DNA from: Kineococcus xinjiangensis
Lineage (GTDB): Bacteria > Actinomycetota > Actinomycetes > Actinomycetales > Kineococcaceae
Direction of reading: 5' to 3'
Length of the DNA stretch: 64,000 nucleotides
NCBI RefSeq assembly: GCF_002934625.1
Contig: NZ_PTJD01000009.1
Span: 1 to 64,000, forward strand
How positions within the stretch are numbered: position 1 is the stretch's first letter; the number at the start of each line of letters is the position of its first letter. Both the position numbers and the translations under genes were made by a program. Of the stretch, positions 1 through 64,000 are shown piece by piece. The notes under the pieces are model-generated. The model was given only the letters and a program-made list of their open reading frames with translations, had not been told where the DNA came from and ran no database searches.

Positions 1-370
1 ACGACGAAGGGGCAACCTTCACATCATAACCAACTCAACCAGCAGATGACAACCATCAACTTCCCGGCCTCACCCGCCCGCCTCACCGGCTGACGAAGAG
101 AACACTACCAGGATCCTGGCGTGCTCCCGACCACCCGGCCTGAGCCCGATGGCGCCTCATGCAGCTGTCCGGCCGTGAGGCCGTGACCGATGTTCCCCGT
201 GTCCGGGGCGATCCGTCACAGCGGCTGCAACGGGAACTCCGCGACGGTTGTTCCCGGCCGGCAGACCGCGTTCAGCGCGACGTGTAGTCCATCGGCGCGG
301 CGACGCCCGACTTGAGTGGTGCGGCCGACCGATGTGCGAGAGGCCCTGTGGATGCCGGCGGGGCGGCTGG
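1..370. other. No gene recognised at window start
   Basis: This stretch lies downstream of the minus-strand immunity gene that stops at 371. The first 60 bases are less GC-rich than the rest. Open frames here lack a ribosome site and give Arg/Ser/Pro-rich translations typical of shadow frames. A gene upstream of the window could end here, but I see no supported coding sequence, RNA or terminator. Confidence 0.5.
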
Positions 371-1318
371 TCACTGCCAGTCGAAGGTGTCCATGCGCCA
401 CCGGATGCGCTCCACCCACTGACGCACGTGCGGGGGCTCCACGTAACAGCCGAGGCTGATGAGCGCGGTCTGGAACGAGCCGTCGGGGAGCTGGAGGAGC
501 TCGTCGAGCTGCGCACGCACCAGGGAGAGGAAGGCCTGCGACTCGTCCATCAGCAGGGCCCGCTGCACTCCCCAGGGGTACTGCCAGCGTGCGCCGTCCC
601 GGCCGAAGTAGCCGCCGAAGACCTGCTCCAGCTGCGGCCAGCGGGTCCGATGGGTCTCGGCTCCCTCCGGCTCCTCCGGGGCGACGGGGTAGGCGGCCAG
701 GGCGTGCAGGTCCGGGTTGCCCCAGGCGTCGGTCCGCTTCAGCACGACCACCCCGCGGGAGGTGGGGATGCGGCGGATGACCTCCTCCCCCCGCGCGTCG
801 TGCTCGAGGGCGTCGCCGATGCGCCATCCGACGTCGCCGGTGAGGTGCAGGCGCAGCCCCGAGTCGGGACGCTCCAGCCATCGCGCGACCTTCTCCTCAT
901 GGCGCTCCATCAGCTCCTGGATGAGCAGCTTCTCGGCGGTCTCGTCGTGGAACTCGCCTGAGCGCTTGAGATGCGGGTAGAACGTCTGGGAGTTGCGGGG
1001 CAGCATTGTCCGAGGGTTGGAGATCGCTTCCTCGAGCCGCGACTCGGCCCACTCCACCCACCGCCGGTGCGAGAGCCCCTCCGGCGACTCCACCCACTGC
1101 AGGCCGAGCCGCAGGCAGAAGGCTGCGTGCTCCTCCTCGGACTGCGCGTTCCTCTTCACCTCGTGCCACTGCTCCAGGCAGGCGGGCAGGTCCTGCACCG
1201 CCGCCAGACCGCACTCGAAGGCCTCCCGAGGGTCGAGGATGTCCTCGTCGCAGTACGGGTAGCCCATGAATCCGATGAGGTCCCTCAGCAGAGGGTGCTT
1301 GAATCCGCTGCTCGACAT
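371..1318 (-). CDS. Composite immunity-like protein with embedded RNase A-like remnant
   Basis: A 315-residue protein downstream of the toxin gene; its ATG overlaps the toxin stop by one base (TGATG), so translation is probably coupled. Three parts can be read. Residues about 1-105 contain LIGFMGYPYCDED and resemble a helical immunity domain. Residues about 115-212 follow the order of the bacterial RNase A-like toxin fold: F-H-D-E-T-A-E, a GDVGWRIG strand, VVVLKR and a final AAYPV. This part lacks the first His-containing segment, and the usual T-x-Y is A-A-Y. Residues about 225-315 (FGGYFGRD, LLQLPDGS, LGCYVEPP) match the pattern of CdiI-type contact-dependent-inhibition immunity proteins. 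The likely role is neutralising the neighbouring toxin in the cytoplasm. The domain reading is by eye. Confidence 0.75.
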   Translation of the reverse strand: MSSSGFKHPLLRDLIGFMGYPYCDEDILDPREAFECGLAAVQDLPACLEQWHEVKRNAQSEEEHAAFCLRLGLQWVESPEGLSHRRWVEWAESRLEEAISNPRTMLPRNSQTFYPHLKRSGEFHDETAEKLLIQELMERHEEKVARWLERPDSGLRLHLTGDVGWRIGDALEHDARGEEVIRRIPTSRGVVVLKRTDAWGNPDLHALAAYPVAPEEPEGAETHRTRWPQLEQVFGGYFGRDGARWQYPWGVQRALLMDESQAFLSLVRAQLDELLQLPDGSFQTALISLGCYVEPPHVRQWVERIRWRMDTFDWQ

Positions 1319-2559
1319 CAGGTGGCTCCTTGCAGGTAGGCGGTGTGGATGGTCCAGACGCCGTCGACGCGGCGCAGGCGGATCAGGGCGGAGGTCGCGG
1401 GTGTCTCCGCGAAGCCGTCTCGCGTGCGGGTCATCACGACGCCGGCTGCAGGAGGTACGGGACCGGAGACCTCGATGTTCGTCTGCCCCGCGCCGATCTG
1501 CCGGCGGATGTGGTCCTCGCTGTCCCGGAGGATGCGGGTCATGTGGTGCTCGGCGGTGCGCACGTCGACCCACCGAGAGGCCACCGGCGGGGCAGGCAGC
1601 TTGCGCGTGCCGTCCGGCATGAGCGTGCCGAGCACCAGGCGGTCCCGCAGGTAGGCGTCGTCGACGTGGACGTGGCGACTCAGCGCGTGCGCGCCGCCCA
1701 GCCCCTCGTGTCGATCGAGGTCGACTCCCGCCAGCATCTCCTCGAGGGACTGCGGACGGTGCGGGAGGCGCCGCGGCGGAGCCGGGACGGCCTTGGCGAC
1801 CCCGCGGGCGGCGACGACCGCCGCCAGCGCCCCGATGCCCTCGCCGGTGCGCCCCGCGCGGAAGTCCTCGACGCGGAGCGCCTCGGCGGCGGCCCGGCGG
1901 GGGTTGCGCACGTCCTCCGCGTAGGCACCGGGAACGCCTCGCACGGTGCGCCACCAGCCGGCGGGATCGTGCACCCAGCCGAAGGCGAGCACGCCGATCG
2001 CGGCGGCGGGCTGGACGACGCCCTCCGTGAGGAAGGTGCCCGCCCCGCCGGTGAGGTGCTCCCCCCAGGACCTCGGCCGCCCGGCGACGTCGTGGACGAG
2101 GGCGTCGAGGCGCCTCGCCAGCTCGCGGGAGGCCTCGTCGTGCTCCTTGACCAGGAGCCGCCGCGCGCGCAGGAGGCGGTCGACCTCCGCCGCGTCGACG
2201 GCGTAGGTGGCCAGGGCCTCGGCGCGCTGCATGCGGCGCTCTGCCTCCTCAGCGCCACGCACGAGGAGGCGCATCCGCGCCTTCCGGTCCACCAGCTGCC
2301 TGGCGTGGTCCTGGAGCAGCTCGGCGCCGGCGCGGGCGGTGTGGGTGAGGAGGTCGAGGTGCCCGTTGATCCGCGCGGCGGCCTCCGTGGCATTGGCCAG
2401 GGCCGCGCCCCGCCAGCGAGGCATCGAGGTCCGCGCCGCGGCCGACGACGCCGCCACGAGGTTCGCGGTCACGGCCGTGCCGGTGAGCACCCCCGCCGCC
2501 GACCCCGCCGCCGACGCATCCAGGTGGTCCAGCTCGCCGAGCACCTGGGTCGGACTCAT
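1318..2559 (-). CDS. Polymorphic toxin, WXG-type helical N-terminus and RNase A-like C-terminus
   Basis: A 413-residue protein. The N-terminal half is Ala-rich and helical, with a W-R-G turn near residue 50, as in WXG100/LXG carriers exported by type VII secretion. No signal peptide is seen. The C-terminal domain (about 285-413) fits the bacterial CdiA-CT RNase A family: G-G-A-H-A-L-S-R-H-V-H with candidate catalytic His near 290-295, a following Arg, S-R-W-V-D-x-R-T-A-E, a block of Arg-rich strands, and a terminal T-I-H-T-A-Y (Thr406, Tyr408). In the Yersinia kristensenii member of this family the catalytic set is His, Arg, Thr and Tyr. The predicted activity is cleavage of cellular RNA in target cells. 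It sits between a WXG100-like gene (ATGA overlap, 2556-2559) and an immunity-like gene. Confidence 0.8.
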   Translation of the reverse strand: MSPTQVLGELDHLDASAAGSAAGVLTGTAVTANLVAASSAAARTSMPRWRGAALANATEAAARINGHLDLLTHTARAGAELLQDHARQLVDRKARMRLLVRGAEEAERRMQRAEALATYAVDAAEVDRLLRARRLLVKEHDEASRELARRLDALVHDVAGRPRSWGEHLTGGAGTFLTEGVVQPAAAIGVLAFGWVHDPAGWWRTVRGVPGAYAEDVRNPRRAAAEALRVEDFRAGRTGEGIGALAAVVAARGVAKAVPAPPRRLPHRPQSLEEMLAGVDLDRHEGLGGAHALSRHVHVDDAYLRDRLVLGTLMPDGTRKLPAPPVASRWVDVRTAEHHMTRILRDSEDHIRRQIGAGQTNIEVSGPVPPAAGVVMTRTRDGFAETPATSALIRLRRVDGVWTIHTAYLQGAT

Positions 2560-2864
2560 CCGGCGCTCCTGGGAGCACCGGGGTCGTACGTCCCGCCGAC
2601 GGCGAGCTCGGTCAGGTCGTACCCGTCAGCGGAGGCGCGGACCCTGCCGGCGAACTGCGTGAGCTCGGCGCCACCGGTCGTCGCCGCCCACGCGAGGGTC
2701 CTGAAGAAGCGCTCAGCGGCGTCCGCCGCGCCCCCGTAGCACCAGCCGCGCACCGCGGCGGCCTCGCCGGAGAGCGCCCCGGCGAGCGCGGCCGTCCGCT
2801 CGGCCGCATCGTCGTAGACGCGCGCCGCGGCCTGCAGCTCCGGGGTGTCGACCGCCATCTCCAT
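2556..2864 (-). CDS. WXG100/ESAT-6-like small helical protein
   Basis: A 102-residue protein, first gene of the toxin operon; its TGA overlaps the next ATG. It has the size and predicted helix-turn-helix of WXG100 proteins, with W-C-Y-G near residue 41 in place of W-x-G and an aromatic C-terminal region (Y-D-L-T-E-L). It probably acts as a secretion partner or chaperone for the downstream toxin, as such pairs do in type VII systems; no secretion ATPase gene is in the window. A second in-frame ATG lies two codons downstream (2858) and is better spaced from a GGAG, so the start could be there. Confidence 0.7.
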   Translation of the reverse strand: MEMAVDTPELQAAARVYDDAAERTAALAGALSGEAAAVRGWCYGGAADAAERFFRTLAWAATTGGAELTQFAGRVRASADGYDLTELAVGGTYDPGAPRSAG

Positions 2865-2915
2865 GACGCCGAGCGAAGCCGCCGCGAGGCTCCGCGCCGT
2901 CGCTGTCCACAGGGA

Positions 2916-3404
2916 TCACATCGTCCGGCGACCGTCCACAGGACGCCTGCGCCTCGATGACGTGACCGTGAGGAGCCGCTGCGTCGCGACGATGCGGTCC
3001 ACGGCCGTCCGCGGGTCCTCGTGCTCCCACACGCGCAGGGGGAACCAGCCGGCAGCTCGCAGACGGGCATCGGTGTCGCGGTCACGTGCGACGACGCTCG
3101 CCAGCTTGACCCGCCACCACGCCGCGTTCGCCTTCGGGTGGTGCAGGTGGAGCGGGCAGGAGTGCCAGAAGCAGCCGTCGACGAAGACGGCCACGCGCGC
3201 GCCGCGCAGCAGCAGGTCAGCCCGGCGCCGGCGGTCGGTGCCGGGTGGGCTCACGTCGACGAGGAAGCGACGGCCACGCCGGTGGAGCTCCCGTCGCACC
3301 GCGAGCTCCGGCGCCGTGTCCCGGCGGCGGGTGCGGCGCATGACGCGCGCGGCAGCCGGCGAGGAGGCGGGAGGAGCGGGGCCGGGATCGACAGCGGGTG
3401 GCAC
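2916..3404 (-). CDS. vsr: Very short patch repair (Vsr) type endonuclease
   Basis: A 162-residue protein with a GTG start. It carries the Vsr family signature: R-R-R-D-T-A-P-E-L near residue 29, R-R-A-D-L as the metal-binding Asp segment, V-A-V-F-V-D-G-C-F-W-H with the W-H pair, C-P-L-H as zinc ligands, and L-R-V-W-E-H-E near the C-terminus. Vsr enzymes nick DNA 5' of T:G mismatches arising from 5-methylcytosine deamination. No cytosine methyltransferase is present in the window, so the partner is elsewhere or absent. The Arg-rich C-terminus is unusual. The real start may be an internal codon nearer M-R-R-T-R. Confidence 0.88.
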   Translation of the reverse strand: MPPAVDPGPAPPASSPAAARVMRRTRRRDTAPELAVRRELHRRGRRFLVDVSPPGTDRRRRADLLLRGARVAVFVDGCFWHSCPLHLHHPKANAAWWRVKLASVVARDRDTDARLRAAGWFPLRVWEHEDPRTAVDRIVATQRLLTVTSSRRRRPVDGRRTM

Positions 3405-3480
3405 CAGCCGTGCCTAGCGACCGCCACCGACAGCACGCGGAGGCGCCGGGACCGACGGCGCCAGGAGAAGGGGCCGGGGG

Positions 3481-3777
3481 TCAGTCCCCCAGCGGGAGGG
3501 TGAGCTGCTCAGCGCGGAGACCGGGACGACCCGGCAGGCGGGCGGCGGCTCGCGCACGGGCCCCGACCGAGCGGACGCAGCGCTTGCAGCGGCGCGAGAC
3601 CGCATCGCCGACGGACCAGAACGCCGGCTTCCACGTCGGCCCCTCGAGGCACCCGCACAGCATCACCAGCCCCTGGTAGCCGGCGGACGGCGCACCGTCC
3701 CGCGGCAGGTGCAGGGTTCCCCGCTCCGGGCCCTTCGCGTCGTAGCGCCGCTGCCCACCGCGCACACGACTGGCCAC
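3481..3777 (-). CDS. Small Cys-containing hypothetical protein
   Basis: A 98-residue frame with a GTG start. It contains M-L-C-G-C in the middle and R-R-C-K-R-C about 23 residues later, which would make a four-Cys zinc knuckle, and ends in a hydrophobic-acidic tail (T-L-P-L-G-D). No family is recognised. It lies between vsr and a secreted-protein gene on the same strand, with no strong ribosome site at the GTG; a shorter version from the internal ATG before L-C-G-C is possible. Confidence 0.45.
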   Translation of the reverse strand: MASRVRGGQRRYDAKGPERGTLHLPRDGAPSAGYQGLVMLCGCLEGPTWKPAFWSVGDAVSRRCKRCVRSVGARARAAARLPGRPGLRAEQLTLPLGD

Positions 3778-3821
3778 CGGCGCACGGTAGCGCCGCGACG
3801 ATCACCTCGCGCCGGGAAGCC

Positions 3822-4745
3822 TCAGGGAGCGACCAGCACGTTGGTCGCCGCGAGGGCCGTCAGGTCCACCGGGGAGCTCTCCACCGCCACCGTCCCCTGG
3901 ATGTCCAGCCACTCGCCACCGGCCACCGAGTACTCGCCCGCGTAGGTGGTGCTCAGGGAGACGGCGTAGGTGCCGGGCCGGGCGTAGGTGTGGGTCGTGC
4001 GCATCCGCGGGTAGGGCGCCCCGGGATCACGGGTGGGTCCGAGCGACGCTCCGTCCCCGAAGTCCCACGTGTAGGAGACGGGCGTCGCGCGGATGCGGAC
4101 GGGGAAGCCCAGGACGGTCGCGGAGACCGTCAACGGCTCGGCGCGCGCGTACACGTTCACCGGCACGTTGATGCCCACCCGGCCGCTGCCCGGCTGGACC
4201 GCCGGCAGACCGCCCGACAGCGGCAGCCTGCGCAGGTCCGAGGCGGTGACGACCGGCAGGAGCACCGGCGGCTCGCCCGGTGCCGGGGGCGCACCGCCGC
4301 GGCATCGGGTCGCGCCCGGCACCCACTGCCGTTCCGGGCTCGCAGCCGCGTCCCCGGTGTATGTGGTGCCCATCCACTGCCCCGGTGGGCAGCCGCGGGA
4401 CGCGCCGGTGCACCCGACGCCCGAGATGCGGCCCATGGCGTCGGGCTGGTTGCCCGGGCAGGCGCCGACGGTGACCTGGACGGTGCGGGGAGGCTCGGGG
4501 GTGGGGCGTGTGGGTGCAAGGCGGGTGGGGGATGAGCCCTTGGGCTGGCCCTTACCTACTGGCTTGCACGAGCGCTCGCCACCGACGGTGAAGTGTCGAT
4601 CGCCGTTCTGACCCGAGTGCTCGTACCTGCAGTCAGCCGCCGCCGCTATGGGCGAGATCAGAACGCTGAGGCTGAACACCGCGACCACATTTGTCGCCAG
4701 AAGCCACGGCTTCACTCGGCAGGCCCGAACCAATGCACCTTCCAC
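3822..4745 (-). CDS. Exported PKD-domain protein
   Basis: A 307-residue protein with an N-terminal hydrophobic segment (about 13-35) ending A-A-A-A, a Sec signal. After a Pro/Thr-rich linker and a Cys-containing segment (paired C-x-G, C-P-P-G), the C-terminal part holds a PKD-like beta-sandwich: Y-T-W-D-F-G-D-G near residue 225 and H-T-Y-A-R-P-G-T-Y about 30 residues later. Such domains mediate surface or protein contacts. It overlaps the preceding lipoprotein gene by 34 bases (4712-4745), so the two are probably co-translated and may act together at the cell surface. Function is not known. Confidence 0.78.
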   Translation of the reverse strand: MEGALVRACRVKPWLLATNVVAVFSLSVLISPIAAAADCRYEHSGQNGDRHFTVGGERSCKPVGKGQPKGSSPTRLAPTRPTPEPPRTVQVTVGACPGNQPDAMGRISGVGCTGASRGCPPGQWMGTTYTGDAAASPERQWVPGATRCRGGAPPAPGEPPVLLPVVTASDLRRLPLSGGLPAVQPGSGRVGINVPVNVYARAEPLTVSATVLGFPVRIRATPVSYTWDFGDGASLGPTRDPGAPYPRMRTTHTYARPGTYAVSLSTTYAGEYSVAGGEWLDIQGTVAVESSPVDLTALAATNVLVAP

Positions 4746-5359
4746 TGGCCCTCAACCCACATGAGGTAAAGGCGGGTGTGGTGCTTCTCCACCGCCTCGA
4801 CTTCCTCAAGCAACTCCCCACTGCTATCGCGAAGTCGCCATGCTGGCCAGCCATATGTGAGATCTAGATCAGCGGTTCCAGCCTCGGCGTCATAGGAGTG
4901 GAGAGTGGCCTCGCGGAACAACAACCGCAGCCCGTCGGAAACTTCTCCTCGGGCTGCGTCCTCATCCTCGTCACCGGCCTCATCGAGGCAGTGGGTGCAG
5001 TTCTCCAACGAGACGGAGCGCAGGAGGCTCGAGTCATTCGCCAGCGACGCGTGCTCCAGGACCCGGACGAAGTAGGACGCGAAGGCGAGCGCTCCCTCGG
5101 GGGTGCGCTCGCCCTCGTCGCGGTAGAACTCCGGCAGCGGGACCGCCGGGGCCGGAGCGGCAGCAGGCGGCGCCTCCGGGACGGCCGGTGCCGCGTCGAC
5201 CGCGGGGTCCACCGGCACCTCAGGGCTCGCCGGGGCACCGGGCGCGGCGCTCGGCGGTGGCGCGACGGGCGCGGGCGCCGCCCCGGCCGCGGAGCAGGCC
5301 GCGCACGCCACGGCGAGGAGCGCCGCTGCGGCGGCACGGGTCAGCGGGAGACGGCGCAC
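4712..5359 (-). CDS. DUF6318-type lipoprotein
   Basis: A 215-residue protein. The N-terminus has a charged start, a hydrophobic stretch and a lipobox-like V-A-C-A-A-C, followed by a long Ala/Pro linker (about 28-75), as in actinobacterial lipoproteins. The folded domain starts near P-E-F-Y-R-D, has G-A-L-A-F-A-S-Y-F-V-R-V and a C-T-H-C motif, and ends with a W-x-V-x-W-F strand. This pattern fits the DUF6318 family of cell-envelope lipoproteins of unknown role. It overlaps the PKD-protein gene downstream. Confidence 0.8.
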   Translation of the reverse strand: MRRLPLTRAAAAALLAVACAACSAAGAAPAPVAPPPSAAPGAPASPEVPVDPAVDAAPAVPEAPPAAAPAPAVPLPEFYRDEGERTPEGALAFASYFVRVLEHASLANDSSLLRSVSLENCTHCLDEAGDEDEDAARGEVSDGLRLLFREATLHSYDAEAGTADLDLTYGWPAWRLRDSSGELLEEVEAVEKHHTRLYLMWVEGQWKVHWFGPAE

Positions 5360-5416
5360 CCGGGAACGCTAGGCCGCGGCGCCGCCGTGCCGCGGACGCC
5401 TGTGGACAACTCCGCG

Positions 5417-6493
5417 TCAGTGGTCGTGGTCGCAGCCCTCGTGGTCGTGGTCGGAGTCGTCCCCCATGAGGGCGACCACGACGTTGGCCAGCGCCGGCCA
5501 CAGGCCCCGCGGCGGCACGTATCCGCCGTCGACCACCAGCACGCCCGCCGCCGTCAGCCGGTCCAGCAGCGAGGTGACCGTGGGGAGGACCGCTCCGGGG
5601 TCGGTGCCGTCCTCGGCCTCGCCCTCGGGAAGCAGGTCCGCGAGCGCACCCGGTTCCACGGGGTCCCCGACCATGCCGCTGGTGACGACGGCCACGAGCA
5701 GCGCCGGCACCGCGTCCGAGGCGTCCTCCTCGTCGACGGCGGGCAACTGCTCCAGCACCCACACCGTCAGGGCGTCGCGCCGCAGCTCGCGGACCTCTTC
5801 GGGGGTCCCCGCGCGCCAGGTCCGTGCCGCCGGGCCGGGGCGGACGCCGTCGTCGTCGACCTCGACCAGGTCCAGCTCCCGCATGACGTCGAGGACGTCG
5901 GAGGGGGCGGCGGTGGGCTCGTCGAGCAGGGCGGAGAGCTGGGCCGTGAGCGGCAGGGCGGCGAGGGCGGCGTCCTCCTCCTCGTCGCTCACCGACTCCG
6001 CCGCCTCGAGGGCGACCTCGTCGGCGGAGGCGTCGTCGAGGGCCCCGAAGCACTCCTCGAGGTCCTCCGGGGAGCCGGTCCAGCGGCGGGTGTCCTCCAG
6101 GAAGAGGAGGAAGAGCTCCCACGTGTCCGCGACGGCCGACATCAGCTCCTCCTCGTCCCAGCCCTGCTGGCGGCCGAAGGCGCTGAGGACCGGGGAGTCC
6201 AGCTCGCCGAGGAGCAGGTCGAGGTCGTGGGCCGACCAGCGGGTCGCGGTCTGGGGGCCGACCTGAGTGGTCCGGGTCCGCTTGAGCAGCCAGTCCATCG
6301 ACTCCGCGAGGACGGTGAGGACGTCGCCCGGGCCGAGCGGGGAGTCCCCCTCGGAGGTGGTGTGCTCGGCCAGCCAGGCGGTGAACGGCGTCGCGAGCGC
6401 GAGCAGCGCCCGGTTGCCGAGGTGCGCGGAGGCGGTGTTGCGCCTGCGCGGGGAGCCCGGCCGGTGGTTCGCGGGACGGGTGTTCTTGGACAT
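5417..6493 (-). CDS. Acidic hypothetical protein with His-rich C-terminus
   Basis: A 358-residue protein starting at the ATG whose complement is at 6491-6493. It is rich in Asp, Glu, Ala and Leu, predicted mainly helical, with repeated acidic patches (D-E-E-E-D, E-A-E-D-G-T-D). It ends in a short tail with five His and one Cys mixed with Asp, which could bind divalent metal. No family is recognised. It is divergent from the SNF2 helicase gene, sharing a 147-bp intergenic region, which makes a link to that operon possible but unproven. Confidence 0.75.
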   Translation of the reverse strand: MSKNTRPANHRPGSPRRRNTASAHLGNRALLALATPFTAWLAEHTTSEGDSPLGPGDVLTVLAESMDWLLKRTRTTQVGPQTATRWSAHDLDLLLGELDSPVLSAFGRQQGWDEEELMSAVADTWELFLLFLEDTRRWTGSPEDLEECFGALDDASADEVALEAAESVSDEEEDAALAALPLTAQLSALLDEPTAAPSDVLDVMRELDLVEVDDDGVRPGPAARTWRAGTPEEVRELRRDALTVWVLEQLPAVDEEDASDAVPALLVAVVTSGMVGDPVEPGALADLLPEGEAEDGTDPGAVLPTVTSLLDRLTAAGVLVVDGGYVPPRGLWPALANVVVALMGDDSDHDHEGCDHDH

Positions 6494-6640
6494 CGTGGAG
6501 CTCCCAGCTGCGGGCGGTGGTGGCGGCACGACCGTACTGGCTGCTCCCGCCGGGGACGGGGTCGACGGCGCTGTCCGGGGCGTGCAGCAGCATGGGGCCG
6601 TGCGATCCCCCTCCCGCCCTCGGACCGCAGGAGCCCTGCC

Positions 6641-9600
6641 GTGAGGGTGCTGCACGCCCTGTGGGCGGGCCCCGCGGGTGTCGTGTGGTGGGTGGAGCGC
6701 TCGCCCGGGAGGCGGGCGGACGGTTCGGCGCTGCACCCGGGGGCGCTCAGCGTCCGGGAGGTGCGGCGCCTGGCCCAGGGCGGCTCGACCGCGGTGCGGG
6801 AAGCGCTGGCCGGGGCGGCGGACACCGTGCAGGTGCTGCTGCCCTGCGCGGGGACCGAGCCGCTGCCGACTCCCGACCTGCTGCGGCGGTTGCCGCGCCC
6901 ACGCGCCGGTGACGCCGCCACGGGTGCGTGCTCCCTCGCCGTGGTGGGGGTTCCGGTGGTCCGGCCGGGCCTGCCCGCGAGCGTCGCGGCGCTGTGCGCG
7001 CTGGCGGCGCTGGAGGAGGGGGCGGACCTGGGCGCGGACCTCGTCGCGGGGGCGGCGACGCGGTTCCTGGCGCGCTTCGTGCGCGACGTGGTGGCCCTGG
7101 CCGACGCCGGGCGGATCAGCCCCGTGCTGGCCGGGGCGTGGCCGGACGTCCGCCCGGTCTGGTTCCCCACCCAGGACGACGACGTGCGGGCCTGGTTCGA
7201 CGCGAGCGCCGAGGCCCTGCCCCCGGTGCTGCGCGCCGTGGTGCCCGGGGGTGGACGCGCCCGGCACGGGCGGCCGGCGTCGGAGGTCCTGGTGGAGGTC
7301 GTGGTCGACGTGCTCGCGGCGGTCGTCGAGGAGCGGCTGCGCACCGCCGCGGAGCACGGGCTGCCGTGGCGGGAGGCGGTGCGCCGGGCCGGGCACCCGC
7401 TGCTGACGTCGCTGGCGCACGGCACGCCGCTGCAGGTGCCGCAGCGGCGGCTGGAACCGCTGCGCGCCCAGCTCGGGGAGTGGGCGTCCTCGCAGCGGCG
7501 GCGGCAGCTGGAGGTGGTGCTGCGCCTGGTGGAGCCCGACGACGACGGCGGCGGAGACGTGCCGGAGCCCGAGGGGTGGCTGCTCGACGTGGGCCTGCGC
7601 ATCGACGGGGAGGCGCCGCTGTCCCGCAGCGACCTCGACGGTGACGCGGAGGCGCTGGACGCCCTGACCGACGGCCTGGCCAGGGCGGTGCGCGCCCACC
7701 CGCCGCTGCGCTCCCTGGAGCGGGTCGCGGGCGCGGACCTGCGGCTGGCGCTGGGCGCGGAGGCGGTGCTCGACCTCGTCGACCGCGGCGCGGGGCGGCT
7801 GGCGCGCGCGGGCCTGGTGCTGCTGCTGCCCCGCAGCTGGGCGCGGATGGAGCCGAGCCTGCGGATGCACGCCGAGAGCCCCGCGCGGGTCGACGTGCTG
7901 GACCGGCAGTTCGGGATGGACCGGCTGGTGACGTGGAACTGGCGGGTGGCGCTGGGTCCGCACGAGCTGAGCGAGCAGGAGCTGGACCTCCTCGCGGAGT
8001 CGAAGTCGGGGCTGGTGCGGCTGCGCGGGGAGTGGGTCCGGCTGGACCCGCGCACGCTGGCGGCGGTGCACCGGTTCGTGCGGAACTCCCGGGGTGGGGC
8101 GGCGACGTTCTCCGGTCTGCTCGGGCAGCTCGCCGGCGCGGAGCCGCCGCCGGCGCCGGTGGAGGACGTGCGCGCGACGGGCTGGCTCGGGGAGCTGCTC
8201 GCGGGCGAGGCGGAGCACCGCATCGAGGAGGTGCCGGCGCCGTCCGCGCTGGCCGCGACGCTGCGCCCCTACCAGCGGCGGGGCCTGTCGTGGCTGGCGT
8301 TCATGGACCGCCTCGGCCTGGGGGCGGTGCTGGCCGACGACATGGGCCTCGGCAAGACCGTGCAGGTGCTGGCGCTGCTGCTGCACGAGCGGGAGCTGCA
8401 CGGCGCGCAGCGGCCGGGACCGACGCTGCTGGTGTGCCCGATGTCGCTGGTGGGCAACTGGGCGCGGGAGGCGGCGCGCTTCGCCCCGTCCCTGCGGGTC
8501 GTCGTCCACCACGGCGGGGGCCGGGCGCGCGGGGAGCAGGTCACGGCGCTGGCGGAGGCCGATCTGGTCGTCACGACGTACGGGTTGCTGGACAAGGACC
8601 TCGCCGCGCTGCGGGAGGTCCCGTGGCGGCGGCTGGTGCTGGACGAGGCGCACCACGTGAAGAACTCCTCGACGCGGCAGGCGCGCGCGGTGCGGCAGGT
8701 CCCGGCGGCGAGGCGGGTGGCGCTGACGGGAACACCGGTGGAGAACCGGCTGGAGGAGCTGCGCGGGGTGCTGGACGCGGTGGCGCCGGGGGTGCTGGGG
8801 TCGGCGGCGGCGTTCCGGCAGCGCTTCGCCCGCCCGATCGAGCGGGACGGGGACGCGGCGGTCGCGGCGCGGCTGCGGACGGTGACGCGGCCGTTCGTGC
8901 TGCGCCGGGTGAAGACGGACCGCTCGGTCATCGCGGACCTGCCGGAGAAGGTCGAGATGGTCGTCCCGGTGAACCTCACGCGCGAGCAGGCGGCGCTGTA
9001 CCGGGCGACGGTGGCGGAACTGCTGAAGAAGGTGGACGAACTCACGCCGATGCAGCGGCGGGGGCTGGTGCTGCGGACGCTGACGCGGCTGAAGCAGATC
9101 TGCAACCACCCCGCGCACTTCCTCTCCGACGGCTCGCCGCTGCTGACGCGGGGCCGGCACCGCTCCGGCAAGCTCGCCGCGGTGGAGGACGTCGTGGAGT
9201 CCCTGCTGGCCGAGGGGGACAAGGCGCTGCTGTTCACGCAGTTCGCGGAGTTCGGCCACCTGCTCGTGCCGTACCTCTCGGACCGGTTCGGCGTGGAGGT
9301 CCCGTTCCTGCACGGTGGGGTGGCGCGGACCCGGCGGGACGCGATGGTGGCGCGCTTCCAGGCGGAGGACGGGCCGCCGCTGATGCTGCTGTCGCTGAAA
9401 GCGGGCGGTTCGGGGCTGAACCTGACCGCGGCGAGCCACGTCGTCCACCTGGACCGCTGGTGGAACCCCGCGGTGGAGAACCAGGCCACCGACCGGGCGT
9501 TCCGCATCGGGCAGCAGCGCCGGGTGCAGGTCCGCAAGCTCGTCAGCATCGGCACGGTGGAGGAGCGCATCGACGCCACTCTCACGGAGAAGTCGGAGCT

Positions 9601-9715
9601 GGCGGACCTGGTCCTCGCCCGGGAGACGGGGGCGGGCGAGGGGTGGGTCACGGAACTGGACACCGCGGCGCTGCGGGAGCTGCTGACCCTGTCGCCGGAG
9701 GCCGTCGGTGAGTGA
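6641..9715 (+). CDS. SNF2-family DEAD/DEAH-box helicase
   Basis: A 1024-residue protein. The GTG start at 6641 is chosen because GCAGGAG lies 7 bases upstream; the frame is open further upstream but reads antisense to the divergent gene. The N-terminal ~540 residues form the bacterial SNF2-associated region. The motor follows: D-D-M-G-L-G-K-T (Walker A, about 566-573), D-E-A-H (about 667), L-T-G-T-P-V-E-N-R, L-F-T-Q-F, and the motif V/VI segment with G-G-S-G-L-N-L, D-R-W-W-N-P and D-R-A-F-R-I-G-Q. It is predicted to translocate on DNA and remodel nucleoprotein complexes. It overlaps the SWIM protein gene, a pairing common in actinobacteria. Confidence 0.95.
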   Translation: MRVLHALWAGPAGVVWWVERSPGRRADGSALHPGALSVREVRRLAQGGSTAVREALAGAADTVQVLLPCAGTEPLPTPDLLRRLPRPRAGDAATGACSLAVVGVPVVRPGLPASVAALCALAALEEGADLGADLVAGAATRFLARFVRDVVALADAGRISPVLAGAWPDVRPVWFPTQDDDVRAWFDASAEALPPVLRAVVPGGGRARHGRPASEVLVEVVVDVLAAVVEERLRTAAEHGLPWREAVRRAGHPLLTSLAHGTPLQVPQRRLEPLRAQLGEWASSQRRRQLEVVLRLVEPDDDGGGDVPEPEGWLLDVGLRIDGEAPLSRSDLDGDAEALDALTDGLARAVRAHPPLRSLERVAGADLRLALGAEAVLDLVDRGAGRLARAGLVLLLPRSWARMEPSLRMHAESPARVDVLDRQFGMDRLVTWNWRVALGPHELSEQELDLLAESKSGLVRLRGEWVRLDPRTLAAVHRFVRNSRGGAATFSGLLGQLAGAEPPPAPVEDVRATGWLGELLAGEAEHRIEEVPAPSALAATLRPYQRRGLSWLAFMDRLGLGAVLADDMGLGKTVQVLALLLHERELHGAQRPGPTLLVCPMSLVGNWAREAARFAPSLRVVVHHGGGRARGEQVTALAEADLVVTTYGLLDKDLAALREVPWRRLVLDEAHHVKNSSTRQARAVRQVPAARRVALTGTPVENRLEELRGVLDAVAPGVLGSAAAFRQRFARPIERDGDAAVAARLRTVTRPFVLRRVKTDRSVIADLPEKVEMVVPVNLTREQAALYRATVAELLKKVDELTPMQRRGLVLRTLTRLKQICNHPAHFLSDGSPLLTRGRHRSGKLAAVEDVVESLLAEGDKALLFTQFAEFGHLLVPYLSDRFGVEVPFLHGGVARTRRDAMVARFQAEDGPPLMLLSLKAGGSGLNLTAASHVVHLDRWWNPAVENQATDRAFRIGQQRRVQVRKLVSIGTVEERIDATLTEKSELADLVLARETGAGEGWVTELDTAALRELLTLSPEAVGE

Positions 9716-10484
9716 CCTGAGGCTGCGGCTGCCCCCGTGGGGGGCGCTGCTCGCCCGGCGGGTGCAGCTGGGCAGCGAGCACGGCCGCTACCAGCGGGGC
9801 ACCGGGCTGCTGCGGGCCGGTGCCGTCACCGACGTGCGGACGGTGGGCGGTTCCCTCGTGGGATCGGTCCGGGGCTCGGCGGACGTGCCGTACCAGGTGG
9901 CGATGGCCGTGCTGCCGCTGACGGAGGCGCAGGTGCAGCGGGTCGCGGACGCGGTCGCGGTGGAGCCGTCGCTGCTGCTGGACCTGTTCGGGCGCCAGGA
10001 TGCGGCCGCGGCGCACGCCCTCAGCGCCGGGACGGGCGTGGAACTGCTGCCCGCCGAGCGCAACCTCCTGCACTTCGCCTGCACGTGCCCGGACCCGCAG
10101 GAGCCGTGCAAGCACGCCGTGGCCCTGGCGCTGGCGGGCGCGGACCTGGTGCTGGACACCCCCGCGCTGTGGCTGCTGCTGCGGGGCTTTCCGCTGGAGG
10201 AGGTCGCCGGGGACCTGTTGGCCGAGGAGGACGTCGCGCTGGAGGGGGACCCGGACGCGTACTTCTCCCCCGCCGGGGAGGTGCCGGCGCTGCGGACGGG
10301 GGCGTCGGCGCGCACCGGTGTGGAGGCGCGCGACGCGGACCTGCTGCGGGCGGTGCTGCGGCCCGACCTGCCCCGGCTGCCCCGCACGTCGCGCGCATCG
10401 GTGGAGGCCCGGGTGGACGCCGCCGTGGACGCGCTGCGGGTGCTGTACGACGCGGTGGTGCGGCCGGACCCGCCCGGCCGGTGA
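9708..10484 (+). CDS. SWIM zinc-finger protein
   Basis: A 258-residue protein starting at GTG 9708, overlapping the end of the SNF2 helicase by eight bases. The SWIM finger is visible near residues 125-136 as C-T-C-P...C-K-H (CxCxnCxH). SWIM domains bind nucleic acid or protein and often occur next to or fused with SNF2 helicases, so this is probably an accessory subunit. The C-terminal third is Arg/Ala-rich and helical. Confidence 0.9.
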   Translation: MSDLRLRLPPWGALLARRVQLGSEHGRYQRGTGLLRAGAVTDVRTVGGSLVGSVRGSADVPYQVAMAVLPLTEAQVQRVADAVAVEPSLLLDLFGRQDAAAAHALSAGTGVELLPAERNLLHFACTCPDPQEPCKHAVALALAGADLVLDTPALWLLLRGFPLEEVAGDLLAEEDVALEGDPDAYFSPAGEVPALRTGASARTGVEARDADLLRAVLRPDLPRLPRTSRASVEARVDAAVDALRVLYDAVVRPDPPGR

Positions 10485-10550
10485 GGCAGCCGCGGCTCGC
10501 CGGGCCCGACGGTGGTGGTCACCGCCGCGCCGAGGCGGCACCGGGCGCGG

Positions 10551-10946
10551 TCAGCGCGACGTCGCCCAGGTGTGGAACGCCACCGCCGCCGCCGTCGCGA
10601 CCGCCGGGAAGGCCAGCACGAGGAACGCCGCGAAGGCGCGGTCCACGCGCCAGCGCCCCAGCCACCGGCCCACGTCGGCCGGCGCCGCCACGGACCGCAC
10701 CGCCGCCAGGGCCTCCTCGCGGCGCACCCAGGCCGGGGCGAGGCCCACCAGGGCCGCGAGGATCCCCGCGGCCAGCACCACCCCCGGCAGCGCCGGCGGG
10801 ACGAGCGCCACGAGCACCGCCCCCGACCCCGCCGCCGCCGTCCCGGGGACGACCACCGCGGAGCGCGCGAAGACGACGCCCGCGACCAGCGCGAGCACCC
10901 CGCACACCACGGCCGCGACGAGCACGGTCACCGGCACGGCGCTCAC
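10551..10946 (-). CDS. Small integral membrane protein
   Basis: A 131-residue protein from the GTG whose complement is at 10944-10946; the start overlaps the TGA of the glycosyltransferase (GTGA), so it is probably coupled. Four hydrophobic segments are separated by short loops (about 5-25, 28-45, 50-67 and 108-125), with a basic loop before the last. No enzyme motif is seen. Context suggests an accessory membrane subunit of the glycosyltransferase upstream. Confidence 0.7.
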   Translation of the reverse strand: MSAVPVTVLVAAVVCGVLALVAGVVFARSAVVVPGTAAAGSGAVLVALVPPALPGVVLAAGILAALVGLAPAWVRREEALAAVRSVAAPADVGRWLGRWRVDRAFAAFLVLAFPAVATAAAVAFHTWATSR

Positions 10947-12910
10947 TGCTCCCCCACCCGCTGCTGCGGGATGGCCACCGCGGGGGTGGCGTGCACGTGG
11001 GTGCTCAGCCCGTGCGTCGTCTTCTCCCAGTAGAACGGCTTCGACACCAGCTGCCACAGCGCCTTGTACGAGGCCACGGAGTGCAGCACCCAGTACAGGG
11101 GCGCCAGCAGCGCGAACGGCGCGAGCCGGTAGTTGCCGCGCGCGAAGACCGCCAGCAGGTGGAAGAACACCACCGCCGCGTTGCCCACGGCGAGGTTCAC
11201 CAGCGCGACGACCTGCACCCACTCCGGAAGGCCGCCCAGGACGGACGGGAAGAACAGCGACACCAGGAACAGCGCCCACAGCGGCGGGCCCGCCAGGAAG
11301 GACAGCGGCGTCCCGCCGATCAGCAGGAGGAACCCGAGGGACTTCCACACGCCGATGGTCCGCACCAGGCGCACCGGGTTGCGGGTGTGCACGAGGCACG
11401 TCTGCATGTACCCCTTGATCCAGCGGCTGCGCTGCCGGATCCAGTTCCCCACCGCGACGTTGGCCTCCTCGAACGTCGTGGAGCGGATCACCGCCACCCG
11501 CCCGCCGCGGGCTGCGGAACGGATGCCGAGGTCGGCGTCCTCGGTGACGTTGTAGGGGTCCCAGCCGCCGAGCTCCCGCAGGGGTTCGACCCGGAAGTGG
11601 TTGCTGGTGCCGCCGAGCGGGATCGGCAGCCCGAGGCGGTCCAGGCCGGGCAGGGTGTTGTCGAACCAGGCGGAGTACTCCAGCGTGAACATCCGCGTCA
11701 GCAGGTTCTCGTCGGCGTTGAAGTAGTTCAGGGCGGCCTGCACGCAGACCAGGTCGTCGCCGCCGTCGCGGAACGCCGCCACGGCCTTGCGCAGCTGGTC
11801 CGGGTCGGGGCGGTCCTCCGCGTCGAAGATGACGACCAGCTCGCCCTGGGCGAACGCCAGCCCGATGTTGCAGGCCCGCGGCTTCGTCTTCGGGGTCGAA
11901 TCCGGCAGCACCAGCACGCGCACGATCTCCGGCGGCGCGGCGGCCAGCGCGGCCTCGAACGTCTCCGGGTCGTCCTCCTCCAGCAGCAGGAGGATCTCCA
12001 GCTTCTCCCGGGGGTAGTCCAGCGTGGCGAGGTTGTGCATCAACGTGGAGACGACGCTCGCCTCCTTGTACGCCGGGACGAGGATCGTGTACATCGGCAG
12101 GTCCTCGTCCGGGATGCGCTCACCGGCGCTCTCCGGTTCGCGCGGCACGTCCTCCGAGGCGATGCCGGCCAGCCCGATCAGCAGCTTCGCGAAGACGCTG
12201 CCCGCGAAGGCGACGTTGAGGGCGGCCACCAGGACCAGAACCGTCGCCGACGGCCACAGCAGCAGCCCGGCCACCGTCGCGGCGAGGAGCAGCAGGAGGA
12301 CGAGCACCTGGGGGCGGGTGACCACCCGGGACGCCGACAGCTCCGGGGAGCGCTCGCGCAGTGAGTTCACGGCGGACTCGATGAGCTGGTTCCGCCACGC
12401 CACGCGCAGCGCCCGGTGGACGTCCCAGTCGGTCGTCACGAACTGCCGGACGGCGTCGACGCCGAGGACCGCGCGGACGTGCTCCTCGACCTGGTCGCAG
12501 GGGCGCCCCGAGGCGGCCACCACGGCGGTGGTCCGGCCGTCCTCGCCGGTCTCCACCCGCAGCGGCACCCAGCCCTGCTCCGCGAGGAGGGCCGGGTCGA
12601 AGCGGGGCGGCAGGGCGGGGTCGATGTCCTGCGGGTCGACGTAGACGAGCTCCGACTGCCAGACGTCGGCCAGGGCGGAGTACAGGTCGCGGCGCGTGAT
12701 CGCCTCGCGGGCCAGGAGCACCGTGCCGAGCGGGGTGCCGACGCGGCGGTGCTGGCGCAGCGCCGACTCCAGCAGTTCCGGCTCGACCAGGCGCCGTTCC
12801 AGCAGCACCTCCCCCAGGCGCGCGGAGGCGGACCGGAGCGGGCTGCCGAAGGCAGCGGCCGCTCCGGCCCGCAGGTCCGGAGGAGTGGTCACCCATGAGG
12901 GATCGACCAC
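10943..12910 (-). CDS. Membrane family 2 glycosyltransferase with N-terminal MshEN domain
   Basis: A 655-residue protein. Residues about 31-95 show two copies of the MshEN motif (R-L-G-x-x-L-L...L-V-x-x-x-x-L-x-x-A-L-R-Q, then L-G-x-V-L-L...L-x-S-A-L-A), the fold that binds cyclic di-GMP in MshE-type ATPases. Two membrane segments follow near 200-240. A GT2 domain (about 270-520) has Y-T-I-L-V-P-A-Y-K-E, D-A-E-D, T-E-D-A-D-L-G and the product-chain motif Q-R-S-R-W-I-K-G. Three to four C-terminal membrane segments complete a processive synthase layout like BcsA or NfrB. It probably makes or exports a polysaccharide under cyclic di-GMP control. The gene for a small membrane protein follows with overlap. 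Confidence 0.92.
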   Translation of the reverse strand: MVDPSWVTTPPDLRAGAAAAFGSPLRSASARLGEVLLERRLVEPELLESALRQHRRVGTPLGTVLLAREAITRRDLYSALADVWQSELVYVDPQDIDPALPPRFDPALLAEQGWVPLRVETGEDGRTTAVVAASGRPCDQVEEHVRAVLGVDAVRQFVTTDWDVHRALRVAWRNQLIESAVNSLRERSPELSASRVVTRPQVLVLLLLLAATVAGLLLWPSATVLVLVAALNVAFAGSVFAKLLIGLAGIASEDVPREPESAGERIPDEDLPMYTILVPAYKEASVVSTLMHNLATLDYPREKLEILLLLEEDDPETFEAALAAAPPEIVRVLVLPDSTPKTKPRACNIGLAFAQGELVVIFDAEDRPDPDQLRKAVAAFRDGGDDLVCVQAALNYFNADENLLTRMFTLEYSAWFDNTLPGLDRLGLPIPLGGTSNHFRVEPLRELGGWDPYNVTEDADLGIRSAARGGRVAVIRSTTFEEANVAVGNWIRQRSRWIKGYMQTCLVHTRNPVRLVRTIGVWKSLGFLLLIGGTPLSFLAGPPLWALFLVSLFFPSVLGGLPEWVQVVALVNLAVGNAAVVFFHLLAVFARGNYRLAPFALLAPLYWVLHSVASYKALWQLVSKPFYWEKTTHGLSTHVHATPAVAIPQQRVGEQ

Positions 12911-12971
12911 CCGGGGGACGGAGTGGACGGGCAGTCACCCGGATGGGGGTTGCGGCCGGCGCCGCGGTGGA

Positions 12972-14561
12972 TCACACCGGCTGCAGCCCCGGGTTCCCCG
13001 CCTCCGTCACGAAGGAGGCACGGGTGCGCACCGCAGCACCCGGCTGCGACACCCGGTCCAGCACCCGGAAGTCCGCGCGCAGCTGCTGCCGGTCCAGCCG
13101 CGCCACCACGTAGCCGCGCTGGTCGCTGGCGAGCTTCAGGTCGGGGTTGTCCGCCAACTGGCTCCGGCCCGCGGCGTACTCGTCGCTGCCGTCCCCGCCG
13201 GAGGTGATGGACGTGCACACCAGCTCCACCCCGATCGGGTCCGCGTCCGCGTCCGACGGGTTGCGGGTGAGGTCCGCGGCGTAGTGCTTGTGCACGTCAC
13301 CGGTGAGCACGACGGGGTTCTCCACGCCGCGCTCCACGAAGGCGTCGAGGAGGCGCTGCCGGCTGGCGGTGTAGCCGTCCCAGGAGTCCGGGTTGAAGCC
13401 GCGCGCGGCCCCCGGGAGGTAGTCGTGCTCGTGCACCATCACCTGCTGCGCGAGGACGTCCCACGTCGCCGGCGAGCGCTGCAGGCCGTCCAGCAGCCAC
13501 GCCTCCTGCTGCGCCCCGAGCATGCTGCGGTTCGGGTCGTCGCGCTCCGGGCTGTGCGCGGGGAACCGGTCCCCGTTCGGCTGGTCGTCGCGGTACTGGC
13601 GGGTGTCGAGGACGTGGAACTCCGCCAGCCTTCCCCAGGAGAAGCGGCGGTAGAGCTGCAGGTCCACCCCGTTCGGGCGGGAGGCAGCGCGCAGCGGCAT
13701 GTTCTCGTAGTACGCCTGGTAGGCGGCGGCGCGGCGGGCGGCGAACTGCTCCGGCGTCGGGTACGGGTCCTGCTCCTCGGCGACGAGGTCGGCGTAGTTG
13801 TTCTCGAACTCGTGGTCGTCCCACGTGACGATCCACGGCGCGGCGGCGTGCGCGGCCTGCAGGTCCGGGTCCGTCTTGTACTGCGAGTGCCGCTGCCGGT
13901 AGCCCGCCAGGGTCGTCGTCTCCGGGCCCAGGTGGTCGCGGACGTTGCCGGACTTCGCGACGTAGTCGTTCGCCTCGTACTCGTAGATGTAGTCGCCGAG
14001 GAACAGCACGACGTCCGGCTGCTCCTCCGCGAGGCGCCGGTACGCGGTGAACCAGCCGTGCTCGTACTGCGCGCACGAGGCGAACGCCATCGTCAGCGGC
14101 GACGCCCACGTGTGCGGCGCCGGGGCGGTGCGCGTCATGCCCACCGGGGAGACGTGCGCGGTGCGGCCGGGCACGCGGAAGCGGTACCAGAACTCCCGGC
14201 CCGCGGGCAGGCCGGCCAGCTCCACGTGCACGCTGTGCGCGAGCGCGGGGCGCGCCACCTGCCCGCCGCGGCGCACGATCCGGCGGAACCCCGGGTCGGC
14301 CGCCAGCTCCCACTGCACGGGCACCGGGTGGTCCGGCATCCCGCCGCAGCCGTCCTCCGCGTCCGGCTGCGGCGCGAGCCGCGTCCACAGCACCACGCCG
14401 TCCGGGGTGGGGTCGCCGGACGCGACGCCGAGGGTGAACGGGTCCCCGAGGGGGCGGTCCTGCGGGCGTGCGCCGGCGGTGAGCAGTCCCGCACCGAGGG
14501 CGGCGCCACCGCCCAGCAGGGTGCGGCGGGCGAGAGTGGGAGTGGGAGTGGGCGCGGGCAT
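12972..14561 (-). CDS. phoD: Tat-exported alkaline phosphatase D
   Basis: A 529-residue protein. The N-terminus has A-R-R-T-L-L-G-G-G and a hydrophobic stretch ending A-G-A, a twin-arginine signal. Family landmarks include G-V-A-S-G-D-P-T near residue 45, F-L-G-D-Y-I-Y-E-Y, T-W-D-D-H-E-F-E-N-N-Y, and V-V-L-T-G-D-V-H-K-H-Y near the C-terminus, which supply the Fe/Ca ligands of PhoD phosphodiesterase/phosphomonoesterases. It releases phosphate from phosphoesters outside the cytoplasm. No clear PHO-box direct repeat was identified upstream. It lies 61 bp upstream of the glycosyltransferase gene on the same strand. Confidence 0.93.
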   Translation of the reverse strand: MPAPTPTPTLARRTLLGGGAALGAGLLTAGARPQDRPLGDPFTLGVASGDPTPDGVVLWTRLAPQPDAEDGCGGMPDHPVPVQWELAADPGFRRIVRRGGQVARPALAHSVHVELAGLPAGREFWYRFRVPGRTAHVSPVGMTRTAPAPHTWASPLTMAFASCAQYEHGWFTAYRRLAEEQPDVVLFLGDYIYEYEANDYVAKSGNVRDHLGPETTTLAGYRQRHSQYKTDPDLQAAHAAAPWIVTWDDHEFENNYADLVAEEQDPYPTPEQFAARRAAAYQAYYENMPLRAASRPNGVDLQLYRRFSWGRLAEFHVLDTRQYRDDQPNGDRFPAHSPERDDPNRSMLGAQQEAWLLDGLQRSPATWDVLAQQVMVHEHDYLPGAARGFNPDSWDGYTASRQRLLDAFVERGVENPVVLTGDVHKHYAADLTRNPSDADADPIGVELVCTSITSGGDGSDEYAAGRSQLADNPDLKLASDQRGYVVARLDRQQLRADFRVLDRVSQPGAAVRTRASFVTEAGNPGLQPV

Positions 14562-14685
14562 GGGGCTCCTCCGGCGGTGCTGCGGGTTCCGGTGCGTCCG
14601 GCCTCCGGAGCGTCGCGGGGGCGGACTGCGCGACGGCTGCCGCGGCGTGGAGGTGCGGTGAACTCGCCGTGACCGGTTGTCCGCC

Positions 14686-15438
14686 CTATCCGCGGTCCGC
14701 CAGGTCGGCGACGCGCTGCCGGGCGCCCGCCTGGATCAGACCCGAGTCCGTGGCGGCCGCGACGAAGCGGAACCCCAGGTCGAGGAAACGGGCGCTGCGC
14801 TCCGCGGTCGAGCCGAACGCACCCGGCACCACACCGCGCTCCCGGCAGGCGCGGACGACCGTGGGCAGCGGGTCGTCCGCCCCGTCCGCCGCCAGCAGGG
14901 CGTCGACGTCCGTGCCCAGTTCCAGCGACAGGTCGAACGGGCCGACGAAGACGACGTCCACGCCCTCCGTCGCGGCGATGGCGTCCACGTTCGCCAGGCC
15001 GTCGCGCGTCTCCACCATCACCGCGCAGATCGCGGCGGCGTCCGCCTCCGCCGGGGCGGGCGCGGACAGCGCGGCGTCCAGGGCGTGCGGGCCCCAGCTG
15101 CGGTTGCCCGTCGGGGCGTAGCGGCACGCGCGGGCGGCATGCCGGGCCTGCTCCGGAGTGCTCACCATCGGGACGACCACGCCCGCCGCCCCCGCGTCCA
15201 GCGCCCGGCCGATGTCCTGGGTGTCCAGGCGCGGCGGGCGGACCAGCACCGGCGCGTCGGTGGCGGTGGTGCCGCGCAGGCAGTCGCGCACCGAGCGGTC
15301 GTCGTGCTCGCCGTGCTGCATGTCGAGGACGACCCACCGGAAGCCGCTACGGGCCAGCGAGGCCACCGCAGCGGGCGACGCCAGGCTGGACCAGCCGCCG
15401 AGGAGGGGGCCGGGAGAGGTGAGGAGGGGGTGGGGCAC
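14686..15438 (-). CDS. HpcH/HpaI-family aldolase
   Basis: A 250-residue protein started at the GTG whose complement is at 15436-15438, preceded by CAGGAG. Family features are W-V-V-L-D-M-Q-H-G-E-H-D (catalytic base and metal region), G-A-A-G-V-V-V-P-M-V-S-T, a R-Y-A-P-T-G-N-R-S-W-G-P segment, M-V-E-T-R-D-G-L with the metal-binding Glu, and D-V-V-F-V-G-P-F-D-L-S. Such class II pyruvate aldolases cleave 2-keto-3-deoxy sugar acids or 4-hydroxy-2-oxoacids to pyruvate and an aldehyde; the substrate here is unknown. Its 5' end, including the ribosome site, has a diverged copy at 19537-19611. Confidence 0.9.
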   Translation of the reverse strand: MPHPLLTSPGPLLGGWSSLASPAAVASLARSGFRWVVLDMQHGEHDDRSVRDCLRGTTATDAPVLVRPPRLDTQDIGRALDAGAAGVVVPMVSTPEQARHAARACRYAPTGNRSWGPHALDAALSAPAPAEADAAAICAVMVETRDGLANVDAIAATEGVDVVFVGPFDLSLELGTDVDALLAADGADDPLPTVVRACRERGVVPGAFGSTAERSARFLDLGFRFVAAATDSGLIQAGARQRVADLADRG

Positions 15439-15462
15439 GGGGAGCTCCTGGGGTGGGTCGGG
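15386..15462. repeat. Left copy of a ~75-bp imperfect direct repeat
   Basis: This segment covers the ribosome site, start and first ~17 codons of the aldolase gene. It aligns with 19537-19611 in the same orientation, with roughly 85% identity by eye and one or two single-base gaps. The two copies bracket the 15.5-19.4 kb helicase module. Confidence 0.7.
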
Positions 15463-15537
15463 ACGGGACCGGACTGGGTGGAACGATCCTGCCCGCACCC
15501 CGGTGCCCGCGACGACGGCGCCGCCGCGGGCCGACCG

Positions 15538-16122
15538 TCACCCCCGTCGGGCTCGGACGGCCGCGAGGAGGACCTCGTAGGACAGCACGGCCCGCAGCAC
15601 CCCCAGCAGTGCGTCGACGTCCTCGCCCGGCTCGCGGAGCTCCCGCAGGAGCAGCGCGTCCGGCGAGGCACCGCCGCTCGCGGCACGGGCACGACGAGCC
15701 TCCCTGGCCGGGAGGTCGTGGTCGGACACCGCAACGGCGAGGGCGCAGCGCACGGCGTCGGCGGGTGCGCCCTGCAGCGTGGCCAGGACCTCCTCGCACG
15801 CCGTGAGCCACGCGTCGTCGTCCGGCTCGGAGTCCTCCATCTCGTCGACGACGACGTCGTCCACGAGCATCGACACGGCCCACCAGGCGGGCACGACCCC
15901 CTCGTGGTCGTCGAACGGCAGCGCGAGCGCCCGCTCGGCCAGGCGCCGGGCACGCGGCTCGTCGCCGTCGCGCAGGGCGTGCAACGCCTTCGCCAGCAGG
16001 TTCTCCGCCGCCGCCTGCAGGGCGAAGCTGGCGTCGGACATCTCCCGCCGGGCCGGCGTCGGGTCGCCGAAGGCACTGGACGGGAGTTCTTCGAGAGCCG
16101 ACGGCGGACGTTCAGAGACCAC
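15538..16122 (-). CDS. Hypothetical helical protein next to the helicase
   Basis: A 194-residue protein if it starts at the GTG complementary to 16120-16122; an ATG at 16041 (M-S-D-A-S-F) would give 167 residues but has GGGAG directly against it. The sequence resembles a tetratricopeptide-like hairpin (A-x-x-L-L-A-K-A-L-H-A-L-R-D-G-D and R-A-R-R-L-A-E-R-A-L-A-L) followed by an acidic stretch and more helices. No family is assigned. It is divergent from the SF1 helicase gene with 72 bp between starts, and both lie inside the direct-repeat bracket, so it may be a partner of that helicase. Confidence 0.65.
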   Translation of the reverse strand: MVSERPPSALEELPSSAFGDPTPARREMSDASFALQAAAENLLAKALHALRDGDEPRARRLAERALALPFDDHEGVVPAWWAVSMLVDDVVVDEMEDSEPDDDAWLTACEEVLATLQGAPADAVRCALAVAVSDHDLPAREARRARAASGGASPDALLLRELREPGEDVDALLGVLRAVLSYEVLLAAVRARRG

Positions 16123-16194
16123 CGCGCGACGGTAGCGCCGGTACGCGCGGCGATCCAGGGTGGATCGCCGACAGCCGCTCCTACGATCGTGACC

Positions 16195-19100
16195 ATGTCG
16201 TCGCCCATGCCGCGCGTCCGCACCGCCACGACGGCATCGCCGCTCGTCGAGGTCGACGACGAGGGGCGACGTGCGCTGCGCGCCTGGGCTGACATCGACC
16301 GGTTCGAGATGCCGGAGGTGGAGCGGGACGACGACCGCGGGTACCGCGCCACCGGCCTGCTGGATCCGGCGATGCTGGACCCCGGAGCGCCCTCGACCTG
16401 GCCGCCGCGCCCGCGCAAGGACCCGCCTCGAGGCGGAGAGCATGTGCTCGGGTGCTCCATCATGATCGGCTGCGTCCCGAGGACGCAGGTGGAGGACGAC
16501 CTCGACGAGGCCTTCGCCGACGACCTCCGGCTGCGTGAGGTGCGGCGCCCCTCCACCCGCCGAGGCGGGACGGCACCGAAGCTGACGTTCCGCGCGTCGT
16601 TCGCCGTGGACGCCTCCGGCGTCCCTGTGCCCGAGTCGCTGCAGTACCACCCGATCGTGGACTTCGCGGAGTTCGCCCGACGGAGGGGTACGACGGCGAA
16701 CACGGAAGCGGTGGTGCAGGAGGGACTGCGCCTGGTGGACGAGCGGGAACGCGCCACGCAGTCCTCCTGGGACGAGCTGCTGTCCAAGAGCGCGGAGGAG
16801 GACCCGCGCCTCCTGGTCGAGCGGCTCGTCCGCCTGCTGCACGTCAGCGATGCACCGGAGCGTCCGCGACGAGTCCGCTTCGACTCCCGGTGGGTACCGG
16901 TCGGTGCCGCCACCGAGGTGCAGCCCCGCTCCTTCTACCGGGAGGACCTCCTGGCCATCGCGCAGTCGCCCACGTCCCTGGCCGCGGCCACCTACCTCAC
17001 CGGGCGGCCCGGTGGCCGCCCCGGCGCCTGCCGCGACGCGGGATCCGACGCGCGGGAACGACGCCAGGAACTGCTGGAGCCCGCGCGCCTGCCGCGCGCG
17101 GCGTGGCCCGGCACGTACCTGCCGCGCCTGTCGCAGCAGGTGGCCCTGGCGTGCCTGCTGGAGGACGAGGACCCCGTCGTGGCCGTCAACGGTCCACCGG
17201 GGACGGGCAAGACGACCTTCCTGCGCGAGGTCTACGCCAACGTCCTCGCGGACCGCGCAGCCGTGATGGTCGCCTTCGACGACCCGCGCGACGCGTTCGG
17301 GGCCAAGATCGACGTGCCGATGACCTCTGGCGGCTCCCGCCCCTTCTTCCCGCCGGACGAGCGGCTGTGCGGGTTCGAGATCCTCGTCGCCTCCTCGAAC
17401 AACGCAGCGGTCGAGAACGTCAGCCAGCAGGTGCCCAAGCTGAAGGAGGTCCACGAGCCGTTCCAGAGCCGGGTGTCCTACTTCCGTGACGCCTCGGACC
17501 CGGAGAAGTCGGAGGACGGCCGGGACGTGACCCGACCCGGGCTGCTGCGGAAGGACGCACCGACCTGGGGGTTCGGAGCTGTGGCGCTGGGCCGCCGGGC
17601 CCTGACCGCAGACTTCGAGAGGGTCGCCGGTCGCTACGCGCGAGCCGAGGAGCCCGGCGCCCACCTGCTGCGGCTGCTCAAGGACGGGGGGAGCCTGGTC
17701 GACTGGCGCCACGCCCAGCAGCGCTACACCGCCGCGGTCGCCGCCGTGGAGGCGTGGATCGCGAACCTGGAGCATCACCGCGCCGCCGTGCGGGTCGCCC
17801 TGACCACGCTGCACGAGCACGCCGAGGCCGAGCAGCAGGCGGAACTGGCCGAGACCGGGGTGAGATCGGCGGCCACCGCGATCGCCGAGGCGACCCGGGA
17901 GGTGGAGGCGTGCGAGGAGGCAGCCCGTACCGCCGCCGACGCGGTGACCCGATTGAAGCGGAACCGGCCCGGCCTGTGGGAACTCCTGTCTCGCACCGAG
18001 AACGCGCAGGCATGGCGACGCGCCAGGGACTCGGCCAAGACGGCGTCGACGACGGCGGAGACATCGCTCCAGGAGGCTCGCAGCGGCGCTGAGGTCAGCG
18101 CGAAGCAGGAGGAACGAGCGCAGAAGGCGCTGTCGGTCGCCCGTGCGCGCTGTGAGGAACTGCGGGACAGCGCAGCACGGTGCAGGCCCGTCCTGGACAG
18201 GATCGACCCCCGGACCTTCGTCGACGACGAGCGCTGGTGGCAGCGCCCCCGCACGGACGCCGAGCAGGGCACAGCATGGGTGACCGGTGAACTCCACGAT
18301 CTGCAGGCCGAGGTGTTCGCGGCAGCACTGCAGGTCCACGAGCAGTTCACCCGCCGAGCCGGCGCGAAGGTGTCGGCGAACCTGCGGATGTGGATGCACC
18401 TGCAGGCCGGTGAAGCGTGCAAGCCGGCGGATGCGCAGCACGCCCTGGCCGCGTGGCGTTCGTTCTTCCTCGTGATCCCTCTTGTCTCGACCACCTTCGC
18501 CTCGCTGGCACGCCTGCTGGCGGGGGTTCCCGCCGGCTCCCTCGGCTGGCTGGTCGTGGACGAGGCCGGGCAGGCACCGCCCGCTCACGCGGTGGGTGGG
18601 TTCTCGCGCTTCCGACGCGCCGTGGTCGTCGGCGACCCGCAGCAGCTGGAACCGGTGGTCGGCTTGCCGGAGCTGCTCGTCGACCGCCTGATGGCCGCCC
18701 ACGGGGCTCCGCCGGAACTCGCGCCCACGCGGGGGTCCGTGCAGCGGTCGGCCGATGCGGTCAGCCGCTCGGGGACGACGCGCGAGGAGGGCTGGGTGGG
18801 CCTCCCGCTGCTCGTGCACAACCGGTGCCTCGAGCCGATGTTCAGCGTGTCCAACAAGATGGCCTACGACGGCGCCATGGTGCTCGGCCGCGAGCCCAAG
18901 CCCGAGCGCGAGGCGACGACCGTCGGCGAGAGCCGCTGGATCGACGTCCCCCGCCCGGACGGGCCGCACTTCCACGAGGCGGACGCCACCGTGGTGCGGC
19001 GCCTGCTCGAGGACCTCGAGTGGGACGTCGAGAAGCCTGCCACCGTCGCCGTCATCAGCCCCTTCCGCGACGTCGTCCGGGGCATGCAGCGCGTCGTCGA

Positions 19101-19395
19101 CGAGGAGCTCCGCACCCGACTCCGCGGAGCGACCCCTGAACGCGTCGACGAGCTGTGCCGGGTGGGAACCGTCCACACGTTCCAAGGACAGGAGCGGCAC
19201 GTCGTCGTCCTGGTTCTCGGGGGCGGCTCACGAGGCGCACGACGCTGGGCGGCCATGACGCCGAACCTCCTCAACGTGGCGGTGACACGCGCCAAGGACC
19301 GACTCGTCGTGGTGGGCGACTGGTCGGCGTGGCACGACGTCGGGAATGCAGAGGTTCTCGCGGATGGGCTGCGGAAGGCTCCGTTCGACGGGTGA
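16195..19395 (+). CDS. UPF1-type superfamily 1 helicase
   Basis: A 1066-residue protein starting at ATG 16195. Motifs: N-G-P-P-G-T-G-K-T-T (Walker A, about 332-341), V-V-D-E-A-G-Q-A (Walker B, about 787), V-V-V-G-D-P-Q-Q-L-E-P (motif III), T-F-Q-G-Q-E-R-H (motif V region, about 994) and N-V-A-V-T-R-A-K-D (motif VI, about 1026). This is the AAA_11/AAA_12 pair of Upf1-like helicases. A long Ala/Glu-rich coiled coil occupies about 505-670 between the ATPase halves. The N-terminal 300 residues match nothing I recognise. Large stand-alone SF1 helicases of this form occur in anti-phage loci; that role is inferred from architecture and neighbours only. Confidence 0.9.
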   Translation: MSSPMPRVRTATTASPLVEVDDEGRRALRAWADIDRFEMPEVERDDDRGYRATGLLDPAMLDPGAPSTWPPRPRKDPPRGGEHVLGCSIMIGCVPRTQVEDDLDEAFADDLRLREVRRPSTRRGGTAPKLTFRASFAVDASGVPVPESLQYHPIVDFAEFARRRGTTANTEAVVQEGLRLVDERERATQSSWDELLSKSAEEDPRLLVERLVRLLHVSDAPERPRRVRFDSRWVPVGAATEVQPRSFYREDLLAIAQSPTSLAAATYLTGRPGGRPGACRDAGSDARERRQELLEPARLPRAAWPGTYLPRLSQQVALACLLEDEDPVVAVNGPPGTGKTTFLREVYANVLADRAAVMVAFDDPRDAFGAKIDVPMTSGGSRPFFPPDERLCGFEILVASSNNAAVENVSQQVPKLKEVHEPFQSRVSYFRDASDPEKSEDGRDVTRPGLLRKDAPTWGFGAVALGRRALTADFERVAGRYARAEEPGAHLLRLLKDGGSLVDWRHAQQRYTAAVAAVEAWIANLEHHRAAVRVALTTLHEHAEAEQQAELAETGVRSAATAIAEATREVEACEEAARTAADAVTRLKRNRPGLWELLSRTENAQAWRRARDSAKTASTTAETSLQEARSGAEVSAKQEERAQKALSVARARCEELRDSAARCRPVLDRIDPRTFVDDERWWQRPRTDAEQGTAWVTGELHDLQAEVFAAALQVHEQFTRRAGAKVSANLRMWMHLQAGEACKPADAQHALAAWRSFFLVIPLVSTTFASLARLLAGVPAGSLGWLVVDEAGQAPPAHAVGGFSRFRRAVVVGDPQQLEPVVGLPELLVDRLMAAHGAPPELAPTRGSVQRSADAVSRSGTTREEGWVGLPLLVHNRCLEPMFSVSNKMAYDGAMVLGREPKPEREATTVGESRWIDVPRPDGPHFHEADATVVRRLLEDLEWDVEKPATVAVISPFRDVVRGMQRVVDEELRTRLRGATPERVDELCRVGTVHTFQGQERHVVVLVLGGGSRGARRWAAMTPNLLNVAVTRAKDRLVVVGDWSAWHDVGNAEVLADGLRKAPFDG

Positions 19396-19410
19396 AGCCC
19401 AGCCGGTGCA

Positions 19411-19644
19411 TCAGACCGCCCCATCGGGCGAATCGCCGGGCTCCTCCGGAACGGGATCGTCCGCCTCGGCGTCGGCCACCCCCGACTCCCCCTCGGGAAC
19501 GACCGCGTCCAGCATGGCGACGATGTCCTCCAACTGCTGGCCCAGCCGTCGAGGAGGGGACCGGGAGAGGTGCGGAGGAGGTGGGTCCCGGAGGCTCCTG
19601 GGTGTGGTCGGGCACGCGGCGGCTGCCGCGCTGTGGAGGTTCAC
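19411..19644 (-). pseudogene. Remnant open frame overlapping the right direct repeat
   Basis: A 77-residue frame runs here. Its first half is simply one frame of the 75-bp repeat, but the last ~40 residues (L-E-D-I-V-A-M-L-D, then an acidic Pro-containing tail) look protein-like. No ribosome site or family is evident. It may be the surviving 3' end of a small gene whose 5' part was replaced when the repeat arose, or chance. Confidence 0.25.
19537..19611. repeat. Right copy of the ~75-bp imperfect direct repeat
   Basis: Diverged copy of the aldolase 5' end (15386-15462). Read on the minus strand in the aldolase frame it still gives T-S-P-G-P-L-L-D-G-W against the gene's T-S-P-G-P-L-L-G-G-W, but the start codon is GGG and the frame is not continued by aldolase sequence. 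It is therefore a relic rather than an active start. Confidence 0.7.
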
Positions 19645-19646
19645 GC

Positions 19647-19925
19647 TCAGAGTGATCGGGTCGCCTGGTCGTGCATCCGTCGTGCCCAGTCGACGGCCTG
19701 CGCGGCGCGCGCGGGGGAGACCATGCTCGCGGCGTAGTGCGCCTGGTCCTTGATGTCCAGCAGGCGGCGCAGGTCCTTCGCCAGGGCCGCTCCGTCCGGA
19801 CGGACGCTCGCGACGAGATCGACCGCCTGCCGGTGATCCTGACCACGGGAGCGCTGCCCCAGCCGGGAGCAGCAGACCGCGTCAGCCGTGGCGATGCCCG
19901 AGAGCACGGCGAGGGCAGCGGCCAC
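19647..19925 (-). pseudogene. HEPN-domain protein, 5'-truncated
   Basis: A 92-residue frame beginning at a GTG. It contains the core of a HEPN nuclease: G-I-A-T-A-D-A-V-C, then R-S-R-G-Q-D-H fitting the R-x4-6-H catalytic motif, A-V-D-L-V, and K-D-Q-A-H-Y-A near the C-terminus. HEPN partners of MNT proteins are usually about 130-140 residues, so roughly 40 N-terminal residues are missing. The ATG at 19965 that overlaps the MNT stop (ATGA) is out of frame with this body, and an in-frame TGA precedes the GTG. A deletion with loss of frame is the simplest reading, leaving a broken toxin; translation from the GTG remains possible. Confidence 0.65.
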
Positions 19926-19961
19926 CTGCGGGCGTGCAGGGGCTCACGCGTCCTGCCGGGC

Positions 19962-20591
19962 TCATCGGGCGAGGCTCCTCAGCAGCGAGCCGAGGTTCCG
20001 GCCGGTCAGGGTGAGCGCCTCGCGGCGCCACGACGCGACGATGGGCTCTCCCGCCACGACGTGCTGGCGCAGTTCTGCGAGCGAGATGTCGTACGGCTGC
20101 ACGGGGTTGCCCGTCCAGGCGTGGGCGGTCGCCACGAGGGTCTCGACGTGCTGCTCCCAGGCCAGCAGTCGTTCTGGAGCGATGCCCTCGCCGCGGACCA
20201 GCAGGAGGTCGATGTCGGATTCGGCACTCCCGTCACCACGGGCCAGCGAGCCGAACACCGCTGCCGTGACGGGGCGGACGGACCAGTGCTCGAGGTGCGT
20301 CGTGAGTCGGTGCAGCAACTCGGTCCGCAGCCGGGTGAGCAGCTCGACCGCCGGCCACGCCAGATGGTCCCGGTTTCCCGTGTAGTAGACGGCGTTGCTG
20401 CGGCGCTCGGCCCGCACGACGCCCTCTGCCGTGAGGCGCTTGAGGACGCGCTGCACGCCTGGCCTCGAGCCCGTGCTGACGAGGCGTGCGACCTCCCGCC
20501 CGGCGAGGGGCGTGGTGGTGCCGGCGAGCACCGCCAAGACGGGTCCGTCCAACGAGGGCACCACGCTGCGCACAGGGTGAGCCAAGTCCAT
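19962..20591 (-). CDS. MNT-type nucleotidyltransferase with winged-helix N-terminus
   Basis: A 209-residue protein. Residues about 10-75 form a winged helix (A-G-R-E-V-A-R-L-V...V-L-K-R-L-T-A-E-G-V-V). The nucleotidyltransferase core follows with G-S-L-A-R-G-D-G-S-A-E-S-D-I-D-L, the intact GSx(n)DxD signature. In MNT/HEPN (type VII) toxin-antitoxin pairs the MNT antitoxin adenylylates and blocks the HEPN RNase. The stop overlaps an ATG of the HEPN position, but that gene is broken. The winged helix suggests autoregulation; an imperfect inverted repeat (GTGGCT...AGCCAC, 20592-20631) lies directly upstream of the start. Confidence 0.85.
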   Translation of the reverse strand: MDLAHPVRSVVPSLDGPVLAVLAGTTTPLAGREVARLVSTGSRPGVQRVLKRLTAEGVVRAERRSNAVYYTGNRDHLAWPAVELLTRLRTELLHRLTTHLEHWSVRPVTAAVFGSLARGDGSAESDIDLLLVRGEGIAPERLLAWEQHVETLVATAHAWTGNPVQPYDISLAELRQHVVAGEPIVASWRREALTLTGRNLGSLLRSLAR

Positions 20592-20631
20592 GTGGCTACT
20601 TCAGGAGCCGACCGGCTAGAAGAGAAGCCAC
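20592..20631. promoter_or_regulatory. Candidate operator upstream of the MNT gene
   Basis: GTGGCT and AGCCAC arms sit 28 bp apart immediately before the start codon, enclosing a second imperfect inverted repeat (AGCCG-a-CCGGCT). The position fits autoregulation by the winged-helix domain of the MNT protein. Confidence 0.35.
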
Positions 20632-20655
20632 CCTGGTGCCGGGCTGATCAACCCC

Positions 20656-23600
20656 TCACCCCTCCCCCTCGCCCTCCTCGTGCACGAGCGGCACCGGCGT
20701 CCACTCCTCCGTCCCGGCCGGGGTGTCCAGACCCTCGTGCGGGCGGATGCCGCGCCGCTCCAGCGCCCCCCACAGCCCCTCCATCGCCGCGTCGGGGTCG
20801 TAGCCGAACTCGCTCTCCCGCACCCGCCAGAACCTCCACCCGGCGCGCTTGAGCTCCTGCTCGCGCTGGAGGTCCTCGATGCGGGCCTCCCGGGAGGAGT
20901 GCCACCGGTCCCCGTCGCACTCCACGGCGAGGCGGCCCTTCGCGCCGGTCACGACGAGGCCGATGCGCCGCCCGTTGACCTCCCAGCCGGGGGTGACCTG
21001 GTAGCCGCGCTCGCGGATGCGCAGGTAGACGCGCTGTTCGAACAGCGACTCGAACGCGTCGTGCCGGGTGTCGAGGGGGACGTCCGCCAGTTCCACGGTG
21101 GAGCGCACGGGCGGCGGGCTGGCCATGTAGGTGAGCAGGGACCGGCGCAGGTCCTGCGGGGACAGCACGTCGACGCCGACGGAGTGGAACAGCCACATCT
21201 GGTCCTGCGCGCGGGACGCGGCCACGTTGAACCGGCGCTGGTCCTCCTCGCGGCTGAGGGCGTAGCGCTTCTCCGCGGCCACCAGGGACAGGAACACCAC
21301 GTGCCGCTCGTCGCCCTGGAAGTCCGGCGGCGTGCCCACGCGCAGCCTGCGCTGCTCGAACACGTCCGCGGGGATGCGCTGGCGCAGCTCGTCCTCGATG
21401 AGCTCCACCTGGGCGCTGCCCTGCAGGACGACGACGCCGAAGGTGCGGCCTGCGTAGGCGGGGTCGTCGAGGCAGGCGGTGACCTGCTCGGCGATCGCGA
21501 CGGCCTCGGCATGGTTGCGCAGCCGGGTCCCCGCGCCCTCGGTGGCGGCACCGGGGACGTGGGTGATGCGCAGCGGCGGAAGCCGGTCGCTGCCGAACTG
21601 CCGCAGCGGCACCAGCGGGGAGTCGGCGTAGAACTGCTTCGACGACCACTCGATGATCTCCGGCATGCAGCGGAAGTGCTCCCGCAGCTTCACGACGGAC
21701 CCGAAGCGCGTCGCCAGCAGGCTGAACAGGCTGTCGCGGGGGGTCAGGGAGTTCCGCAGGTGGCGGGGGACGTCGGGCAGGTAGCTGTCGAGCTTGTCGA
21801 AGATGGGCTGCAACTGACCGTGGCTGACGGCGGAGGGTGCGCACTGCCGGTCGTCGCCGACGACGATGACGCGCGGAGCGAGCCACAGCAGGAACAGCGC
21901 CTCGATGCTGGCCAGGCTGGCCTCGTCGATGATGACCACGTCGAAGGAGTTCCGGTCCGGCGGGACGGTCTCCAGCACGTCGCTGAGCGGCATGATCCAC
22001 GCCGGCACCGCGCCGCGAGCCTCGGCCATCGCCTCCCGCGCGCCGCGGGCGTAGTAGTGGCTGTAGCGGCCGGTCCCCTTGCCCATGGACCGGGTGTTCT
22101 GCTGGTACGAGCGCAGCGCCTGTGCCTGCCGCGCCGTCATCCGCGACAGGCACGCGTGCCACGCCTTCGCAGCGGCCAGCTTCGCGGTGAGGCTCCACAC
22201 GGTGCGGGTGGCCTCGTCCAGGCGGGTGTCCAGCCGCGCCTCCAGCCCCGGGGCGCGCTGCCCCTCGAAGAACGTCTGCGCGGCGGCCCACGCCCACGCG
22301 TCCTCCAGCTCCCCGAGGCGGCGCTGCCACACCGGGTCGGCGGCGCTGGCCTGCACCAGCTGCGCCAGGCCCGGGTGGGCCTCGTTCAGCTCCCGCCACA
22401 GCTCGTCGGCGTGCGCCTGCTGCTCCGCGTCGACGCGGGCGGCGGCGAGCGCGGCGACCGCGGCGGCGTACGCCTCGGCGTCGCGGGAGACCGCCGCGGC
22501 GAGCAGGTCGCGGCACTCGGGGGCGGCGCGGTCGACGTGCGCGACGATCTGCAACCCGACGACGGCCTGCTCCAGCGCGGAGGTGGCGGCCCGCGCATCC
22601 CGCTGCGCGGCGAGCCCGTCGACCGCCTCCACGAGGGCGGACCACTCCTCCTCCGAGGTGAGGCTGCGGGCGATCCCCGCGCCGGACAGCTCCCGGCGGA
22701 TCGCGTCGACCGCCTGCAGCAGCTCGTCCAGGGACACCAGGTCCCGGTGCGCGCCGACGAGCTGGGACACCCTGCGCGCCAGCGGGGCGTCCGCCGGCAC
22801 CTCCAGTCCCGCCTGCGCCCAGCGCCGGGCCAGCGCCGCGGCCGTCACCTCCACGTCGAGGCGGTCCAGGACGAGGGCGAGGAGCTCCGCGCTCGAGGGC
22901 GGCAGGCCGTCGACCGTGGCGCCCTCCAGCAGCGGTTCCGCCTGCTTCTGCACCGCCGGCTTCAGCATCCCCTTGAGCTTGCCACCGGCCCGCAGGTGCT
23001 CCAGGAGCGCGCGGCCGGCGTCGAGCTGCCCCTTCGCGCTGCCCTGGCCGGCCGCCTCGAACCTGGGCAGCTCCACCTCCCGCAGCCCCAGGGAGCGCAG
23101 CCTCCGCTCGGCGTCCTCGGCCTGCCCTGCGACGTCGGTGAGCTGCCGCCACAGCAGCGCGTCGCGCCCCGCGAGGGCGTCGTCGAGGAACTGCCGGCGC
23201 CAGTCCGCCGGCCCGCCGCGCAGCGCTGCCAGGCCCGCGCGGACGCGCTCGGAGTGCGCCCGCAGCCGGCCGAACGCCTCCTCCCCGCAGCGCTCCAGCT
23301 CCGTCACGAGGTCCGTGCGGACAGCGCGCGCGGCGGTGACCGCGGCCTCCTCCGCCGCCACCAGCTCCGCGAACGACTCCGGCGGCAGCAGCGCCCCACC
23401 GGGCGGGATGAACTGGGAACCGCGGGCCCGCCGCTCCGGCGTCGTGGTGGCCAGCAGGCCCACCAGTTCACCGATCCGCCCCGCCGGCACCGGCAGCGCC
23501 GGCGGTGCGCCCGGCGGCAGCGGCGTCGGCATCCACCCCAGCCGCTCCGACCGCTCCCGCAGCCGCGTCGCGATCGCCCCCAGGGTTCCGGAGTACCCCG

Positions 23601-25113
23601 GCGCGACCTCGGGGTGCTCCTGCGTCTCCGCCTCCCGCAGCGCCCGGACGACGTCCGTCAGGTTGGCGGCCTTCTCCCGGGCTGCGGCCAGCTCCTCCGC
23701 GAGGGAGTCGATCTGGCGCTCGTAGCGCCCCGCGTCGAACGCGGCGTGCCGGTCCACGAGCGCGTTCACGCTGCGGGCCAGCTCCGTGGAACCGCCCCGG
23801 CCCTGGTCCGTCATCGACACGCACAGCTGGCGCACCCCGACGGGGACCTTGTGCCGCAGCACCGCCAGCGCCTGCGCCTTCTGGCTCGTCACCAGCACCC
23901 GCTGCCCCTCCGCGACGAGAGCGGAGATGAGGTTGGCGATGGTGTGCGTCTTCCCCGTGCCCGGTGGGCCCTGCACCACCACGCCCGTGTCGCGGCGCAG
24001 CCTCGTCATGACGGTGGCCTGCTCCGGGTTCGCCGGCAGCGGGAACAGCGGGTCCTCCGCCAGGGCGGTGGTGCTGCCCTCCGCGCGCAGCCACGCCATC
24101 CGCTCCTCCGGCTCCAGCGCCCGCAGCAGCTGCGCCAGGCCCAGCGGCGCGAGGGCGTCCGGGCCGGACAGCTCCTCCAGCATCCGCTCGTAGTAGCCGA
24201 TGAGGCTCGTCCGGCCCCGCGGGCGCAGCACCAGCGCCGGCGCGAACCGCAGCGTCGGCGTGCTCCCCGCCTCGGCCTGCGCCTGCCAGTCCTTCGCGTA
24301 GGCGTGGCAGGCAGGCAGCGCCAGGGCGCGCCACTGCTCCAGCAGCTCGTGGTTCTCGTCCGCCAGCGGGCCCGCCTCCATCGCGCGCGCCGCCACCCGG
24401 GCCGGTTCCGCGCGGACCGCGTCGAACCCCTCCAGGCCGGTGAGCAGGTCCCGGTCGTGCACCCGCAGGCCCGTGCCGTCGGCCACCGACAGCCGCAGCA
24501 CGCCGGTGCGCACGTCCACCTCCACCCCGAGGCGGGCGCTGAGGACGTGGTTGCGGATCAGCGGGCCCTCTGCGGGCTGCCACGTCAGGAAGCCCGTGGC
24601 CAGCACGAGCTCGAACTGGTCGTCCTGCTGGGAGAGGTGCCGGTAGGCGGTGCTCAGGTCGTCGTACCAGCGCCGCGCCGGGGCCGTGTGCCGCTCCCGC
24701 TCCGCCCACGCCTCCCACTCCGCGCGCCAGCGGCCGTAGGGGCCGAACGCCTCCGCGACGGAGTGCGCGGCGCCCGCCTCGACGTCGGGGTCCTCCGCCG
24801 GGTCGTGGGTCAGCGGCGGCGGCGGGCCGGCGGAGTCGTCCAGCGGGCCCACCACCCAGCCCCGCAGCACCGGCGGCAGCTCGGGCGGCGGCTCCGTCGG
24901 CACCGGCGCGAAGGACATCACGACCTCCTGCGCCTCCGCGGCCGCGTCCAGGGACGTGCCCTCGGGCAGGTCGGACAGCCACATCACCAGCCGGTGCGCG
25001 TCCACGTCCAGCACCGGGTCCCGGCCAGCGCGCGCCAGGTCCCGCAGGAACTCCACCAGCCGCGTCGTCTGCTCGACCATGTCGCGGCTCAGCGCCGAGC
25101 CCGCTTCCGTCAT
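20656..25113 (-). CDS. SF1 helicase fused to Vsr/MTES_1575-like nuclease
   Basis: A 1485-residue protein. The ATG complementary to 25111-25113 has a near-perfect AAGGAGGT upstream. Domains in order: an N-terminal region (to about 360); Walker A G-P-P-G-T-G-K-T-H-T (about 380); a long Ala/Glu/Arg-rich helical insertion (about 450-1000); V-V-I-I-D-E-A-S (Walker B, about 1060) and V-V-G-D-D-R-Q; P-P-D-F-Q-G-D-E-R-H; F-N-V-A-A-S-R-A-Q-D; then a C-terminal nuclease (about 1370-1470) with L-A-V-E-C-D-G-D-R-W-H-S, the Vsr/DUF559-like PD-(D/E)XK pattern. Helicase-Vsr fusions are known among anti-phage proteins (for example the Hhe type); identity with that system is not claimed. Transcribed apart from its neighbours. 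Confidence 0.92.
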   Translation of the reverse strand: MTEAGSALSRDMVEQTTRLVEFLRDLARAGRDPVLDVDAHRLVMWLSDLPEGTSLDAAAEAQEVVMSFAPVPTEPPPELPPVLRGWVVGPLDDSAGPPPPLTHDPAEDPDVEAGAAHSVAEAFGPYGRWRAEWEAWAERERHTAPARRWYDDLSTAYRHLSQQDDQFELVLATGFLTWQPAEGPLIRNHVLSARLGVEVDVRTGVLRLSVADGTGLRVHDRDLLTGLEGFDAVRAEPARVAARAMEAGPLADENHELLEQWRALALPACHAYAKDWQAQAEAGSTPTLRFAPALVLRPRGRTSLIGYYERMLEELSGPDALAPLGLAQLLRALEPEERMAWLRAEGSTTALAEDPLFPLPANPEQATVMTRLRRDTGVVVQGPPGTGKTHTIANLISALVAEGQRVLVTSQKAQALAVLRHKVPVGVRQLCVSMTDQGRGGSTELARSVNALVDRHAAFDAGRYERQIDSLAEELAAAREKAANLTDVVRALREAETQEHPEVAPGYSGTLGAIATRLRERSERLGWMPTPLPPGAPPALPVPAGRIGELVGLLATTTPERRARGSQFIPPGGALLPPESFAELVAAEEAAVTAARAVRTDLVTELERCGEEAFGRLRAHSERVRAGLAALRGGPADWRRQFLDDALAGRDALLWRQLTDVAGQAEDAERRLRSLGLREVELPRFEAAGQGSAKGQLDAGRALLEHLRAGGKLKGMLKPAVQKQAEPLLEGATVDGLPPSSAELLALVLDRLDVEVTAAALARRWAQAGLEVPADAPLARRVSQLVGAHRDLVSLDELLQAVDAIRRELSGAGIARSLTSEEEWSALVEAVDGLAAQRDARAATSALEQAVVGLQIVAHVDRAAPECRDLLAAAVSRDAEAYAAAVAALAAARVDAEQQAHADELWRELNEAHPGLAQLVQASAADPVWQRRLGELEDAWAWAAAQTFFEGQRAPGLEARLDTRLDEATRTVWSLTAKLAAAKAWHACLSRMTARQAQALRSYQQNTRSMGKGTGRYSHYYARGAREAMAEARGAVPAWIMPLSDVLETVPPDRNSFDVVIIDEASLASIEALFLLWLAPRVIVVGDDRQCAPSAVSHGQLQPIFDKLDSYLPDVPRHLRNSLTPRDSLFSLLATRFGSVVKLREHFRCMPEIIEWSSKQFYADSPLVPLRQFGSDRLPPLRITHVPGAATEGAGTRLRNHAEAVAIAEQVTACLDDPAYAGRTFGVVVLQGSAQVELIEDELRQRIPADVFEQRRLRVGTPPDFQGDERHVVFLSLVAAEKRYALSREEDQRRFNVAASRAQDQMWLFHSVGVDVLSPQDLRRSLLTYMASPPPVRSTVELADVPLDTRHDAFESLFEQRVYLRIRERGYQVTPGWEVNGRRIGLVVTGAKGRLAVECDGDRWHSSREARIEDLQREQELKRAGWRFWRVRESEFGYDPDAAMEGLWGALERRGIRPHEGLDTPAGTEEWTPVPLVHEEGEGEG

Positions 25114-25195
25114 GGCACCTCCTTGCTCACGTCGAGTGTGCATGATGTGACGCAGCGAGGTGGGTGGGGCGGGGTGGTTCGGCGCGGCGGCGCCG

Positions 25196-26470
25196 TCAGC
25201 GAGGCGGCCGGGGCCTGACGGGGACCGCCCGCACCGGTGGCGCGACCGCCGTGTCGCCCGCCGGTGAGGCGAGCGACCGCTCGAAGCCGGTGAGGAGGTC
25301 GACGAGGCCCGCCACCTCGAAGGTCCGGTTGCGGCGTCCCGTGGACGTCTGCTGGAGCACGCCGGCTCGGTGCAGGCGCTCCACCGCCTCGTTCACCGCC
25401 TGGTCCGAGCGGCCCGTCGCCCGCACGAGGTGCGCGACGGTGAGGACGGGAAGCTGCGCCAGGACCTCGTCCAGCAGCAGCTCGACCGTGGAGCCGGCAC
25501 GGACGGCGCCCACAGCCTCCCGCCACCTCTCGCGCAGGGCCGCCAGGCCGTCGGTCAGCTCCGCCACGCGCCCGCACGCCTCCGTGGTGGCCGCGGCGAA
25601 GGTGGCGATCCAGTCCGCGACGCCGCGCGGGGCGTCCGGATCGCGGTAGGACGTGAGCCCTGCGACGTAGTCCCGGCCGCGGGTGGCCAGGACGAGGCTG
25701 ATGGGCGGAACGTGTCGGGGGCTCAGACCGCGGCGCGTGAGGACGACGTGGATCAGCGCCCTGCCGGTGCGGCCGTTGCCGTCGGGGAAGGGGTGGATCG
25801 TCTCGAACTGGGCGTGGGCGAGGGCGGCCTGGACCAGCGGCGGGTGCAGGTCCGACTCGAGGTAGTCGGCCAGGTCCTCCAGCAGGGCGGCCACCTCACC
25901 GGGCGGTGGGGGGACGAACTCCGCCTGGCAGGGGTTGTAGCTGCCGCCGCCGATCCAGTTCTGCGTCGTCCGCACCCGTCCCGCCCACGCCGCGTCGCGA
26001 GTGCCGTGCAGCAACGCGTGGTGGATGTCGCGGATGCCCTCCACGCCGATCCGCGGACGGCGGGCGACGTCGTCCACGGCTGCGCGCATCGCGTCGATGT
26101 TGCCCAGGACCTCCGCAGCGCCGGCGTCGGGCGAGGAGCCGTCGTCCCGCCTGGCCGCATCCGCGCGCGCGAGCCGCCGGCCGCCGATCTCCAGGCCCTC
26201 GATGCGGGACGACGCGACGGCCTCGGCGCGCAGGAGCAGCCGGGCCACCGCTTCGTAACCGCGAAACGGCAGCTCGCCCGTGTTGAGGTGCTGGACCGCA
26301 CGCTCCGCGTCGGAGACGTCGGCGGCGACGTCGGCCGGGAGGAGCACCTCACGGCCGACGAGCGGATCGGGGACGTGGGCGTCGTAGGTGCAGGGCTGGC
26401 GGTGGCGGCGGGGAAGGCCCGCGACGTCGGCCGGGTCGGGCGACCAGGTGGCACGGACGAGGCGGGGCAC
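25196..26470 (-). CDS. Fic-family AMP transferase with winged-helix C-terminus
   Basis: A 424-residue protein. The Fic core carries the full active-site loop H-P-F-P-D-G-N-G-R-T-G-R (about 225-236), which transfers AMP or another nucleotide to hydroxyl side chains. The inhibitory helix is on the N-terminal side, S-S-R-I-E-G at 87-92, placing it in the class with intramolecular inhibition; the Glu would block ATP binding. The C-terminal ~80 residues look like a winged helix (L-T-V-A-H-L-V-R-A-T-G-R-S-D-Q-A-V). It stands downstream of nothing on its strand and is divergent from the ABC transporter pair. Confidence 0.92.
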   Translation of the reverse strand: MPRLVRATWSPDPADVAGLPRRHRQPCTYDAHVPDPLVGREVLLPADVAADVSDAERAVQHLNTGELPFRGYEAVARLLLRAEAVASSRIEGLEIGGRRLARADAARRDDGSSPDAGAAEVLGNIDAMRAAVDDVARRPRIGVEGIRDIHHALLHGTRDAAWAGRVRTTQNWIGGGSYNPCQAEFVPPPPGEVAALLEDLADYLESDLHPPLVQAALAHAQFETIHPFPDGNGRTGRALIHVVLTRRGLSPRHVPPISLVLATRGRDYVAGLTSYRDPDAPRGVADWIATFAAATTEACGRVAELTDGLAALRERWREAVGAVRAGSTVELLLDEVLAQLPVLTVAHLVRATGRSDQAVNEAVERLHRAGVLQQTSTGRRNRTFEVAGLVDLLTGFERSLASPAGDTAVAPPVRAVPVRPRPPR

Positions 26471-26657
26471 GCACTGAGCATAGTCAGCTTTGGCACATAA
26501 CCTTGACCATGGGCCTGAGATGCCGCGGTGCGACGTCCGGTCGACCAGCCCTGGACGTCGGACGGTTCGCCTGCCCCGGTGAGATGAGCGCTACCTGCTC
26601 CCCCACCCCCAGCGCACCGCCCGGCGGCGCGGGTGGACCCGTGACAGGGTTCGTCCA

Positions 26658-28556
26658 GTGAGCGGCACCTTCACCACCGGCATGCGCACCATGGCCCGCG
26701 GCGCTCGCGAGGAACCGCGGCTGTTCGCCGTCGCCATCGCCGGGTCGGTGGTCTACGGCGTGGGGACCGCCGCCACCGGCTGGCTGGTGGGGCGGGTCAC
26801 CGAGCGGGTCGTCGTCCCCGCCGTCACCGGCTCCGCGGGAGGCTCCGTCAGCACCTGGGACGTGTGGCTGGCCGGTGCCGCGCTGATGGCCGTCACCGTC
26901 GTCACCGTCGCCGGGGTCCTGGCGCGGCGCATCTGGGCCGGTGCCGTCGCCTTCGCCCTGCAGGCCCGCTACCGGCGCCGCCTGGCGCGCCGCTACCTGG
27001 AACTGCCCCTGTCCTGGCACCACGCCCACCCCGCCGGGCGCCTGCTGGCCACCGCCGGCTCCGACGTGGAGGCCACCTGGCAGGCGATGCTCGTCCTGCC
27101 GTTCGCGCTCGGCGTCGTCGTCCTCATCGGCGTCGCCGCGGTGGCGATGGCGGCGGCCGACCCCCTGCTGGCCGCCGTCGCCCTGCTCGTGGTCCCCGCA
27201 CTGGTGGCCGCCAACGTCGTCTACCAGCGGCGCATGTCCCCCCGGGTCACGCAGGTGCAGCGGCTGCGCGGGGAGGTCTCGGCCACCGCGCACGAGAGCT
27301 TCGAGGGTGCGCTCGTGGTCAAGACCCTCGGCCTGGCGGACGAGGAGGTCGAGCGCTTCGCCCGCGACGCCGACCGGCTGCGCGCGGCGAACGTGGCGGC
27401 CGGGCGCACCCGCGGCGCGTTCGAGCCGGTCATCGAGGCGCTGCCCAGCCTCGGCACCCTCGCGGTGCTCGCCGTCGGCACGGCCCGCGCGGCCAGCGGA
27501 GCGGTCGGCGTCGGCGACCTCGTGCAGATCGCCTTCCTGCTGGGACTCCTCGCCTTCCCGGTGCGCTCCTTCGGCTGGCTGCTGTCCGAGCTGCCGCGCA
27601 CCGTGGCCGGCGACGCGCGCGTGCAGGCGGTGCTGCGCGAGAGCGCGACGACGCCCTGGGGCGAGCGCCACCTGCCCGACGCCGGCGCCGGACCGGCGCC
27701 CCTCGCGACGACCGGGCTGAGCTACCGCCACCCCGCCCCGGCCGTCGACCCGCTGGCCGGGCAGCGTCGGCACCACGACAGCGGCCCGACCCCGCGCCAC
27801 GAACCCTCCCCCGCTCTCGCCGACGTCTCCCTCGACGTCGCGGCCGGCTCGACGGTCGCCGTCGTGGGCAGCACCGGCTCCGGCAAGTCCACGCTGGCCG
27901 GGCTGCTGGTGCGCCTGGTCGACCCCACCTCGGGCGCGGTGCTGCTGGACGGCGTGGACGTGCGCGAACTCGCCGAGGGGCAGGTCGCGGGCGCCGCGGC
28001 CCTGGTCCCGCAGTCCACGTTCGTCTTCGACGACACCGTGCGCGGCAACATCGCCCTCGGCCTGGACGCCGACGACGTGCCCCCCGACCGCCGCGTGGGC
28101 GACGACGACATCTGGGAGGCGCTGCGGCTGGCGCGCGCCGACGGGTTCGTCGCCGCCCTGCCGAACGGCCTCGACGAACTGGTCGGCGAGCGCGGCTCCA
28201 CCCTCTCCGGTGGCCAGCGCCAGCGCCTCGCCCTGGCCCGGGCGCTGGTGCGGAAGCCGCGGCTGCTGGTGCTCGACGACGCCACGAGCGCCCTGGACCC
28301 GGCCGTGGAACGGGCCGTGCTCGACGGGCTCGCCGCCTCCGGTGCCGGCACCACCGTCGTGGTCGTCGCCTACCGCCCGGCGACCATCGCGCTCGCCGAC
28401 GAGGTGGTCCACCTGGAACGGGGACGGGTTGTGGACAGAGGGCCCGCCGAGGAGGTCGCCGCCCGCGACGCCGGCTACCGCGACCTCGTCACCGCCTACG
28501 CCCGCGCGGCACGCGACCGCGCGGACGAGGCGGCGGGAAGGGCGGGCCGGGCATGA
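26658..28556 (+). CDS. ABC exporter half-transporter, subunit 1
   Basis: A 632-residue membrane-ATPase fusion with a GTG start. The six-helix membrane domain covers about 25-320. The ATPase has G-S-T-G-S-G-K-S-T (Walker A, about 404), L-S-G-G-Q-R-Q (signature, about 515) and L-L-V-L-D-D-A-T-S-A-L-D (Walker B). The residue after Walker B is Asp, not the catalytic Glu, so its own nucleotide site is probably degenerate. Its TGA overlaps the next ATG (ATGA). Together the pair would form a heterodimeric exporter for a drug, lipid or peptide. Confidence 0.93.
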   Translation: MSGTFTTGMRTMARGAREEPRLFAVAIAGSVVYGVGTAATGWLVGRVTERVVVPAVTGSAGGSVSTWDVWLAGAALMAVTVVTVAGVLARRIWAGAVAFALQARYRRRLARRYLELPLSWHHAHPAGRLLATAGSDVEATWQAMLVLPFALGVVVLIGVAAVAMAAADPLLAAVALLVVPALVAANVVYQRRMSPRVTQVQRLRGEVSATAHESFEGALVVKTLGLADEEVERFARDADRLRAANVAAGRTRGAFEPVIEALPSLGTLAVLAVGTARAASGAVGVGDLVQIAFLLGLLAFPVRSFGWLLSELPRTVAGDARVQAVLRESATTPWGERHLPDAGAGPAPLATTGLSYRHPAPAVDPLAGQRRHHDSGPTPRHEPSPALADVSLDVAAGSTVAVVGSTGSGKSTLAGLLVRLVDPTSGAVLLDGVDVRELAEGQVAGAAALVPQSTFVFDDTVRGNIALGLDADDVPPDRRVGDDDIWEALRLARADGFVAALPNGLDELVGERGSTLSGGQRQRLALARALVRKPRLLVLDDATSALDPAVERAVLDGLAASGAGTTVVVVAYRPATIALADEVVHLERGRVVDRGPAEEVAARDAGYRDLVTAYARAARDRADEAAGRAGRA

Positions 28557-30331
28557 GCACCGCCGTGAAGAGTTCCGCCCCGCGCGAGGGTGTGCTGCGC
28601 CGCGCACAGGAACTCGCCCCCGAGATCGCCCAGGGCCTCGGCGTCACCCTCGCCATCGCCGCGGCCACCACCGTCGGCAAGCTCGTCGTGCCCGTCGCCG
28701 TGCAGCAGACCGTCGACACCGGCGTCCTCGCCCCCGGCGGCCCCGACGTGCAGCGCGTCGTCGTCCTCTGCGCCGTCGCCGCCGTCATCGTGCTGCTCAC
28801 CACCGTCACCGCCTGGGTGGTGAACGTGCGGCTGTTCCGCGCCACCGAGGCCGGACTCGCCAGCCTCCGCGTCCGCGCGTTCCGCCACGTCCACGACCTC
28901 GCGGTGCTCACCCAGAGCGGCGAACGGCGCGGCGCCCTCGTCAGCCGCGTCACCAGCGACGTCGACACCATCTCCACGTTCCTGCAGACCGGCATGCTCG
29001 TCCTGGTCCTGTCGCTCGGGCAGGTGGTGCTCGCGACGGGCCTGATGTTCTTCTACTCCTGGCAGCTGGCACTGGTGGTGCTCGGCTGCTTCCTGCCGCT
29101 GGTCCTGCTCCGCCACCGGTTCCAGCGGCCCGTCGCCCAGGCCTACGCCGCGGTGCGGGTGCGGATGGGCGAGATGCTGTCCGCGATCTCCGAGACCGTC
29201 GTGGGCGCCGACGTCATCCGCGCCCACGCCGCCTCCGCCCGCTCCTGGCGCACCGTCGACGCCGCCGTCGAGGCCCACCGCAAGCAGGCCGTCAAGGCGC
29301 AGGTGGCGACCGCGGCGACGTTCTCGTCCGGGGTGCTCGTCTCCGGTCTCGTCGTCGCGCTCGTCCTCGTCGTCGGCACCCTGCTCGGGATGAACGGCGA
29401 CCTCACCCTCGGGCGGCTGCTCGCCTTCCTCTTCCTCGCGCAGCTCTGGGTCGGGCCCGTGCAGGCCACCGCCGAGGTGCTCAACGAACTGCAGAACGCC
29501 CTCGCCGGCTGGCGACGCGTCGTCGAGCTCATCGACACCCCCGTCGTCGTGCCCGAACCTTCCAGGGACCGGGTGCGGGAGCTGCCCGCCGGGCCGGTCG
29601 AGGTGCGCGTCGAGGACGTCGGCTACGCGTACCCGGGCACCGATCGTGCGGTCCTGACGGGTGTGTCCCTGCACCTGCCCGCCGGCTCCCGCACCGCCGT
29701 CGTCGGGGAGACCGGCTCCGGCAAGACCACCCTCGCCCGGCTCGTCACCCGCCTCGTCGACCCAGTGCAGGGGCGGGTGGTGCTGTCCGGGGTCGACGCC
29801 CGCGACCTGCCCGGGCGCGAACTGCACCGCCGCGTCGTCGCCGTGCCCCAGGAGGGGTTCCTCTTCGACACCACGATCGGGGAGAACGTCCGCCGCGGGC
29901 GGCCGGGTTCGTCGGATGACGACGTGCGGGCGGCGTTCGCCGAACTCGGACTGGGCGACTGGCTCGACGGGCTGCCCGACGGGCTCGACACCCCCGTCGG
30001 GCAGCGCGGAGAACGGCTCTCCGCCGGGGAGCGGCAGCTCGTCGCGCTGGCGCGGGCGCACCTCGCCGACCCGGACCTGCTGGTGCTGGATGAGGCGACC
30101 TCGTCCGTCGACCCCGCGACCGAGGTGCGGTTGCAGCGGGCGCTGGAGGGGGTGCTCAGCGGGCGGACGTCCGTGGCCATCGCGCACCGGCTGTCGACCG
30201 CGGAGGCGGCGGATGTGGTCGTGGTGGTGGACGGGGGGCGGGTCGTAGAGGTGGGGGCGGCGGGAGAGCTGGTGCGCGCGGGTGGGGCGTACGCGCGGCT
30301 GCACGGCGCGTGGGCGGCGGGGCGGGGGTGA
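28553..30331 (+). CDS. ABC exporter half-transporter, subunit 2
   Basis: A 592-residue partner of the preceding gene. The membrane domain covers about 25-320, then G-E-T-G-S-G-K-T-T (Walker A, about 385), L-S-A-G-E-R-Q (signature variant, about 489) and L-L-V-L-D-E-A-T-S-S-V-D with the catalytic Glu present. The asymmetry (Asp in subunit 1, Glu here; LSAGE here against LSGGQ there) is typical of heterodimeric exporters with one active ATP site. The substrate cannot be told from sequence. Confidence 0.93.
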   Translation: MSTAVKSSAPREGVLRRAQELAPEIAQGLGVTLAIAAATTVGKLVVPVAVQQTVDTGVLAPGGPDVQRVVVLCAVAAVIVLLTTVTAWVVNVRLFRATEAGLASLRVRAFRHVHDLAVLTQSGERRGALVSRVTSDVDTISTFLQTGMLVLVLSLGQVVLATGLMFFYSWQLALVVLGCFLPLVLLRHRFQRPVAQAYAAVRVRMGEMLSAISETVVGADVIRAHAASARSWRTVDAAVEAHRKQAVKAQVATAATFSSGVLVSGLVVALVLVVGTLLGMNGDLTLGRLLAFLFLAQLWVGPVQATAEVLNELQNALAGWRRVVELIDTPVVVPEPSRDRVRELPAGPVEVRVEDVGYAYPGTDRAVLTGVSLHLPAGSRTAVVGETGSGKTTLARLVTRLVDPVQGRVVLSGVDARDLPGRELHRRVVAVPQEGFLFDTTIGENVRRGRPGSSDDDVRAAFAELGLGDWLDGLPDGLDTPVGQRGERLSAGERQLVALARAHLADPDLLVLDEATSSVDPATEVRLQRALEGVLSGRTSVAIAHRLSTAEAADVVVVVDGGRVVEVGAAGELVRAGGAYARLHGAWAAGRG

Positions 30332-30442
30332 GGGGCGGGGTGGAGAAGGCGGTGGGGCGCAGACCGGAGTCTGCGTCACTCCTCTTCGCACTGGGCCAGG
30401 AGTTCCCCGGCTGAGCCGGTGCCGCCGGATCCGGCGCCCACG

Positions 30443-31040
30443 TCACCCCGACACGGTGATGCCCGGATCGTGGATGCGCTTGAACCTCGGGGCTCCCCCC
30501 AACGGATCGATGTGGGCGTAGGCGGTGCGCGCACCGCCGGCAGCGGCGACGACGACCTCCTCGATCTCGTCCTGGTCCCTCATCGGCACCCGTGAGAGGT
30601 GCAGGAGGTAGGGGGATGACAACGCTGTTCCGCAACTTGCGGGCGTCCTCCACGAGGTGCCCGAGGTCGTAGTCGAGCCCCACCTCGATCACCACGGGCG
30701 CGTCGATGCAGCCGGCACGGAACTGCGCGAGGGCCGCCGCACCGAGCTGCGACGGCGCGAGCATGGCAAGGTCGAAGAAGCCGCGCGGTCCGTCCGCTTC
30801 CCGCGGACGGGTCTCCGGCCACTCCTTGTGCACCAGCTGGGTCCGCTGTCCCGTCGCCAGGGCGAACTCCCCCTGCAGCAGAGGATCTTCCTTCAGCAAC
30901 TGGAAGAGGCGGGCGTGGATGGAGTGCTCCACCCGGTGCAGGTACGGATCGCGGACGAACTCCTCGACCAGGGAGTCGATAGAGTTCCGGTCCGCTGAGG
31001 ACCCGGGCGTCCGCGCGGAGGTTGGCGATGAGGGGTTCAC
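30443..31040 (-). pseudogene. PD-(D/E)XK-like nuclease gene with frameshift
   Basis: Coding sequence is visible in two frames. From about 30990 it reads E-E-F-V-R-D-P-Y-L-H, V-E-H-S-I-H-A-R-L-F-Q-L-L, R-G-F-F-D-L-A-M-L and P-V-V-I-E-V-G-L to K-L-R-N-S-V-V-I-P. At a run of five C on the minus strand (G at 30611-30615) the good frame moves to Y-L-L-H-L-S-R-V-P-M and continues to a TGA at 30443-30445. Four C in the run would restore one frame. The E...D...E-x-G order resembles a PD-(D/E)XK fold with the Lys replaced. The first codons are unclear because the upstream MNT frame overlaps. Function is inferred by pattern only. Confidence 0.6.
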
Positions 31041-31572
31041 CTCGGCGCACCGCCTCCTCGAACTGCTGCCTGGTCAGCGCCACGACCTGCACGTCGTTGC
31101 CGGTCAGCTCCTCGAGCCCTCGCACGGTCAGATCGACCTGGGTGCTCCAGTGCTCGTCGTCGGCGAGCGTCGCCGAGCGCAGGACGAGCAGGTCGATGCC
31201 GCTTCCGGCGTCGGCTTCCCCGCGCGCCCAGGAGCCGAAGACGGCGACGAGCTCGGGCGCGGGCGTCCACTCCTCGATGCGCGCACGCAGCCGCTGTTCG
31301 ACTGATCGGGCAGCCTCGGCGATGTCCAGGAGGGGCCGGGCGAGGACGTGCTGCCGGTTGAGGCGGTAGGTGACGGCACTACCCACGGGAGCGGCGGTGA
31401 CGAGTCCTTCGGCGACGAGCCGGTGCAGGCACGCGCGCACCTGGGCGTAGGAGCGACCTGCCAGTCGGTGAACCCCCGCACCGGTCAGTGGGGCGTAGGA
31501 CTGCACGAGGACGAGCAGGACGTCAGCGTCGACGGTCGGCGTCACGCTGCGGAGGGGGTTGCTCAGGTGCAT
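30580..31572 (-). CDS. Degenerate MNT-type nucleotidyltransferase with winged helix
   Basis: The frame is 330 residues, but only the first ~197 look genuine; the rest is antisense-like Arg/Gly/Pro sequence overlapping the nuclease gene, so the natural stop seems lost. Residues about 10-70 form a winged helix. The transferase signature is G-S-W-A-R-G-E-A-D-A-G-S-G-I-D-L, in which the first Asp of the usual S-D-I-D is Gly, so catalysis is doubtful. It is the paralogue of the gene at 19962-20591. Two palindromes lie just before the start, consistent with autoregulation by the winged helix. Confidence 0.65.
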   Translation of the reverse strand: MHLSNPLRSVTPTVDADVLLVLVQSYAPLTGAGVHRLAGRSYAQVRACLHRLVAEGLVTAAPVGSAVTYRLNRQHVLARPLLDIAEAARSVEQRLRARIEEWTPAPELVAVFGSWARGEADAGSGIDLLVLRSATLADDEHWSTQVDLTVRGLEELTGNDVQVVALTRQQFEEAVRRGEPLIANLRADARVLSGPELYRLPGRGVRPRSVPAPGGALHPRPPLPVAEGRSSAAGGVRPGDGTADPAGAQGVAGDPSAGSGRTARLLRPCHARAVAARCGGPRAVPCRLHRRARGDRGGARLRPRAPRGGRPQVAEQRCHPPTSCTSHGCR

Positions 31573-31581
31573 GGCGCTCCT

Positions 31582-31616
31582 ATCGGGATCCCGATGGTGC
31601 TATCGGGATCCCGATA
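31582..31616. promoter_or_regulatory. Twin palindromic operator
   Basis: ATCGGGATCCCGAT (31582-31595) is a perfect 14-bp palindrome and TATCGGGATCCCGATA (31601-31616) a perfect 16-bp palindrome with the same core. Their centres are 20 bp apart, about two helical turns, and they end 9 bp before the MNT start at 31572. This is the layout of a dimeric repressor operator; the MNT winged helix is the obvious candidate ligand. Confidence 0.7.
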
Positions 31617-31648
31617 GGGGGCTCAAGCGCGACCTCCCGCTCAGCCCG

Positions 31649-32680
31649 TCACACCAGGAACCCGTCCATGGCGACCGTGGGCCGGCGGGTGGCCGGGTCC
31701 CACGCGCACATCTGGTAGTCGGTGAACGGGGAGTACCCCTCCGGGGCCCAGTAGAACAACCCGAGCGCGCCGATGCTGCGCATCTTCTGGATGAAGTAGG
31801 ACAGGTCCGCCTTGGTCCGCTCGGCGCGGTCCCAGCGACCGCCGAACTCCACCTGCATGACGGGCTTGCCGTAGCGGTTCTTGAAGCCCTCGATGTTGTT
31901 GGCGATGGCGTCGATGGTGGCGGCGCCGCTGGCGTAGGAGGAGAACCCGGAGATGTCCCACCTGCCGCCGTGGTTGCGGTAGGTGTCGAGCCAGTTCGTG
32001 ATGACGTCGCCGTGCTGGGGTTGGGCGAGGTGGACGATGGTCTGCGCGGCGGGGAACACCTCCTTCACCATGTCGTGGGCGGCGTTCAGCAGGCCCGCCA
32101 GCTGGGCGGGGTTGTAGCGGACGCTGCCGGTGGGGACGCAGATGCCGGGGTTGGTCTCGTTGCCGAGCTGGACCCACGCGGGCGAGACGCGGTGGTACTT
32201 CAGCACCATCATGAGGTGGTAGACGTAGTCGTACATCGCCTGCTGCATCTGGCTGTAGGTCATGTCCGCCCACGCCGCCGGGGGGTTCTGCACCCCGACG
32301 GAGTTCCAGGTGTCCCCGAAGTGGGGGTCGATCATCACCTGCATGCCGGCGTCCTTGCACCGCCGGGCGAAGCGCGCGGTCTCCTCCGTGCTGCAGTGCC
32401 CGTCCTGAGGGCTGGAGGAGGGGTTGACGAACGCCCGCAGCCGGACCGCCGTGATGCCGTACGTCTTGAGGATGGCGAGAATGTCGGCCCGGTTGCCGTT
32501 TCGGTCGCACCAGTAGTAGCCGTTCGCCTCCATCTGGGGCACCCAGCTGATGTCGGCGCCCTTGACGAACCCGGTGGCGGCCTCGGCGCCGGTCGCCCCG
32601 AGGGCGGCGAGCCCCGTGCCGGCGAGGGCTCCGGTGAGGAGCGTCCTCCGGGGAACGGCGTTGTTCCGATCGGTGGTCAT
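31649..32680 (-). CDS. Arabinogalactan endo-beta-1,4-galactanase, GH53
   Basis: A 343-residue exported enzyme. The N-terminus has P-R-R-T-L-L-T-G and a hydrophobic stretch ending A-E-A-A, a twin-arginine signal. The mature part begins G-F-V-K-G-A-D-I-S-W-V, the GH53 opening. The acid/base is in L-G-N-E-T-N-P-G and the nucleophile in M-Q-V-E-F-G-G. It hydrolyses beta-1,4-galactan of plant pectin side chains. The gene stands alone, with a near-palindromic LacI-type site about 65 bp before the start. Confidence 0.92.
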   Translation of the reverse strand: MTTDRNNAVPRRTLLTGALAGTGLAALGATGAEAATGFVKGADISWVPQMEANGYYWCDRNGNRADILAILKTYGITAVRLRAFVNPSSSPQDGHCSTEETARFARRCKDAGMQVMIDPHFGDTWNSVGVQNPPAAWADMTYSQMQQAMYDYVYHLMMVLKYHRVSPAWVQLGNETNPGICVPTGSVRYNPAQLAGLLNAAHDMVKEVFPAAQTIVHLAQPQHGDVITNWLDTYRNHGGRWDISGFSSYASGAATIDAIANNIEGFKNRYGKPVMQVEFGGRWDRAERTKADLSYFIQKMRSIGALGLFYWAPEGYSPFTDYQMCAWDPATRRPTVAMDGFLV

Positions 32681-32744
32681 GAAGTCTCCAAAGAACAGGG
32701 GGACCCGGATTCGCACACATCGACGTGACGGGGGGTGAACTTCC

Positions 32745-32758
32745 TGTGACCGGTTACA
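32745..32758. promoter_or_regulatory. LacI-type operator candidate for the galactanase gene
   Basis: TGTGACCGGTTACA is a 14-bp inverted repeat with a single mismatch around a CG centre, 65 bp upstream of the galactanase start and 56 bp before the divergent ADP-ribosylglycohydrolase gene. The CG-centred form is typical of LacI/GalR-family sites controlling sugar genes. No LacI regulator gene is in the window. Confidence 0.5.
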
Positions 32759-32813
32759 GTGCCGCCGGCGCTTCGGCCTGTCAAGTGGAGAACAGGGGAG
32801 TTTCCGGGCGAGG

Positions 32814-34208
32814 ATGGCTCGCATGGATCGACAGCACAGGGTCGCCGGCGCCCTCATCGGCTCCGCGGTCGGCGATGCCCTCGGCGCGCCCTTCGAGTTC
32901 GGCCCCGACGGGCGGTTCAGCGCCCGGTTCCCCTCCCCCGCCCGCGGGGTGGCGACGGAGATGTGCGGCGGCGGAACCCTCGGCTGGGAGCCCGGCGAGT
33001 TCACCGACGACACGCAGATGGCGCTGCTGCTGGCGGAATCCCTCGTGGAGCGGAACGGCCTGGACGGGGCGGATGTCTTCGACCGCTTCCGGCGCTGGGC
33101 CGAGGCGGACCCGCCGGACATCGGCCTCCAGACGCGGGCGGTGCTGGGCTCGTGCCTGCCGTGGGACACCGCTGCGGCGGAGCACTTCCGCGCGGGGAAC
33201 CGCTCCGCGGGCAACGGCTCTCTCATGCGCAACACCCCGGCGGCGATCTGGTTCGCGCGTGCCGGGCGGGAGGCGACGATGGACGCCGCGCGCCGGATCT
33301 CCGCCCTCACCCACGGCGACCCCGCGGCAGGCGAGGGCTGCGCGATCTTCCACGAGGTGCTCCGGGTGCTGCTGGCGGGCGGGGACGCGGACGCGGCGGT
33401 GGTGGACGCCCTTCCGCTCGTGGCGGCGGAGCACCGGGAGAAGTGGGCGCGGGTCTGCGCGCCATCGTGGCGGCCGCAGGACGCGACGGAGGGCAACGGC
33501 GCCGTGTGGCCGACGCTCGGCTCGGCGCTGTGGGCGCTGCGGAACTCCGCCACGTTCGAGGAGGCGCTGCGCCTCGTCATCGACCTCGGCGGGGACACCG
33601 ACACCGTCGCCTGCGTCACGGGGGCGCTGGCCGGGGCCCGCTCGGGCATCGCGGGCATCCCGATGCGCTGGACGTCCGTGCTGCACGGGCGGGTTCCCGG
33701 CTTCGAGGGGCGCTGGGAACTGCCCGACCTGCACCTGCTGGCCCGCCGCCTCGACGGCCACCGCTCCGCGCAGCCGTACGCGCCGCCCACCTCGCACGAC
33801 CTGGAACCGGCCGAGGTGGCGCCCGGGGTGTGGGCCGCGGACCTCGACGGGGCCCGCCGCAGCGACCGCGACTTCGCGGTGGTCTCGCTGTGCCGCACCG
33901 GCGGGCGCTTCGGCCACGACGTGCAGCGCCTCGCCTACCTCGTCGACGACGACACCAACCCCGAGGTCGCCACCGTCCTCGACGACGTCCTCGACGACAT
34001 GGCCGCGCTGCGCGCCGACGGCCGGCGGGTGCTGGTGCACTGCTTCGGCGGGGCGTCGCGCACCGGCCTGGTGCTGCGGGCGTGGCTGATGCGGACCGAG
34101 GGGCTGTCCGCGCAGGAGGCGACGGAGCGGGTGGCGGCGCGCTGGCCGCACCTGGGGCTGTGGAACGACAGCTTCACCGCGGCACTGGAGGAGTTCGGGC
34201 GGCGCTGA
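32814..34208 (+). CDS. ADP-ribosylglycohydrolase fused to dual-specificity-type phosphatase
   Basis: A 464-residue protein with two enzymes. Residues 8-310 form an ADP-ribosylglycohydrolase: G-S-A-V-G-D-A-L-G, F-T-D-D-T-Q-M (about 63-69) and G-G-D-T-D-T-V-A (about 259), the Asp sets that bind two Mg ions and remove ADP-ribose from target residues. Residues about 345-464 form a cysteine phosphatase with the P-loop V-H-C-F-G-G-A-S-R-T-G (about 407), matching HCxxGxxR(S/T). The combination could reverse two modifications of one target or process ADP-ribose phosphate. Start ATG 32814; a second ATG is three codons on. Confidence 0.9.
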   Translation: MARMDRQHRVAGALIGSAVGDALGAPFEFGPDGRFSARFPSPARGVATEMCGGGTLGWEPGEFTDDTQMALLLAESLVERNGLDGADVFDRFRRWAEADPPDIGLQTRAVLGSCLPWDTAAAEHFRAGNRSAGNGSLMRNTPAAIWFARAGREATMDAARRISALTHGDPAAGEGCAIFHEVLRVLLAGGDADAAVVDALPLVAAEHREKWARVCAPSWRPQDATEGNGAVWPTLGSALWALRNSATFEEALRLVIDLGGDTDTVACVTGALAGARSGIAGIPMRWTSVLHGRVPGFEGRWELPDLHLLARRLDGHRSAQPYAPPTSHDLEPAEVAPGVWAADLDGARRSDRDFAVVSLCRTGGRFGHDVQRLAYLVDDDTNPEVATVLDDVLDDMAALRADGRRVLVHCFGGASRTGLVLRAWLMRTEGLSAQEATERVAARWPHLGLWNDSFTAALEEFGRR

Positions 34209-34238
34209 GCGGGCGGGCGGCGCATGCCCCGGGCGTGG

Positions 34239-34421
34239 TCAGCTTCCTGGACGTGCGGGACCTGGCCCTGCCGTCGGGGTGACGTCCGGGCCCTCCCCGT
34301 CGAGCAGGTGCTCGGCCTCGGCGATCTCGTCGAGCCCGGCCACGTCCTCGGCGGGCTCGTCGACGCCGGGGGCGAAGGCGGAGCCCGGCACGTCGTCCGG
34401 CTCGGTCGGCGGGTGGGCCAC
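34239..34421 (-). CDS. Small acidic Pro-rich protein
   Basis: A 60-residue protein from the GTG complementary to 34419-34421, with GAGGAG eight bases upstream. It is rich in Asp, Glu, Pro and Ala (E-P-D-D-V-P, D-E-P-A-E-D-V-A, E-I-A-E-A-E-H-L-L-D-G-E) and probably disordered. No family is recognised. The good ribosome site is the main support. Confidence 0.5.
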   Translation of the reverse strand: MAHPPTEPDDVPGSAFAPGVDEPAEDVAGLDEIAEAEHLLDGEGPDVTPTAGPGPARPGS

Positions 34422-34466
34422 AGCGGTGCTCCTCGGGCGGCTGGTTCGGACAGGAGGAAGCCTGGC

Positions 34467-34642
34467 ACGTCCCCGCGTTCCGGCACGGGGCGGGGACGTC
34501 CGGCCACGACACGCCGGCGCGTCGCGTGCGCAACGTCCCCGTGTCGGGTGCGGCACCGCGGGGCGGGGACGTTCGGCGGCGACACGCCGGCGCGTCGCAT
34601 GCGCAACGTCCCCGCGTAGGCCAGGAGCGCAACGTCCCCGCG
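34467..34642. repeat. Two 49-bp nested palindromic repeats plus partial copies
   Basis: Unit A (34492-34540) and unit B (34565-34613) agree at 45 of 49 bases. Each begins GGGGACGT and ends ACGTCCCC, so the ends are inverted repeats, and each has an inner near-palindrome of 18-20 bp around CGCCGGCG. Extra ACGTCCCCG ends occur at 34467 and 34627-34642, giving alternating hairpins. The period is 73 bp. The region is not coding on either strand. Confidence 0.75.
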
Positions 34643-34667
34643 CCACCCGCCGCCGCGCGCCGACCCG

Positions 34668-36122
34668 CTACTCCCGCCGGTACCCGAAGAAGGAGCGCTT
34701 CACGATCAGCGCGGTGACCTCCACCGGCACCATCGACTCCCATGAGTCGTCCCCGCTGCCGATGCGCCGCAGCACGTCGCGGCTGAGGATGGGCAGGTAC
34801 TCGGACCGGTAGTTGTCGAGGTCGACGAAGGAGCCGCGGCCGGAGAGGTAGTCGAACAGCGGCTGCAGGTCCGGGTCCACCTTCGTCTGGTCCACCGTGA
34901 GGACGCCGTCGCCGGACGGCTGCTGCATCGGGTACACGTAGAGCCGGAGGTCGTTCTTGAACAGGCGCCCGAAGCTCTCGAGGATGCCGCCCTGCATGTG
35001 GGTGTGGTTCTCCTCCTTGAACATGTCGAGGAGGCTGGGCAGGCCGAGGACGATGCCGATCCGCTCCTTGGTGCGCGCCTGCAGGTAGGCGGCGAGGCGG
35101 TTGTAGTCGTAGTAGTCGGAGATGAGGACGGTGACCCCGCAGGCGCCGAGGAGGTCGGCGCGGGCGAGGAAGTCGCGCCGGTCCACCTTGTCGGTGTCCG
35201 CCCGGAGGTTGCGCATCGTCAGCTCGGCGAGGGTCAGGATCGGCTTGCCGGCGACGGCGGGATCCTGTTGGAACTTCTCCCGCGCGCACTCCAGCATGTC
35301 GATGTTGACGACGGTGGGCGGACGGAAGCTGCCGCGCTCGACGAGGACGGCGTGCTTGCGCAGCGCCTCGCTGGGCTGGAGGACCTCCCCGTCGGGCCCG
35401 AACATCGCGACGCCGCTGAGGCCGAGCTGGACGAGCTGCAGCGCCATGATGCGGTTGTCGACGCTGCGGAACTCGATGCCCTTGAACTTGATCATGTCGA
35501 TCTCGATGCGGCCCGTGGAGAGCCGGTCGAGGAGGCTGGCCACGACCTGGTCGGGCTCGTGGCGCTGGAAGAACGCGGCGTGCAGGAGGTTGACGCCGAC
35601 GATGCCCAGCGCCTCCTGCTGCAGCGCGGCGTCGTCGTCGAGCATCCGGACGTGCAGGACGATCTCGCTGGGCTCGTCGTGGGGGTGCGCCTGGAACCGG
35701 ACGCCCATCCAGCCGTGGCACTCGTTGCCGCCGCGGTAGCTGCGGGCGACGACGGTGTCGGCGAAGGCGAAGAAGCAGGTGTCGTCCCCGCGGGTCTCCC
35801 CGAGGCGCTCCACGTTGAGGGACAGCTCGTGCTGCAGCATCGCCTGCAGGCGGCCGAGGGAGACGTAGCGGTCGGACTTGCCGTAGACGGCGTCGCTGAC
35901 GGCCATGTCGTACGCGGACATCGACTTGGCCATCGTCCCGGCGGCCCCGCCGGCGCGGAAGAACCAGCGCGCCACCTCCTGCCCGGCACCGATCTCGGCG
36001 ATCGTGCCGTACCAGCGGGGGTCGAGGTTGATGCGCAGGGCCTTCTGCAGGGTGTCGCCCGCGATCTCCATGAGCCGTTGCGTCCTCTCAGGGGCGGTGG
36101 TGCCGAGGTGGAGCAGCTCCAT
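34668..36122 (-). CDS. Unassigned 484-residue cytosolic protein
   Basis: A 484-residue protein from ATG (complement 36120-36122). The sequence is well ordered: M-E-L-L-H-L-G-T-T-A near the start, G-R-L-Q-A-M-L-Q-H-E, H-G-W-M-G-V-R-F, E-I-D-M-I-K-F-K-G-I-E-F, N-I-D-M-L-E-C-A-R-E-K-F, L-I-S-D-Y-Y-D-Y-N-R-L and V-T-A-L-I-V-K-R-S-F-F-G-Y-R near the end. No signal peptide, membrane segment or nucleotide-binding motif is seen. I do not recognise the family with confidence. Divergent from the flavoprotein gene, 74 bp apart. A GTG eleven codons upstream is an alternative start. Confidence 0.85.
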   Translation of the reverse strand: MELLHLGTTAPERTQRLMEIAGDTLQKALRINLDPRWYGTIAEIGAGQEVARWFFRAGGAAGTMAKSMSAYDMAVSDAVYGKSDRYVSLGRLQAMLQHELSLNVERLGETRGDDTCFFAFADTVVARSYRGGNECHGWMGVRFQAHPHDEPSEIVLHVRMLDDDAALQQEALGIVGVNLLHAAFFQRHEPDQVVASLLDRLSTGRIEIDMIKFKGIEFRSVDNRIMALQLVQLGLSGVAMFGPDGEVLQPSEALRKHAVLVERGSFRPPTVVNIDMLECAREKFQQDPAVAGKPILTLAELTMRNLRADTDKVDRRDFLARADLLGACGVTVLISDYYDYNRLAAYLQARTKERIGIVLGLPSLLDMFKEENHTHMQGGILESFGRLFKNDLRLYVYPMQQPSGDGVLTVDQTKVDPDLQPLFDYLSGRGSFVDLDNYRSEYLPILSRDVLRRIGSGDDSWESMVPVEVTALIVKRSFFGYRRE

Positions 36123-36196
36123 ACTGTCCGCGCTCGCGGAGTCACGCCACGTGACAGATCCCGCTCCCCGCGCCGTCCCCTCCCCCGGGCGGCAGG

Positions 36197-37417
36197 ATGC
36201 GCCCCGTGGCGGACGCTGGGCGGGACGGGTCGTGGGACGTGGCGGTCGTGGGGGCGGGACCGGCGGGCAGCGCCGCGGCCCTCGCGGCGGCGCAGGCGCG
36301 GCCCGGCGCGCGGGTGCTGCTGCTGGACAAGGCGGACTTCCCCCGGGACAAGCCCTGCGGTGACGGCATCGCCCCGCACGCCCTCGACGTGCTCGCCGGC
36401 CTCGGCGTGCCGGACGCCGCGGCCGGGTACCCGCCGGTGGGGCGGCTGGAGCTGGGCTTCCCCGGCGGGCCGGTGGCGGCGGGGGACATGGCCCGGCCCG
36501 CGCGGGTGGTGCCGCGGCGGGTGTTCGACGCCCGGCTGGTGGCGGCGGCGCAGGAGCGTGGCGCGGTGCTGCGCCGGCAGCAGGTGCGGGAGGTCGCGGT
36601 GCTGGCGGACCGGGTGCTGCTGGACCCCGGCACGCCGGAGCAGGTGGCGGCGCGGGTGGTGGTGGCCGCGGACGGGGCGCACTCGCTGCTGCGCCGGGCG
36701 GTCGGGATGCCCGCCCCGCGGCGGGTGGCGTTCGCCGTGCGCGGCTACGCACCGGCGCCGGCCGGGGCCGCGGCCCAGGTGATCGCGTTCGGCACCGCGC
36801 GCTGGCCGTCGTACGCGTGGTCGTTCCCCATCGGCGACGGGTGGGCGAACGTCGGCTACGGGGAGCCGCTGGTGGATGGTGCGGCGCTGAGCCGCCGCCG
36901 GCTCGTCGAGGGCGTGGAGGAGCTGCTGCCCGGCGCGGGCGGCGGCGCGCGGGACTGGCGGGGGCACCACCTGCCGCTGTCCACCGGCCGGGCCCGCCAA
37001 CCGGACGGGCGGGTGCTGCTGGTGGGCGACGCGGCCTCGTTGATCAACCCCGTGACGGGGGAGGGCATCTACTACGCGGTGCTGTCGGGGTCGCTGGCGG
37101 GGCGGGCGGCGGCGATGGCGGAGGAGCCGGGCGGGACGTACCGGCGGCTGCTGCGCTCGCACCTGGGGGCGCACCTGCGCTCCACGGACGCGGCGGCGGC
37201 GCTCAGCCGGTCCCCCCGGCTGCTGGGCGCGGCAGTGCGGGGCGCGGCGGCGGACGCGCGCGTGTTCGCCGACCTCGTGGAGCTGGGCCTGGGGCGGGGC
37301 GTCCTGACGCCCCGGGCCCTGGCGGGGGTGCTGCGCGGCGCGGGACCCCTGGCGGCGGGCGCCCCGACGGCGGGTCCCCTGGCGGCGCGCCGGACAGCGC
37401 GGAGGGCCCCGCTCTGA
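36197..37417 (+). CDS. Geranylgeranyl reductase-type flavoprotein
   Basis: A 406-residue protein. FAD-binding motifs are V-A-V-V-G-A-G-P-A-G-S (about 15-25), F-P-R-D-K-P-C-G-D-G with the conserved Cys of the family, V-V-V-A-A-D-G-A-H-S, and V-L-L-V-G-D-A-A-S-L-I-N-P-V-T-G-E-G-I. These place it in the geranylgeranyl reductase group, which saturates isoprenoid chains of menaquinone or polar lipids with FAD and a reductant. The exact substrate is open. The 3' end overlaps a perfect hairpin terminator. Confidence 0.88.
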   Translation: MRPVADAGRDGSWDVAVVGAGPAGSAAALAAAQARPGARVLLLDKADFPRDKPCGDGIAPHALDVLAGLGVPDAAAGYPPVGRLELGFPGGPVAAGDMARPARVVPRRVFDARLVAAAQERGAVLRRQQVREVAVLADRVLLDPGTPEQVAARVVVAADGAHSLLRRAVGMPAPRRVAFAVRGYAPAPAGAAAQVIAFGTARWPSYAWSFPIGDGWANVGYGEPLVDGAALSRRRLVEGVEELLPGAGGGARDWRGHHLPLSTGRARQPDGRVLLVGDAASLINPVTGEGIYYAVLSGSLAGRAAAMAEEPGGTYRRLLRSHLGAHLRSTDAAAALSRSPRLLGAAVRGAAADARVFADLVELGLGRGVLTPRALAGVLRGAGPLAAGAPTAGPLAARRTARRAPL

Positions 37418-37432
37418 CGAGCGGGGCCCTCC
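37401..37432. terminator. Perfect 14-bp hairpin at the flavoprotein stop
   Basis: GGAGGGCCCCGCTC, loop TGAC, then the exact complement. The loop contains the flavoprotein TGA stop. No U tract follows, as is usual in high-GC actinobacteria. It could serve both convergent genes. Confidence 0.7.
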
Positions 37433-37464
37433 GTCCGGCCGGGAGCGCTGGGGTGCTCGGGGGC

Positions 37465-37896
37465 TCAGGCGAGCAGCAGCTCCTGGTCGGGTGCGAGCTG
37501 CGCGGCGCCGGCGCGCATCCGGCGGCCCGTGAGCTTCTGCAGGCGCAGGTGCAGGACCTGGCCGCTGTCCTCCGGCGCCCAGGTGCCGAGCTTGCCGCTG
37601 AGTGCCTGCGACTGCTCCGCGGGCAGGAGCCGGGCCCGGCCCACGGCGGTGACGCTCCAGCCGCTGCGCTGGTCGACGTCGACGACGTGGACGTTGAGGG
37701 CGACGGTCGCGTTGGCGACCGCGCGGGCGAAGATGCTGTCGGCGGTGGTGCGGATCAGCACCTCGTCACCGTCGACGACGTAGTTGACGGTGCGGATCGC
37801 GGGCAGGGCGTGCTCGGTGTAGGCGATGACCCCCAGGTTCCGCGATGCCAGCAGTTCCTTGCACTCGGCAGTACCGATCTCTTCGGCGGTCCCCAT
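37465..37896 (-). CDS. Pyridoxamine 5'-phosphate oxidase-type flavin-binding protein
   Basis: A 143-residue protein with the split-barrel pattern of the PPOX family: C-K-E-L-L-A-S-R-N-L-G-V-I-A-Y near the start, P-A-I-R-T-V-N-Y-V-V-D-G, V-L-I-R-T-T-A-D-S, V-A-L-N-V-H-V-V-D and W-S-V-T-A-V-G-R-A-R. Members of this size bind FMN, F420 or heme rather than making PLP. It is monocistronic, with an inverted repeat in its upstream region. Confidence 0.85.
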   Translation of the reverse strand: MGTAEEIGTAECKELLASRNLGVIAYTEHALPAIRTVNYVVDGDEVLIRTTADSIFARAVANATVALNVHVVDVDQRSGWSVTAVGRARLLPAEQSQALSGKLGTWAPEDSGQVLHLRLQKLTGRRMRAGAAQLAPDQELLLA

Positions 37897-38282
37897 TGCC
37901 CGGCTCCTCTCGTCGCGCCCCGTCGCTGCGACAACGACCCGCGCGCCAGTGCGCGAGTCGTTATCGACACGTTAAGTACCTCACCGTAAGCGGAGCGAAA
38001 CCATCTTGACCAGAGGTTCTAGGCTTCGCCTCGCTTTTCCGACCACCGTGGACCGGTCCTTCCCCGGCCTCGCGCGGTGGGACCGATCCCGTTGCGGCGC
38101 GAGCCATCCCGTGCATGCAGCGGTGCCGGGGAGTCGCCGGCCGCCGCCGCCCGCAGGTAGTGCAGAGCGAGATCACCTCACACCGGAAAAGCGCCCTCAA
38201 ATGGTTGCAAGATTCCGGCAGCGCCGCGCAAGGGCGCGTCGCCGCCCGGTCCGGGGACGGCGGTCGGGCAGGATGGCCGACC
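37897..38282. other. 386-bp divergent intergenic region
   Basis: Between the PPOX-protein gene and thymidine kinase. It contains an imperfect 11-bp inverted repeat (37934-37961) near the PPOX gene, and a less GC-rich block around 37960-38035 that probably holds promoters for both directions. No small gene with a credible ribosome site was seen. Confidence 0.5.
37934..37961. promoter_or_regulatory. Inverted repeat upstream of the PPOX-protein gene
   Basis: ACGACCCGCGC and GCGCGAGTCGT flank a 6-base spacer with one mismatch in the arms. It lies 38-65 bp before the PPOX-protein start and could be an operator or a leader hairpin. Confidence 0.4.
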
Positions 38283-38975
38283 GTGGCGGAGCTGGTGTTC
38301 TTCTCGGGGACGATGGACTGCGGCAAGTCGACGCTCGCCTTGCAGATGGATCACAACCACGGCGTGCGCGGCCGCCGCGGCCTGCTCTACACCCGCTTCG
38401 ACCGCGCCGGGGACTCCGTCATCTCCAGCCGCCTCGGCCTGCACCGCCCGGCGCTGGAGGTCCGCGACACCACCGACTTCTTCGCCGAGGTCGCCTCCCG
38501 GCGCACCCGCGGCGAGCGCATCGACTACCTCGTCTGCGACGAGGCGCAGTTCTACGCCCCCGTGCAGGTCGAGCAGCTCGCCCGCATCGTCGACGACCTC
38601 GCCATCGACGTCTTCGCCTTCGGGATCACCTCCGACTTCCGCACCCGCCTCTTCCCCGGCAGCGCGCGGCTGGTGGAGCTGGCCGACCGCGTGCAGCTGC
38701 TGCAGGTCGAGGCGCTGTGCTGGTGCGGCGCCCGCGCCACGCACAACGCCCGCACCCTGCACGGGGAGATGGTGGTCGAGGGGGAGCAGGTCGTCGTCGG
38801 CGACGTGCAGCAGGACGCCGACCCCGCCCTCGACCCGGCCTCCGTCGAGGTGGCCGCCCCCGTGGAGTACGAGGTGCTGTGCCGGCGCCACCACATGCGG
38901 CAGGAGACCGCCGCGCGCGCCCGCGCCCGGGCCGGCACCCAGCTCCGCCTCGACGACGTGCCGGTGGGGGCGTAG
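38283..38975 (+). CDS. tdk: Thymidine kinase
   Basis: A 230-residue protein from GTG 38283. It has the type II thymidine kinase P-loop F-F-S-G-T-M-D-C-G-K-S-T (about 6-17), the D-E-A-Q-F Walker B segment with the catalytic Glu (about 86), and a Cys-rich lasso region (C-W-C-G...C-R-R-H-H) that holds zinc in the family. It phosphorylates thymidine to dTMP in the salvage pathway. The flavin reductase gene follows 29 bp downstream on the same strand. Confidence 0.93.
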   Translation: MAELVFFSGTMDCGKSTLALQMDHNHGVRGRRGLLYTRFDRAGDSVISSRLGLHRPALEVRDTTDFFAEVASRRTRGERIDYLVCDEAQFYAPVQVEQLARIVDDLAIDVFAFGITSDFRTRLFPGSARLVELADRVQLLQVEALCWCGARATHNARTLHGEMVVEGEQVVVGDVQQDADPALDPASVEVAAPVEYEVLCRRHHMRQETAARARARAGTQLRLDDVPVGA

Positions 38976-39004
38976 CCCGCGGCGGCGTGTGCGAACGTCG
39001 GGGC

Positions 39005-39607
39005 ATGACGCGACGCGACTACGACCCCGCCGCCCTCGGACGGGCCGTCTACCCGCTCCTGACCAGCATCATCGTGCCCCGGCCCATCGCCTGGGTCTCG
39101 ACCCGCTCGGCGGACGGCGTCGACAACGTCGCGCCCCACTCCTTCTTCACCGTCAGCTCCGTCGACCCGCCGGTGGTGCAGTTCACCTCCGTCGGGGAGA
39201 AGGACTCCCTGCGCAACGCCCGCGCGACCGGTGAGTTCGTCGTCTGCCTCAGCGACGAGGAGAACGTCGAGCGGGTCAACGCCACCGCCACCGACTACCC
39301 CGCCGACGTCAGCGAGTTCGACGCCGTCGGCCTCACCCGCGAGGCCAGCACCGTCGTGCGGCCCCCGCGGGTGGCGGAGTCCCCGGTCGCCATCGAGTGC
39401 CGCGTGCTGGACCTGAGGAGCTTCGGCGACTCCACCGTCGTCTTCGGGCAGGTCGTCTGGGTGGCCGTCGACGAGGACGTGCTGCGCGAGGGCCGCCCCG
39501 CCATCGACCTGCTGCGCCCCGTCGCCCGCCTCGGCGCCGACGAGTGGAGCGCCATCGGGCCCGTCAGCACCCGCCGGCGCATCCCCTACGAGCTGACCGG
39601 GGAGTGA
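39005..39607 (+). CDS. Flavin reductase-like FMN-binding protein
   Basis: A 200-residue protein. Typical features are Y-P-L-L-T-S-I-I-V-P-R-P-I-A-W-V-S-T, N-V-A-P-H-S-F-F-T-V-S-S, P-P-V-V-Q-F-T-S-V-G-E-K-D-S-L-R-N, and E-F-V-V-C-L. The split-barrel domain binds FMN and often reduces flavin with NAD(P)H for a partner oxygenase. No oxygenase is adjacent. Its natural role is not clear. Confidence 0.88.
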   Translation: MTRRDYDPAALGRAVYPLLTSIIVPRPIAWVSTRSADGVDNVAPHSFFTVSSVDPPVVQFTSVGEKDSLRNARATGEFVVCLSDEENVERVNATATDYPADVSEFDAVGLTREASTVVRPPRVAESPVAIECRVLDLRSFGDSTVVFGQVVWVAVDEDVLREGRPAIDLLRPVARLGADEWSAIGPVSTRRRIPYELTGE

Positions 39608-39617
39608 GGGGCGGGCC

Positions 39618-40454
39618 TCAGTCCCCGCCCCCGCCACCGCCGCCGTCGCCACCCCCGCCGCCGTCCCCGCCGCCCTCACCACCGCCGCCGCAGGAGTCGC
39701 CCCCGAGGTCCCCGCCGGAGCCCCAGCCCCCGCCCCACGCACCGCCGCTGCCGCCGCTCTCCACGTCCCCCTCCGACGTGCCCGCGGCCAGCCGCCGCAC
39801 GGCCAGCTCCAGGTCGGTGAGGGCCGGCGCCAGGTGCGGCGGCACGGCCCGCTGCCGGGCGACCACGTCGACGGTCCTGCCCGCCGCCCGCCAGCCGGAC
39901 TGCGCCGGCAGCTCGATCCCCGCGCGCCGCAGGGCACCGACCGCGGCCAGCAGGCGCACCAGCGACGCGGCCCCCGGCTCGACCGGCCGGCCCTGGACGG
40001 CCTCGCGCAGGGCGCCGACCACCCGGGCCGCCGCCGCCTTGCGGGGACCGGCGTCCAGCAGCGGCCAGCGCACCGACGGGAAGACCCACAGCACGATCCG
40101 CTGCTCCTCCCGCAGGACACCGCCCGCGGCGAGCGCTCCGGTGGCGCCGGCCCACGGCTCCTCCTGCGCCACCCGGCCGAGCTGGGTGGGCAGGTGGCCG
40201 GGCAGCGCCTGGACCGCGACGACACCCGCCCGCTGCAGCCGCGCACCACCCGGACCCGCCCCGGCGACGGGGACGAGCCGGCGCTCGACCGGGTCCGGGG
40301 CGAGGTGCCCGGCCAGCAGCAGCTCCGACAGCAGGGCACCCGCGAGAGCCAGCTGAGCGCGTCGGGCGGAGACGGTGCGGCGGCCCTCGTCGGGCGTCAG
40401 CAGCAGCAGGGCCAGGTCGTCGGCGAGGAGCACGTCCCAGACGCTATTGACCAC
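39618..40454 (-). CDS. GPP34-family protein with glycine-rich tail
   Basis: A 278-residue protein with a GTG start. The body (about 1-215) follows the GPP34/GOLPH3 pattern: L-A-D-D-L-A-L-L-L-L-T-P-D-E-G-R, L-A-L-A-G-A-L-L-S-E-L-L-L-A-G, and V-V-G-A-L-R-E-A-V. Actinobacterial members are cytosolic or membrane-associated proteins of unclear role; the eukaryotic relative binds PI4P. The last ~50 residues are almost only Gly with scattered Asp, Ser and Cys, an unusual low-complexity extension. It is divergent from the DUF1802 gene. Confidence 0.85.
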   Translation of the reverse strand: MVNSVWDVLLADDLALLLLTPDEGRRTVSARRAQLALAGALLSELLLAGHLAPDPVERRLVPVAGAGPGGARLQRAGVVAVQALPGHLPTQLGRVAQEEPWAGATGALAAGGVLREEQRIVLWVFPSVRWPLLDAGPRKAAAARVVGALREAVQGRPVEPGAASLVRLLAAVGALRRAGIELPAQSGWRAAGRTVDVVARQRAVPPHLAPALTDLELAVRRLAAGTSEGDVESGGSGGAWGGGWGSGGDLGGDSCGGGGEGGGDGGGGGDGGGGGGGD

Positions 40455-40513
40455 CCCGGATCACCGGAAGCCCCGTGCGGAGCCCACCGCGACCGGCCCC
40501 GCACACTGGGGCC

Positions 40514-41101
40514 GTGACCAGCACCACCGACACCGGTCCCGTCACCACCCCCGCCCTGAAGGAGTGGGGCGCCGTCGCCCACGCCCTCCTCGACGGGCGG
40601 CAGGCCCTGCTGCTGCGCAAGGGCGGCATCCACGAGAAGCGCTTCACCGTGGGCGCCTCCCGCTTCCTGCTCTTCCCCACCGTCGCCCACAGCCACGCGG
40701 AGTCCGTGCGCCCGGAGCACCACGACCTCCTCCCCCTCGGCGAGGCCGACGCCGGCACCGACGACCTCGTCCTGCGCGCCGGGCTGGAGGTCTTCGACGC
40801 CGTCGAGGTCACCCGCCCCGAGCAGGTCGACGACCTCGCCGACCTGCACGTCTGGACGCCGGAGTCGGTGCGCCGCACCCGCGTCGACTTCCGCCCCCGC
40901 CACCGCCTCACCGCCCTCGTCGTGCGTGCGGTGGAGCTGGAGGCGCCGGTGCGGCTGCGCCGGCTGCCGGAGCACGGCGGCTGCCGCAGCTGGCTGGACC
41001 TGCCTCTGGCGTGGCCCGCGGGCAGCGGGCGCGTCGTGCACGCCGACGACCACCTCGCAACCGTCGCCGCCGCGGTGCGCGAGCGGGCCGGCGCCCCGTA
41101 G
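40514..41101 (+). CDS. DUF1802 family protein
   Basis: A 195-residue protein from GTG 40514. It has the family's A-L-K-E-W-G-A-V-A-H-A-L-L-D-G-R-Q-A-L-L-L-R-K-G-G-I pattern early, F-L-L-F-P-T-V-A-H-S-H, and a C-terminal strand region with R-L-R-R-L-P-E-H-G-G-C. Biochemical function is unknown. It is followed 42 bp later by the glucosidase gene on the same strand. Confidence 0.85.
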   Translation: MTSTTDTGPVTTPALKEWGAVAHALLDGRQALLLRKGGIHEKRFTVGASRFLLFPTVAHSHAESVRPEHHDLLPLGEADAGTDDLVLRAGLEVFDAVEVTRPEQVDDLADLHVWTPESVRRTRVDFRPRHRLTALVVRAVELEAPVRLRRLPEHGGCRSWLDLPLAWPAGSGRVVHADDHLATVAAAVRERAGAP

Positions 41102-41143
41102 CGGCCACCGCCCGGAGCACGCGCCCGGGGTGGAGCGGGCAGG

Positions 41144-43864
<2,721 letters not shown>

Positions 43865-43902
43865 CGGACCCACGTACCCGCACCACCTGCGAGAGGAACC
43901 CC

Positions 43903-44238
43903 ATGTCGCTGCCCGAGCAGCCCCACGACGTCGTCGCCTGCGCGCTGACGGACCTGCCCCCCGGCGAGGTCGTCCGGCTGGACCTCGCCGTGCCCGTGAC
44001 GGTGTTCAACGTCGACGGCGAGCTGTACGCGATCGACGACACGTGCACCCACCAGGACGCGTCGCTGTCGGAGGGCTGGGTGGAGGACTGCGCCGTGGAG
44101 TGCCCCCTGCACTCGGCGATGTTCGACCTGGAGACGGGGATGCCCTCCGGCCCGCCGGCGTTCAAGCCGGTCCGCACCCATGCCGTGTCGGTGGTGGACG
44201 GGGACGTCGTGGTCCACGTGGGGACCCCGCGCGGCTGA
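43903..44238 (+). CDS. Rieske 2Fe-2S ferredoxin-like protein
   Basis: A 111-residue protein with ATG at 43903 and GAGAGGA upstream. The cluster ligands are C-T-H (about residue 47-49) and C-P-L-H (about 67-70), giving two Cys and two His. Its size and sequence fit the ferredoxin component of ring-hydroxylating dioxygenases (the biphenyl/phenylpropionate type), but no dioxygenase or reductase is nearby, so it probably serves another electron-transfer task. Confidence 0.92.
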   Translation: MSLPEQPHDVVACALTDLPPGEVVRLDLAVPVTVFNVDGELYAIDDTCTHQDASLSEGWVEDCAVECPLHSAMFDLETGMPSGPPAFKPVRTHAVSVVDGDVVVHVGTPRG

Positions 44239-44301
44239 CGCCGGCACCGCGGCGCGCTGCGGTCGCCGCCCCGGCGGCGGTTCGCGGCGGGGACCGGGGG
44301 C

Positions 44302-45282
44302 TCAGGCGGCGCGGCCGACGGCGGGGCGCCGCCCGGCCAGCGCGAGCAGCAGGTCCCGCTCGCGGCGGCACACGCGCGCGGCCCGGTCGCAGGGCGCGGG
44401 GTGCGGCTCCAGCACGACCCCCGAGTCGGCGGCGTGCGCGGTGAGGTCCTCCCAGCGCCGGGGCAGCCGCAGGCCCCCGGGGTCCAGCCCCTCCGCGGCG
44501 GCCGAGCGCAGCAACAGGCGCCGCTGCGCGGGGGCGTCGGCGGCCACCACGGGGCGCCCGTCGGTGACGCGCAGCAGCGCGGGGAGGACCTCTGCCAGCG
44601 GCGGGGCGCCCGTGAGGTCGGTGTCGCACAGGCCGTGGGTGGTGGCCGGATCGCCGGTGACGGGGGCGTGCGGGTCGAGGAGGGTGTCGAGGAGCACGTC
44701 GCCGGTGGCGGCGTCGACGACCGCGAGCTCCACGGCCAGGCCGTCGGGACCGGTCGCCGCGGCGTCGAGGACCACCGCCGCGCCGGGGGCCGCGGCCCGC
44801 AGCGCCCACCTCCGGGCCTCCTCGGCCGCGGCGCCGGAGCGCCCCCGCTCCGCGGCCAGCCAGTGCCAGGCCCGCTCCACGGCGTCGAGGGCCGGGTCGG
44901 CGGCCAGCTCCAGGTGCTCCCGCACCCCGAGGTCCCGGGCTCCGAGGTTGCCGCCGGCTCCCGGGGCGGGCGGCACCGCGGCCCCCGGCTCCCTGCCCTC
45001 CAGCACCTCGAAGGCGCTGCGCAGGGCGGCGAGCGCGGCCTGGCGGGCGGCGTCCAGCACGTCACCGCAGCGGTGGGCGGCGGCCTCGAGCGAACGGTGG
45101 AAGGCCGCGTCCTCGTGCGGCTCCCCGCCCCACCAGCGCGCCGTCCCACCGGCGTTGAGCAGCACCCGGCCGGTGCGGGCCTCCCGGCTGCCGAGCGCCA
45201 CCCCGACGTCGGCCGCCAGCAGCCACGGCCGGGCGGGCGCGCCCGGTGCCTGCGTGGCGAGGAAGTCTGCAGCGCTGTCCAT
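44302..45282 (-). CDS. Degenerate DEDD exonuclease-like protein
   Basis: A 326-residue protein; the ATG (complement 45280-45282) has GGAGGT upstream. The C-terminal half follows a DnaQ-type 3'-5' exonuclease: V-V-L-D-A-A-A-T-G-P, V-E-L-A-V-V-D, L-L-D-T-L-L-D-P, T-H-G-L-C-D-T-D-L, A-P-P-L-A-E-V-L-P-A-L-L and V-V-A-A-D-A-P-A. The usual D-x-E is D-A-A, and the later Asn/Asp segment (H-N-A-x-F-D) is A-D-A-P-A-Q, so metal binding is likely lost. The N-terminal half is helical and unassigned. Possibly a nucleic-acid-binding or regulatory descendant of an exonuclease. Confidence 0.72.
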   Translation of the reverse strand: MDSAADFLATQAPGAPARPWLLAADVGVALGSREARTGRVLLNAGGTARWWGGEPHEDAAFHRSLEAAAHRCGDVLDAARQAALAALRSAFEVLEGREPGAAVPPAPGAGGNLGARDLGVREHLELAADPALDAVERAWHWLAAERGRSGAAAEEARRWALRAAAPGAAVVLDAAATGPDGLAVELAVVDAATGDVLLDTLLDPHAPVTGDPATTHGLCDTDLTGAPPLAEVLPALLRVTDGRPVVAADAPAQRRLLLRSAAAEGLDPGGLRLPRRWEDLTAHAADSGVVLEPHPAPCDRAARVCRRERDLLLALAGRRPAVGRAA

Positions 45283-45405
45283 CGTGCACCTCCGTGGTGC
45301 GGTGGTCCCGGTGCGGGGTCCGACGGTCGACGGCCCCCTACCCGACGACGCCGACGCTACGCCCGCCCCCCGACACCGGCGCGGTGCCGCGCGGGGAGCT
45401 GGACC

Positions 45406-45444
45406 ACCCGGGTGTCCCCCGCGGGCGCTGAGCGACACCCGGGT
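45406..45444. promoter_or_regulatory. 11-bp perfect inverted repeat in divergent promoter region
   Basis: ACCCGGGTGTC (45406-45416) and GACACCCGGGT (45434-45444) are exact inverses 17 bp apart; each holds the palindrome ACCCGGGT. The pair lies between the exonuclease-like and GNAT-like genes, directly before the 23-bp tandem repeats, and looks like a regulator binding region. Confidence 0.5.
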
Positions 45445-45450
45445 CCCCGC

Positions 45451-45519
45451 GGTCCACCGGACGGATCGCCCGTGGTCCACCGGACGGATCGCCCGCGGTC
45501 CACCGGACGGATCGCCGGT
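45451..45519. repeat. Three tandem 23-bp repeats
   Basis: Units at 45451, 45474 and 45497 all begin GGTCCACCGGACGGATCGCC and differ only in the last few bases. The array ends 27 bp before the GNAT-like start. A 23-bp period is close to two helical turns, consistent with stacked protein-binding sites. Confidence 0.8.
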
Positions 45520-45546
45520 GCGAGCGCCCACCGATACGTTCTGGAG

Positions 45547-46116
45547 GTGCCCGCGCTCACCACGGACGTCCGCACCACCGACGCCCTCGGAGAAGAGGAC
45601 ACCGCTGCGGCCTGGGAGCTCTACCGGAGCGCCTTCTCCCGCCTGGAGGTGCTGGCCGCCCAGCGGCACCTCATGACGGAGGGGGAGTTCGGCCAGGTGG
45701 CCGCGGATGCGCGAGTGCGCAAGCTGCTGGCGCACTGCCCCGACTCCGGTCGCCTCTGCGGCATCGCCAGCGTCACGACCGACCTCGCCGCGATGCCGCT
45801 CGTCTCAGAGCCGTACTTCGCGCGGCGCTGGCCGGAGGAGCACGCCCACCGCCGCATCCACTACGTCGGCTTCGTGGGGGTCGAGCGCCGCTACCGGGGC
45901 AGCAGCGGCGCCTTCGCCGCGCTCGTGGCGGAGATCTGCCGTCCCGCCGTGGCCGAGGGTGGCGTGGTCGCGGTGGACGTCTGCCGGCACAACGAGGACC
46001 TCGGGCTGCCCCGGGCCATCGGCACTCTCCTCGCGGAGCTGGGCTCCACCCGGGCGCTGCGACTGGACGAGCAGGTCTACTGGGCGCACGAGTTCCCGGT
46101 TCCCCACCGCGGCTGA
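45547..46116 (+). CDS. GNAT-like acetyltransferase family protein
   Basis: A 189-residue protein from GTG 45547. No ribosome site is well placed, but TACGTT (45535-45540), a good -10 hexamer, lies 6 bases before the start, which suggests leaderless transcription. The central part, H-Y-V-G-F-V-G-V-E-R-R-Y-R-G-S-S-G-A-F, resembles the strand-loop of GNAT enzymes that binds acetyl-CoA pyrophosphate, though the R/Q-x-x-G-x-G/A is imperfect. H-A-H-R-R-I-H precedes it. The substrate is unknown. The promoter region carries three tandem 23-bp repeats. Confidence 0.7.
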   Translation: MPALTTDVRTTDALGEEDTAAAWELYRSAFSRLEVLAAQRHLMTEGEFGQVAADARVRKLLAHCPDSGRLCGIASVTTDLAAMPLVSEPYFARRWPEEHAHRRIHYVGFVGVERRYRGSSGAFAALVAEICRPAVAEGGVVAVDVCRHNEDLGLPRAIGTLLAELGSTRALRLDEQVYWAHEFPVPHRG

Positions 46117-46160
46117 TCGGCGCGCGGCCGGCCCGGCTCCTGCCCGTCAGGCCCTGCCCG

Positions 46161-48575
46161 TCAGGCCGTGGTCTCCACGACCCCCCAGGACCCGTCCCTA
46201 CCGGCAGAGCGCAGCACTGCGGCGCAGACGAGCGCGGGTTCGGCCTTGCCCCACAGCCAGCCCTGGCCGTGACGGACGCCCATCGCCTGCAGCGCCAGCC
46301 GCTGCTCCTCCGTCTCCACGCCCTCGGCGGTCATCGCCAGGCTCAGCGCGCGGCTCATGGCCTCCGCCGCCCGCACCAGCGCCTCGTCCGAGGGGTCGCT
46401 GCACAGGCCGCGGATGAAGCTGCGGTCCACCTTCACCCGGGTCACGGGGAAGCGGCGCAGGTAGCTCAGCGCGGAGTAGCCGGTGCCGAAGTCGTCGACG
46501 GCCAGGCCCACGCCGAGGCTGCGCAGGTCGTGCAGGACCTGCAGCGTGCCCTCGTCCTCGTGCAGCATCGAGGACTCGGTGATCTCCAGGAGGAGCGCGG
46601 AGCCCTCCACGCGCGCATCGCGCAGGATGTGGCCGACGGCCATGGGGAAGGCCCGGTCCAGCAGTTGCTGGGGCGAGACGTTGACCGACATCACGAACGA
46701 GGTGCCGACCACGCCCTCGGCCCGCCAGCGGGCGAGCTGCTCGACGGCCTCGCGCAGCACCTGCAGGCCGACGACGGTGATGAGGCCGGTGTCCTCCAGC
46801 AGCGGCACGAAGCGCACCGGGGAGACGGGCCCGCAGCCGGGCCGGGTCCAGCGCAGCAGCGCCTCCACGCCCGCCGGGCGCTGCGTGCCGATGTCCACGA
46901 TCGGCTGGTAGGCCACCTCCAGCGCCAGCTCGCCCACGGCCTGGCGCAGGTCGCGCTCCAGCTCCACGTCCTCGGCGGTGTCCCGGCGCATCGACTCGTC
47001 GAAGACCGCGACGCGGTTGCGCCCGGCGGCCTTGGCCCGCTGCATCGCCGCGTCGGCGTCGCGCAGGGCGGCGACCGCGCCCTCCACCACCGGCGCGATG
47101 CCCGCGGAGGCGGAGACCACGACCTCCGCGACGGGCAGCTGGACGGGTGCGGAGACCGCGGCCAGCAGCTTCTCGGCGAGGTCGCGGACCTCCTCCTCAC
47201 CACCGCGCAGGCCGAGCACGAACTCGTCACCGGCGAGGCGTCCGAGGACGGCGCCCGCCGGGGCCAGCGGCCGCAGGCGCTCCGCGGTGCGGCGGATGAG
47301 CTCGTCGCCGGAGTGGTGGCCGAAGGCGTCGTTGACGCGCTTGAACCCGTCGAGGTCCAGGAAGGCCACCCACAGCGGCGCCTGCTCCGCGCCGACGGGC
47401 TGGGCGTCGAGGAGGCGCTGCACCTCCGCGCGGTCGGGCAGGTCCGTCAGCGCGTCGTGGGTGGCGCGCCGCAGCAGCACGGCCCGGGCCCGGGCGTGGC
47501 CGTTGACCGCGGAGACCCCCCGGACGAGGAGGAGGCCGAAGACGAGGGCCAGGGCCAGGGTGGCGGCCGCGCGGTGCAGCTCCGCGTCGGGGCCGGGCAC
47601 GCTGACGGCGGCGATCAGCCCGGCGAGGGAGACGCACAGCAGCGTCAGCCGCCGCGGCGACCACGCCTGCACGGGGCTGCCGTCGGTTCGGGGGCCGGGC
47701 AACTGCCGGTCGGCCAGGGAGGGGTGCAGCCCGGCGGCCCCCACGAGCACGAAGCCCACGGCGAAGGGGGCGTCGATGACGGGCGGCCCGACCAGCCGGC
47801 CGGTCGTCCCCATGATCGCGTAGGCGAGGTCGCCGACGAACATCGCACCCATGGCCGCACCGAGGAGCCGGTGGCTGGTGCGGGGCCGGGCGGACAGCAG
47901 CAGGTCGAGCACGAGGGCGAGGACGACGACGTCGACGAGCGGGTAGATCCCGGCGAGCACGCTCGTCAGCGCGGGGCGCCCGGAGATGGCGGCCGTGGGC
48001 ACCACGAGGTGGGAGAGGGCGGCGAGGGCACCGGCGACGGTGAGGACGAGGCCGTCGCAGAGGACCTCCCGGCGCAGGCCGCCGTGCGCGCGGGCCAGCT
48101 TCGCCAGCCCGCAGATCAGGGCCGCGTAGCCGCTGAGGCTGAAGACGTCGCCCAGGTAGTGCACGGGGCCGTCCTGCGCGAGGCTCCAGGGCCGGATCAG
48201 GATCCCCGCCAGGAAGAGGACCATGGCGAGCGCGATGCGCTGCCAGCCGCCGCGCACGCGGGGCCGGTGCAGCTGGATGCCGCCCACGAGGCCCCCGAGC
48301 GCGAAGACGGCGGCGAGCAGCACGAGCAGCGGGGTCAGGGCCTGGGTGGCCGGCACCAGCGGGAGCACGACCAGGGCGGTGCAGCCGGTCAGCAGCAGGA
48401 GGACCATCCGGCGCGGGTGCGCGTCCGCCGCCGACTGGGCCGAGGAGACGGCCCGGGACAGCGTCGTGCGCATCCACGTCCTCCGTCCCGTGCCCGCCGC
48501 GGCCCCGCGCGGCTCCGCCGCCACCGGGGGGCCCATCGGCCCGCCGCTGGGACGCCCGTCCCTGATCGATTCCAT
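46161..48575 (-). CDS. Membrane GGDEF-EAL cyclic di-GMP enzyme
   Basis: An 804-residue protein. About eight hydrophobic segments fill residues 50-360. The GGDEF domain (about 370-530) has the signature R-L-A-G-D-E-F, an AGDEF variant that is active in some enzymes. The EAL domain (about 550-795) is complete by eye: G-V-E-A-L-L-R-W, N-V-S-P-Q-Q-L, L-E-I-T-E-S, D-D-F-G-T-G-Y-S-A-L-S-Y-L and V-E-T-E-E-Q. It may therefore make, degrade or only sense cyclic di-GMP. It is divergent from the ARWMG-repeat protein gene, 300 bp apart. Confidence 0.92.
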   Translation of the reverse strand: MESIRDGRPSGGPMGPPVAAEPRGAAAGTGRRTWMRTTLSRAVSSAQSAADAHPRRMVLLLLTGCTALVVLPLVPATQALTPLLVLLAAVFALGGLVGGIQLHRPRVRGGWQRIALAMVLFLAGILIRPWSLAQDGPVHYLGDVFSLSGYAALICGLAKLARAHGGLRREVLCDGLVLTVAGALAALSHLVVPTAAISGRPALTSVLAGIYPLVDVVVLALVLDLLLSARPRTSHRLLGAAMGAMFVGDLAYAIMGTTGRLVGPPVIDAPFAVGFVLVGAAGLHPSLADRQLPGPRTDGSPVQAWSPRRLTLLCVSLAGLIAAVSVPGPDAELHRAAATLALALVFGLLLVRGVSAVNGHARARAVLLRRATHDALTDLPDRAEVQRLLDAQPVGAEQAPLWVAFLDLDGFKRVNDAFGHHSGDELIRRTAERLRPLAPAGAVLGRLAGDEFVLGLRGGEEEVRDLAEKLLAAVSAPVQLPVAEVVVSASAGIAPVVEGAVAALRDADAAMQRAKAAGRNRVAVFDESMRRDTAEDVELERDLRQAVGELALEVAYQPIVDIGTQRPAGVEALLRWTRPGCGPVSPVRFVPLLEDTGLITVVGLQVLREAVEQLARWRAEGVVGTSFVMSVNVSPQQLLDRAFPMAVGHILRDARVEGSALLLEITESSMLHEDEGTLQVLHDLRSLGVGLAVDDFGTGYSALSYLRRFPVTRVKVDRSFIRGLCSDPSDEALVRAAEAMSRALSLAMTAEGVETEEQRLALQAMGVRHGQGWLWGKAEPALVCAAVLRSAGRDGSWGVVETTA

Positions 48576-48875
48576 GGTCAGGTGTTCGACCGCCCCGGTG
48601 GAAGCCTGACAGGGGAGGCCGGGGCGTCACCCTCGCGGCTCAGCGATCATCACCCGTCCGCCGCGCGCCGGGGCTTCGTGACGCAGCGCGACCATCGGCG
48701 GGGCCGCCGGGTGGCTCGGGGCTCTCGTCACCCTACGCGGTCACGTACAGCTACCGGCGTGAGGTGTCGAGGGGCCGATCGGGTGACACGACGAACTGGG
48801 GGGTTTGGAAATCGCCCCGATGGGCCGATGACTACGTCAGGTCAGCATCCGGAACACTGAGTAAGGGAGAACACC
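48576..48875. other. 300-bp divergent region before the ARWMG-repeat gene
   Basis: Contains GTCAGG...CCTGAC arms near the minus-strand start (48577-48611), CCGATCGG and GGGCCGATGA motifs around 48770-48831, and AAGGGAG before ATG 48876. I checked for a cyclic di-GMP riboswitch and did not see the conserved core. Promoters for both directions must lie here but cannot be fixed by eye. Confidence 0.4.
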
Positions 48876-49157
48876 ATGTCGCACCGAGGCATCAGCTGGA
48901 AGGGCCCCCGCCGTCTCGCCGCCCTCACCCTCGGTGCGGCCGTGCTCGCCGCCCCGCTCGCCACCGCCGGCAGCGCCGCCGCGGACACGAAGGCCCGCTG
49001 GATGGGCAAGGGCACCACCGTCGAGGCCCGCTGGATGGGCACCGAGGCCCGCTGGATGGGCACCGAGGCCCGCTGGATGGGCACCGAGACCCAGGCCCGC
49101 TGGATGGGCGTCGAGACCCAGGCCCGCTGGATGGCCGTCGACACTCAGGGCGACTGA
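48876..49157 (+). CDS. Exported mini-protein of six ARWMG repeats
   Basis: A 93-residue precursor with AAGGGAG upstream of the ATG. A Sec signal is clear: K-G-P-R-R, a hydrophobic core L-A-A-L-T-L-G-A-A-V-L-A-A-P-L-A, and S-A-A-A before a likely cut near residue 36. The mature ~57 residues consist almost only of A-R-W-M-G units at 40, 51, 58, 65, 74 and (A-R-W-M-A) 83, joined by short T-E, T-E-T-Q or V-E-T-Q links. No Cys, anchor or known family is seen. It lies 127 bp before a GGDEF-EAL gene on the same strand and is divergent from another. A secreted signal peptide precursor, an adhesive or a surface-binding peptide are all possible. Confidence 0.8.
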   Translation: MSHRGISWKGPRRLAALTLGAAVLAAPLATAGSAAADTKARWMGKGTTVEARWMGTEARWMGTEARWMGTETQARWMGVETQARWMAVDTQGD

Positions 49158-49283
49158 GTCCCCAGCAGAGTGTGACGAAAGCTGGCTTACGGGCCAGACT
49201 GGTACCTCACGGGCGCCCCACGTGCACATCGCGCGCGGGGCGCCCTCCAGTGGGACTCCAGGAGTTCTCGAAGCGGGGGCGCG

Positions 49284-51860
49284 ATGAGCGGGGCACCGAC
49301 GTCGTCCCAGGGGGGACAGCCTCCTCCTGCCCGGACGACCCGGCAGCCGGGCTTCCGGCTGCTCAGCCCACCCGTGCTCACCTCGGCGCTGACCGCCGTC
49401 CTCGCCGCGGCCGGGATCGCGCTCACGCTGCAGGTCCCGGAAACCCCCCTCCTCACCGCCCCCAGCGGGACGGCACTGCTCGTGGCCACCGCGGCACTGT
49501 TCGTGGCCTTCTTCGTCACCGAGCTGGCCCAGGCGCTCGTGGAGATCCGACGCCAGGCCTACGCCTTCTCGCTCTCCGGCATCCCGATGATCGTGGGGCT
49601 GCTCTACCTGCCGCCCCTGGCGCTGATCGTCGGCCGCCTCGTCGCGACGACCATCGCCTTCGCCCTGCAGCGGGCGTCCCCGCTGAAGTTCACCTACAAC
49701 AGCGCGGCGTACCTGCTTGAGTCGGCGCTCATCATCACGATCGCCCACCGGTTGGTCGGCGACGGTGCCGCCCTCGACCTGCAGACGGCGCTGTGGTGCT
49801 ACGTCAGCCTCGCGATCGTCGACCTGCTGATGAGCGGGCTCGTCCTGCTGGTGATCACCATCAACCAGGGCATGGTGAGCAAGGAGGAGATCGCGGGGGC
49901 GCTGATCCCCGCCAGTGCGTTCGTCGCGCTGAACTGCACCGTCGCCTTCATCGGCACCGTGCTCCTGAGCGCCGGAGCCCTGGGCACCGCGCTCCTGCTG
50001 GCGTTCGTGGCCGTGACGGCCGTGATCTACCGCGGCTACCTCATCCTGCGGCGACGGCACTCCTCCCTGGTCCTGGTGCAGGAGTTCATCGAACAGGGCG
50101 AGATCTCCGGCACGGTCGAGGAGGTCGCCGAGCGGCTGCTCACGCACGTCCGCACCCTCGTGCGCGCCGCGCACGTCGAGCTGACCCTCCACGACGACGA
50201 CCCCTCCACGGCCACCCGCATCAGCGTGGACGAGGCCCACCGGGTGACCATCGAGTCGGGCGAGGAGGTCGCCCTGGACTGGCCCTCGCTCCACGCCCGG
50301 CAGGGCGGGGAAGCGCTCCTCCTCGGCGAGCGCGGCGGCACGCCGGGTCAGCAGCGGTGGCTGCGCCAGCGCGGCGCACGTGACGCCCTCGTGGTGCCCC
50401 TGTCCAGGTCGGAGACCGCCGGCGTGCTCGTGGCCCTCGACCGGCTCGGCGACACGATCACCTTCACGCCCGACGACCTGGCCCTGCTGCAGGCGCTGGC
50501 CGGCCACCTGGCCGTCGCGGTCCACAGCCGCCGCCTCATGCAGCAGCTGCGCTACGAGGCCACCCACGACGCCCTGACGGGCCTGCCCAACCGCACCATG
50601 CTCGGCGAGCGCCTCTCCGAGGCCCTGGGCTCCGAGCGGGGTGCGGCCGTCGTGCTGCTCGACCTCAACCGCTTCAAGGAGGTCAACGACGCGCTGGGCC
50701 ACCACGTCGGCGACCAGCTCCTGCGGGTGGTCGCCCGGCGGCTGCGGGAGACGGTGCGACCCGAGGCGACCGTGGCCCGCCTCGGCGGCGACGAGTTCGC
50801 GCTGCTGCTGCCGTCGGAGGCGGGCGCCGACATCCAGGCCGACGCGCTGGCGGTCGCCCACCGCGTCGAGCGGGCCCTGCGCACCCCCGTCGACCTGGCG
50901 GGGGTGAGTGTGAGCACGGACGCGAGCCTGGGCGTCGCCGTCGCGGCGCCGGGCGAGAGCCACACCGACCTGCTGCGCCACGCGGACACCGCCATGTACG
51001 CCGGCAAGACGGCGGGCACGGGCGTGATGGTCTACACCCCCGCGCTGGACCGCGGCCGGGCGGAGCGGCTCGCCCTGCTGGCCGACCTGCACGCCGCCCT
51101 GGAGGAGGGCGGGCTGCACCTGCGCTACCAGCCGAAGCTGGACCTGGCCCGCGGTGCGGTGACGAGCGTGGAGGCCCTGGTGCGCTGGGCCCATCCGGCG
51201 CTGGGTCCCCTGACCCCCGACACCTTCATCCCGCTCGCGGAGTCCACCGGCCTCATCGACCAGCTCACCAAGGTGGTGCTCTCGCAGGCCCTGCGGCAGT
51301 GCCGGGCGTGGCAGGACGAGGGCTACGAGCTCGCCGTCGCGGTGAACCTGTCCGCCCGCAACATCAACGACACGTCGCTGCCCGAGCACGTCGCGGGGGC
51401 GATCGTCGAGGCGGGGGTGCCCGCGCGCAAGCTGATCCTGGAGATCACCGAGAGCAGCGTGATGGGCGACCCGGAGCGCACCGTGCCCGTCCTGCAGCGC
51501 CTCTCCGACATCGGGGTGACGCTGTCGCTGGACGACTTCGGCACCGGGCACTCCAGCCTGTCGTACCTGCAGCGGCTGCCCGTGCGGGAGCTCAAGATCG
51601 ACCGCTCGTTCGTGCGCGGGCTGTCCCTGCCGCGGGAGGCGCAGGCCAGCGCGATCCTGGTCCGCAGCATCGTCGGGCTGGGCCGCAGCCTGGACCTGCG
51701 GATCGTCGCGGAGGGTGTGGAGAACGCGGAGACGCTGGACCAGCTGCGCGACTACGGCTGCGACGTCATCCAGGGCTACTACGTGGGCAGGCCGCTGCCC
51801 GCGGAGGACGTCGACGCCGCGGGGCCGTTCCGCGTCCTGATGATGGAGGGTCCCGCCTGA
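49284..51860 (+). CDS. Membrane GAF-GGDEF-EAL cyclic di-GMP enzyme
   Basis: An 858-residue protein. Seven or eight membrane segments occupy about 28-255. A GAF-like sensor follows (about 270-415), then GGDEF (about 420-585) with intact R-L-G-G-D-E-F near residue 501, and EAL (about 600-850) with S-V-E-A-L-V-R-W near 629, N-L-S-A-R-N, L-E-I-T-E-S, D-D-F-G-T-G-H-S-S-L and V-E-N-A-E-T. Both catalytic signatures are complete, so either activity is possible. The upstream ARWMG-repeat gene is close enough (127 bp) for shared transcription. Confidence 0.94.
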   Translation: MSGAPTSSQGGQPPPARTTRQPGFRLLSPPVLTSALTAVLAAAGIALTLQVPETPLLTAPSGTALLVATAALFVAFFVTELAQALVEIRRQAYAFSLSGIPMIVGLLYLPPLALIVGRLVATTIAFALQRASPLKFTYNSAAYLLESALIITIAHRLVGDGAALDLQTALWCYVSLAIVDLLMSGLVLLVITINQGMVSKEEIAGALIPASAFVALNCTVAFIGTVLLSAGALGTALLLAFVAVTAVIYRGYLILRRRHSSLVLVQEFIEQGEISGTVEEVAERLLTHVRTLVRAAHVELTLHDDDPSTATRISVDEAHRVTIESGEEVALDWPSLHARQGGEALLLGERGGTPGQQRWLRQRGARDALVVPLSRSETAGVLVALDRLGDTITFTPDDLALLQALAGHLAVAVHSRRLMQQLRYEATHDALTGLPNRTMLGERLSEALGSERGAAVVLLDLNRFKEVNDALGHHVGDQLLRVVARRLRETVRPEATVARLGGDEFALLLPSEAGADIQADALAVAHRVERALRTPVDLAGVSVSTDASLGVAVAAPGESHTDLLRHADTAMYAGKTAGTGVMVYTPALDRGRAERLALLADLHAALEEGGLHLRYQPKLDLARGAVTSVEALVRWAHPALGPLTPDTFIPLAESTGLIDQLTKVVLSQALRQCRAWQDEGYELAVAVNLSARNINDTSLPEHVAGAIVEAGVPARKLILEITESSVMGDPERTVPVLQRLSDIGVTLSLDDFGTGHSSLSYLQRLPVRELKIDRSFVRGLSLPREAQASAILVRSIVGLGRSLDLRIVAEGVENAETLDQLRDYGCDVIQGYYVGRPLPAEDVDAAGPFRVLMMEGPA

Positions 51861-51923
51861 GCGGGTGACGGCGCGGCACCGCAGAGTGCCGACTCGCGCA
51901 AGGCGGTGACGCCACCTAGAAAA

Positions 51924-51954
51924 ATCTTGCAAGGATTGAGACATCTTGCGATCC
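51924..51954. promoter_or_regulatory. AT-rich repeated ATCTTGC motif
   Basis: ATCTTGCAAGGAT (near-palindrome) is followed 19 bp later by ATCTTGCGATCC. The block is strikingly AT-rich for this genome and lies about 90-120 bp before the 83-residue protein gene. It resembles paired repressor sites; TTGCAAG elements of this kind are known for MalR-type regulators in Streptomyces, but no identity is claimed. Confidence 0.45.
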
Positions 51955-52044
51955 TCGGCCTACCGTGTGCGGTGCGAGGGCGCGGGTCGAGACCACCGTC
52001 CCCTCGGTCGCACCAGCGACGAACTCAGCAAGGGGAGGGACGAG

Positions 52045-52296
52045 ATGATCGGCAACGAAGCGCACCTCGAGGAGCAGTCGCCGGTGGCGCGGCACGTCAT
52101 CGACGAGGCGGCCGCGGCCCTGGAGGAGCGGCTGCGCGACTGGCGCTGCGTGCTCCCCCTGCGGGCCGGCACCGCCCACGCGGCGGCGCGCCGGCAACTG
52201 GAGCAGTACCGCCGCGCGGTGCGCGACGGGCACGAGGACGCAGTGCAGGCGCTCGGGCTCCCCCTGGTCAGCGCCGCCACGCTCTACAGCAGCTGA
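52045..52296 (+). CDS. 83-residue hypothetical helical protein
   Basis: An 83-residue protein from ATG 52045 with GGGGAGGGACGAG upstream. It is predicted helical throughout (V-I-D-E-A-A-A-A-L-E-E-R-L, R-R-Q-L-E-Q-Y-R-R-A-V-R) and ends hydrophobic. No family is recognised. It has its own AT-rich upstream block and a perfect 16-bp hairpin terminator downstream, so it is an independent small transcription unit. Confidence 0.75.
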   Translation: MIGNEAHLEEQSPVARHVIDEAAAALEERLRDWRCVLPLRAGTAHAAARRQLEQYRRAVRDGHEDAVQALGLPLVSAATLYSS

Positions 52297-52332
52297 CGAC
52301 CTCCGCCGGCAGGCGCACGGCCCGCGGCAGGC

Positions 52333-52369
52333 GCGGGGGCCGGGTCCGACACGCGGACCCGGCCCCCGC
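52333..52369. terminator. Perfect 16-bp bidirectional hairpin
   Basis: GCGGGGGCCGGGTCCG, loop ACACG, then the exact complement. It separates the convergent 83-residue gene and the M13 peptidase gene. Confidence 0.8.
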
Positions 52370-52378
52370 ACCGCCCGC

Positions 52379-54421
52379 TCACCAGATGCGGACGCGCTCC
52401 TCCGGAGCCATCCAGAGCCCGTCGCCCTCGGTGACCCCGAAGGCGTCGTGGAACTCGTCGAGGTTGCGGACCACCGCGTTGCAGCGGAACTCCGGCGGCG
52501 AGTGCGGGTCCACCGCGAGGCGGCGGGCGGCCTCCTCCGGACGGACCTTGCCCCGCCACACCGCGGCCCAGCCGAAGAACAGCCGCTGCTCACCGGTCAG
52601 GCCGTCGAGGACCGGGGCCTCCTTCCCGTCGAGGGAGAGCAGGTAGGCCTTGTGCGCGATGGTCAGGCCGCCCAGGTCGCCGATGTTCTCCCCGACCGTC
52701 AGCGCGCCGTTGACGCGCTGGCCGGGCAGCTCCTCCGGCTCCAGGGCGTCGAACTGCGCGATCAGCGCCGCGGTGCGCTTGCCGAACTCCTCGCGGTCGG
52801 CGTCGGTCCACCAGTCGCGCAGGTTGCCGTCGCCGTCGTACTTCGCCCCCTGGTCGTCGAAGCCGTGGCCGATCTCGTGGCCGATGACCGCACCGATGCC
52901 GCCGTAGTTGGCGGCGTCGTCCGCGTCGGGGTCGAAGAACGGCGGGCGCAGGATCGCCGCGGGAAAGACGATCTCGTTCATGCCGGGGTTGTAGTAGGCG
53001 TTGACCGTCTGCGGCGTCATGAACCACTCGTCGCGGTCGACGGGGCCGCCGAGCTTGCCCAGCTCGTGGCGCAGGTCGAACTCGTTGGAGCGGCGGACGT
53101 TGCCGAGGAGGTCGTCGCGCTCGACGACGAGGCCGGAGTAGTCGCGCCACTTCACGGGGTGGCCGACCTTCGGGGTGAACTTGCCGAGCTTCTCCAGCGC
53201 CCGCGCCTTCGTCTCCTCCGTCATCCAGTCCAGGGCCTGGATGTCCTGCCGGTAGGCCTCGACGAGGTTGGCCACGAGCTCGTCCATGCGGGCCTTGGCG
53301 ACCGGGGGGTAGTGCCGCTGCACGTAGAGCTTGCCGAGCGCCTCCCCCATCGCCCCCTCGACCAGGCCCACGCCGCGCTTCCAGCGCTCCCGCAGCTGCG
53401 GCACCCCCGACAGGGTCGTGCCGTAGAAGGCGAAGTTCTCGTCCACGAACGCGGAGCTGAGGTAGGCGGCGGACCCGTGGACGATCCGCCACTGCAGCCA
53501 CTCCCGCCACTGCGGCACCCGCTCGGGGGTGAGCAGGCCGGACAGCCCGGCGAGGAAGCCCGGCTGGCGCACGACCACCTCCGCGACGGCCGCGTCGTCG
53601 ATGCCGGCCGCCGCGAGCCACGCCGCCCAGTCCAGCGCGGGCAGCAGCTCCTCCAGCGCCGCGCGGTCCAGGAGGTTGTAGGTCAGGGTCGCGTCGCGGT
53701 TCTTGACCCGGTCCCAGTGGTGGGCGGCGACGTCGGTCTCCAGGGCGAGGATCCGCTCGGCCGCGCCCGCCGGGTCGGGCAGGCCGGCCAGCTCCAGCAT
53801 CCGCTGCACGTGGTCGCGGAAGGCGGCGCGGATCTCCGCGTACTGCTCCTCGCGGTAGTAGGACTCGTCCGGCAGGGACAGCCCGTACTGGGTGACGTGG
53901 ACGAGGTAGCGGTCCGACTGCTTGGAGTCGGTGTCCACGTAGAAGGCGAAGGGGCCGTTGACGCCCTGGCGCAGCAGCCGCCCCCAGGCGCGGACCAGCC
54001 CGTCGACGTCCGCCACGGCCGCCGCCAGCGCCAGCTCCTGCTCCAGCGGGGACGCGCCCAGGGCCTCGACGGCGTCGACGTCCATGAAGCTGGCGTACAG
54101 GTCGCCGATGGCGCGGGCCTCACCCTCGGCGGAGGGGTCCGCCGACACCTCCTCGACGATGGCGCGGACCTGCTCCTCGGACTCGTCCCGCAGGCGGATG
54201 AACGCACCGTCGAGGGCGCGGTCGGCGGGGATCTCCGCGCTCGCCAGCCAGGCGCCGTTGACGTGGCGGAACAGGTCGTCCTGCGGGCGGACGGCCGGGT
54301 CGATCGCGGAGGGGTCGATGCCGGAGGTGCGCGAGCCCGACGCGCGAGCGGCCGAGGCGCCGGGGGTGGTGGCACCAGAGGTGGAGGTGTCGCTGCCGGT
54401 CAGGTCGGTGCCGGAGGTCAT
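52379..54421 (-). CDS. M13 family zinc metallopeptidase
   Basis: A 680-residue protein. The active site is H-E-I-G-H-G-F-D-D (about 515), with the third ligand Glu in G-E-N-I-G-D-L-G-G downstream and N-A-Y-Y-N-P upstream, the neprilysin/PepO signature. The N-terminal [11 protein letters not shown] is also typical. No signal peptide is present, so it is probably a cytosolic oligopeptidase (PepO type) trimming short peptides. The first ~38 residues are low-complexity Ser/Thr/Ala, so a later start is possible. Confidence 0.93.
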
Positions 54422-54547
54422 TCCCCGAGCATAGGTGGATCATCCGCGCCGTTCCCGGGGAGCGCGCCGCCGCCGGAGGACGGTTGCGAGGAACCGCTTT
54501 CCCGCCCAAGGTGGGCGGTGCCGCCTCCCCGCGAACGGAGAATCCGC

Positions 54548-55393
54548 ATGAGCGCACCCGCCGCGGTGCCCACCGCCACCCTCAACACCGGCGCCACCGT
54601 CCCGCAGCTCGGCCTCGGCACCGCCCGCGCCGGGGACGCCGAGATCCGCCGCACCGTCGCGCAGGCGCTGGAGCTCGGCTACCGGCTCATCGACACCGCC
54701 TCCCGCTACGGCAACGAGCGCGGCGTCGGGCAGGGCATCGCGGACTCCGGCCTCCCCCGCGAGGAGGTGTTCGTCTCGACGAAGCTGCGCGGCGCCGAGC
54801 AGGGCCACGCCGAGGCGAAGGACGCCCTGCACGCCAGCCTCGACCGGCTCGGCCTGGACCACGTCGACCTCTTCCTCGTGCACTGGCCGCTGCCCCGCCT
54901 GGACCGCTACGTGGAGTCCTGGCACGCCATGGAGGAGCTGCGCGCCGAGGGCCTCACCCGCGCCATCGGCGTCTCCAACTTCCTCCCCGAGCACCTCGAC
55001 CGGCTGCGGGCGGAGTCGGGCACCGTCCCCGCCGTCAACCAGATCGAGATGCACCCGCGCCTGCCGCAGGAGGAGCAGCGCGCCGACAACGCCCGGCGGG
55101 GCATCGTCACGGAGGCCTGGTCACCGCTGGCGGCCGGGGAGGGCCTGCTCGACGAGCCCGCCCTCGTCCGCACCGCGGAACGTCTCGACGTGACGCCCGC
55201 GCAGGTGGTGCTGGCCTGGCACCTGCACTGCGGCGTCGTGACGTTCCCGGCCGCGTTCGAGCCGGACCTGCTGCGGCAGAACCTCGCCGCCGCGCAGGTG
55301 GTGCTCGACGCCGGGGCGCTGTCCGCCGTGGCCTCCCTGGCGTCCGGGGAGCGCATCCACGACCAGGACCCGGCCACCTTCGAGGAGTACTGA
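54548..55393 (+). CDS. Aldo/keto reductase
   Basis: A 281-residue protein from ATG 54548. The catalytic tetrad is visible: D-T-A-S-R-Y-G-N-E supplies Asp and Tyr, S-T-K-L supplies Lys, and F-L-V-H-W-P supplies His. G-V-S-N-F and N-Q-I-E-M-H-P are typical, and the C-terminal segment holds the NADPH site. It is of the 2,5-diketo-D-gluconate reductase type; the natural substrate is unknown. It is divergent from the M13 peptidase gene. Confidence 0.94.
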
Positions 55394-55435
55394 CCGCGGC
55401 CCCACCGGCGCGGCGGGTGCACCCGACCTCGCCCC

Positions 55436-55451
55436 GCGCCCGCACGGGCGC
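55436..55451. terminator. Short hairpin after the aldo/keto reductase gene
   Basis: GCGCCCG, two-base loop, CGGGCGC, about 43 bases after the stop. A possible weak terminator before the TerD gene. Confidence 0.35.
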
Positions 55452-55515
55452 TCGGCTAGCGTCGTGCCCGGCCGGCCCGCACCGGTGGGGGCCGCAACGG
55501 CAGGAGGAGCAGCAC

Positions 55516-56094
55516 ATGGGAGTCAGCCTCGCCAAGGGCGGCAACGTCTCGCTGTCGAAGGCCGCCCCGGACCTGCGGGCCGTCAGCGTCGGCCTCGGCT
55601 GGGACGTGCGCACCACCACGGGGCAGGCGTTCGACCTGGACGCCTCCGCCCTCATGCTCGGCGGTGACGGCAAGGTCCTCTCCGACGCGCACTTCGTCTT
55701 CTACAACAACCTCACCAGCCCCGACGGCTCCGTCGTCCACACCGGCGACAACCGCACGGGTGAGGGCGAGGGGGACGACGAGGTCGTCGACGTGGACCTG
55801 TCCCAGGTGCCGGTCACCTGCGGGCGCATCGTCTTCGCGGTGTCCATCCACGACGCCGACGCGCGGCGGCAGAACTTCGGCCAGATCCACAACGCCTTCA
55901 TCCGGGTCGTCAACGCCGACGACGGCGAGGAGCTGGTCCGCTTCGACCTCACCGAGGACGCCTCGACGGAGACCGCCATGGTGTTCGGCGAGGTGTACCG
56001 CCGCGGCGAAGAGTGGAAGTTCCGGGCGGTCGGCGCCGGCTACGCCACCGGGCTGCGCGGGATCGCCGGCGACTTCGGCGTCGACGTGGAGTAG
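55516..56094 (+). CDS. terD: TerD-family calcium-binding stress protein
   Basis: A 192-residue protein; ATG 55516 follows CAGGAGGAG. It opens [15 protein letters not shown], then [31 protein letters not shown] with the Ca-binding acidic residues, and [13 protein letters not shown]. These are hallmarks of TerD/TerE proteins in tellurite, oxidative and phage-stress responses. Other ter genes are absent from the window. Confidence 0.95.
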
Positions 56095-56484
56095 GGCCGT
56101 CGCGCACGCTGCGGAACCAGTCCCCGGGACCACGAGCGCACCCCGCCGGACCACCTCGTCGCGGGGGCCGGCGAGGCAGGATGGTGACGTGGAGGTCATC
56201 GCGCAGTGGGTCCGCACGAGCTGGACCAAGCACTCACGCGGCGGTCCCGCAGCGACGGAGCGCAACGCCACCCCTGTCGCGTTCCCGCTGAGCAGCACGT
56301 CCTCAACCTCGCCCACGCCCCGGTCGCCGCCGGTGTCTTCCTCGGCGACCCCGTCCACACGATCGACGAGCGCAGCTCCCTGCGATGACCTGACGGACGT
56401 CCCGGCCATCCCCGCGTTCTCGTGCATGCGCCTGTCCACCGAGGTGCGAGCACGTCCATGCCGCGGTCAGTGCGTGAGCCCCGG
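56095..56484. other. 390-bp gap, possible decayed gene
   Basis: No supported gene. On the plus strand a GTG near 56190 starts E-V-I-A-Q-W-V-R, and a second frame later gives a protein-like stretch ending E-R-S-S-L-R near 56388. The two frames together might be a frameshifted relic, but no family is evident. Confidence 0.3.
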
Positions 56485-57126
56485 TCACGTCCTCGGGTGC
56501 TGCGCCGTCGATCCCGGTGCACCGCCGTGCTCGTGGATCCCACCCCGGCGCGCCGCCTGCCAGTCGCGCTCGACGCCTCGCAGCAGCGCCGGATACACGA
56601 GGAACAGCCTGAACGGCCGGATCGCCGCCATGTAGGCGGTGCCGAGCCGGCCGTTCGGCCGCACGAGGACCGCCATGCGGCCGCGGAACCGGCCCCCACC
56701 CTCCGCGACCCACCCCAGGTGCATCACCGCGTGCACCGTCCGGTTCGCGATCTCCCCCGCCCACTCGTCCGCCAGCTGGTACAGCGGATGGAAGAGAGCG
56801 TCCCGCCCGGGCTCGGACGCGGTGCCCCGCAGGTCGGCGGGCAGCCGCTCCCGCAGCGAGGTCGCGCCGGCGCCCAGTCCGTGGGCGGGCGCGTCCCAGC
56901 CCAGCAGCCGGCCGAGCTGCTCCCGGAACTCCCACAGGAAGCGGACGGCGAGCGGGGCGTTCGCGGGGAACGTCCCCGCCACCATCGTCGACACCAGCAG
57001 GGGCAGCTCCTCCCGGCCACCGACCGCGGGAAGCTCCCAGACGTCCTCCAGGACGAAGTCGGGCACCACCTCGTGGATCCGCCAGGAATGCGCGGCGTGC
57101 TCGGTGTCCGGCAGCCTCATCACCAT
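56485..57126 (-). CDS. DUF2867 domain protein
   Basis: A 213-residue protein from ATG (complement 57124-57126) with GAGAGGAAG upstream. It matches the DUF2867 lipid-binding-like pattern: R-I-H-E-V-V-P-D-F-V-L-E-D-V-W near the start, A-V-R-F-L-W-E-F-R-E-Q-L-G, E-I-A-N-R-T-V-H-A-V-M-H-L-G-W-V, M-A-V-L-V, and the C-terminal Y-M-A-A-I-R-P-F-R-L-F-L-V-Y-P-A-L. No enzymatic role is established. Confidence 0.85.
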   Translation of the reverse strand: MVMRLPDTEHAAHSWRIHEVVPDFVLEDVWELPAVGGREELPLLVSTMVAGTFPANAPLAVRFLWEFREQLGRLLGWDAPAHGLGAGATSLRERLPADLRGTASEPGRDALFHPLYQLADEWAGEIANRTVHAVMHLGWVAEGGGRFRGRMAVLVRPNGRLGTAYMAAIRPFRLFLVYPALLRGVERDWQAARRGGIHEHGGAPGSTAQHPRT

Positions 57127-57296
57127 CACCACTTCCTCTCCGACAGCTCGACGACCCGATCCTGTTCCGGTGGCCGCCGGCGGTCGTCGCCCCGGCGGTC
57201 CCCGGGCGTACGCCACGCGGCGTACGGGGGCGACCGAACGGGTGGACGGACCGGAACGGCGTCGGCGGCCCCCTCCGGCATGCCGATACCGCAGAG

Positions 57297-58034
57297 GTGA
57301 TCCAGCTCCCTGAGGCGGCGTCCCCTGATCGGGGTCGACACCGGACCGCGGAGCGGAGCACCAGGAAGCGGCGCGTGGCTGTCATCGCGGCGTGGGCCGT
57401 CTTCCTGGCCCTCTTCGCGGTCACCGCCTGGTTCCTGGTGCTGATCTCGGCGATCGGGAACGTGGCGGGCAACCGCAACGGCGGATACGACCTGACCCTC
57501 GCCCTGCTGCCTGCGGCTCTTCCGGCCCTCGTGCTCGCGTTCGTGCACCCGTGGCGGGTGGCGTTGGCCGTTGCCGCACTGATCGCGACAGCGGCTGGGA
57601 TCTTCAGTGCGATCGCTGCCGGCAACGCAGGCCCGTCGGAGTCGCACCTGCTGTCCGTGCAGGAGGAAGCGGGTGCGCCTGCCGGGTGGAGGCAGCTGCA
57701 CCGGAGCAGCACCAGCGGCCCCTTCTTCGGGGAGCGCCCGGGCGTGAGCGTCAACTACAGCGTCGCCGCGTCACCGGAGGACGCGGTCGCCGCGTACGAG
57801 TCGGTGCTGAGCCGTCACGGCTACCTGCAGGAGCCCACGACCGACCTGCCCGCCACGATGGCCGACGAGCCCGGCCACTCCCTCCGCAGGGCCTACCGCA
57901 GGGATCGCATCACCGTGGACGTGCACGTGATCAGCAACACGAAGTCACGGGCACCGGAGTCCTACCCGGACAGCCGCGACGCGAGCGACACGCCCTCGCC
58001 GGGGGAGAGCCTGGTACGCGTCCACTTCCACTGA
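57297..58034 (+). CDS. Membrane protein with soluble C-terminal domain
   Basis: A 245-residue protein from GTG 57297. After a basic N-terminus (T-R-K-R-R), two or three hydrophobic segments (about 27-52, 62-80 and 88-108) are followed by a soluble domain of ~130 residues containing G-W-R-Q-L-H-R, V-S-V-N-Y-S-V-A-A-S-P-E-D-A-V-A-A-Y-E and a final V-R-V-H-F-H. The A-Y-E-x-V-L-x-R-H-G-Y segment resembles small exported domains of unknown role. No ribosome site is obvious. Confidence 0.7.
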   Translation: MIQLPEAASPDRGRHRTAERSTRKRRVAVIAAWAVFLALFAVTAWFLVLISAIGNVAGNRNGGYDLTLALLPAALPALVLAFVHPWRVALAVAALIATAAGIFSAIAAGNAGPSESHLLSVQEEAGAPAGWRQLHRSSTSGPFFGERPGVSVNYSVAASPEDAVAAYESVLSRHGYLQEPTTDLPATMADEPGHSLRRAYRRDRITVDVHVISNTKSRAPESYPDSRDASDTPSPGESLVRVHFH

Positions 58035-58059
58035 GGCCGGCGCGCAGGAGGGGGAGCTG

Positions 58060-58086
58060 CCGGGGCCCGGGAGTGCCGGGCCCCGG
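58060..58086. terminator. Perfect 11-bp hairpin between convergent genes
   Basis: CCGGGGCCCGG, loop GAGTG, exact complement. It lies 26 bases after the membrane protein stop and just past the Cys-peptide stop on the other strand. Confidence 0.7.
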
Positions 58087-58092
58087 GGAGGC

Positions 58093-58203
58093 TCACTGGC
58101 AGGCTTCGCACTCCGGGCCGGCGTCGATGGCGCAGGCGCTCACACCGGAGAGGAAGTCGTCCTCCTCCTCGACGGCGGGCTCAGGGGCGGTGGTCTCCGG
58201 CAC
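58093..58203 (-). CDS. 36-residue Cys-containing peptide
   Basis: A 36-residue frame whose GTG (complement 58201-58203) follows GAGGAGGACCC, a strong ribosome site, and which ends at a perfect hairpin terminator. The first half is acidic (E-E-E-D-D near 12-16), then F-L-S-G, then a second half with Cys at 24, 32 and 35 and a C-terminal Gln. An acidic leader and Cys-rich core is the layout of many ribosomally made peptide precursors, but no modification enzyme is adjacent. It could also be a small metal-binding or regulatory protein. Confidence 0.6.
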   Translation of the reverse strand: MPETTAPEPAVEEEDDFLSGVSACAIDAGPECEACQ

Positions 58204-58240
58204 GGGTCCTCCTCGGATCGCGATGGTGCGGGCGAACAGG

Positions 58241-59200
58241 CTAAGCGCGCGGAGGCGCCCACGATTCCGCCACGCCCCGCGACGCGCCGGAACCCCACCA
58301 GGCGAACCCGCCGCCCGCCTCCTCCGCCCGCTCCCCGCGGAGCAGCGCCGCGACCCGGACGAGGTAGGCCTCCCCCGCCTCGTCCTCCACGGCGCCCTCC
58401 GGCACGAGGACCGGGTAGTCCCGCGACGGGACCCCCTCGCCGGGGCGCACGTCCACGTGCGCGACGGAGAGCCCCCGCGAGTGCAGGAGGTCGGCCATCG
58501 CGTAGTCGGTGCGGGAGTCGCCCACGGTCCGCCAGCGGGCCGGCAGCTCACCGTCGGCGGCCAGCAGCTCCAGCGCCCGCTCGGCGCCGCGGTCCTTGCC
58601 CAGGAGCACCGACTCCACGTCCACGGCGATGACGGTGGGGTCGATCCGGTAGGGGACCCGGCCCTGCGCGTCGGGCACCTCCCGCCCCCGCAGGCCGACA
58701 CCGAGGCCGGCGGCGGCGCACGCGGCGAGCACCTCCTCCTCGAAGGGGCCCTGCGCGGCGGCGTAACGGCTGGCGGGGACGTCCACGCGCTGCTCGACGG
58801 AGACCATCGCCCGCTTGGTGGTGTCGACGAACATCGTGTCCGCGTAGCGGGCGGCGACGATCCCGCCCACGAGCTCGTGCACCTCGCGCGGCACGGCGAG
58901 GGAGGAGTCGGCCACCACCTCCGTGGCGCGCCCCTGCCGCACGGAGAAGCGCACCGCCCCCTTCTCGCAGACGGCGTGCACCCGCGCCGTCCCCGGCAGG
59001 CCGGCGGCGAGGAGGGGGGCGACCACCTGCTCGCGCAGGAACGTGTCGGAGCGGCCGGTGTTGAAGACCAGGGGCACGCCGGCGCCGGCGAGCTCGACGA
59101 GGGCGGCGAGGATGCCCGGCCGGCTGACGGAGCGCGTCGCGGGGCTGGCCACCGGGCCGTCGACGTCGAGGAGGAGGCCGAGGGGCGGGACGGGGCTCAC
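58241..59200 (-). CDS. HAD-superfamily hydrolase
   Basis: A 319-residue protein from GTG (complement 59198-59200). The first HAD motif is L-L-L-D-V-D-G-P near residue 9; V-F-N-T-G-R-S gives the Thr of motif II; and V-G-D-S-R-T-D-Y-A-M-A gives motif IV. A large cap (about 90-220) resembles sucrose- or trehalose-phosphatase-like members. The predicted reaction is phosphate-ester hydrolysis on an unknown sugar or small molecule. Confidence 0.87.
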   Translation of the reverse strand: MSPVPPLGLLLDVDGPVASPATRSVSRPGILAALVELAGAGVPLVFNTGRSDTFLREQVVAPLLAAGLPGTARVHAVCEKGAVRFSVRQGRATEVVADSSLAVPREVHELVGGIVAARYADTMFVDTTKRAMVSVEQRVDVPASRYAAAQGPFEEEVLAACAAAGLGVGLRGREVPDAQGRVPYRIDPTVIAVDVESVLLGKDRGAERALELLAADGELPARWRTVGDSRTDYAMADLLHSRGLSVAHVDVRPGEGVPSRDYPVLVPEGAVEDEAGEAYLVRVAALLRGERAEEAGGGFAWWGSGASRGVAESWAPPRA

Positions 59201-59261
59201 CCCCCGATCCTCCCCGACGCCGTGCGGGTGTCGGGCGCTCGCCCCCGGGTACGGGGCGGGC

Positions 59262-60002
59262 ATGACCGTCGAGCAGGCCCCTGGACGCACCTCTGCGCGC
59301 ACCTCCGGGCACCTCCCCGCACCCGCCGTGCCGGCGCTGGCCGCCGTGGACGCGGTGATGGCCGGGGTGTCCCGGCTGCGGTCCGGGCGCAAGGCGGCGC
59401 ACCCCTCCGGCCGGACCGTGCGCGGCGTCCTGCACCGGGCGGGGCTGTCGGAGGGCGTCGGGGTCCCGTGGCTCGACGAGCCGGGCTGGGACGAGGCGGT
59501 GGTGCGGCTGTCCCGGGGGGCGGGGCTGCCCGAGGTGCTGCCGGACCTGCTGGGCCTGGCGCTGCGGGTGCACGGGGAGGACGGCGCCCCCTACGACCTG
59601 CTGCTGTCCACGACCGGGCTCTCGCCGCTGCGCCGGCACGTCCTCGCGCTGCGGCGGGACCCGATGCGCTCGGCGTACACGAGCGTCGTGTCGCACCGCG
59701 GCCCCGCGGGGCCGCTGGCGCTGGCGGCGATCCCCGCGTCCCGGGCGGCGGGGTTCGTGCTGGCCGTGGCCTCCCCCGCCGGGCCGTGGCGGCCGTTCGC
59801 GCACCTGGAGGTGGGCCGGGGCCCGGCGCTGCCCGACGTGGCCTTCGACCCGGTGCTGCACGCGGTGCCGGGCCTGGCGCCCGGGCCGTGGATGGCTGCG
59901 GTGCGGCGGGCGGCGTATGCCGGCTCCCGCCGGGGCCGGGGGGCGCGCCTCGACGCTTCCGGCGGCGGCTCTCCCGACGGCTCTCCCGACGGCGCGGAGT
60001 GA
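59262..60002 (+). CDS. Hypothetical protein, catalase-fold-like
   Basis: A 246-residue protein from ATG 59262. It has A-H-P-S-G-R-T-V-R-G-V-L-H near residue 43, G-L-P-E-V-L-P-D-L-L-G-L-A-L-R-V, D-L-L-L-S-T-T-G, Y-T-S-V-V-S-H, W-R-P-F-A-H-L and D-P-V-L-H-A-V-P-G-L. This order matches a Streptomyces-type group often labelled phosphodiesterase and distantly like the catalase barrel; the heme Tyr and His set cannot be confirmed, so no enzyme is claimed. The last ~25 residues are Gly/Ser/Asp-rich. It is divergent from the HAD gene, 61 bp apart. Confidence 0.72.
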   Translation: MTVEQAPGRTSARTSGHLPAPAVPALAAVDAVMAGVSRLRSGRKAAHPSGRTVRGVLHRAGLSEGVGVPWLDEPGWDEAVVRLSRGAGLPEVLPDLLGLALRVHGEDGAPYDLLLSTTGLSPLRRHVLALRRDPMRSAYTSVVSHRGPAGPLALAAIPASRAAGFVLAVASPAGPWRPFAHLEVGRGPALPDVAFDPVLHAVPGLAPGPWMAAVRRAAYAGSRRGRGARLDASGGGSPDGSPDGAE

Positions 60003-60242
60003 CGGATGCAGGCGGCCGGCCGCAACTTCTCCTGAGCGAGCGCTCCCACCGGCTCTGCGGCCGGAGGAACTCCCCAGAGTGACCGCTCGGCTGCGCCGAG
60101 GTGCTCCGGTGGGGTGACGACCCACGAACCGTTTCAGTGAACGCCGGACCACGGGCTCCCGGACGCGCTACCGTCCTCCAAGATCCGGCGCAACCGGAGA
60201 GTGGGCGGCCGCGCGGCGCGGCCCCGCAGATCGGAGGAGACC

Positions 60243-60455
60243 ATGAGCAGAGCGGTCAAGACCGTGGCGTCCCGCACCGGCGGCCTCGGCCTCGCCCTCG
60301 GCGTCCTGCTGGTCCTCTCGGGCCTCGGCGGCCTGGCGGTCGTGGACGTCCACGACGCCGGGAACGCGGCCCTCCTCGTGGCGCTGCACCTGCTGCTCGG
60401 CACGGCGGTCGTCGTCCGGTTCACGATCGGCCGCCACCGCACGCCGCACGCCTGA
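60243..60455 (+). CDS. Small two-helix membrane protein
   Basis: A 70-residue protein; ATG 60243 follows CGGAGGAGACC, a strong ribosome site. Two hydrophobic segments (about 14-33 and 38-58) are joined by V-D-V-H-D, and the C-terminus is basic (R-F-T-I-G-R-H-R). No family is recognised. The 240 bp upstream contain no other gene. Confidence 0.75.
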   Translation: MSRAVKTVASRTGGLGLALGVLLVLSGLGGLAVVDVHDAGNAALLVALHLLLGTAVVVRFTIGRHRTPHA

Positions 60456-60474
60456 TCCTCCGCGGGGTCGCCCC

Positions 60475-61389
60475 TCAGCGCGCGCGACGGGTCAGGGCCA
60501 CCCCGGCCAGGGCCAGCACCCCACCGGCGAGCGCCAGCGGCGGCGGCACCTCCCCCAGCAGCGGCCAGGCCGCGAGCACCGTCAGCGGCGGCACGACGTA
60601 GGTGGCGATCCCGAGCCGGCCCGCGTCGGTGCGCGACAGCGCGTAGGCCCACGTCCCGAACGCGACGGCGGTGGGCACCAGGCCGAGGTACAGGAGGCCG
60701 GCGGTGGCGGCGGGAGGCGCGGTGAGCAGGTCCGCGTGCAACCGGCCCGCGAAGGGCAGGCAGGCGAGCGCGCCGACGACGCAGGACAGGAAGGTCACCT
60801 GGAGGGCGGGGAGCCGCCGCAGGGCGGGCTTCTGGGCCAGCACCCCCACCGCCCAGCTCACCGCCGCCACCAGGCACAGCAGGGCCCCGACGAGGTCGGC
60901 GTCCGCGGACCGGCTGGTGGCGGCGCCGATGACGAGCGCCCCCGCGAACGCGACGGCGGCGCCGGTGAGCAGGCGGCGCGGGAAACCCTCCCCGAGGAAG
61001 GCGCCCGCGAGCAGGGCGATGAGGATGGGCCCCACGCTGACGAGCATCGCGGTGGTCCCGGCGTCGAGGCGCTGCTCGGCGGCGTTGAGGGCGACGTTGT
61101 AGAGGGCGAACCAGCCGAGGCCGCAGACGGTGACCAGCCCCCACTCCCGGCGGGTGGGCCGCACCCACCTGCGGCGGGCCAGCACGACGACGCCGAGGGC
61201 GAGGGCGCCGACGACGAGCCGCCCCAGGGCCAGGGCACCGGGGTCGAAGTCGTGGCGGACCGCACGGATGGCCAGGAACGCCGACGCCCAGGCGAGGACC
61301 GTCACCACGACGGCGGCCAGCACGGCGGGCCCGGGCCGCTCGGCCTGCTTGGTCCGGGCGCGCAGGTCGGCGGGGGCGGGGGTCGTCAT
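60475..61389 (-). CDS. EamA/DMT-family transporter
   Basis: A 304-residue protein with ten hydrophobic segments in two EamA repeats. Repeat one has W-A-S-A-F-L-A-I-R and A-E-Q-R-L-D-A-G-T-T-A-M-L; repeat two has A-V-S-W-A-V-G-V-L-A and L-L-G-E-V-P-P-P-L-A-L-A-G-G. Members export amino acids or other small metabolites; the substrate is unknown. The start is the ATG complementary to 61387-61389. Confidence 0.92.
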   Translation of the reverse strand: MTTPAPADLRARTKQAERPGPAVLAAVVVTVLAWASAFLAIRAVRHDFDPGALALGRLVVGALALGVVVLARRRWVRPTRREWGLVTVCGLGWFALYNVALNAAEQRLDAGTTAMLVSVGPILIALLAGAFLGEGFPRRLLTGAAVAFAGALVIGAATSRSADADLVGALLCLVAAVSWAVGVLAQKPALRRLPALQVTFLSCVVGALACLPFAGRLHADLLTAPPAATAGLLYLGLVPTAVAFGTWAYALSRTDAGRLGIATYVVPPLTVLAAWPLLGEVPPPLALAGGVLALAGVALTRRAR

Positions 61390-61492
61390 GCCCCGACGGT
61401 AGGCGCAGCCACCGACGTGCGCCTGCGGCCATCGGACCTCGCTTGGCCCGGCCCGGCGGACGGGGCGGGGTCGCTGCACCCCACCCGCCCGC

Positions 61493-62707
61493 TCAGCGCA
61501 GCCCGGGGACCCGGACGACGATGAGCTCGGTGTCGTCGGGGCGGTCGCGACCCACCCAGCGGCCGTCGCTGCCGGGGTAGTTGTTGTCGTTCGCGACGAG
61601 CACGCGGTTGCCGCCGAGGAACTCGATGCTCTCCACGGACTGCAGCGGGAAGGAGAAGACCTCCCCCACGCCGTACTCGCCGGGGCGGGCGGGCAGGGAG
61701 ACGCCCGCGGGGTCCCGGATGTCGAGCAGGTCCAGCACGAGGTCCTTGACGAGGACGCCGTCGCGGTCGGTGCGCCGCAGGTCGATCGCGTACACCTTCT
61801 TCTGCCGGGCCTCGGCGCCCTGGGCGTCGTCGCGCTCGATGACGAGGAAGCGCCCGTCGGGCAGGGCCGTGAAGTCGCCGAGGACAGCGCCGGGGAACGC
61901 CTCGTCGACCTGGTAGGTCCAGGTGCGGCCGGTGTAGCGGCGCTCGCGCAGGTCGAACTCGTGGACGATGCGGCGGCGCGGGTCGGGGTCACCGACGAGC
62001 GCACCCTCCAGCACCGGGTACAGCCGCTGCCCGTCCCTGCTCAGCGCCATCCCCTCGAAGCCGCGGCTGGCGGGCAGGGTCGGGGCGGCGTCGCCGAGGA
62101 AGGGGTTCTGGGGGGACTGCACGCCGGGCAGGGGGACGGGGGCGTCGAGGACCCTGCCGGTGGCGTCGGTGTGCAGGAGGAAGGGGCCGAACTCCTCGCC
62201 GAACCAGAACGTCCCGTCGGGGGCGCGGCGCACGGACTCCAGGTCGAAGTCGGCGCCGGTGAGGAGGCGGTCGGGCCGGTGCAGCGGGAACGGGACGTGC
62301 CCGTCGGGGTCGCGCAACTGCAGGAAGCCCTCGACGTCGACGGTGCCCGAGCCCCTCCGCGCGGTGCGGAAGTCGGGGTCGATGCGGTAGAGCCGCAGCA
62401 GGAAGTCACCGGAGTTGCCGCGGGTGCCGAAGCCGTTGTCCGTCATGCCCCAGAACGTCCCGCCCCCGGCGTCGAGCACCGCGGAGAAGCCGGGGATCGG
62501 CTGGCCGGGGAACGGGGGCACGACCCCGTTGGCGGGGTTCACGAGCGCCCCCGAGGGCGGGCCGGGCTGGTAGGCGTCCGCGGGGAGGATCGCCCTGCCC
62601 AGCAGGGTCGGCTCGTCGCCCCGCGCGCTCCGGTCGGCCTCGGCGGAGGCGGCGGGGACGAGTGCGAGGAGGAGCGTCGCGGCGGCGGTGGCGGCGGTCC
62701 TGCGCAT
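61493..62707 (-). CDS. Exported phytase-like esterase-domain protein
   Basis: A 404-residue protein; ATG (complement 62705-62707) follows CAGGAG. A Sec signal (M-R-R-T-A...A-A-S-A) precedes a beta-propeller-like domain: F-S-A-V-L-D-A-G-G-G-T-F-W-G-M-T-D-N-G-F-G, F-D-L-E-S-V, G-T-F-W-F-G-E-E-F-G-P-F, G-F-E-G-M-A-L and V-L-V-A-N-D-N-N-Y. These are the landmarks of the esterase-like activity of phytase family (PF13449). Extracellular phosphoester or ester hydrolysis is possible; activity is unproven for most members. Confidence 0.9.
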   Translation of the reverse strand: MRRTAATAAATLLLALVPAASAEADRSARGDEPTLLGRAILPADAYQPGPPSGALVNPANGVVPPFPGQPIPGFSAVLDAGGGTFWGMTDNGFGTRGNSGDFLLRLYRIDPDFRTARRGSGTVDVEGFLQLRDPDGHVPFPLHRPDRLLTGADFDLESVRRAPDGTFWFGEEFGPFLLHTDATGRVLDAPVPLPGVQSPQNPFLGDAAPTLPASRGFEGMALSRDGQRLYPVLEGALVGDPDPRRRIVHEFDLRERRYTGRTWTYQVDEAFPGAVLGDFTALPDGRFLVIERDDAQGAEARQKKVYAIDLRRTDRDGVLVKDLVLDLLDIRDPAGVSLPARPGEYGVGEVFSFPLQSVESIEFLGGNRVLVANDNNYPGSDGRWVGRDRPDDTELIVVRVPGLR

Positions 62708-62852
62708 GGGTGGCTCCTGGAGGTGGGGTCGCTCGGTCGCGGCGAGGCATGGTGCACAGGGCCGCCCGGCCACCGGGGTGCCGCGGAGCGTCCGGCGCCT
62801 GACGCGGGGGTGAACTCCGGCACCCCCGCCGCCGCCCCTGCCCGGACGCACC

Positions 62853-62896
62853 GCGGCCCGGGGGTCGGTGCACCGGGCACCGCCCCCCCGGGCCGC
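62853..62896. terminator. Nested hairpin after the APC permease gene
   Basis: GCGGCCCGGGGG pairs with its complement at 62885-62896, and the loop holds an inner GGTGC/GCACC stem. It lies about 35 bases downstream of the permease stop on the minus strand. Confidence 0.65.
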
Positions 62897-62930
62897 CGGG
62901 GACGTGGGACTGAGCAGCCGGGCCGTGGGG

Positions 62931-64000
62931 TCAGAGCCCGCCGACCGGGGGCTGCCCCGTCTCCGGCACGAGGACGGGGGTGTCCTCCCGCAGGGTCTCG
63001 CCGCGGAAGAAGGCGCGCAGCCGCACCGCGCAGGCCAGCATCAGCGGGATGCCGAGGACGAGCATGCCGACGCCCATGACGAAGACCCCGCCGATCGGTC
63101 CGAAGTTCGTCGAGCCGTAGTCGGTGCCGACCATGTCGACGGCGCTCTGGGTGAAGGCCCACAGCATCGCCAGGCCCCCCAGCAGCGGGATCAGCCCGCG
63201 CAGGAGGAAGTGCCGCACCGAGCGGGTCAGGGTGCGGCGGAAGAACCAGACGCAGGCGAACGCCGTGATGCCGTAGTAGAAGGCCACCGCGAGGCCGAGG
63301 GAGGCGATGGAGTCGGCGAGGGCGTCGGTGCTGACGAACGACAGCACCAGGTAGAAGAACACCGCGGCCGCCCCCATGACGGCCGTGGCGAAGGAGGGCG
63401 TGTGGAAGCGCGGGTGGATGCGCCCGAAGCGCTCCGGCAGGGCGCCGTAGACGGCCATCGCCAGGGCGCCGCGGGCCGTCGGCAGGATCGTCGTCTGGGT
63501 GGAGGCCGCGGCGGAGACCGCCACCGTCAGCAGCAGCAGGGACGCGACGACGCCACCACCCACGGGCCCGCCGAGAACGGTGAGCACGTCGTCGGCGTTC
63601 TCCTCGTTGCGCAGTCCGATGCCGGTCTCCCCGAAACCGGAGTACGCCTGCACCGCGATGGCGACGAGCAGGTAGGTGGCGAGCAGGATCACCGTGGCCA
63701 GCACCGCGGCCTTGCCGGGGGTGGAGTCGGAGTCCTTCGTCTCCTCGGTGACGGCCAGGCAGGCGTCCCAGCCCCAGTAGATGAAGACGCAGAGGATGAC
63801 GGCCTCGGCGATGGCGGAGCCGCTCAGCCCGAACGGGGAGAACCACTGCAGGCTGGGGCGCACGGCCTGCTCCCCCGCCGCGCCGGTGTAGACGAGGTAG
63901 AGCGCGCCGATCGCCACGAACCCGAGGACGGCGAACTGGAGCAGGACGAAGACGTTCTGCAGCCGCTCGGAGATGACGATGCCGCGGTAGGCGATCCAGG
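62931..64000 (-). CDS. APC-family amino acid permease (5' end beyond window)
   Basis: At least 356 residues; the frame stays open to the last base, so the N-terminus is outside. The visible part covers the C-terminal seven to eight membrane segments: R-G-I-V-I-S-E-R-L-Q-N, W-G-W-D-A-C-L-A-V-T-E-E-T-K-D-S with the conserved E-E-T-K of the family, Q-T-T-I-L-P-T-A-R, and W-F-F-R-R-T-L. It imports amino acids or polyamines in symport with protons. The C-terminal tail is soluble and Pro-rich. Confidence 0.9.
   Translation of the reverse strand, partial: WIAYRGIVISERLQNVFVLLQFAVLGFVAIGALYLVYTGAAGEQAVRPSLQWFSPFGLSGSAIAEAVILCVFIYWGWDACLAVTEETKDSDSTPGKAAVLATVILLATYLLVAIAVQAYSGFGETGIGLRNEENADDVLTVLGGPVGGGVVASLLLLTVAVSAAASTQTTILPTARGALAMAVYGALPERFGRIHPRFHTPSFATAVMGAAAVFFYLVLSFVSTDALADSIASLGLAVAFYYGITAFACVWFFRRTLTRSVRHFLLRGLIPLLGGLAMLWAFTQSAVDMVGTDYGSTNFGPIGGVFVMGVGMLVLGIPLMLACAVRLRAFFRGETLREDTPVLVPETGQPPVGGL

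Follow-up and report, generated by a model that had tools for sequence, protein, structure and literature searches.

A small signal-bearing repeat protein of Kineococcus xinjiangensis is encoded next to a membrane GGDEF-EAL enzyme in a two-gene module conserved across Actinomycetes

Cyclic di-GMP (c-di-GMP) classically controls surface adhesins, and in the LapD-LapG-LapA system a membrane GGDEF-EAL protein with degenerate catalytic sites is paired with an exported protease. Which signals most GGDEF-EAL proteins respond to is, to our knowledge, not known. The first 64,000 nt of K. xinjiangensis contig NZ_PTJD01000009.1 (the window) carry a small gene for a probably exported protein made of short repeats, located directly upstream of a gene for a membrane-anchored GAF-GGDEF-EAL protein. 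An earlier note on this sequence had suggested that the two form a peptide-to-c-di-GMP signalling pair.

The module resembles LapD-LapG-LapA in combining a membrane GGDEF-EAL protein with an exported protease, which is present at many of its loci, but differs in the protease fold, in the membrane domain, in its intact catalytic motifs and in the presence of an exported repeat peptide. DibA, a membrane GGDEF-EAL protein, shares its domain order and catalytic domains with the partner enzyme and is the best NCBIfam match, though the score is far below the DibA cut-off and the N-terminal membrane domain of the partner has no name. Multi-copy precursors of the yeast alpha-factor type likewise begin with a signal peptide, behind which a short unit recurs in identical form several times, at variable spacing; the window protein, however, is bacterial and its partner is a c-di-GMP enzyme, and its processing sites and receptor are hypothetical. 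The enzymes are of a known kind, and the same goes for subtilases and pentapeptide repeats; what seems to be new is that they are paired with an exported peptide of the multi-copy type. Searches of an open-access literature library found no description of the pair, of the subtilase tail described below or of the peptides.

The repeat gene, its partner and their surroundings

The open reading frame of the repeat protein has an ATG start, an AGGGAG Shine-Dalgarno sequence and a GC3 of 0.95, and the N-terminus of its product is basic and then hydrophobic, with an AXA site (SAAA followed by DT) of Sec type as judged by eye (Table 1). The protein is therefore probably exported via Sec, in agreement with the earlier note, and it combines a signal peptide with a short unit repeated at least three times. 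The ARW cores begin at residues 40, 51, 58, 65, 74 and 83, which reproduces the spacings of 11, 7, 7, 9 and 9 reported previously; the six units, all read as ARWMG in the earlier note, comprise five ARWMG and a sixth that is ARWMA. Tandem Repeats Finder (TRF) reported a repeat inside the coding sequence with a 21-bp period and 98% match. As the ARWM codons are identical at the DNA level, the array has expanded recently.

Table 1 Features of the repeat gene and its partner in the window.
Feature	Coordinates	Strand	Basis or remark
Gene for small exported repeat protein, 93 aa	48876..49157	+	ORF call, sequence inspection
Signal peptide of Sec type; cleavage probably behind residue 36 (SAAA)	48876..48983	+	sequence inspection
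Six ARWM(G/A) units, whole span	48993..49136	+	sequence inspection, TRF
ARWM(G/A) units singly	48993-49007, 49026-49040, 49047-49061, 49068-49082, 49095-49109, 49122-49136	+	
Intercistronic hairpin, 9+5 bp stem, possible differential-expression element	49211..49245	+	
Partner gene, TM-GAF-GGDEF-EAL protein, 858 aa	49284..51860	+	domain search; motif check
N-terminal multi-helix membrane domain of the partner	49350..50100	+	no Pfam/NCBIfam model, no solved relative found

The protein matches no Pfam or NCBIfam family, and no sequence relative was found in genome contigs, in viral contigs or in family- or class-level genomes; the earlier note, too, had recognised no family. Weak matches from protein searches were rejected as signal-peptide or low-complexity noise. 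A search of translated genomes for the motif, as the earlier note had advised, did not extend it: the three-fold RWM pattern retrieved an ARWMG-type repeat from the genome collections in the window protein only, and the RW-repeat matches were unrelated proteins or frame artefacts. Rfam gave no match. A sigma-28-like GCCGAT box 50 bp upstream of the gene was dropped, being absent from other module loci. The AlphaFold model from the single sequence is one long helix of modest confidence and was given little weight.

The repeat gene is on the same strand as the partner gene, within 900 bp upstream of the segment encoding its membrane domain, and the gap between the genes is 126 bp, one less than had been counted. 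The neighbour is indeed membrane-anchored, and GAF, GGDEF and EAL domains were recognised in it; the GGDEF, EAL and DDFGTG motifs are intact and the GGDEF and EAL motifs look catalytic. The intergenic region (126 nt) has a folding z of -3.4, and strong structure occurs also at several other module loci; together with the hairpin this suggests that the two genes are expressed unequally from a single transcript. Structure prediction of the membrane domain gave a high-confidence model (pLDDT 90.8), and a fold search with the membrane-GAF model returned GAF domains only. On inspection, the modelled domain seems to expose only short outside loops, and consequently there is no evident place where a free peptide would bind.

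Adjacency to a GGDEF-EAL gene alone means little in this organism, because its genome is very rich in c-di-GMP genes, with about 49 GGDEF-EAL matches in 4.6 Mb (E <= 1e-60). Both genes flanking the repeat gene encode such proteins, as the earlier note had stated, but only the downstream one is in the module. The upstream neighbour (46161-48575, minus strand) is divergently transcribed and encodes an 804-aa membrane GGDEF-EAL protein with a hydrophobic N-terminus; it is a separate, independently conserved gene. AGDEF replaces GGDEF in its product, orthologs about 54% identical occur across Kineococcus with no repeat gene near them, and its probable role is that of a phosphodiesterase or a receptor with no relation to the module. 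On the other side, a gene for an M13 (neprilysin-type) metallopeptidase adjoins the module (52379-54421, minus strand). Further away, at about 43890-44238 (plus strand), a long ORF ends in a segment that looks like a small ferredoxin of Rieske type (CTHQDASLSEG...CPLHSAMFD).

Conservation of the pairing

Two near relatives of the partner enzyme, one in Kineococcus rubinsiae (L054/L105) and the other at another locus in the window genome (L077/L106), are each directly preceded by an S8 subtilase gene; the final 60-90 residues of the subtilase consist of tryptophan repeats with a 5-residue period, e.g. SARWSGDGWESARWSGSAWQSARWSSARWS. In 15 of these W-tailed subtilases the catalytic residues Asp, His and Ser do not vary; the catalytic domain belongs to PF00082, and no Pfam or NCBIfam model matches the tail. 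These proteins and the window protein are alike in their predicted export, in ending in short W repeats, in the RW core found in the related clade and in occupying the same slot before the same enzyme, but the window protein has no S8 domain (it has no Pfam match) and its units are spaced at 7, 9 or 11 residues rather than 5. No subtilase or W-tail gene adjoins the gene for the paralogue most similar to the window enzyme (L065/L107, 56% identical). About eight GGCAGT hexanucleotide repeats, a possible phase-variation tract, lie right before the start of this paralogous gene (about 1400-1490 of L065, on G000:C14).

Searched with a membrane-GAF profile, 32 of 396 genomes from the order proved to contain the family, many with a W-tailed subtilase immediately upstream; a profile of the tail only matched in 41 of 395 genomes of the class. 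At the 35 loci ascertained by the tail and having enough downstream sequence, the enzyme gene is next in 27 by tblastn, and it is next and on the same strand in about 30 by the membrane-domain profile. In the reverse direction, 79 assessable loci of the class, ascertained by the membrane domain alone, have just upstream an S8 subtilase or W-tail (39), a small repeat protein (11) or neither of these, with no recognised repeat partner (29).

Where the subtilase is missing, the slot is often filled by a gene for a small repeat protein that has a signal peptide and contains its unit 2 to 20 times. Most units contain tryptophan: AHRWE (9 copies), GHRWD (10), AHRWD (20), ASNGWQ (4), GTGWH (4), GASWN (3), GTSWH (3), GSGWH (3), ATWN (4), SHTWE (4), ASIWN (3) and GTRWG (2), beside ARWM (6) at the window locus. 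Others are without it, namely GLSLN (4), GASLT (18) and GARLT (11). The GASLT and GARLT peptides match Pentapeptide repeats (PF00805) and are true members, and the W-tails share the 5-residue period of that family; the window protein, in contrast, has neither the A(D/N)LXX period nor the Leu/Phe position and no Pfam match. The L158 locus encodes, between subtilase and enzyme in one operon, a small peptide in which RGSSWA occurs twice, and L160, which has a small peptide, is nearly identical to L158, where the subtilase is also present. At L157 and L176 the W-tailed subtilase gene adjoins the enzyme gene in opposite orientation, so that the link outlasts the loss of co-transcription. An apparent stand-alone tail (L147) was rejected as a frameshifted subtilase.

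An objective scan for ORFs of at most 300 aa with a hydrophobic signal and a 4-mer occurring at least three times was applied to 143 loci (1.10 Mb). The slot, which makes up 5.8% of strand-bases, held 13 of the 19 qualifying ORFs (P about 1e-12), or 12 of 18 after removal of the window locus (P 2e-11); as the scan was designed after examples had been seen, these P values are a guide and not a strict test. The six matches outside the slot were all of low complexity, and 45 control loci of other GGDEF-EAL genes gave one spurious match. A gene for a repeat or W-tail protein and one for a TM-GAF-GGDEF-EAL enzyme thus form a conserved two-gene module across Actinomycetes, and the window enzyme belongs to the family that has such partners elsewhere. 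The proposal of a peptide-to-c-di-GMP pair therefore stands as a genetic module confined to the downstream gene, and the signalling, which we infer, would be its function. Conservation in relatives, on which the earlier note had staked its idea, concerns the partner enzyme, the slot before it and the build of an exported protein of short repeats; the ARWMG motif itself was found in the window protein only.

Possible descent of the repeats, and selection on their units in relatives

The window enzyme falls, in a tree of the enzymes, in an 11-row clade (SH-aLRT 100), eight rows of which have a W-tailed subtilase. The tail tryptophan is preceded by arginine in 52% of cases in this clade vs 9% elsewhere, and the ARW core of the window protein matches the RW-type tails (ARW/SRW) of its clade, with a different spacing. 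In the window genome the ARW repeat gene takes the place of the subtilase, and descent of the repeat protein from a subtilase tail is plausible from these likenesses. On a larger enzyme tree the small-peptide label changes about seven times.

The units of the relatives, defined by the W position alone, are almost all identical in protein, with one exception (GATWN/AATWN). Their pS is 0.34 and their pN 0.035 (pN/pS about 0.1), part of this pN coming from TCN-AGC serine paths without amino-acid change; serine inside identical units is coded by both TCN and AGC. The spacers differ in length and sequence, and replication slippage alone does not account for the identity of the units, because it would have homogenised the spacers too. 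In the relatives, then, the unit is kept identical within the precursor by selection. Selection is shown for the relatives only, the window units having zero synonymous differences. A conserved unit between divergent spacers suggests that it is the unit which is recognised. From species to species within one family the unit differs (ASNGW, GTGWH, GASWN, GTSWH, GSGWH, GATWN, ASIWN) and is uniform within each precursor, as would be expected for specific ligands; concerted structural evolution is the alternative.

Possible roles of the repeats

The repeats may be an extracytoplasmic partner, probably a ligand, of the membrane enzyme, with c-di-GMP as output, a reading to which we give an even chance. 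The repeat protein would leave the cell via Sec, its units would be freed by processing or presented on the surface, and the membrane domain of the partner would recognise them. Recognition would shift the balance of diguanylate cyclase and phosphodiesterase activities and so adjust c-di-GMP to the condition of the cell surface or to whether kin are present. With the unit present in several identical copies, more peptide would be made or avidity would be higher, as with pheromone precursors of the multi-copy kind; where the partner is a subtilase, this protease would bear the tail and might also release it. Against a ligand stand the 29 of 79 enzymes with no recognised upstream repeat partner and the 7/9/11 spacing in the window, which departs from the 5-residue period of the tails. 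Adjacency of genes is no proof of physical interaction.

Alternatively, the repeat proteins and W-tails could be surface or matrix elements (adhesive, or binding cell wall or membrane) that are co-regulated with the enzyme, the repeats serving avidity and nothing being sensed. The classical control of adhesins by c-di-GMP would fit such a role, the 5-periodic tails and the two PF00805 peptides suggest a rigid structural fold, and the AHRWD/AHRWE versions reach 20 copies. Many slot peptides, however, are tiny (62-77 aa), with three or four invariant units and unequal spacers, unlike a regular structural polymer, and no sorting motif was noticed at the C-termini; we consider this role unlikely, if a serious competitor. 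Still less probable is an inside-out control like that of LapD, by which the enzyme would read c-di-GMP and control the exported protease, with W-tails and repeat peptides as a docking element or competing substrate of the subtilase. About half of the enzyme family is paired with a subtilase of invariant catalytic D, H and S, the L158 operon joins subtilase, peptide and enzyme, and the window genome has a W-tailed subtilase elsewhere. Yet the window enzyme looks catalytic where LapD is degenerate, the NCBIfam LapD model scores 153 bits against a cut-off of 1020, and peptide-only loci lack a local protease. It is very improbable that the gene is a remnant, a decayed and slipping minisatellite ORF without function left after loss of the subtilase gene, since its DNA-identical, recently expanded units and the failure to find an ortholog in the genomes searched are set against an intact start, Shine-Dalgarno sequence and signal peptide with high GC3, small repeat genes in the same slot of several lineages (about seven label changes) and purifying selection on the units in those lineages.

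The ligand reading can be carried further, more tentatively and with somewhat greater doubt than confidence: the repeat proteins may represent an undescribed class of bacterial multi-copy peptide signals, in which each species has a self-specific unit as ligand, sensed without intermediary by a membrane enzyme that both synthesises and degrades c-di-GMP, the W-tailed subtilases being the protease-borne form. An exported short-repeat partner, encoded beside more than half of one receptor family, offers a well-defined candidate for the input, open to direct testing with synthetic peptide. If the ligand reading is true, it would account for a widespread subtilase tail that Pfam and NCBIfam do not model, and peptide communication would be linked to c-di-GMP in Actinomycetes, a kind of pair with no counterpart in the open-access literature searched.
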